Below, in pieces: positions 1-20,490 of a stretch of 20,490 bases of DNA. Origin of the DNA: a virus; IMG/VR virus record IMGVR_UViG_3300046002_000788, positions 1-20,490 of that record; one strand, given 5' to 3'. The translations under genes were made by a program, and so were the position numbers. The notes under the pieces are model-generated. The model searched no databases and was not told where the DNA came from. It was given only the letters and a program-made list of their open reading frames with translations. Position 1 is the stretch's first letter. Every line of letters begins with the position of its first letter.

Positions 1-156
1 AATGCACTTGCCTTGGTTGTAGAGTTCCAACGCATCGGCCTTGTGCTTGCCGCCAGCGTATTCACCGATGTGATATACCACCTCGTCGCCGCGCTTCATT
101 GAGTCCAGCATGGTGTGCAGGACACCACGCTGGTCTTTGACAATGTTGTATTCCAT
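1..156 (-). CDS. Small hypothetical protein, truncated by window edge
   Basis: This is the first 52 codons of a gene that runs off the left edge. It starts at an ATG 8 bases after the stop of the SSB gene, with a purine-rich GAGCGAG stretch just upstream, so it is most likely the next gene of the same leftward operon. The visible protein begins MEYNIVKDQRGVLHTMLDSM and looks like a compact mixed alpha/beta fold with many charged residues and no membrane segment. I do not recognise the family. Its position next to SSB suggests an early or DNA-metabolism role, but that is inference only. Confidence 0.6.
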   Translation of the reverse strand, partial: MEYNIVKDQRGVLHTMLDSMKRGDEVVYHIGEYAGGKHKADALELYNQGKCI

Positions 157-164
157 GCGCTCGC

Positions 165-533
165 TCAAAATGGGATCGAGTCCTCAAGATCATCGCGGCT
201 ATTTTGCTGCGGCTCTTGTTCGCTGCGTTCCTTCGTGCCGCCCATAAACGTCAGGTCTTGCACCGAAAGCGTCAGGCGGCCCTTGCCTTCGTAAACATCC
301 ACGCCGGGGCGACCAGACACCACAAGTTTCGTGCCTTTGACGATGTGGCTGCTTAGGCTGTCAGCCCGCTTTCCCCAAATGCTGCACTGCACCCAAGTGC
401 TGTCGCGCTTCTGGCCGTTCTTGTCTTTGCCGTTGTCGATGGCGATTGAGAAACCCAGCACAGGGTCACCGCCCTGCGTGGTTCGTAACTGGGCGTCTTT
501 GCCTACGTTCCCGGCGATTGTCATGTTGATCAT
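165..533 (-). CDS. ssb: Single-stranded DNA-binding protein (SSB)
   Basis: A 122-residue SSB. It would coat single-stranded DNA during phage replication and recombination in the cytoplasm. Residues about 4-97 look like the OB fold: MTIAGNVGKDAQLR at the start, then the aromatic/basic WVQCSIWGKRA stretch and the strand VVSGRPGVDVYEGKGR. A short hydrophilic linker leads to the acidic C-terminal tip DDLEDSIPF, the usual docking tail for partner proteins. The same frame is open upstream to 665, but the ATG at 533 is preferred. It has AAGGAG seven bases upstream and begins the conserved fold, and the upstream residues would overlap the preceding gene. It is shorter than cellular SSBs (about 170 residues), as is common in phages. 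It probably works with the ERF, YqaJ and NinB proteins encoded divergently. Confidence 0.93.
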   Translation of the reverse strand: MINMTIAGNVGKDAQLRTTQGGDPVLGFSIAIDNGKDKNGQKRDSTWVQCSIWGKRADSLSSHIVKGTKLVVSGRPGVDVYEGKGRLTLSVQDLTFMGGTKERSEQEPQQNSRDDLEDSIPF

Positions 534-558
534 TTTTTTGCTCCTTGCATCTGATCCA

Positions 559-590
559 TTGGAATCCAGCCCCGCAAGGCTGGCAACCAA
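559..590 (-). other. Hairpin upstream of ssb
   Basis: A perfect 6-bp stem (CCAGCC 566-571 with GGCTGG 578-583, 6-nt loop) is extended by an outer TTGG/CCAA stem (559-562 with 587-590) across a 3x3 internal loop. It lies between the preceding early gene and the SSB ribosome binding site, about 26 nt from the SSB start. There is no U-run after it in the leftward direction, so it is not a standard terminator. It could be an attenuator, an RNA-processing site or a translational control element. The structure is visible; the function is not known. Confidence 0.4.
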
Positions 591-594
591 ACGA

Positions 595-990
595 TCATGC
601 CTTTGCCCAGCACCCGTAAACCATCCGGTCAGAGCAATCAAAAATGTCATGCGGCGTTCCATCAATCACCGCCACAAAGTGTTTTGCTTGCCGTGCAATC
701 ACTGTGCCTTTTTCGGCTAGATCAGCGCACCGAGCCTTGCGGCCAGAAATCTTAGGAGCGGCAACCCATGCCCAGCCAAACTTCTTCAAAACAGAAGTAA
801 TGACATCCATGTGGATGCCGTCACGGGCGGATTTTTTATATCCGAAACTTGCGGCTTCTTCCGCCATCATGCGGTAAGCAGTTTCATAATCAGTGCCAGT
901 GGCAATCGCCACAGCGCGAACCGCGCAATCGCCTGATTTGCCCTTGCGGCCAGTTGCCGCCTTGCCTCCGTCATTCATCACATAAGCCAT
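595..990 (-). CDS. Early protein with papain-like (C39-type) cysteine fold signature
   Basis: A 131-residue protein in the leftward early operon. The pattern SGDCAVRAVAIATG (Cys22 at the N-terminus of a helix) followed much later by KHFVAVIDGTPHDIFD (His104, then Asp110/Asp119) is the Cys...His...Asp layout of papain-like/C39 folds. Related small proteins of unknown role are common in phages of many hosts. Whether it is an active protease or an inactive fold cannot be told from sequence. The ATG at 990 is chosen over a start at 1029 because a GAGGGAAG sequence lies upstream of it and the earlier residues look non-conserved. It ends 61 bases before ssb. A hairpin separates the two. Confidence 0.75.
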   Translation of the reverse strand: MAYVMNDGGKAATGRKGKSGDCAVRAVAIATGTDYETAYRMMAEEAASFGYKKSARDGIHMDVITSVLKKFGWAWVAAPKISGRKARCADLAEKGTVIARQAKHFVAVIDGTPHDIFDCSDRMVYGCWAKA

Positions 991-1062
991 TTCGTTCTTC
1001 CCTCTCTGTTGCGGTGTTCTTGTAGACACCTTACAACATCCACAAACGCTGTAAACATCTTT

Positions 1063-1079
1063 ATTGCACTTAGCGCAAT
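1063..1079. promoter_or_regulatory. 17-bp operator-like dyad
   Basis: A near-perfect 17-bp palindrome, ATTGCACTTAGCGCAAT, is centred on 1071 with one mismatched pair (1068/1074). It lies in the 94-base gap between the stop of the 191-residue gene and the start of the papain-like gene. Eight bases away (1050-1057) is TGTAAACA; the reverse complement of this octamer also occurs in the divergent control region at 3059-3066. No U-run follows it in the leftward direction. An operator for the phage HTH protein or a host regulator is the simplest reading, without direct support. Confidence 0.35.
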
Positions 1080-1084
1080 TATTT

Positions 1085-1660
1085 TCATTCCATCCGCTTC
1101 ACGCCAAACCCAACATCCCGCATGATTTCCGCAGCCCGGTCTGCTGTCAGGCGTTCACGCGGTTCTGGCTTATGCTCTGCGCCGCGCTGCTTCATCTCCA
1201 GCACCTTAGACGCCGATGCAACGCCGTCCATCTCAACCCTACACCGAGCCACGATGTCACCCTCTAGCGGGCGTTTCCGGCGGTCTGTGTTGGCATCTGA
1301 CTTCCACCAGCGCACGGCGCGTTCAATTGCCCATTGAGGAAAGCCGCTTAGAGCCTGCTCCCAATCTTCGGCCTCCATCTTTCGCACGGCCTGTGGGATG
1401 TCTTTTTCATAGTAAGGGCTGAGAAGGGCGGCAACTCTAGCAACCATCCACACCCCATCCGTTGGCGTCATTAAGGTCTTCTGGATTCTCAGCACGTCTT
1501 CTTTCTCTGGCAACGATGTCGGCTGCAACGCTGGCAAACGCCGCAGCCATGCCAGACCCTTGTCTAGCATTTCCTCGCTCAGTGGTTCGCTGAGATTGGA
1601 AATACCAATCTGCCTTGACTGTTTGCCATCCGCGTTCTTCTGCGAGACCAAGTGCGTCAT
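1085..1660 (-). CDS. Replication-associated protein, possible helicase-loader-like
   Basis: A 191-residue, Trp-rich helical protein directly after the replication-initiator-like gene. The ATG at 1660 is favoured because AGGAG sits nine bases upstream. The frame is open to 1705, but those extra residues have no good ribosome site. The core contains MVARVAALLSPYY, a run ending FPQWAIERAVRWW and RKRPLEGDIVARCR. From memory this is a pattern seen in uncharacterised proteins following initiators in alphaproteobacterial phages. By position it may be a helicase loader or initiator partner, as lambda P is to O, but no AAA+ or other diagnostic motif is visible. Its first 224 bases lie inside the 3' end of the initiator gene in another frame, an unusually long overlap. 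Confidence 0.72.
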   Translation of the reverse strand: MTHLVSQKNADGKQSRQIGISNLSEPLSEEMLDKGLAWLRRLPALQPTSLPEKEDVLRIQKTLMTPTDGVWMVARVAALLSPYYEKDIPQAVRKMEAEDWEQALSGFPQWAIERAVRWWKSDANTDRRKRPLEGDIVARCRVEMDGVASASKVLEMKQRGAEHKPEPRERLTADRAAEIMRDVGFGVKRME

Positions 1661-2276
1661 CGGGGTTTTCTCCTGCATTGAAAATCTCCTGTAAGGTGGA
1701 TGCAAGCCTCTTGGCTGCGGTTAGGGTCAAGCCCTTGCTCTTGGATTTCTTGCGATACTCGATGAAACTGTTGACCGCAGCTTCTGAAGCCCACATTGCC
1801 AAACAATCAAAAATCTCTGAGGCTTCATTAATCACGGGCGGCTTGCCCGCCTTATCTTGTTTACCAACTGGTTTATGATCTGTGTTTATATCTGGTATAG
1901 GTTGGCCCTCAGTGACCAGCGCATTGGCCTTTTCTGACCAGCGCATTGGCGATTCTTGACCAATGGCAAGGTTGATCCATTTTGCGCTTTCAGTCGGCGC
2001 ATACCAGTTTGTTCGATCATAACTTGATGCGTTGTGTTCGCCCTTTACGATCAACCCGCTCTCACAAAGCTTCAATAGCGCCGTCTTGATCTGGCTGACT
2101 GTGAGATATGGGAAAAGCTTGGCAAATGCGGTTCTGCTGTTGAACGTCCAAACATACCCATCTTTGATATGCTTCCCGTTCGCAGCGTTCTTCTGGGTCC
2201 ACCAGAAAATGTTCTGGTAGATCACAGCGGCATGGACGCCCACGCGCTGCGCTATGTCTGGATCGAAACTGTGCAT
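1437..2276 (-). CDS. Winged-helix replication initiator-like protein
   Basis: A 279-residue protein. The N-terminal 85 residues begin MHSFDPDIAQRVGVHAAVIY, followed by TFNSRTAFAKLFPYLTVSQI and ALLKLCESGLIV. This is the pattern of phage replication proteins with a winged-helix domain. The middle is a polar linker. The C-terminal part has a helical section ending ALGLAEERGWQTVKADWYF, a GW...DW motif that I recall from DnaD-like/replisome-organiser C-termini. It should bind the phage origin and recruit host replication proteins; this is inferred from family resemblance. The start at 2276 has AAGGAG eight bases upstream. The last 74 codons overlap the next gene out of frame. No iteron array was noticed inside the gene. 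Confidence 0.78.
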   Translation of the reverse strand: MHSFDPDIAQRVGVHAAVIYQNIFWWTQKNAANGKHIKDGYVWTFNSRTAFAKLFPYLTVSQIKTALLKLCESGLIVKGEHNASSYDRTNWYAPTESAKWINLAIGQESPMRWSEKANALVTEGQPIPDINTDHKPVGKQDKAGKPPVINEASEIFDCLAMWASEAAVNSFIEYRKKSKSKGLTLTAAKRLASTLQEIFNAGENPDDALGLAEERGWQTVKADWYFQSQRTTERGNARQGSGMAAAFASVAADIVARERRRAENPEDLNDANGWGVDGC

Positions 2277-2391
2277 CTTGGCACTCCTTGGTGTTGTGGA
2301 GTTGCCTCACGCAGTGTAGAACTGCGATCAGCACATCCGGATCATGTGCTTGCCGATCTCAGCGGATTTCTCCCCCGCTGCGGCTTACTTA

Positions 2392-2423
2392 GGGCAGGTT
2401 GAACGTTTCCGCGTTCCCTGCCC
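2392..2423 (-). other. Strong hairpin between early genes
   Basis: GGGCAGG (2392-2398) pairs with CCTGCCC (2417-2423) and GAACG (2401-2405) with CGTTC (2412-2416), giving 12 pairs with a 2-nt bulge and a 6-nt loop. It lies in the 189-base gap (2277-2465) between the DUF1064 gene and the initiator-like gene, which otherwise holds only an open frame without a standard start codon. In the leftward direction it is followed by TAAGTAAGCC, not a U-run, so it is not a classic terminator. It may be an attenuator, an RNase site or part of the replication origin. The structure is clear; its role is inference. Confidence 0.5.
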
Positions 2424-2465
2424 ACTTCTTTTCTATACCTGATGCAACATCAGATAAAGCGTTTT

Positions 2466-2822
2466 CTATGTCACGCGCAGATTTAATCCCATCGCAATGG
2501 CAACCGCATAGCGCACCTCAAAGTCACGGGTCCAGTGGCCTTTACACTCCTCGATCACCTCAACGCCGTCTTCAACATAGGCGAAGTCTGCCGTATATTT
2601 CATCTTGCGGCCCGTGCGGGTGTATAGCGGGCGATGCTGGCCCATCAGTTCAAACTTGACTTGCCGGCGCAGGTTAGTGATTTCCCCGGCGCGTTCCAAA
2701 AGCTGCAACTCCATGTAGCGCTGGGCTTCCTTTTTGCTCGCAAACTGGACATCGCCAACCATCGTTTTCTTGGCGCCATACTTGCTAGTTGTCTTGCGGG
2801 CGAAGCTGGGTTGTATCTTCAT
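2466..2822 (-). CDS. DUF1064 family protein, putative PD-(D/E)XK nuclease
   Basis: A 118-residue protein matching the DUF1064 phage family: KYGAKKT and FASKKEAQRYMELQLLE near the N-terminus, LRRQVKFEL, then YTADFAYVEDG and VIEECKGHW. Glu32, Asp79 and the Glu92-x-Lys94 pair fit a PD-(D/E)XK nuclease core. Family members are often annotated as Holliday-junction-resolvase-like, though the family is still largely uncharacterised. A role in resolving branched DNA during replication or recombination is an inference from fold and context. Its ATG overlaps the stop of the upstream HTH gene (ATGA), so the two are translationally coupled. A strong hairpin follows the gene. Confidence 0.85.
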   Translation of the reverse strand: MKIQPSFARKTTSKYGAKKTMVGDVQFASKKEAQRYMELQLLERAGEITNLRRQVKFELMGQHRPLYTRTGRKMKYTADFAYVEDGVEVIEECKGHWTRDFEVRYAVAIAMGLNLRVT

Positions 2823-3019
2823 TGCCAGCCATCCGACGAAACAGCCCGGTTGGTGGCAAACTCCACAAATTTCCGCGACAGGCGATCAGGCACGACCGAG
2901 CCAGACAACCAGCGCGACAACTGCGATGCGCTGACACCGAGCATGGCAGCAAAATCTTTCTTCTTCATTTTTTCGGCCTTGATGTGCTGGGCCAGAGCGA
3001 TGCGTGATGTGTTTTCCAT
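2819..3019 (-). CDS. Small Cro/XRE-type helix-turn-helix regulator
   Basis: A 66-residue DNA-binding protein, first gene of the leftward early operon. Residues about 20-42 (KKDFAAMLGVSASQLSRWLS) are a typical XRE helix-turn-helix, with a short helical C-terminus and no protease or oligomerisation domain, so it resembles Cro more than a full CI repressor. The start may be the ATG at 3019 or an in-frame GTG at 3034; neither has a strong ribosome site, and the ATG starts the natural N-terminal helix. It faces the plus-strand recombination operon across a control region that holds repeated GCAAGAT and GTTAGAC motifs, its likely operators. It is coupled to the DUF1064 gene by an ATGA overlap. Whether the phage is temperate cannot be told: no integrase is in the window. 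Confidence 0.82.
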   Translation of the reverse strand: MENTSRIALAQHIKAEKMKKKDFAAMLGVSASQLSRWLSGSVVPDRLSRKFVEFATNRAVSSDGWQ

Positions 3020-3127
3020 GCGGCCATCTTGCACAATCTTGCGCCTGATGCAAATAGTTGTTTACAAGCGCAAGCAAGATCGTTAGACCGATGTTAGACG
3101 AACAACGCAAGAATGGGAGAAAAGACC
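3020..3127. promoter_or_regulatory. Divergent early control region with repeated half-sites
   Basis: This region separates the leftward HTH/replication operon from the rightward recombination operon. The motif ATCTTGC occurs at 3026-3032 and 3036-3042, exactly ten bases apart. Its reverse complement GCAAGAT occurs at 3074-3080, and a variant GCAAGAA at 3107-3113. GTTAGAC occurs twice, at 3082-3088 and 3093-3099, eleven bases apart. A TTGTTTACAA dyad lies at 3058-3067. Helical-turn spacing suggests protein binding sites, the encoded HTH protein being the obvious candidate. TTTACA at 3061 may be a -35 element for rightward transcription, but I see no convincing -10 box on either strand. Confidence 0.5.
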
Positions 3128-3352
3128 ATGCAAGCATACTACAAGGGTGAAGAAATCAAGGTGCGCTTTGTCGCAGAAAGCGTTCGCACAGACTTCGGTG
3201 TGCCGGGTTCGCCGACATGGGAAGAAGTGGACATGAACACGATTGAGGTTGACCAGCTGTTCATTCTGGACACGCCGTTCGACATCAAAGAATTGCCTAA
3301 AGCGCTGCAGGACGCCATCCTGTCACTCTGGAACGAAGTGGAGTTTTACTAA
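3128..3352 (+). CDS. Hypothetical early protein, first gene of recombination operon
   Basis: A 74-residue, mostly acidic protein beginning MQAYYKGEEIKVRF. The ATG at 3128 is chosen over an ATG at 3113 because GGGAGAAAA sits just upstream. Predicted strands at the N-terminus and a helical C-terminus (LPKALQDAILSLWNEVEFY) suggest a small folded domain. I do not recognise the family. As the first gene after the divergent control region it should be made early; small acidic proteins in this position are often regulators or host-takeover factors, but nothing here shows that. Its stop overlaps the next start (TAATG). Confidence 0.7.
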   Translation: MQAYYKGEEIKVRFVAESVRTDFGVPGSPTWEEVDMNTIEVDQLFILDTPFDIKELPKALQDAILSLWNEVEFY

Positions 3353-3444
3353 TGCGCGAATGGATCAAAGATGCAGTTGGGGCTGTGATGCTCTTTGCAA
3401 TGGCCTATGGCCTGTTCTTCTTGGGCTATGGATTGGGGTTCTGA
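3352..3444 (+). CDS. 30-residue membrane peptide
   Basis: A very short gene, MREWIKDAVGAVMLFAMAYG and on to a Gly-Phe end, fitted exactly between two genes: it starts in the stop of the previous one (TAATG) and ends one base before the ERF start. GGAG lies about eight bases upstream of its ATG. After a charged N-terminus of about seven residues, the rest is one continuous hydrophobic segment, so the product would be a single-pass inner membrane peptide. No function is known to me. Possible roles are membrane anchoring of replication or superinfection control; both are speculative. Confidence 0.6.
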   Translation: MREWIKDAVGAVMLFAMAYGLFFLGYGLGF

Positions 3445-3445
3445 T

Positions 3446-4039
3446 ATGACCGAACACAAAAACATCTACATGGCTTTGTGCGCGGCACAGGCTGGCATGG
3501 GCAAAGTTGTGAAAGGCGCAACCAACCCCGCGTTTAAATCCAAGTATGCGGATCTGGCCGATGTGGTTTCTGTCGCCATCCCTGCGCTGACCGAGCAAGG
3601 CATCGCAATGTTCCATATGATGGTGCGGGATGAACAGGGTGCTGTGATGCGCACGATGCTGGTTCATGGCGCCAGCGAAACCAGCGTCTCGTGTGACGTG
3701 CCGCTCATCGTAAATAAAAACGATATGCAGGGAATGAAAAGCGCCACGACCTATGCAAAGCGGATCGGCTTAGAGAGCCTCACAGGCATCGCGCCAGAAG
3801 ACGAAGATGGCAACGCCGCTGCGAAAGCCGCGCCCAAGGTCGAGCCGAGCAAGCTGATCAGCAAAGATCAATATGTGGACATGAGCGACCTGATGTTTGA
3901 CACAAACACAGATAAGGCAAAGTTCTGCGCTTACTGGAAAGTTAAGCAGCTTGAAGACATGACCGAAAAGCAAGCGATTGACGCAATCGCCATGCTTACA
4001 AAAAAAGCAGCGTTGGGGGTGGCAAATGGAAATGCATGA
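3446..4039 (+). CDS. erf: ERF-family single-strand annealing recombinase
   Basis: A 197-residue ERF superfamily protein, which anneals complementary single strands in phage recombination and genome circularisation (P22 Erf is the type member). Visible family features are NPAFKSKYADLADV near residues 27-40, IPALTEQGIA, a strand-rich middle and the signature SATTYAKRIGLESLTGI around 99-115, followed by an acidic/Ala-rich linker and a helical C-terminal region. The ATG at 3446 begins the conserved fold and follows the membrane-peptide gene by one base. It overlaps the start of the YqaJ nuclease gene, its natural exonuclease partner, and SSB is encoded on the opposite arm. Confidence 0.93.
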   Translation: MTEHKNIYMALCAAQAGMGKVVKGATNPAFKSKYADLADVVSVAIPALTEQGIAMFHMMVRDEQGAVMRTMLVHGASETSVSCDVPLIVNKNDMQGMKSATTYAKRIGLESLTGIAPEDEDGNAAAKAAPKVEPSKLISKDQYVDMSDLMFDTNTDKAKFCAYWKVKQLEDMTEKQAIDAIAMLTKKAALGVANGNA

Positions 4040-4649
4040 GCAACGCACAGAAGCATGGCACAGTGCTAGACTTGGCAAAGTTACTGCATCCCGCACCGCC
4101 GATGTGATGGCAAAAACCAAGTCTGGCTATGCGGCCAGCCGGGCTAACTACATGGCCCAGCTTATTACCGAGCGGCTTACGCAGACCTCTGTGAAAGGCT
4201 TCACCAGCGCCGCCATGCAGCATGGCACAGATACCGAACCGCAAGCCCGCATGGCCTATGAACTGATGACAGGTGAAACAGTGGTTGAGACAGGCTTTGT
4301 TCCGCACCCGACCATCGCGGGCTTCGGTGCATCACCTGATGGGTTGGTAGGATCGGATGGGCTGATCGAAATCAAATGCCCAAACTCTGCCACCCACATT
4401 GAGACGCTGCTGGATGGCAAGGTTCCATCTCAATACATGATCCAGATGCAGGTGCAGATGATGTGCTGCGGGCGGGAATGGTGCGATTTCGTCAGCTTTG
4501 ATCCCCGTATGCCCGGAGATATGAATTTCTGGATGCAGCGGGTCCACGCAGATCACGCCACGCAGACAGACATCAAGGCCGAGGTGATTAAGTTCTTGGG
4601 CGATCTGGACATGAAACTTCAGCAGCTGCGGGAGAAGTTCAATGCTTGA
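4026..4649 (+). CDS. YqaJ/lambda-Exo-like viral recombination nuclease
   Basis: A 207-residue YqaJ-domain protein of the lambda exonuclease superfamily, which resects double-stranded ends to make single strands for the annealase. Catalytic pieces are visible: Glu71 in HGTDTEPQAR, Asp105 in GASPDGL, and Glu115-x-Lys117 in LIEIKCP, then the QMQVQMMCCG helix that usually follows. WHSARLGKVTASRTADVM at the N-terminus is also typical. Two start ATGs (4026 and 4032) are close together; the first is taken, after a GGGGGTGG stretch. The gene overlaps the end of erf by 14 bases and the next gene by 8, so the three are expressed together. Confidence 0.94.
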   Translation: MEMHEQRTEAWHSARLGKVTASRTADVMAKTKSGYAASRANYMAQLITERLTQTSVKGFTSAAMQHGTDTEPQARMAYELMTGETVVETGFVPHPTIAGFGASPDGLVGSDGLIEIKCPNSATHIETLLDGKVPSQYMIQMQVQMMCCGREWCDFVSFDPRMPGDMNFWMQRVHADHATQTDIKAEVIKFLGDLDMKLQQLREKFNA

Positions 4650-4818
4650 TCGGAAGCTAATCGTTGAAACCTTTTACCGCCTTGAAGAAGAAGCGGGTGG
4701 CATATGGCACGCCGTAGCATCGTTGACGATGGACAAGGTGGCGGAGGAACTCGACATCCCACGCGATGAGGTCAGCGAAGTGATGGTTTCATATTGGACC
4801 AATCAGGGCGCAGGCTGA
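4642..4818 (+). CDS. Small helical protein, possible HTH
   Basis: A 58-residue gene that starts inside the end of the YqaJ gene and ends in a TGATG overlap with ninB, so it is firmly part of the operon. The second half, MDKVAEELDIPRDEVSEVMV, has the spacing of a helix-turn-helix, while the first half is an amphipathic helix. I do not recognise a named family. It could be a small DNA-binding accessory of the recombination module or a regulator; the sequence does not decide. Confidence 0.68.
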   Translation: MLDRKLIVETFYRLEEEAGGIWHAVASLTMDKVAEELDIPRDEVSEVMVSYWTNQGAG

Positions 4819-5270
4819 TGCCAACCAAGATCATCAGAGATCCAATCCATGTTGAAGCGCTTGCAAACCTGTTGCGCGGGCGCAAACTGCCAATAACCGT
4901 AACGTGGACACAAGGTGCGCCGAGATCAACTGCACAGAACAGACTGGCACAGCGGTGGTTTACTGACATTGCGACACAACTTGGGGATCAAACCCATGAG
5001 GATGTTCGAGCGGATTGCAAACTTCGATTCGGCGTTCCTATTTTGCGAGCGGAAAATGAGGCATTTCGACTTTCTTATGATCGAGTGATCAAAGACCTGC
5101 CTTATGAAGATAAACTTGATGCGATTAAGGCCTTTGATCTGCCAGTCACAAGACTAATGACGGCAAAACAAATGACTGCGTTTATGGATGAAATGCAGCG
5201 AAACTGGACGGCGCAAGGTGTGCGATTAACTGATCCAGAAGCACTGAAATATGAACAGGAGTTCCAATGA
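4818..5270 (+). CDS. ninB: NinB recombination protein
   Basis: A 150-residue protein of the NinB family (lambda NinB/Orf), which binds single-stranded DNA and SSB and assists recombination in place of host RecFOR. The family pattern is clear: an N-terminal strand region with RGRKLPITVTW, the RSTAQNRLAQRWF helix, a basic RADCKLRFGVPIL segment, FRLSYD, and a C-terminal helix with LMTAKQMTAFMDEM and LTDPEAL. The length equals the lambda protein closely. It starts in the stop of the preceding gene and its own stop overlaps the next start (ATGA). Presence of NinB together with ERF gives this phage two annealing/mediator proteins in one operon. Confidence 0.92.
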   Translation: MPTKIIRDPIHVEALANLLRGRKLPITVTWTQGAPRSTAQNRLAQRWFTDIATQLGDQTHEDVRADCKLRFGVPILRAENEAFRLSYDRVIKDLPYEDKLDAIKAFDLPVTRLMTAKQMTAFMDEMQRNWTAQGVRLTDPEALKYEQEFQ

Positions 5271-5527
5271 AACCCAGACTAAACGCCACAAGGTGGCAAG
5301 CGCTTAAAGACATCGAGCAATACGGTCAAGAAGTTTTTACATCAATCCACAGCGGGGTTCATGGCGCTGCTCTTTACAGCCTCGAACTGGTTGGATGGGC
5401 GGAACGTGTGGACCCCCCAGATGATGGCCCGTGGTTTACGATTCAAAGCGTGGGGAATCACTGGCGACTAACAGACCAAGGCAAAGCCGTTCTCAAAGTC
5501 TTACCAACAATCAAACCGAGGAACTGA
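5267..5527 (+). CDS. Hypothetical winged-helix-like protein
   Basis: An 86-residue protein coupled to ninB by an ATGA overlap. The layout LNATRWQALKDIEQYG at the N-terminus, a middle helix (GAALYSLELVGWAERV) and a C-terminal WRLTDQGKAVL is that of small winged-helix proteins; the last segment resembles the wing and final helix seen in MarR/DUF-type phage proteins. DNA binding is therefore plausible but not shown. Its exact family is not recognised. It lies between ninB and the GapR-like gene with a one-base gap to the latter. Confidence 0.72.
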   Translation: MKPRLNATRWQALKDIEQYGQEVFTSIHSGVHGAALYSLELVGWAERVDPPDDGPWFTIQSVGNHWRLTDQGKAVLKVLPTIKPRN

Positions 5528-5528
5528 C

Positions 5529-5759
5529 ATGCAAGACATCAACCAAGAACTGCTTCAGATCGTGGAACGCATCGAGGCGCAGAATGCCACCATTGCAGAC
5601 GAAACTGAGGTGCGCAAAGCGATCTATGCCGAGGCAAAATCATCAGGCTTTGACGTAAAGGTTCTGCGCAAGGTCGTGGCACTGCGGAAGAAACGCGCCG
5701 ATGATCTGGCTGAAGAAGAAGCAATCGAGACCATGTATCGCTCAGCGCTGGGGATGTGA
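5529..5759 (+). CDS. DUF2312/GapR-like nucleoid-associated DNA-binding protein
   Basis: A 76-residue protein of the DUF2312 family, to which Caulobacter GapR belongs. GapR binds AT-rich, overtwisted DNA ahead of replication forks and stimulates topoisomerases. The signature is strong: LLQIVERIEAQNATIADE as a long helix, then KAIYAEAKSSGFDVKVLRKV, VALRKK and an ending EAIETMYRSALGM. The length matches the cellular protein (about 80-90 residues). GAGGA is placed correctly before the ATG. The family is essentially alphaproteobacterial, which supports the host inference. In this operon it may aid phage replication or compete with the host protein; neither is demonstrated. Confidence 0.92.
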   Translation: MQDINQELLQIVERIEAQNATIADETEVRKAIYAEAKSSGFDVKVLRKVVALRKKRADDLAEEEAIETMYRSALGM

Positions 5760-5760
5760 T

Positions 5761-5952
5761 ATGCACTGGATACTTAAGCCGTTTATGAAAACCGCCGCAT
5801 ATTCCAAACTGCCGCCGTTGTATGAAGAAAAAGACCGTATCGAAGCGGCCATACAACGCGCCAAAAAGTCTAAAGCAAAGGTTGCCCACCTCTACGAAAT
5901 GGCGCAGAAAAACAATGTGCAATGCTTGAAGTGGGAAAGATGGCTGACTTAG
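5761..5952 (+). CDS. Small basic helical protein
   Basis: A 63-residue protein one base after the GapR-like gene. After a short aromatic start (MHWILKPFMK) it is a single long charged helix (YEEKDRIEAAIQRAKKSKAK) ending in an aromatic, basic tail (CLKWERWLT). The shape and charge suggest a nucleic-acid or protein-binding coiled coil. No family is recognised. It ends 13 bases inside the next gene. Confidence 0.65.
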   Translation: MHWILKPFMKTAAYSKLPPLYEEKDRIEAAIQRAKKSKAKVAHLYEMAQKNNVQCLKWERWLT

Positions 5953-6266
5953 GAAATAAAGGCCCACTGGGTCAGAAGAAACCCAAGGCCGAGCGAGGCA
6001 CAGCCAAGGCGCGGGCGCATCTTGCCCGCGTCAAACAACTGCCCTGCGTCATCTGCTTGAGGCATGGGCCAAGCGATGCCCATCATGTGATCTGCGAGCG
6101 CTACGGGTCAGCTAAGGCCAGTGACATGGATGTGATACCACTTTGCAAAGCGCACCACCAAGAAGGCGCAGACGCAATCCACAACGGCAAAGAATCGTGG
6201 GTTGAAAAGTATGGCGAAGACCACAAATATTTGCCGTTGGTGGATCAGTGGCTTTGTAATATGTAA
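5940..6266 (+). CDS. HNH-like zinc nuclease (Ref/DUF968-like)
   Basis: A 108-residue protein, last gene of the recombination operon. A basic N-terminal helix (residues 12-33) is followed by CVICLRHGPSDAHHVI (Cys36, Cys39, His48, His49), IPLCKAHHQEG (Cys69, His72, His73) and a further His81. That is a zinc-stabilised HNH/beta-beta-alpha-metal layout as in the DUF968 and RecA-dependent nuclease (phage P1 Ref) families. The likely role is DNA nicking or cutting in recombination, possibly with RecA. I favour the ATG at 5940; an in-frame ATG at 5922 is also possible, and neither has a strong ribosome site. It is followed by the convergent terminator region. Confidence 0.83.
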   Translation: MADLGNKGPLGQKKPKAERGTAKARAHLARVKQLPCVICLRHGPSDAHHVICERYGSAKASDMDVIPLCKAHHQEGADAIHNGKESWVEKYGEDHKYLPLVDQWLCNM

Positions 6267-6275
6267 ATAGGCCCA

Positions 6276-6341
6276 GCGGGCGGTGGCTTTAAAACACCCG
6301 CAGCGTGGTAAGGTTGCTAATCTTCCCAGCCAAGACCACGC
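6276..6341. terminator. Candidate bidirectional terminator between convergent operons
   Basis: The 87-base gap between the recombination operon and the late operon holds two inverted repeats. GCGTGGT (6303-6309) pairs with ACCACGC (6335-6341), with a weaker inner stem (TTGCT 6314-6318 with AGCCAA 6328-6333, one bulged base), and ATTACTTTTG follows on the plus side. A smaller one pairs CACCCGC (6295-6301) with GCGG...GTG (6276-6285, three-base bulge). A terminator is expected between convergent units; the stems are imperfect and the T-runs short, so efficiency is doubtful. Confidence 0.4.
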
Positions 6342-6353
6342 ATTACTTTTGCA

Positions 6354-7475
6354 TTACCCTATCGCCGCTGTGTGCCTCATAACCTCACCGCGTTCACAAT
6401 GCACTGTTATGCACTTCATTGTGCTGCGCCCCGTATAGCCAAAGCCAGCAGCGGCTGCGTCCCGCGTTGTGATTGCCCGATGGCTTTCCCAGAACATCCC
6501 ACCAATATCTTTGGCGCTGTCTTGGTGTATGTGGCCCGTGTCCATATAGCGCCAGTGTGTCCTGCCCCAGATCGACGCATGAACATCAGCCACTTGCATC
6601 ACCAATCGTTCAGGCTTGGTCTTGTCGCCGTGATGCGCCGTCAGCATATTGCGGCCGAATTCCATGACCCACATTTTAGCTGGGTTCCAATGCACAGTAA
6701 CGCGCTCGTCTTCTTCGTAGCGCATGATCAATGCGATTGCTAACATAGGCGTAAAGTCAGGGTCGTGATTGCCAGCCAACACAACAATTTCAATATGCTT
6801 GTGCTTTGCCTTAGCCGCCTCAATCAACGCAACGTGCGATCTGACTGCAGCCATCGCCGCCTGCGCGAATCTGCCGTCAACGTCGAGGATGTGCTTAGAG
6901 GTGGGGGTTTGCGCGGATCCATCATTTTGGTGCAACGTATCACCCAAATTTAGTATGACCGCCTGGTCGGTATAGGGTGCGGCATTGATCAGCGTGGCTG
7001 ATGCTTCGGCCAAGCGCTGTGCGGCGATTGCAATGTTATACTCCGCACCCGTCTCATCCTCCCATGCCCTCATCCCAAAGTGGATGTCAGCGACGATATA
7101 ACGCGGCAATAGGTCATGCGAAACATTGTCCGGCACAAGCGCTGGCAATGGTTCTGGCACAGACCCAAGCGCTTCGCGGAATAGATCAGCCCATGATGTT
7201 AGATCGTCTTGCGCTGCATCAGCTTTCCAGAAAACCGAATCCCACGATCCCGTTTCTTTGTTCTGGACCCGCCGCCAGCCGTGCCTGCCGCTTTCCATAG
7301 ACAGGCCAGTTGTTTCTAAAGCAGCCTTGATTCCATCGTCAGCGTTTATCCATGCTTCTGCGACAGTATAGGCGCGGCGAACTGTCTTTGGGTCAAGGTT
7401 CAATGCCCTAGCCGCTGCCCGCTTGCCGCCAAGTTTCTTTACCATGTCGTAGATTTCGCGCTGCCGGGGTGTCAT
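6354..7475 (-). CDS. HTH-metallophosphoesterase fusion
   Basis: A 373-residue protein. Residues 1-40 (TPRQREIYDMVKKLGGKRAA, then LDPKTVRRAY) form a helix-turn-helix. The rest is a calcineurin-like metallophosphoesterase with all usual metal motifs in order: ADIHFG (Asp130, His132), LNLGDTLHQND (Asp179), LAGNHDP (235-238), TAHHGD and TGHIHQD (314-317). Such proteins occur in many phages, with no settled substrate; phosphodiester cleavage of nucleic acid or nucleotides is likely from the fold. The ATG at 7475 overlaps the preceding stop (ATGA); an in-frame GTG lies three codons earlier. It is the last gene of the late operon, after the lysis genes, an odd place for a DNA-binding enzyme. Confidence 0.87.
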   Translation of the reverse strand: MTPRQREIYDMVKKLGGKRAAARALNLDPKTVRRAYTVAEAWINADDGIKAALETTGLSMESGRHGWRRVQNKETGSWDSVFWKADAAQDDLTSWADLFREALGSVPEPLPALVPDNVSHDLLPRYIVADIHFGMRAWEDETGAEYNIAIAAQRLAEASATLINAAPYTDQAVILNLGDTLHQNDGSAQTPTSKHILDVDGRFAQAAMAAVRSHVALIEAAKAKHKHIEIVVLAGNHDPDFTPMLAIALIMRYEEDERVTVHWNPAKMWVMEFGRNMLTAHHGDKTKPERLVMQVADVHASIWGRTHWRYMDTGHIHQDSAKDIGGMFWESHRAITTRDAAAAGFGYTGRSTMKCITVHCERGEVMRHTAAIG

Positions 7476-7690
7476 TGCCCACACCCAGCGTCGATCTGTT
7501 GGATCAGTAACGCGCCCGTGACCAGCGAAAGCGGCCCACCATCCGCCGCCAGTGACGCCGCATGGTTCGTCCTGCTTTGGATCGTGCCATCGCAGATTGC
7601 GTTAGTGCTTGGCGCGGTCGCGCAAGAAATCAGCAGCAGCAGCGGCATCAGTAGGACCAACATTGTCGATCCGTTTGGAAGTTTCGGCAT
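7472..7690 (-). CDS. Small lipoprotein, candidate outer spanin (Rz1-like)
   Basis: A 72-residue protein with an N-terminal signal MPKLPNGSTMLVLLMPLLLL and a lipobox LLISC, so it should be lipidated at Cys and sit in the outer membrane. The mature part is about 50 residues and keeps two further cysteines (ICDG and the terminal AGCGQ). GAGGAG is ten bases before the ATG at 7690; the frame is open further upstream. The gene starts 89 bases inside the preceding small membrane-protein gene in another frame. A lipoprotein nested in a gene for an N-terminally anchored protein, next to endolysin and holin, is the Rz/Rz1 layout. It is not proline-rich like classic Rz1, so the call is by arrangement. 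Confidence 0.7.
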   Translation of the reverse strand: MPKLPNGSTMLVLLMPLLLLISCATAPSTNAICDGTIQSRTNHAASLAADGGPLSLVTGALLIQQIDAGCGQ

Positions 7691-7802
7691 AGGCTTGCAA
7701 CTCCTCAATCTTGGCTGCGTCTCTGCCAGCCTTCTTGCCGCCAAACCAAGCCGCTAGAAGAACCAGCACAGGCTTCAGGAGAGAGGCAAGGAAGGCGCTC
7801 AT
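7602..7802 (-). CDS. Short membrane-anchored helical protein, candidate inner spanin
   Basis: A 66-residue protein beginning MSAFLASLLKPVLVLLAAWF, a single N-terminal membrane segment, followed by a charged helix (KKAGRDAAKIEELQAYAETS) and a basic C-terminus (FLRDRAKH). This type is common in lysis cassettes of alphaproteobacterial phages. The ATG at 7802 overlaps the stop of the holin-like gene (ATGA). With the nested lipoprotein it fits an inner/outer spanin pair, but at about 45 periplasmic residues it is short for a classic Rz (usually over 100). Joint action across the periplasm is therefore inferred, not shown. Confidence 0.72.
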   Translation of the reverse strand: MSAFLASLLKPVLVLLAAWFGGKKAGRDAAKIEELQAYAETSKRIDNVGPTDAAAAADFLRDRAKH

Positions 7803-7966
7803 GCTTTGCGCTTGGCGATCACTGACCAAACCGCAACGATGATCGTAGCAGCAGCCCCACCGACTGTGGTGGCCGTTTCGCTGTCAATCAGACCCTTGCC
7901 GACCAGATAGCCGCCGAGAGCCGATGCAAGTGCGCGGGCGATGCCGCCGATTTCAGTTGCCGTCAT
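7799..7966 (-). CDS. Holin candidate, two membrane segments
   Basis: A 55-residue gene between the endolysin and the spanin-like pair, joined to both by ATGA overlaps. The product MTATEIGGIARALASALGGY continues into a Gly/Leu stretch, a short polar turn (KGLIDSETATT) and a second hydrophobic segment (GGAAATIIVAVWSVI), ending in the basic tail AKRKA. Two weakly hydrophobic segments, a short turn and a positive C-terminus match small class II holins, which open the inner membrane to release endolysin. Size and position support the call; there is no specific family motif that I can name. Confidence 0.75.
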   Translation of the reverse strand: MTATEIGGIARALASALGGYLVGKGLIDSETATTVGGAAATIIVAVWSVIAKRKA

Positions 7967-8514
7967 TTTTTTATTCCCTGAAAAATTGCCAAAATGGCGT
8001 TGAAGATTGCAGCAAGCGTAGAGTTTGCTTTGTCATTCTCGTTTTCAACCGTGTGCATATCTGCGGTCACAGGCGTCAAAAATAGTGTTACTTCTGCATT
8101 GCGACGATTGACTAGCCCCTGCACAATTTCGCCGCCAGCCTTGTTCCACATCTTGAATGCGGCAGCGGCACGATCCTTGTTGCCAGCGTTTAGTTCACGC
8201 AAGACAGTGGACTTGGCAAAGGCATTGGGGCCGATGTTGTAGGCTAAACACACACACGCACCGCGCTCATTTTGGTTGACCTTGGTCGTGATCATCGCGT
8301 CAACCGTGTCCGCGAATTTCTCAACGCCCTGCCGCAGCAAGTCCTCAGCACGTTCTTGCGTGATCGTCATGCCCTTGGCGGGTGTAATGCCAAGGCCAGC
8401 CATTGCCGTTGTGCCGTAGCCGATTGTCCAGATGCCCACGATGTCTTTGTAGGCCGTCAACTTGCAGCCTTCGAACCGCTTGATCAAATCCAGCGTTGCT
8501 TGGTTGACGCTCAC
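7963..8514 (-). CDS. GH24 endolysin (T4-type lysozyme)
   Basis: A 183-residue glycoside hydrolase family 24 muramidase that cuts the peptidoglycan glycan strand at lysis. The catalytic triad spacing E-8-D-5-T is present (Glu15 in IKRFEGCK, Asp24, Thr30 in WTIGYGTT), with NQNERGACVCLAYNIG and LVNRRNAE as the usual later motifs. There is no N-terminal signal or SAR segment, so export should depend on the holin. An unusual feature is a hydrophobic C-terminal tail (STLAAIFNAILAIFQGIKK, residues 165-183) beyond the normal end of the domain. The start is GTG, overlapping the previous stop (GTGA), with GGAG eight bases upstream. The adjacent holin and spanin-like genes complete a lysis cassette. Confidence 0.94.
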   Translation of the reverse strand: MSVNQATLDLIKRFEGCKLTAYKDIVGIWTIGYGTTAMAGLGITPAKGMTITQERAEDLLRQGVEKFADTVDAMITTKVNQNERGACVCLAYNIGPNAFAKSTVLRELNAGNKDRAAAAFKMWNKAGGEIVQGLVNRRNAEVTLFLTPVTADMHTVENENDKANSTLAAIFNAILAIFQGIKK

Positions 8515-8756
8515 TTACGCATCTCCTTTTGGATTTCATCCAACTTTTTTAGCACTTCAGAAAACCCCGTTTTGATCTCTTTCAGTTCTCTGTCATGGCC
8601 TTCTTTGGTCAGATTGTATTCCGACTTCATGACCGCAATTTCTGTCTCATGGTTCTGGGTCATTTTGTAATGCATCCAAACGAACGCAACAATTGGGATC
8701 ACCGCAAATTGCAGTAGGAGCTTCGCTAGTTCCATGATGTCCATCTCTTGCTGCAT
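8511..8756 (-). CDS. Membrane-anchored coiled-coil protein before endolysin
   Basis: An 81-residue protein with an N-terminal membrane segment (LAKLLLQFAVIPIVAFVWMH) followed by a heptad-like charged helix (LKEIKTGFSEVLKKLDEIQK). The ATG at 8756 overlaps the previous stop and has GGAAGGG upstream; later in-frame ATGs at 8744 and 8735 are possible. Its place just before the endolysin suggests a lysis-related role (holin regulator, antiholin, or a second inner-spanin-like protein). The topology is the reverse of the XhlA family, in which the coiled coil precedes the membrane segment. Function not established. Confidence 0.72.
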   Translation of the reverse strand: MQQEMDIMELAKLLLQFAVIPIVAFVWMHYKMTQNHETEIAVMKSEYNLTKEGHDRELKEIKTGFSEVLKKLDEIQKEMRK

Positions 8757-9043
8757 CAATAACGCCCTTCCCAAACACGCAAGTGAGCATTATCGCTGTT
8801 GTTCATCTCACGGGCTACAACGTCACGCATCGCCGCCGTGTCATTGGCATTGACGCCCCACTTTTTGGCCCACTCAGCCCACATTTTCATTGGGATCAGC
8901 CCCACTAACTTGCTTTCGCCCAAGTGGCCTGCCCCTGCGCTTTTTAACGCCTTCGCCTTCTCCAGCACCGGGTTGAAGTCGTGCGTCTGCTGCACGATTA
9001 TCTTCCCCTCGTCCGTGAACATCTTTTCCGCTATTTTCGTCAT
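8756..9043 (-). CDS. Conserved hypothetical phage protein
   Basis: A 95-residue protein. The N-terminal half is helical and basic (MTKIAEKMFTDEGKIIVQQT). The C-terminal half, LIPMKMWAEWAKKWGV followed by VAREMNNSDNAHLRVWEGRY, is a Trp-rich pattern that I recall from uncharacterised virion-region proteins of other phages, without a known role. GAGGA lies six bases before the ATG at 9043, supporting this start over an in-frame TTG at 9055. Its first 170 bases overlap the preceding gene in another frame. A virion or assembly role is likely from its position between the decoration gene and the lysis genes. Confidence 0.72.
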   Translation of the reverse strand: MTKIAEKMFTDEGKIIVQQTHDFNPVLEKAKALKSAGAGHLGESKLVGLIPMKMWAEWAKKWGVNANDTAAMRDVVAREMNNSDNAHLRVWEGRY

Positions 9044-9182
9044 GGGCGTCCTCAAACGTCAGATTTGGATAGGCTAGGCGCATCGTCTCAGCGACACTAA
9101 CTGGCATCCGCAATATTTGCCCGCGTCGATAGCGAACACCACCACGGAATATCCCTTCACACGTTACAATATATTCTTTCAT
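8874..9182 (-). CDS. Hypothetical protein after decoration gene
   Basis: A 102-residue reading frame starting five bases after the second hairpin module. The first 46 residues (MKEYIVTCEGIFRGGVRYRR, then PVSVAETMRLAYPNLTFEDA) look like a real small beta-rich domain as found in head-joining regions of phages. The rest overlaps the 95-residue gene and is biased to Gly, Arg, Ala and Asp (KKRRGRPLGRKQ near the end), as expected for a frame constrained by another gene; a basic RRGRP-type tail does occur in such proteins. No clear ribosome site precedes the ATG, so expression may depend on read-through. Confidence concerns the N-terminal domain more than the tail. Confidence 0.55.
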   Translation of the reverse strand: MKEYIVTCEGIFRGGVRYRRGQILRMPVSVAETMRLAYPNLTFEDAHDENSGKDVHGRGEDNRAADARLQPGAGEGEGVKKRRGRPLGRKQVSGADPNENVG

Positions 9183-9186
9183 TTGT

Positions 9187-9213
9187 AAGAAGGGGCGAGC
9201 CTAAACCCGCCCC
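9187..9213 (-). terminator. Hairpin terminator B, after decoration gene
   Basis: On the minus strand GGGGCGGG pairs with CTCGCCCC (9206-9213 with 9192-9199, one G-U pair, 6-nt loop) and is followed by TTCTTA. It lies 8 bases downstream of the decoration gene stop. It is nearly the same sequence as terminator A at 9691-9718. The short U-run suggests partial termination, allowing read-through to the genes beyond. Confidence 0.7.
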
Positions 9214-9221
9214 CCTCTTTA

Positions 9222-9665
9222 TTACGAAACGGTAGCAGAGAACGGGGTAGCTTCCGTTCCAGATGCTTCCGACATGACAATGACAGCCCAAGTATCAGCT
9301 GCGATGTCATCAAGAACAACGCGCCAGCCCTTTAGACCGCCCTTGGTCGAGCCATCAAGCGTGATAGTGTCGGACGCATCAGCAGTGTAGAAGCACGAAG
9401 CGCCTGCACTGTCGTTGCCCAAGTAAGCCACACCCATCATAATGTCAGTTGCATCAGCAACCTTGATGATTTGGCTACCAGAAGCATCGACAGAGCCGAT
9501 GAACTCGTAGCGATTGCCAGAGCCAGTGGCTTCCGGCAGCGTAGCCGTAATGCCAGCAGCGCGGCTCATAATGACGCGCTGGCCAACGTGTGCTTCATCG
9601 GTGATCGTAACAGTCGCAGCGGTGACAGTGACGATGCCGTAGTTCTCAAAATAGTTTGACGGCAT
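9222..9665 (-). CDS. Probable head decoration/stabilisation protein
   Basis: A 147-residue protein directly after the major capsid gene. It is rich in short beta strands, Ala, Thr and Gly (VTVTAATVTITDEAHVGQRV, ATLPEATGSGN, TITLDGSTKGGLKGW) and has no helix-rich or membrane part, in keeping with small beta-barrel or beta-tadpole capsid decoration proteins. The annotation rests on position and composition; no named family motif is seen, and a minor virion protein is an alternative. AAGGGAAA lies upstream of the ATG. It is bracketed by two near-identical hairpins, and its last three codons plus stop (Thr-Val-Ser) repeat those of the capsid gene. Confidence 0.68.
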   Translation of the reverse strand: MPSNYFENYGIVTVTAATVTITDEAHVGQRVIMSRAAGITATLPEATGSGNRYEFIGSVDASGSQIIKVADATDIMMGVAYLGNDSAGASCFYTADASDTITLDGSTKGGLKGWRVVLDDIAADTWAVIVMSEASGTEATPFSATVS

Positions 9666-9690
9666 GAGATTTCCCTTCAGCCAGATGTTG

Positions 9691-9718
9691 AAGAAAGGGG
9701 CGAGCCAAAGCCCGCCCC
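9691..9718 (-). terminator. Rho-independent terminator A, after major capsid gene
   Basis: On the minus strand GGGGCGGGC pairs with GCTCGCCCC (9710-9718 with 9697-9705; nine pairs, one G-U) around a 4-nt loop TTTG, followed by TTTCTT. This is a canonical intrinsic terminator 8 bases after the capsid stop. The next gene starts only 26 bases further on, with no room for a promoter, so some transcription must read through. The hairpin may also protect the 3' end of the abundant capsid mRNA. Confidence 0.82.
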
Positions 9719-9725
9719 ATCACGA

Positions 9726-10682
9726 TCACGAAACGGTGTTGTCGAAGATACCGCCATTGGCCTTTTCGTTGCGGGAAACCAAGGTCAGTTCGGTGAGAAC
9801 CTGACGCTTTTCGTTGTCGCCCGTTTTGGCAAGCTCTTCGTTGCGAGTTGCGCGCAGAACGCCAACAGCCCACATATCATCCTGCATGATGAACACATCA
9901 CGACCACGGTTTTCGCGGGTCGGTTTGAACTCAACAGTCCCCCACGGCGTAACGTAGACGGACATATGCTTGATGACCTTTTCATCTTCGGCCACAATGT
10001 TCGAACGCTGGTTGTTGTTACCAGTGAAGCCCAAAGCAAGGTTCATCTGGAAAGCCGACAGATAAACCGAATCAGGCTTGCCGCCGGAAACCCAGATCGC
10101 CTGCATCACGCTGTCGAACTTGGTTTGCGAGAATGCAGTGGGAGTGCCGTCATCCGTGCGGGCGTTCGTGCCGTCACCAGTGGGATCAGCACCGCTGGAA
10201 CCCGATTGGAAGTTGGTGTTGGTGTTCAACCATGCCGGAACGCCAGCCAATTTACGAGCGGCAGAAGACGAGCCAGCAACACGCGCCTGATTGGCGAACA
10301 TTGCCTTTTCGATGTCCAGCTTTTGCTCCTTGGCAATCTTCAGAACCTGATAAGCCATTTCGCGGGCGCGACCAGCTTTGTTCAGACCTTGATCAGTGCC
10401 GGGGATAACCACCGCATTTTTGAAGATTTGCGTATAATTTCCCAAGCGGCTGGTGACGCCACGGCTTTCAGCGACAGTATCATCGCCTTCAATGTGTGCG
10501 TTTTCAGCCGAAGAGCGCAGAGCATCGGTCTGCCATTCGTGGAAAGTATTCGCTGCTTTAGCCTTAGCGCAAGCAGTGTAGAACGGAGTTTCTTCCGGCG
10601 AGATGTCATAGATCACATCGGAAAGGTCTTCCCGGATGCCTTTTACGTCATACGAGTCGAGAGTGTTTGTTGGCTGTGCCAT
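9726..10682 (-). CDS. Major capsid protein (SU10/DUF5309 type)
   Basis: A 318-residue HK97-fold coat protein of the SU10 major capsid/DUF5309 family. The N-terminal motif SYDVKGIREDLSDVIYDISP followed by ETPFYTAC is diagnostic. Further family parts are RLGNYTQIFKNAVVIPGT, the long helix REMAYQVLKIAKEQKLDIEK, a Gly/Thr-rich loop and a C-terminal strand region (DVFIMQDDMWAVGVLR). It builds the icosahedral shell around the scaffold protein encoded just upstream. AAGGAC precedes the ATG by nine bases. The gene ends in a strong terminator. No N-terminal propeptide with a visible cleavage site is seen. Confidence 0.92.
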   Translation of the reverse strand: MAQPTNTLDSYDVKGIREDLSDVIYDISPEETPFYTACAKAKAANTFHEWQTDALRSSAENAHIEGDDTVAESRGVTSRLGNYTQIFKNAVVIPGTDQGLNKAGRAREMAYQVLKIAKEQKLDIEKAMFANQARVAGSSSAARKLAGVPAWLNTNTNFQSGSSGADPTGDGTNARTDDGTPTAFSQTKFDSVMQAIWVSGGKPDSVYLSAFQMNLALGFTGNNNQRSNIVAEDEKVIKHMSVYVTPWGTVEFKPTRENRGRDVFIMQDDMWAVGVLRATRNEELAKTGDNEKRQVLTELTLVSRNEKANGGIFDNTVS

Positions 10683-10703
10683 GATTGTAAGTCCTTGTGC
10701 GGG

Positions 10704-11657
10704 TTAACGGAAAAGAAGATCAATGAAAGCCTCTGGCTTCCCCGACCTCTTAGCTACCTTCATCTGCCGATCACGAACGATTTTTTCAGGTGCAGGCTTA
10801 CGAGCCATTGGCTTTACGTTGCGCGGGGGTTCTGGCTTCTTAGCCTTATCCTTTACCGCTGAAAGCCGATTGTATTTGTAAGCGTCATACAAGACTTGCA
10901 CTAGGCGAGCATCGACGGTGCTTGCCACTTCTTCAGCCGAAAGCCCATACTTTGACGCGAACTGCAAAAGTTTATTCTGGAGAACGGGAGCCTTTTCAGG
11001 ATCGCCAAACTCTGGAATAGCCTCAATCAGACGGCGGGTTTGCTGTTGCAATTCCTCTTTACGGGCTTGCTCCTGAAGCGCGTTGTGGCGCTGGGCTTGA
11101 TCGTAAAGCTGCCGCTGTTGCGATTGATAGTCTTGCACGTTGTTGTCGTAATGTGCCTTTTGCTGCATATACCCGATGGGATCAGTGTCCATCAATCGAA
11201 TATCTGGAGCTTGGGGCGCTCTCATAACTCCCTGCTGCTGGATATTCTCCAACGTGGCGAGGAATTGCTGTCGTTCGGTCTGAAGGGTTTGGAAGATGCT
11301 TTCTGCTTCCTTGCGGGCAACAGCGGCTTCTTGCATTCCCTTCTGGATGTAGGCTTGTCCCGAATAATCCCGCTTTAGTTCCTCTAGGGTGACCTGCTTT
11401 TCTTCGCCATCAACTTTGACAGCGTAAAGGCTAGGCGTCTTTGGAACGTCAGTTTCTTCGTAATCCTCATCCTCGTCATCCGTTAAATCAGGTTCTTCAC
11501 CATCATCTTCGGAATATTCAGCGGCGTCTTGGTTATCATCATCCGCTTCAAGTTGCTCCTCTGGTTCATCCTCTACCGCCACTTCGGCTTTGGGTTCATC
11601 CTTCGCAGGGGCAAGCAGGCTATCAACAGCCGCTTCAATTGTGTCAGTCGTTTGCAC
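10704..11657 (-). CDS. Capsid scaffolding protein
   Basis: A 317-residue protein between portal and coat genes. The first 75 residues are extremely acidic (runs of Asp/Glu such as DDGEEPDLTDDEDEDYEE). A small folded region follows (LYAVKVDGEEKQVTLEELKR), then a long Gln/Glu coiled coil (about residues 105-205), a short domain and a basic C-terminal tail (KPMARKPAPEKIVRDRQMKV). This charge layout, with a basic end to contact coat protein and a helical middle, is typical of podoviral scaffolds that guide procapsid assembly and leave before DNA packaging. The start is GTG at 11657 with AGGA upstream, overlapping the previous gene by 14 bases. Confidence 0.83.
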   Translation of the reverse strand: MQTTDTIEAAVDSLLAPAKDEPKAEVAVEDEPEEQLEADDDNQDAAEYSEDDGEEPDLTDDEDEDYEETDVPKTPSLYAVKVDGEEKQVTLEELKRDYSGQAYIQKGMQEAAVARKEAESIFQTLQTERQQFLATLENIQQQGVMRAPQAPDIRLMDTDPIGYMQQKAHYDNNVQDYQSQQRQLYDQAQRHNALQEQARKEELQQQTRRLIEAIPEFGDPEKAPVLQNKLLQFASKYGLSAEEVASTVDARLVQVLYDAYKYNRLSAVKDKAKKPEPPRNVKPMARKPAPEKIVRDRQMKVAKRSGKPEAFIDLLFR

Positions 11658-11892
11658 GGTCCCGATCCTGTTTTGCCTCGACAGCCTCGGCGTCTAATCT
11701 CGCTTGGAGGGCGTCAAGAATTACTTGGACGGCGCGAACACTTGCGTGAGCCGCCGTTATTCTCGTTATATCACAAGTCGCGTCTAAAAACACCCCCACC
11801 GCATCATCGCGGATTTCACCGATCACGGCTTTGAAAACGTGATCGGCTAGAAGGGTTTTCGCCTCAGAAGCCCGTTGTTTGATTAGGGACAA
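11644..11892 (-). CDS. Small helical protein between portal and scaffold
   Basis: A protein of about 82 residues, nearly all helix (SLIKQRASEAKTLLADHVFK, later HASVRAVQVILDALQARLDA). The most natural start is TTG at 11892, which has GAGGA six bases upstream and opens the helical domain; a GTG at 11919 gives nine more residues. It overlaps the end of the portal gene by 29 bases and the scaffold start by 14. Similar small helical proteins stand after the portal gene in other phages without a known role; a portal or packaging accessory is possible. The gene is well supported by spacing, not by a named family. Confidence 0.7.
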   Translation of the reverse strand: MSLIKQRASEAKTLLADHVFKAVIGEIRDDAVGVFLDATCDITRITAAHASVRAVQVILDALQARLDAEAVEAKQDRDRAND

Positions 11893-13963
11893 ATTGCATC
11901 CTCGGCATTTGCTGTTCACGCTTAATTGCGTTCAAATCTAACTGAACGCCCGTCTTTGCTAACAGTTCCCCAGCCCTGATTGCAAGGTCTTGGGCCATGC
12001 GGTCGCGCTCGCGGTCATCATCCATCCGCATTTTCTCTGCGTCTAGCTGCACCTTCGCCATGTCAACCTGTGCGCGGGTGGCCGTTTTCATCTGCTCAGA
12101 TTGCAAGAAGGCCATGTTCGGGTCAGATGGTTGTTGCGGTTGCTGGCCTTGTGCCGCCTGTGCGGCCTGCATCATCAGTTGCTGTTCGATCTGCGGGTTC
12201 ATTTGGTTGTAGTAGCGATCAGCGTTGTGGATGCCAGCCATGCCCAGAATATCCGCCAACGTGTTGCGAATGCCCGTCATGGTCACAATGCCGTTGCTAG
12301 GACCATAGGTCTGCCAAACTTGCATCTGCGTCTGCATGGTCATTTGCAGCGCCGCAATGCGATCATCCCGGTGATTGTTCCCTAGACCAACATTTGTCAC
12401 CAAGTCCAAGTCACTGGTCCATGAACGCGGGTCAACAGGCACAAACTGCCCATCAAGGCGCATCATCTCGTCTAAATTAGGATTGGCGCGGGCGATCTGT
12501 GCAATCAGGCGGAACATCTGGCGCATCCCGCCTTCTGCCAAGTTGCGGGCGATAAGCTCAGAGACTGCGGAAGCGGCCTGCACAGCAGCATTCACGCCTG
12601 CGGCTGTCTGCGACTGCAAGGCGTTAGCATCCATGCCCATAGCGGCCCCTGTGACGCCTGTCTTGGCACGAATAGCCTCGTCGTAGAACTGGATTGCTGG
12701 CAAAGCAGCCGTTGCAGCGTTCCCAATCGCAAACTCACGCAGCGCGTTGATGTCTTTAACGCGGACAATCCCGCCGATCTCGTTATTTAGAAGATCGTCC
12801 ATGTTGACCATATTGGTCACAGCCATGACGCGGGGGTTGTTTGCCATTGCTAGGCCGTCAAGCAGGCCGCGCAGAAGAGATGTCGATGCGTCTTGGTCTT
12901 CAATCACAATCTCAGCCAAGGAGCGCCCAAAGAACGTGTGCGGTTCTGGGTCAACCTCAAAGATGGCAAACGGCACATAGTCGCACAGTTCATAGTCAAG
13001 GATTTCGTAGTCGTTGCCAGCGCAGATGAATTTATACATACGCGGGACGCCTGTGCCTTCGATGTCCATCCGCATATATGCTTCGGTCATTTGGACCTTA
13101 CGCATCGACGGATCAGCGGCATTCTCGTTATCGTCGTTGTCACCCCAGCCGCGACGAGCCATTTCTTCTTCGTCATCAACCGTGCCATCTGACGATCCGG
13201 CAAGGTCATAAACAGTGTCAAAGTCAAAGCCCATTGCTACTAGATCGCCAACACGCGCTTCGCTGGTGTGACCGCAGACATAGCAATCGTCGATTCTCAC
13301 AGCCATGCGGTCGACAAAGAAGTCTTCCGGCGCAACGCTTTGGATTTTGATCTGGCCCTTGACGGATGTGCGGGCAACGCGCAGTTCATAGCTTGCCATG
13401 CGCGGTTGGATTTCCACGCCCATCTCATCAATTACAGCTTCGCCAATGATTTCTTCCTCTTGCTCAATGATTTCGACTTCTGGATCGCTTTCAATGAACG
13501 CAAGTTGCTCAGGCGTCAGATCACTGTATTCGTCAATCTCAACGTGTGGCACTTCGTCATAGTAAACCTTTGCAACGCCAACCTTCTTGATCAGCGCATC
13601 ATGGAACACATCTGACAAGACACGGAAGCCATTGTTCCGTTCGAAAACAAACTTGGCATACTTGGTTGCTTGGTCTGCACCCATGACAGATTGCGGAGAG
13701 TTAGGGATAAACTCCACGGGCTTGTCAGACTGCAAGAACACCCTCATCAGGGCTGGCTTGATTGCTCGGATTGTATCGCGGACCTTTGTAGCAACAACCT
13801 TTGACCGACCCTCTTCGAAATCAACCGCCGATCTGCCATCGAAGTATTTCTGGGCGCGGATGCGATCCGGCGCAATTTCGCTTTCCACAAAATCAACAGC
13901 TTCACGCACAGCATTGGTGATGGTGTTCTGGATTTCGTCATCCGTAAGGCGTTTGGGCTGCAT
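11864..13963 (-). CDS. Portal protein (P22-like head-tail connector)
   Basis: A 699-residue protein forming the dodecameric DNA channel at one capsid vertex. The N-terminal region has the portal pattern KYFDGRSAVDFEEGRSKVVA then TIRAIKPALMRVFLQSDKPV; VFHDALIKKVGVAKVYYDE and SVAPEDFFVDRMA follow, and the central part includes LLRGLLDGLAMANNPRVMAV with SQTAAGVNAAVQAASAVSEL, the clip/stem-type helices. The C-terminal 110 residues are a Gln- and Met-rich coiled coil (barrel-like). Length agrees with large podoviral portals of the P22 group. GGAG stands before the ATG. The adjacent scaffold and coat genes support the call. The terminase, its partner, is outside the window. Confidence 0.9.
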   Translation of the reverse strand: MQPKRLTDDEIQNTITNAVREAVDFVESEIAPDRIRAQKYFDGRSAVDFEEGRSKVVATKVRDTIRAIKPALMRVFLQSDKPVEFIPNSPQSVMGADQATKYAKFVFERNNGFRVLSDVFHDALIKKVGVAKVYYDEVPHVEIDEYSDLTPEQLAFIESDPEVEIIEQEEEIIGEAVIDEMGVEIQPRMASYELRVARTSVKGQIKIQSVAPEDFFVDRMAVRIDDCYVCGHTSEARVGDLVAMGFDFDTVYDLAGSSDGTVDDEEEMARRGWGDNDDNENAADPSMRKVQMTEAYMRMDIEGTGVPRMYKFICAGNDYEILDYELCDYVPFAIFEVDPEPHTFFGRSLAEIVIEDQDASTSLLRGLLDGLAMANNPRVMAVTNMVNMDDLLNNEIGGIVRVKDINALREFAIGNAATAALPAIQFYDEAIRAKTGVTGAAMGMDANALQSQTAAGVNAAVQAASAVSELIARNLAEGGMRQMFRLIAQIARANPNLDEMMRLDGQFVPVDPRSWTSDLDLVTNVGLGNNHRDDRIAALQMTMQTQMQVWQTYGPSNGIVTMTGIRNTLADILGMAGIHNADRYYNQMNPQIEQQLMMQAAQAAQGQQPQQPSDPNMAFLQSEQMKTATRAQVDMAKVQLDAEKMRMDDDRERDRMAQDLAIRAGELLAKTGVQLDLNAIKREQQMPRMQFVPNQTTGF

Positions 13964-13965
13964 TC

Positions 13966-15645
13966 TTATCTCCGATCTTGGGAAAGCAATCCCGGTGTAA
14001 CGCGGGCCGTTTCAGCAATTGCACGAACTGGATTACGCACGAGCGATTGCAAAGGCGCAAAACGCATTGCAATTTGTGAAGCAGCAGGGGCAACAGCACC
14101 AGCCGCAGCCGCAAGACCAGCAGCAACTGGTCCTAAGCCAGCTTGGTAGCCAGCCCCGCCAGCCAATGTTGCCAGTGCAATTGGTAACGCTTCGCTAATT
14201 CTGCGAACACCGCCGGGCGATGTCGCTGGTGCGGAACGAAGTATTGCCGCCGCCGATCTGGTAAAGTCCGTCATTGGGGTTGTTCTGCCAGTAGCATAAG
14301 CCTCACGGCCCTGCGCTCGGATCATAGATTGGTTAAGTTGAGTTGGGGACAAGATGCCGCGTTCTGCCGTTGCCCTGCTTGCAGCATCCCGAACCCCGAT
14401 GAAGTTCCGATATGCTTCACGCGCTTTCGCAAGTGCAAAAATGTCATCTGCACGACCAGCAGCGGTCAATGCTTCATCTGTCATGCCATCTAGCAATGTG
14501 CGTAGATCATGCGCTGCGGTGCGTGTTGCTGCATCAGAAGAAACTGTTAGACCCCCAATATCAGACCTCCATTGCTTCAATCGGTCCAATGAAATCTCTT
14601 TTCCGCTTTTCTCAAATGCTTTAATTTCGTTAGCAATTCCGCGAACTCTTGGCGTCAACTGCCCTGCTGGCACACGCTCAATATAGTCTGTTGCGATTTT
14701 CAAAGCAGCAGATGCGTTACCTGTTGACGGGATTACATTGATGCCAGCAACGGCGTCATCCATTTGTTTCACAATGAATTTCTGAGTTGCTGCAAGATTT
14801 TCAGGCGTTGCAACTTTTGCGGTGCTTCCAAGTTGCTGCATTGTTGATGCGGTGAACGCTTTAAGTTGATCATCCGTTGCTTGCAGACGGCCTTCCAACC
14901 CCATCAACGCTTGCGATTGAAGACCTTGACCCGTTGAGACATCAACGCCAGCTTCGCGCAAAACATTCGCCATGCGGGCAGTTTCATCATCGGCAATGAA
15001 AGCACCGGGCTTCCCTGTCAAAAATGCAGGGGCAACAACACCAGCTAACCGCGCTGCTGGTTCAAGAAACGATCCTTCAGTTGCATAGCCAAGCCCTTCG
15101 GAAAGAAGGCCCCCAAGCGCCGAAACTTTTCCGCCAGCGCCGCCGCCCAATAGTTCGCCAGTTGTGCTGGCAACACCACCCAGAAAACCCGGAGCGCGGT
15201 AGTTTGTATATCCGCCAGTAAGATCATTGAGCGCTGATTGAATGACCTGACCAGATATTCTGCTTGGTGGAACATTTTCTGGTATTAACCCAATCTTTTT
15301 GAGTCCAGCATTTACCAAATCATCAACCGTTCCGGGCAAACCAATCAACTGGGATGCGCCACGGACGGTTGCTGCCCCAAGACCAGTGCCAAGTTCCAAA
15401 GCACGTTGCGGCAAAGTTTTTTCTTGTGGCGGAGGCACAGGAGAAACTTGCAACGCTGCCATTGCCAATTCATTCATTTTCGCAGCACGTTCTGCCGATC
15501 CGGGTTGCAACTGCAATGTGCCAGCCTTCGCAGCATCAGCGCGTTCACGCATTATCAAGCCGTCGATGGCTTTCTTCATCGTTGCTTGATCTGTGCCATC
15601 AGGAAACTGAAGAACGCGACCGTCTGAAAGTTTGACGCCAATCAT
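13966..15645 (-). CDS. Large internal virion/ejection protein
   Basis: A 559-residue protein. The first 30 residues (VKLSDGRVLQFPDGTDQATM) are a motif often found at the N-terminus of phage internal proteins. The next 200 residues are Gly/Ala-rich with several hydrophobic stretches (GLGAATVRGASQLIGLPGTV, GGVASTTGELLGGGAGG). Residues about 230-440 form a long helical region, and the C-terminus is again hydrophobic (IALATLAGGAGYQAGLGPVA). Membrane-active, helical, Ala/Gly-rich proteins of this size encoded beside the portal are usually ejected with the DNA to form the trans-envelope channel. That role is inferred; no enzymatic motif was seen. It is coupled to the preceding gene by ATGA. Confidence 0.72.
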   Translation of the reverse strand: MIGVKLSDGRVLQFPDGTDQATMKKAIDGLIMRERADAAKAGTLQLQPGSAERAAKMNELAMAALQVSPVPPPQEKTLPQRALELGTGLGAATVRGASQLIGLPGTVDDLVNAGLKKIGLIPENVPPSRISGQVIQSALNDLTGGYTNYRAPGFLGGVASTTGELLGGGAGGKVSALGGLLSEGLGYATEGSFLEPAARLAGVVAPAFLTGKPGAFIADDETARMANVLREAGVDVSTGQGLQSQALMGLEGRLQATDDQLKAFTASTMQQLGSTAKVATPENLAATQKFIVKQMDDAVAGINVIPSTGNASAALKIATDYIERVPAGQLTPRVRGIANEIKAFEKSGKEISLDRLKQWRSDIGGLTVSSDAATRTAAHDLRTLLDGMTDEALTAAGRADDIFALAKAREAYRNFIGVRDAASRATAERGILSPTQLNQSMIRAQGREAYATGRTTPMTDFTRSAAAILRSAPATSPGGVRRISEALPIALATLAGGAGYQAGLGPVAAGLAAAAGAVAPAASQIAMRFAPLQSLVRNPVRAIAETARVTPGLLSQDRR

Positions 15646-16751
15646 TCAAATGCTCCAGTTGCTGGGTTGTAAGTTAAAGTTGGCTGAACGGTAGTTCCCG
15701 AACCAGCTGGCGGCACAATACGAGCAGCAGCCCGCTCACGACCAAGTTTGACGATGTTTTCATAATCGTCCAAAGCAGCAAGGAATTCTGGTGTGCTTGT
15801 CGCTGAGTCCATCCGGCCAATTGCACGAGTGGCAGTTTGTCCTTCTGCGTTAGACAATGAACCCATGCCGCGAAGCTGATCAATTGCCGTCAAGAAGCCG
15901 CCTGCCGACAGTTGATTTAGTCGGCTTTGGAAGTCATACCCCGGTGTTCCGATAACAATATTCCCAACCGATGATCCGCCAGTTCCGACTTCCAGACCGG
16001 GGTGAGTTCTTAATTCATTGATATACCCCAGCGTAGTATCTGCTTGCGAAACCTCTTGAGGAGCGCCAGCGATTGCCTCGCCCCGCGTTGTGCCGATGGC
16101 GGTCGCCTCTGCCGCAAATCCAGCGCCACGAGTAGCCATGAATTCTTCGTAGCTTCCGTCACCACCCTCTGCTTTAGGGACAAATCCAGCAGCACGGGCT
16201 TGCAAATCCATTGCAACAAACGCTGCTGGAATATTTGCATCAACCGCCTCATCTGGGCCTTTGTAAATAATATCACCAGTAACTGCATCAACAACATTCC
16301 CCCCAACCACCACACCACGATTAGCTTCGGGGGATGCAATTGCGATCTTAGCCGCGCCAACAATGTCTCCAGTAGCTTGTGCGTATTGCAAAGCCCGTGC
16401 TGCTTCTGGCGTGTTAAGTTTTGACAACCACTCCAAGGTGCGGTTGCGCTCGGCTTCCACTTTGCGCTCTTCAATGCCACCTTGAAGCTGCCCGATCAGC
16501 GCTTGATTTGGGTTCATCGTCAGCCCCTCAAGGCCGATGGCAAGGCGGGCGCGGGCATCACGACCTTCTGGGCCGAACAACCCACCTAGAAGCCCACGGC
16601 GAGGCTGCTGTTGTGGCATTTGCTGCGGCATCGGCTGCGGCGCATTCTGAGGTAGCCCACGAATGGACATATCCGCGACTTGGATCACGTTAGGGTTCAT
16701 GCCATTTGTGCCAATCCCAGCACGGCGCAGATCGTCAAGTGTGATAGCCAT
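15642..16751 (-). CDS. Internal virion/structural protein
   Basis: A 369-residue protein. The N-terminus has a Pro/Gln/Met-rich segment (PQPMPQQMPQQQPRRGLLGG) and then a helical region (ERKVEAERNRTLEWLSKLNT). The C-terminal part contains LSAGGFLTAIDQLRGMGSLS, NAEGQTATRAIGRM and FLAALDDYENIVKLGRERAA, a pattern I recall at the C-terminus of many podoviral structural proteins from this genome position. It begins straight after the stop of the transglycosylase gene (TAA ATG) and is coupled by ATGA to the 559-residue gene. A role in the internal core or tail is likely; enzymatic activity is not indicated. Confidence 0.68.
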   Translation of the reverse strand: MAITLDDLRRAGIGTNGMNPNVIQVADMSIRGLPQNAPQPMPQQMPQQQPRRGLLGGLFGPEGRDARARLAIGLEGLTMNPNQALIGQLQGGIEERKVEAERNRTLEWLSKLNTPEAARALQYAQATGDIVGAAKIAIASPEANRGVVVGGNVVDAVTGDIIYKGPDEAVDANIPAAFVAMDLQARAAGFVPKAEGGDGSYEEFMATRGAGFAAEATAIGTTRGEAIAGAPQEVSQADTTLGYINELRTHPGLEVGTGGSSVGNIVIGTPGYDFQSRLNQLSAGGFLTAIDQLRGMGSLSNAEGQTATRAIGRMDSATSTPEFLAALDDYENIVKLGRERAAARIVPPAGSGTTVQPTLTYNPATGAFE

Positions 16752-17402
16752 TTAGCCCCCCAAAAATCCAAACAAGCCGCCTTGAGCCTTTACAGCTGCG
16801 GCAAGGCGCGGGTCTTTCTTCTGCGTTAAGATGTTAAACAGGTTTGCGATAGGCGCAGCATCAGCATTCTGTGAAATGCCGCGACTTGCAGCAAACCTCG
16901 ATAGCAGCCCCATGCCTTCAAGCGGGTCTTGTTGAAAGGCGTTCTGCATAGGCGGAGCAAAACTTGCGGTCTGCATTGGCGGAGCAAAACTTGTGGTTTG
17001 CTCTGGCATTGGCGAAACCATCTGACCAAGCGCATTGTTGAATTTATCAACGTAGACATTGCCAGTTGTGCCAAGAATGTCCTTGCGGTTGCCGCCCGTG
17101 GCTACAGGCTTGCCCGTGAACCAAACAGATGCAGCGTCTTGCGGGTTGCCGTATTTCTCAACATTGCCGCCAAACTCACCAGCAAAGACCGCATCCTGTG
17201 CTTCCTTGCTTGCCAAGAACTCCTCTGGCGTCAACCGCCGACCGAGATGCTTTTCAGTCCACGGGCCAATGTTGAAATCCATGACCTGATAGCGACCATA
17301 GGCGCGATTGCCTTTGGCAGTAATTGGGCCAAGCGCCGAATAGTCACCGCTTCCGGCGCTTTCGATGCTTGCGATAGCATTGGCCCAATCCATAACACCC
17401 AT
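16752..17402 (-). CDS. Virion lytic-transglycosylase-like protein
   Basis: A 216-residue protein whose first 120 residues resemble a soluble lytic transglycosylase domain: WANAIASIESAGSGDYSALG with catalytic Glu14, KGNRAYGRYQVMDFNIGPWT, and DAASVWFTGKP. Such domains open a local hole in peptidoglycan during DNA entry. The rest is a Pro/Gln-rich linker that contains a 9-residue tandem repeat (SFAPPMQ twice, encoded by a 27-bp duplication at 16943-16996) and a hydrophobic, Gly-rich C-terminus. The start overlaps the previous stop (TAATG). It is distinct from the GH24 endolysin and is grouped with the virion genes, so it is likely packaged. Confidence 0.8.
   Translation of the reverse strand: MGVMDWANAIASIESAGSGDYSALGPITAKGNRAYGRYQVMDFNIGPWTEKHLGRRLTPEEFLASKEAQDAVFAGEFGGNVEKYGNPQDAASVWFTGKPVATGGNRKDILGTTGNVYVDKFNNALGQMVSPMPEQTTSFAPPMQTASFAPPMQNAFQQDPLEGMGLLSRFAASRGISQNADAAPIANLFNILTQKKDPRLAAAVKAQGGLFGFLGG
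16943..16996 (-). repeat. 27-bp tandem duplication
   Basis: Two adjacent 27-bp copies (16943-16969 and 16970-16996) differ at two positions. They keep the reading frame and encode the 9-residue repeat TTSFAPPMQ/TASFAPPMQ in the linker of the transglycosylase-like protein. High identity points to a recent slip or unequal exchange. Confidence 0.9.
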
Positions 17403-18538
17403 TAGTTTGCTCTCAGTTGCTTAATCAGACCCGTGTAGTTCACGCGAAGATAACCATCTGTGCCGCGCGAAACGTGCTTCGGATGACTGATTGCCACTTC
17501 ATTAGCAATCACACCGAATGTCGGCTGCTTAGGATTAGCTATGCGCTTGCCTTCTTCGTTCCAATCCCAAGTATAGAATTGAACGCCATGAGCATTTCCA
17601 ACTGGTTTGATATTTTCTTTGAGGCGGATGTCAGAAAGCGCTCCAAGACCCAAGGACAGATAGTTAAACAAACCGGGCTGGTTTCGATCAGTCTGCGTCT
17701 GCTGGCCCATATTTGCACCGCCGAGGGCAGCCAATGTAGCGTTGAGCGACTGACCGGGCGCACCCGTGAAACCAGCGTATTGATTGCGGGCCGCATCAAT
17801 CAAAGCCTGATTGATGGCCTGCTGCATTGTGCCAAACTGCTGTTGCTGTTGGTTGATTGACTGCCCCATGTTGAAGCCCTGCTGAGACAAGTTGCCCAAC
17901 TGGCCTGCCGCCGACAGACCACGTTGCGCCGCTTGAGCCTGAGCAGATTGGTTAGCCAAGGCGGCTTGCATTGCGGCTTGCTGGTTTGCTTGCTGTCCTT
18001 GAAAGCCAGTTTGCTGCCCAAATTCAGTAGCCTGTGCTTGTGCCGATTGATTGGCCAATGCCGCTTGGAGTTGGTTGGAAATGTCTTGTTGTGATGCGCC
18101 GAGAGCAGTTTGGAAACCCTGTTGGCGAAGTTGTGATGCCAACTGACCGCCCTGCTGTGCAAATGCGCGGTTGGTTTCAGCTTCTGCGATGCCTTGACGC
18201 GACCCGCCAAAAGCATTTGCTGCCGTTGCCTGTGCGCCAAGCTGGTTTTGTTGCATCAAGCGTTGACGTTCAAGATCAGCCATCGAAGCGTCAATAACTT
18301 GCTGGTTATACGGGTTCATATAGTTGTTAATTCCGCCAAACGCTGATCCTGCTTGAACGGCTTGCGGATTATAGCCAAACTGTGTTCCAACATTTTGCGC
18401 GGTCACGTTCATTGGTTGAGCCATGCCAGCCGCAGTCGTTCCCTGCAAAGCACCTGTGAGCGCTTGTTGGGATTGTTGGAATACGTTCCCGCCGAAGTTT
18501 GGCGTCTGCACGTTTTGAGGGTTTGCGCCGCCTGCCAT
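17402..18538 (-). CDS. Gln/Ala-rich virion protein with C-terminal S74 chaperone
   Basis: A 378-residue protein. Residues 1-300 are Gln-, Ala- and Gly-rich helix (ASMADLERQRLMQQNQLGAQ, NAFGGSRQGIAEAETNR) with the 13-residue unit QAALANQSAQAQA at 158 and again at 191. Residues 302-378 are a short intramolecular chaperone of the peptidase S74/endosialidase type: LSDIRLKENIKPVG with the expected autocleavage Ser302, VQFYTWDWNEEGKRI, FGVIANEVA and DGYLRVNYTGLI. S74 domains trimerise tail fibres or spikes and then cut themselves off. The body is not the usual beta-helix fibre, so a coiled-coil tail or needle-like part is more likely. GGAG lies seven bases before the ATG. Confidence 0.83.
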   Translation of the reverse strand: MAGGANPQNVQTPNFGGNVFQQSQQALTGALQGTTAAGMAQPMNVTAQNVGTQFGYNPQAVQAGSAFGGINNYMNPYNQQVIDASMADLERQRLMQQNQLGAQATAANAFGGSRQGIAEAETNRAFAQQGGQLASQLRQQGFQTALGASQQDISNQLQAALANQSAQAQATEFGQQTGFQGQQANQQAAMQAALANQSAQAQAAQRGLSAAGQLGNLSQQGFNMGQSINQQQQQFGTMQQAINQALIDAARNQYAGFTGAPGQSLNATLAALGGANMGQQTQTDRNQPGLFNYLSLGLGALSDIRLKENIKPVGNAHGVQFYTWDWNEEGKRIANPKQPTFGVIANEVAISHPKHVSRGTDGYLRVNYTGLIKQLRAN

Positions 18539-18540
18539 GA

Positions 18541-19440
18541 TTATCTCCGTGACGATTTGGTTGGGGTAGATTTAGCGCTGGTTGCATTGCTGCTGGTAAA
18601 CTTTGCCACAGATGCTTTCGTGGGCGCAGGCGCAGGGGCTGGCTTGGGTGCTGGCGCGGCTACGGGTTTTGCGGGGGGAATACCAACTGTGTTTGATAGA
18701 CCGGAAAGCAAACCACCAGAGAAGGTTGCACCGCTCTGCCCCGGACCGCCGCCGTCAAATCTATCTCGAATGTTGCGGTATCCTGCTGATGCCGGAGGAA
18801 TGCCAATCGTATTAGCCAAGCCTGAAAGCGGACCGCCAGAGAAGGTTGTTCCGCTTTGGCCAGGACCGCCGCCATCATACATATCCCGAATGCTGGTAAA
18901 GCCGCCAGTTGCAGGGGTTCCGCTTGCACCTCCACCGCCGCCACCTCCACCGCCGCCACCCCCACCGCCGGACGACACTGGCGCTGGCGAGTTGGGCATT
19001 GATGTTGTCGATCCACCTTTACCGCCGCCACCGCCACCGCTCACTTGAACAGGCGCAGCACCAGTTCGCGGGTTGACGAACATACTAGTGATTGCATTAT
19101 ATTGACCCGGAGCGCGGACTTGCAATTCGCGCAAAGACTGATCGTATAGGTTGCCGGAGCTATAGCCCTGCACACCGCCAGCAAACGTCTGTGGTGCAGG
19201 CATACCCATTGACAGGTCATTGGTCCCAAGACCAAAAGCCCCTGCTGCTGTGTTGATGCCCTGACCCGCCGCCATCTGCATTGGTGTCATAGCCGCAACA
19301 TCGGGGCCGTAATATGGGACATTTCCAATCGATGCCACATCTTCAGCGCGTCGAATGCCGCTTTGTGCCGCCTGTTCAAGCCAAGCAGGAATTTTAACAG
19401 TTGATGTTGTCGATCCGCCTTTACCGCCGCCACCGCTCAT
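18541..19440 (-). CDS. Gly-rich virion protein with internal repeats
   Basis: A 299-residue protein. It opens with MSGGGGKGGSTTSTVKIPAW and a helical region (LEQAAQSGIRRAEDVASIGN). The opening motif returns at residues 134-147, followed by 14 consecutive glycines (158-171). Next come two copies of a 34-residue unit with 40-residue period (IRDMYDGGGPGQSGTTFSGG from 184 and IRDRFDGGGPGQSGATFSGG from 224), then a Pro/Ala/Lys tail. The ATG at 19440 overlaps the previous stop and has AAGGGA upstream; a longer frame is open to 19557 but overlaps the GNAT-like gene. The flexible, repetitive make-up suggests a virion surface or linker protein. No named domain is seen. Confidence 0.75.
   Translation of the reverse strand: MSGGGGKGGSTTSTVKIPAWLEQAAQSGIRRAEDVASIGNVPYYGPDVAAMTPMQMAAGQGINTAAGAFGLGTNDLSMGMPAPQTFAGGVQGYSSGNLYDQSLRELQVRAPGQYNAITSMFVNPRTGAAPVQVSGGGGGGKGGSTTSMPNSPAPVSSGGGGGGGGGGGGGGASGTPATGGFTSIRDMYDGGGPGQSGTTFSGGPLSGLANTIGIPPASAGYRNIRDRFDGGGPGQSGATFSGGLLSGLSNTVGIPPAKPVAAPAPKPAPAPAPTKASVAKFTSSNATSAKSTPTKSSRR
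18670..18891 (-). repeat. Tandem 120-bp in-frame repeat
   Basis: Two copies with a period of exactly 120 bases (compare 18721 onward with 18841 onward) encode the repeated 34-residue unit ending GIPPA in the Gly-rich protein. The copies keep DGGGPGQSG-TFSGG unchanged and vary at scattered positions, so they are older than the 27-bp repeat at 16943. Confidence 0.9.
19001..19440 (-). repeat. Duplicated 5' end of the Gly-rich gene
   Basis: The first 38 bases of the gene (19403-19440) recur at 19001-19044 with one base change near the middle and a six-base insertion, encoding SGGGGKGGSTTS and SGGGGGGKGGSTTS. The internal copy replaces the start codon by GTG, giving the Val at residue 133. Between them lies the 130-residue N-terminal domain. 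Confidence 0.85.
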
Positions 19441-19796
19441 TCGAAGTCCCTTTCCAACACTGTCATCACTGGCCTGTATCCGTGCTTTGCAAGAACTCGT
19501 TCCCAACCACGCCGACCAGCAATTGTCATTGATGTGCAGCCCTGTGTCTTTCCCCAAGCAACGGCGGAGTCAATCATGTTGATGATCGTTTCCATTTCAC
19601 CGCCAGCTAAAAAAACGTGCAGGACACTTTTCTTAGGGTATATCACAATCTCAGTGACAGCGCACCCCCTTTCTGCGGGCCACAATTGCATCCGCCCGCT
19701 CAAGACGCCATCGACAACATCCTGAAAGTCATGAGTGCCGCCGCTATACCCAAGAGCATCTTCGATCCATTTACGGCAATGCTCAAATAGCGTCAT
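19437..19796 (-). CDS. GNAT-like small virion-region protein
   Basis: A 119-residue protein with an N-terminal helix (MTLFEHCRKWIEDAL), two strands (AVTEIVIYPKKSVLHVFLAG), a long helix (METIINMIDSAVAWGKTQGC) and the ending SMTIAGRRGWERVLAKHGYRPV. This is the strand-helix-strand plus GRxGW pattern of small acetyltransferase-like proteins found with tail and internal-core genes of podoviruses; from memory, T7 gp13 is annotated similarly. The acetyl-CoA loop is not well formed, so activity is doubtful and a structural or assembly role is possible. It is coupled on both sides by ATGA overlaps. Confidence 0.72.
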   Translation of the reverse strand: MTLFEHCRKWIEDALGYSGGTHDFQDVVDGVLSGRMQLWPAERGCAVTEIVIYPKKSVLHVFLAGGEMETIINMIDSAVAWGKTQGCTSMTIAGRRGWERVLAKHGYRPVMTVLERDFE

Positions 19797-20446
19797 CCCT
19801 GCACTCGCATAATGACCAACGTGACGGACGGCGCAGATGGGGCATAGGCCGTTGCGGCGTGTGCTTTTAAACGCCCGTTAGTGCTGTCTACCGCCCACAT
19901 TGCGCTCAACACATCGTTCGCTGCAAAAGTAAAGATTGCCGCCCGCGACACCACTGTCGTAGCGCCGTTGTTATGCAAGATTGAAACGATTGTGCTGCCA
20001 GCTACATCTGTTCCATTCACACGCGGCCAAAATCTAAAAGCTATATCACTGGCAGATGAACTGCTAATCTGCGCCGTAAAGGCAACTTCATACAAACCGC
20101 CTTCGAGAAAAGTTATCTCCGTCAAAGGCGACCCAGTTAGGGTTATGCTTTCGGATACAATATCGTCAAAAGCGATTTTGTAAGCTGTGTCAGCCGCAGC
20201 TGCTGTGATGTCGACGTCTTGGTTGAAGATTGCATAGCCATCGCCCAAAACAATCTGCCGCCATTCGTTGTTCTTTGAAATAACTGGATAGCCGTTTACG
20301 TTGTCCCACAACAAAACGCCATTTTCTGTCGGTGTTGATGCAGTGGTTTTGAAGCTAAGATTGTCCCAAAACCGTGCCAAGAAACGCCGTAAGTCTTCCC
20401 CCCAGACCCGAACGTCTTTACCTATAGGCGGGATGCCAAACCTCAT
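19793..20446 (-). CDS. Tail or surface protein with C1q/TNF-like jelly roll
   Basis: A 217-residue protein. The N-terminus (MRFGIPPIGKDVRVWGEDLR) and the segment NGVLLWDNVNGYPVISKNNE look like an attachment region as in phage tail proteins. From about residue 78 to the end a beta-rich domain follows (ITFLEGGLYEVAFTAQISSS, IAFRFWPRVNGTDVAGS, AIFTFAANDVLSAMW, PSVTLVIMRVQG), the pattern of C1q/TNF-like jelly rolls common at the tips of phage fibres. Host-surface contact is a reasonable inference. The start overlaps the stop of a partial upstream gene, with only a weak GAGTGG ribosome site, so it may rely on coupling. Confidence 0.78.
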   Translation of the reverse strand: MRFGIPPIGKDVRVWGEDLRRFLARFWDNLSFKTTASTPTENGVLLWDNVNGYPVISKNNEWRQIVLGDGYAIFNQDVDITAAAADTAYKIAFDDIVSESITLTGSPLTEITFLEGGLYEVAFTAQISSSSASDIAFRFWPRVNGTDVAGSTIVSILHNNGATTVVSRAAIFTFAANDVLSAMWAVDSTNGRLKAHAATAYAPSAPSVTLVIMRVQG

Positions 20447-20490
20447 CGACGGCCACTCGGCATTGCATCAATTCGCGGAACGCCCCAGCG
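20443..20490 (-). CDS. C-terminal end of upstream late gene (partial)
   Basis: The last 15 codons of a frame entering from the right edge end RWGVPRIDAMPSGRR, with a TGA that overlaps the next ATG (ATGA). The same junction type is found through the whole late operon, which supports a real gene. Too little is visible to name it; tail-tube or packaging genes are expected upstream. Confidence 0.45.
   Translation of the reverse strand, partial: RWGVPRIDAMPSGRR

Follow-up and report, generated by a model that had tools for sequence, protein, structure and literature searches.

In the late operon of the phage fragment analyzed here, two hairpins formed at gene ends at the RNA level, designated J1 and J2, delimit the capsid block on its 3' side and, judging from sequence comparison, are most probably leaky intrinsic terminators that also leave stable 3' ends, so that mRNA would fall stepwise along the operon. 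The window, meaning the whole stretch of DNA under analysis, is a 20,490-base IMG/VR fragment from a tailed phage whose portal and capsid genes are of the SU10 type. Its minus-strand genes span 20.4 kb to 6.4 kb and include structural genes, portal, scaffold, major capsid protein (MCP), the gene designated dec, genes X and Y, a small membrane protein, lysozyme, and holin. The features of the junction are as follows, in the order of transcription.

9726–10682, minus strand: MCP gene, 318 aa, SU10_MCP family (Pfam SU10_MCP, E 1.5e-80; PHROG 1328, major head protein), ending ...DNTVS-TGA.
9697–9718, minus strand: J1 hairpin, GGGGCGGGC-TTTG-GCTCGCCCC, 7 nt past the MCP stop (fold, terminator scan, score +21.2).
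9691–9696, minus strand: J1 U-rich tail TTTCTT (read from the sequence; terminator scan and score).
9672–9678, minus strand: Shine-Dalgarno (SD) sequence of dec, GAAGGGA, 3' of J1 and 6 nt from the dec ATG (anti-SD duplex -7.1 to -8.1 kcal/mol).
9222–9665, minus strand: dec, 147 aa, beta-rich, likely a capsid spike/decoration protein (predicted fold match), ending ...FSATVS-TAA.
9214–9217, minus strand: SD-like GAGG (inside AAAGAGG), directly 5' of J2, the proposed split ribosome site of X (spacing to the ATG 31 nt linear, 9 nt folded).
9192–9213, minus strand: J2 hairpin core, GGGGCGGGT-TTAG-GCTCGCCCC, beginning 8 nt past the dec stop (fold, score +1.8).
9187–9191, minus strand: J2 U-rich tail TTCTT, abutting the ACAA-ATG of X (read from the sequence).
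8874–9182, minus strand: gene X, 102 aa, starting 9 nt past the J2 hairpin (homologues with aligned start; dN/dS).
8756–9043, minus strand: gene Y, PHROG 3982 (a family of unknown function; PHROG match), with a 170-nt overlap with X in another frame.

A preliminary description of this DNA had pointed to a 47-nt module repeated at the ends of MCP and dec, and both copies were located and lettered as given there, each being 47 nt long, with both genes ending in Thr-Val-Ser-stop. On the minus strand, the J1 module (9737–9691) reads ACCGTTTCGTGATCGTGATGGGGCGGGCTTTGGCTCGCCCCTTTCTT, and the J2 module (9233–9187) reads ACCGTTTCGTAATAAAGAGGGGGGCGGGTTTAGGCTCGCCCCTTCTT; the hairpin portions of the two constitute a 31-nt direct repeat with 84% identity. 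A pattern built from both module copies matched the window twice, against 0.00 matches expected from shuffles, a figure that measures rarity rather than independence, since the pattern was derived from the two copies themselves. Folding of both sites, the check suggested in that description, confirmed stable structures of -20.2 kcal/mol (z -4.4) for a 32-nt stretch and -21.2 kcal/mol (z -3.6) for a 38-nt stretch.

Both elements form GC-rich stem-loops in the sense RNA, as is characteristic of intrinsic terminators. With a d'Aubenton-Carafa-type terminator score, J1 (+21.2) and J2 (+1.8) were the only positive scores among 884 tiles on both strands, the next best reaching -8.8. The U runs of the two tails, TTTCTT and TTCTT, are both interrupted, the J2 score is marginal, and a consensus terminator scan was passed by J1 only. 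No sigma-70-type promoters were found between the genes on the minus strand by a scan restricted to that promoter class. A search of Rfam returned no known RNA family, with two sub-threshold matches (E 0.02 and 0.43) lying far under the gathering scores.

Both hairpins thus occupy the ends of consecutive genes, pair, are conserved on the sense strand, and carry the best terminator scores in the contig. On this reading, RNA polymerase would stop partly at J1 and J2, downstream expression would depend on read-through, and mRNA would drop in steps from the capsid gene to the spike gene and then to the X-Y-lysis genes, with J1 acting as the stronger signal and J2, owing to its weaker U-tract, being the leakier one. 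The two-step attenuation put forward in the preliminary description is accordingly plausible, as the best-supported reading for J1 and a weaker one for J2. Such an arrangement suggests how a compact late operon could produce abundant capsid but little lysis protein with no additional promoters.

The attenuation reading is an ordinary and likely one, since counterparts are known in LUZ24, UFV-P2, T7, and LUZ100. In the deposited LUZ24 record, the major head gene is immediately followed by an annotated Rho-independent terminator, and UFV-P2 has a terminator at the same place, from which two nested late transcripts were inferred (PMC3890496). The capsid genes of these phages (LUZ24 gp62 and UFV-P2 ORF69) are homologous to the MCP gene of the window (about 36-37% identity) and lie in the same place and on the same strand, and a GC hairpin follows the stop by a few nucleotides between the capsid gene and the downstream late genes. 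As with the LUZ24-type element, the hairpin of the window lies directly downstream of the homologous MCP gene and is conserved in relatives. The LUZ24-like phages differ in possessing one hairpin instead of two, an SD of their own downstream of the hairpin, and another stem sequence. The T7 terminator, located between genes 10 and 11, works inefficiently in its native setting and favors the upstream genes (PMC9157156), and in LUZ100, RNA mapping indicated an apparently strong terminator right after MCP (PMC10134795). Both share with the window a terminator directly behind the capsid gene, and capsid mRNA can exceed downstream mRNA in them (PMC9157156, PMC10134795); they are, however, unrelated phages that have an RNA polymerase of their own; LUZ100 has a local promoter for MCP, and T7 a longer U-tract. 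Leaky terminators after the capsid gene are therefore already known from other phages, whereas here the element is doubled and may possibly have a second role in starting X.

For comparison, 80 viral contigs were collected by MCP search and 45 by dec search. In all 89 readable relatives, with or without dec, the final capsid-block gene is followed by a structured stretch, defined as a minimum free energy at or below -12 within 45 nt. The corresponding figure for shuffles of the same 45-mers is 30%, an imperfect control in that the composition is set by the hairpin itself; the sole exception, L030, is a contig ending inside the next gene. The presence of the hairpin at every readable end of the capsid block ties it to the block end and not to one gene. 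Stem sequences differ greatly between lineages, yet pairing in the sense strand persists: among 14 distinct hairpins of equal length, chosen by hand, 97.7% of cells were paired with 9 double-sided changes, against 48-68% in slid controls. G-U pairs occur at two stem positions (12/14 and 7/14), where the other strand would have A-C mismatches, and, as such wobble is possible only in sense RNA, the hairpin is a feature of the sense transcript. A hairpin acting at the DNA level, as a recombination site, was also considered and is disfavored on the same ground.

The U-tract is less constant than the stem. At the corresponding position, marine relatives carry textbook terminators whose U runs are U7-U8, and U-tracts are also present in the window and its clade. 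In L029, L036, J1 of L117, and Octadecabacter DB2, by contrast, the hairpin is kept without a U-tract and terminator scores fall to -26 to -41, so that termination dependent on the U-tract cannot be the whole conserved function. Conservation of this kind favors another explanation, in which the hairpins would be decay barriers instead of terminators, blocking 3'-5' exonucleases after downstream cleavage and thereby allowing capsid mRNA to outlive the rest. UUCG- and GNRA-type tetraloops in many hairpin copies point the same way, as does a precedent from the puf operon of Rhodobacter, where an intercistronic hairpin acts on mRNA decay (PMC11354728); Rhodobacter belongs to the alphaproteobacteria, which are the likely hosts given the Octadecabacter and Rhizobium relatives. 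The puf hairpin likewise lies within an operon, behind a gene needed in most copies, but it acts on decay and has no homology to J1 or J2. As U-tracts are retained in the marine relatives as well as in the window and its clade, a function purely in decay is considered rather unlikely, and leaky termination is retained as the preferred reading. The roughly 90 relatives form a natural series, across which the hairpin, the U-tract, and the ribosome site change independently of one another.

Four layouts of the junction were distinguished: MCP-hairpin-dec-hairpin-X, as in the window (A); MCP-hairpin-X or another gene, without dec (B); MCP-ribosome site-dec-hairpin, with an MCP-dec spacer of 11-15 nt (C); and, in two contigs, MCP and dec separated by an insert that carries an HNH endonuclease (D). 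Among contigs with both MCP and dec, 32 have a long spacer holding J1 (gaps of 55-67 nt), 18 lack it, and 2 have the insert. The J1 hairpin is thus optional, the 18 relatives carrying the 11-15-nt spacer with a ribosome site in its stead. Of the cultured relatives, Octadecabacter DB virus 2 carries one hairpin at its junction, and in Rhizobium phage RHph_Y25 a hairpin lies behind dec. On the MCP tree, layouts A, B, and C require about ten changes.

The product of dec is likely a capsid spike or decoration protein, judging from structure prediction. No family match was obtained in PHROG or Pfam, and a profile search against PDB sequences gave no match. Its AlphaFold model is beta-rich (pLDDT 76), and the best fold match among solved structures is the capsid spike of Pseudomonas phage Pa223 (E 8e-4, TM 0.44), which agrees, weakly at these values, with the label "decoration" given earlier.

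The preliminary description also held that coding end, stop, spacing, and hairpin had been duplicated as a unit that moves with genes, through duplication or recombination at gene ends. The coding part of this claim fails. When the last 9 coding nucleotides of MCP and dec were compared in the 37 relatives with both genes, likeness was no greater within genomes (4.70/9) than between them (4.52/9); the two ends are identical in 3 of the 37, namely the window and two close kin, and the match is already gone in the very close relatives L003 and L004 (MCP protein identity 99 and 96%). In addition, ACCGTTTCG terminates MCP genes that lack the J1 hairpin (L029, L033), DNTVS or DNTTS is the MCP C-terminus through much of the family, including where the J1 hairpin is absent, and the dec C-terminus is mostly ATVS or AAVS. 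Since both tails are conserved and match no better than chance given these family-typical C-termini, the shared coding end ACCGTTTCG is a coincidence.

The hairpins themselves present a different picture. The window clade and L112 each carry J1 and J2 cores that are nearly identical (permutation p 0.015, 6 lineages); in the window clade this likeness probably goes back to a shared or copied hairpin, and a duplication of the hairpin alone is possible. The window clade and L112 are the only two of the six lineages with like J1/J2 pairs, the other four carrying unlike hairpins, so that similarity between the modules is lacking in distant lineages and present in near ones. Coding end, stop, and hairpin were not found alike as one unit in relatives. 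Ongoing gene conversion between J1 and J2 was rejected, as within the clade J1 is nearly fixed while J2 varies, which excludes continued copying. The duplicated module as a whole is consequently improbable, with its coding-end component largely refuted, even though two further observations speak in its favor: the recombination genes ERF and YqaJ are present in the window, and two contigs (L028, L037) nested among dec-bearing contigs, being sister to 13 of them in the MCP tree, lack dec. In these two, the MCP end at TCGTAA is joined to a J2-type hairpin followed by X, leaving one hairpin; a search of the remainder of each record found no dec, and both records may be fragments.

Recombination at the MCP gene end, as part of the same claim, is by comparison supported, dec being cleanly missing in L028 and L037 and HNH or tRNA genes occurring at the same junction elsewhere. 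Since MCP and dec often end in TCG-stop with like hairpins, short-homology recombination would be a reasonable route to the absence of dec. The capsid-end junction is, from the contigs compared, an insertion hot spot, phiM5 (L124, 2521-2595) carrying a tRNA-Met gene there and RHph_I1_23 (L122, 1959-2798) an HNH gene behind dec. In L040 and L046, a free-standing gene for an HNH endonuclease (HNH_3), preceded by an inverted repeat, lies exactly between MCP and dec.

Gene X, which follows J2, is a real gene, as its start is conserved among aligned homologues and codons 1-42 are under purifying selection (dN/dS 0.07-0.23). The X/Y overlap (window 8874-9043, minus strand) extends over 170 nt in different frames with both genes conserved, and X has a basic KKRRGRP-type stretch close to its end. 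In Octadecabacter DB virus 2 (L121, about 4007-4273), the closest cultured relative, X is unannotated.

In the window, no SD was found between the J2 stem and the X ATG, while dec, lysozyme, and most window genes have one. J2 may therefore be chiefly translational, the ribosome binding an SD 5' of the hairpin and the 22 nt of the hairpin being folded out, which would place the SD about 9 nt from the X ATG; this reading is compatible with weak termination and is regarded as a serious prospect, somewhat short of even. When the window junction was folded with GAGG held open, the 9-bp stem remained intact and the spacing decreased from 31 to 9 nt. In all 22 distinct junctions with a 7-11-nt gap between hairpin and X, no SD occurs in the gap (anti-SD -2.2 to +4.3) and an SD-like tract is found at the 5' base of the hairpin (-5.3 to -11.9), whereas in four lineages with a gap of at least 15 nt the SD lies 3' of the hairpin and the 5' base is mostly weaker (-1.5 to -6.2), the L105 junction being read in this comparison with an alternative ATG. 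At J1, which is nearly a copy of J2 within this genome, the SD (for dec) lies on the 3' side and the 5' base is weak (-4.3). The 5' purines are retained in L010 and L026, though the post-stem flank no longer forms the same A-U extension, and in both DB2 and L038 a normal SD precedes the aligned start of X.

Several points temper this interpretation. With the stem intact, the window SD amounts to only 4 nt; a GC-rich 5' arm inherently resembles an SD; and the lineages with the split arrangement are related, their effective number being about six. The predicted arrangement, with no SD near the AUG, an SD 5' of the hairpin, and a folded spacing in the working range, is found in the window and is weaker in L049, for which the model gave no clean arrangement, and in some other relatives. 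As SD and stem compete for the same Gs in several relatives, the case for a split site is suggestive and not proven. J2 is probably part of the translation start region of X on these models, with less certainty than attaches to the terminator reading.

A precedent is provided by T4 genes 25 and 38, in which a hairpin between SD and AUG cuts the spacing from 22 to 5 and from 27 to 11 nt (PMC3014915), comparable to the predicted reduction from 31 to 9 nt for X. In contrast to the T4 sites, the hairpin of the predicted X site is also terminator-like and directly follows a stop codon. It is conceivable, with low probability, that in this phage family one hairpin combines both functions, terminating the capsid transcript and also spacing a split ribosome site. 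X could then be started only on read-through transcripts, which would make X and the lysis genes dependent on read-through, and over evolution the SD would have shifted from one side of the hairpin to the other. If the arrangement at J2 is true, a terminator would double as a translation-start element that gene finders and terminator finders would both misread, X being unannotated in the closest cultured relative.

Two further observations were made elsewhere in the window. Past holin, at 7472-7829 on the minus strand, two overlapping small ORFs resemble an embedded spanin pair, one of them beginning in the manner of a lipoprotein (LISCATAP). Additionally, a direct repeat of 106 nt with 75% identity lies at 18670-18895 in a glycine-rich structural gene.
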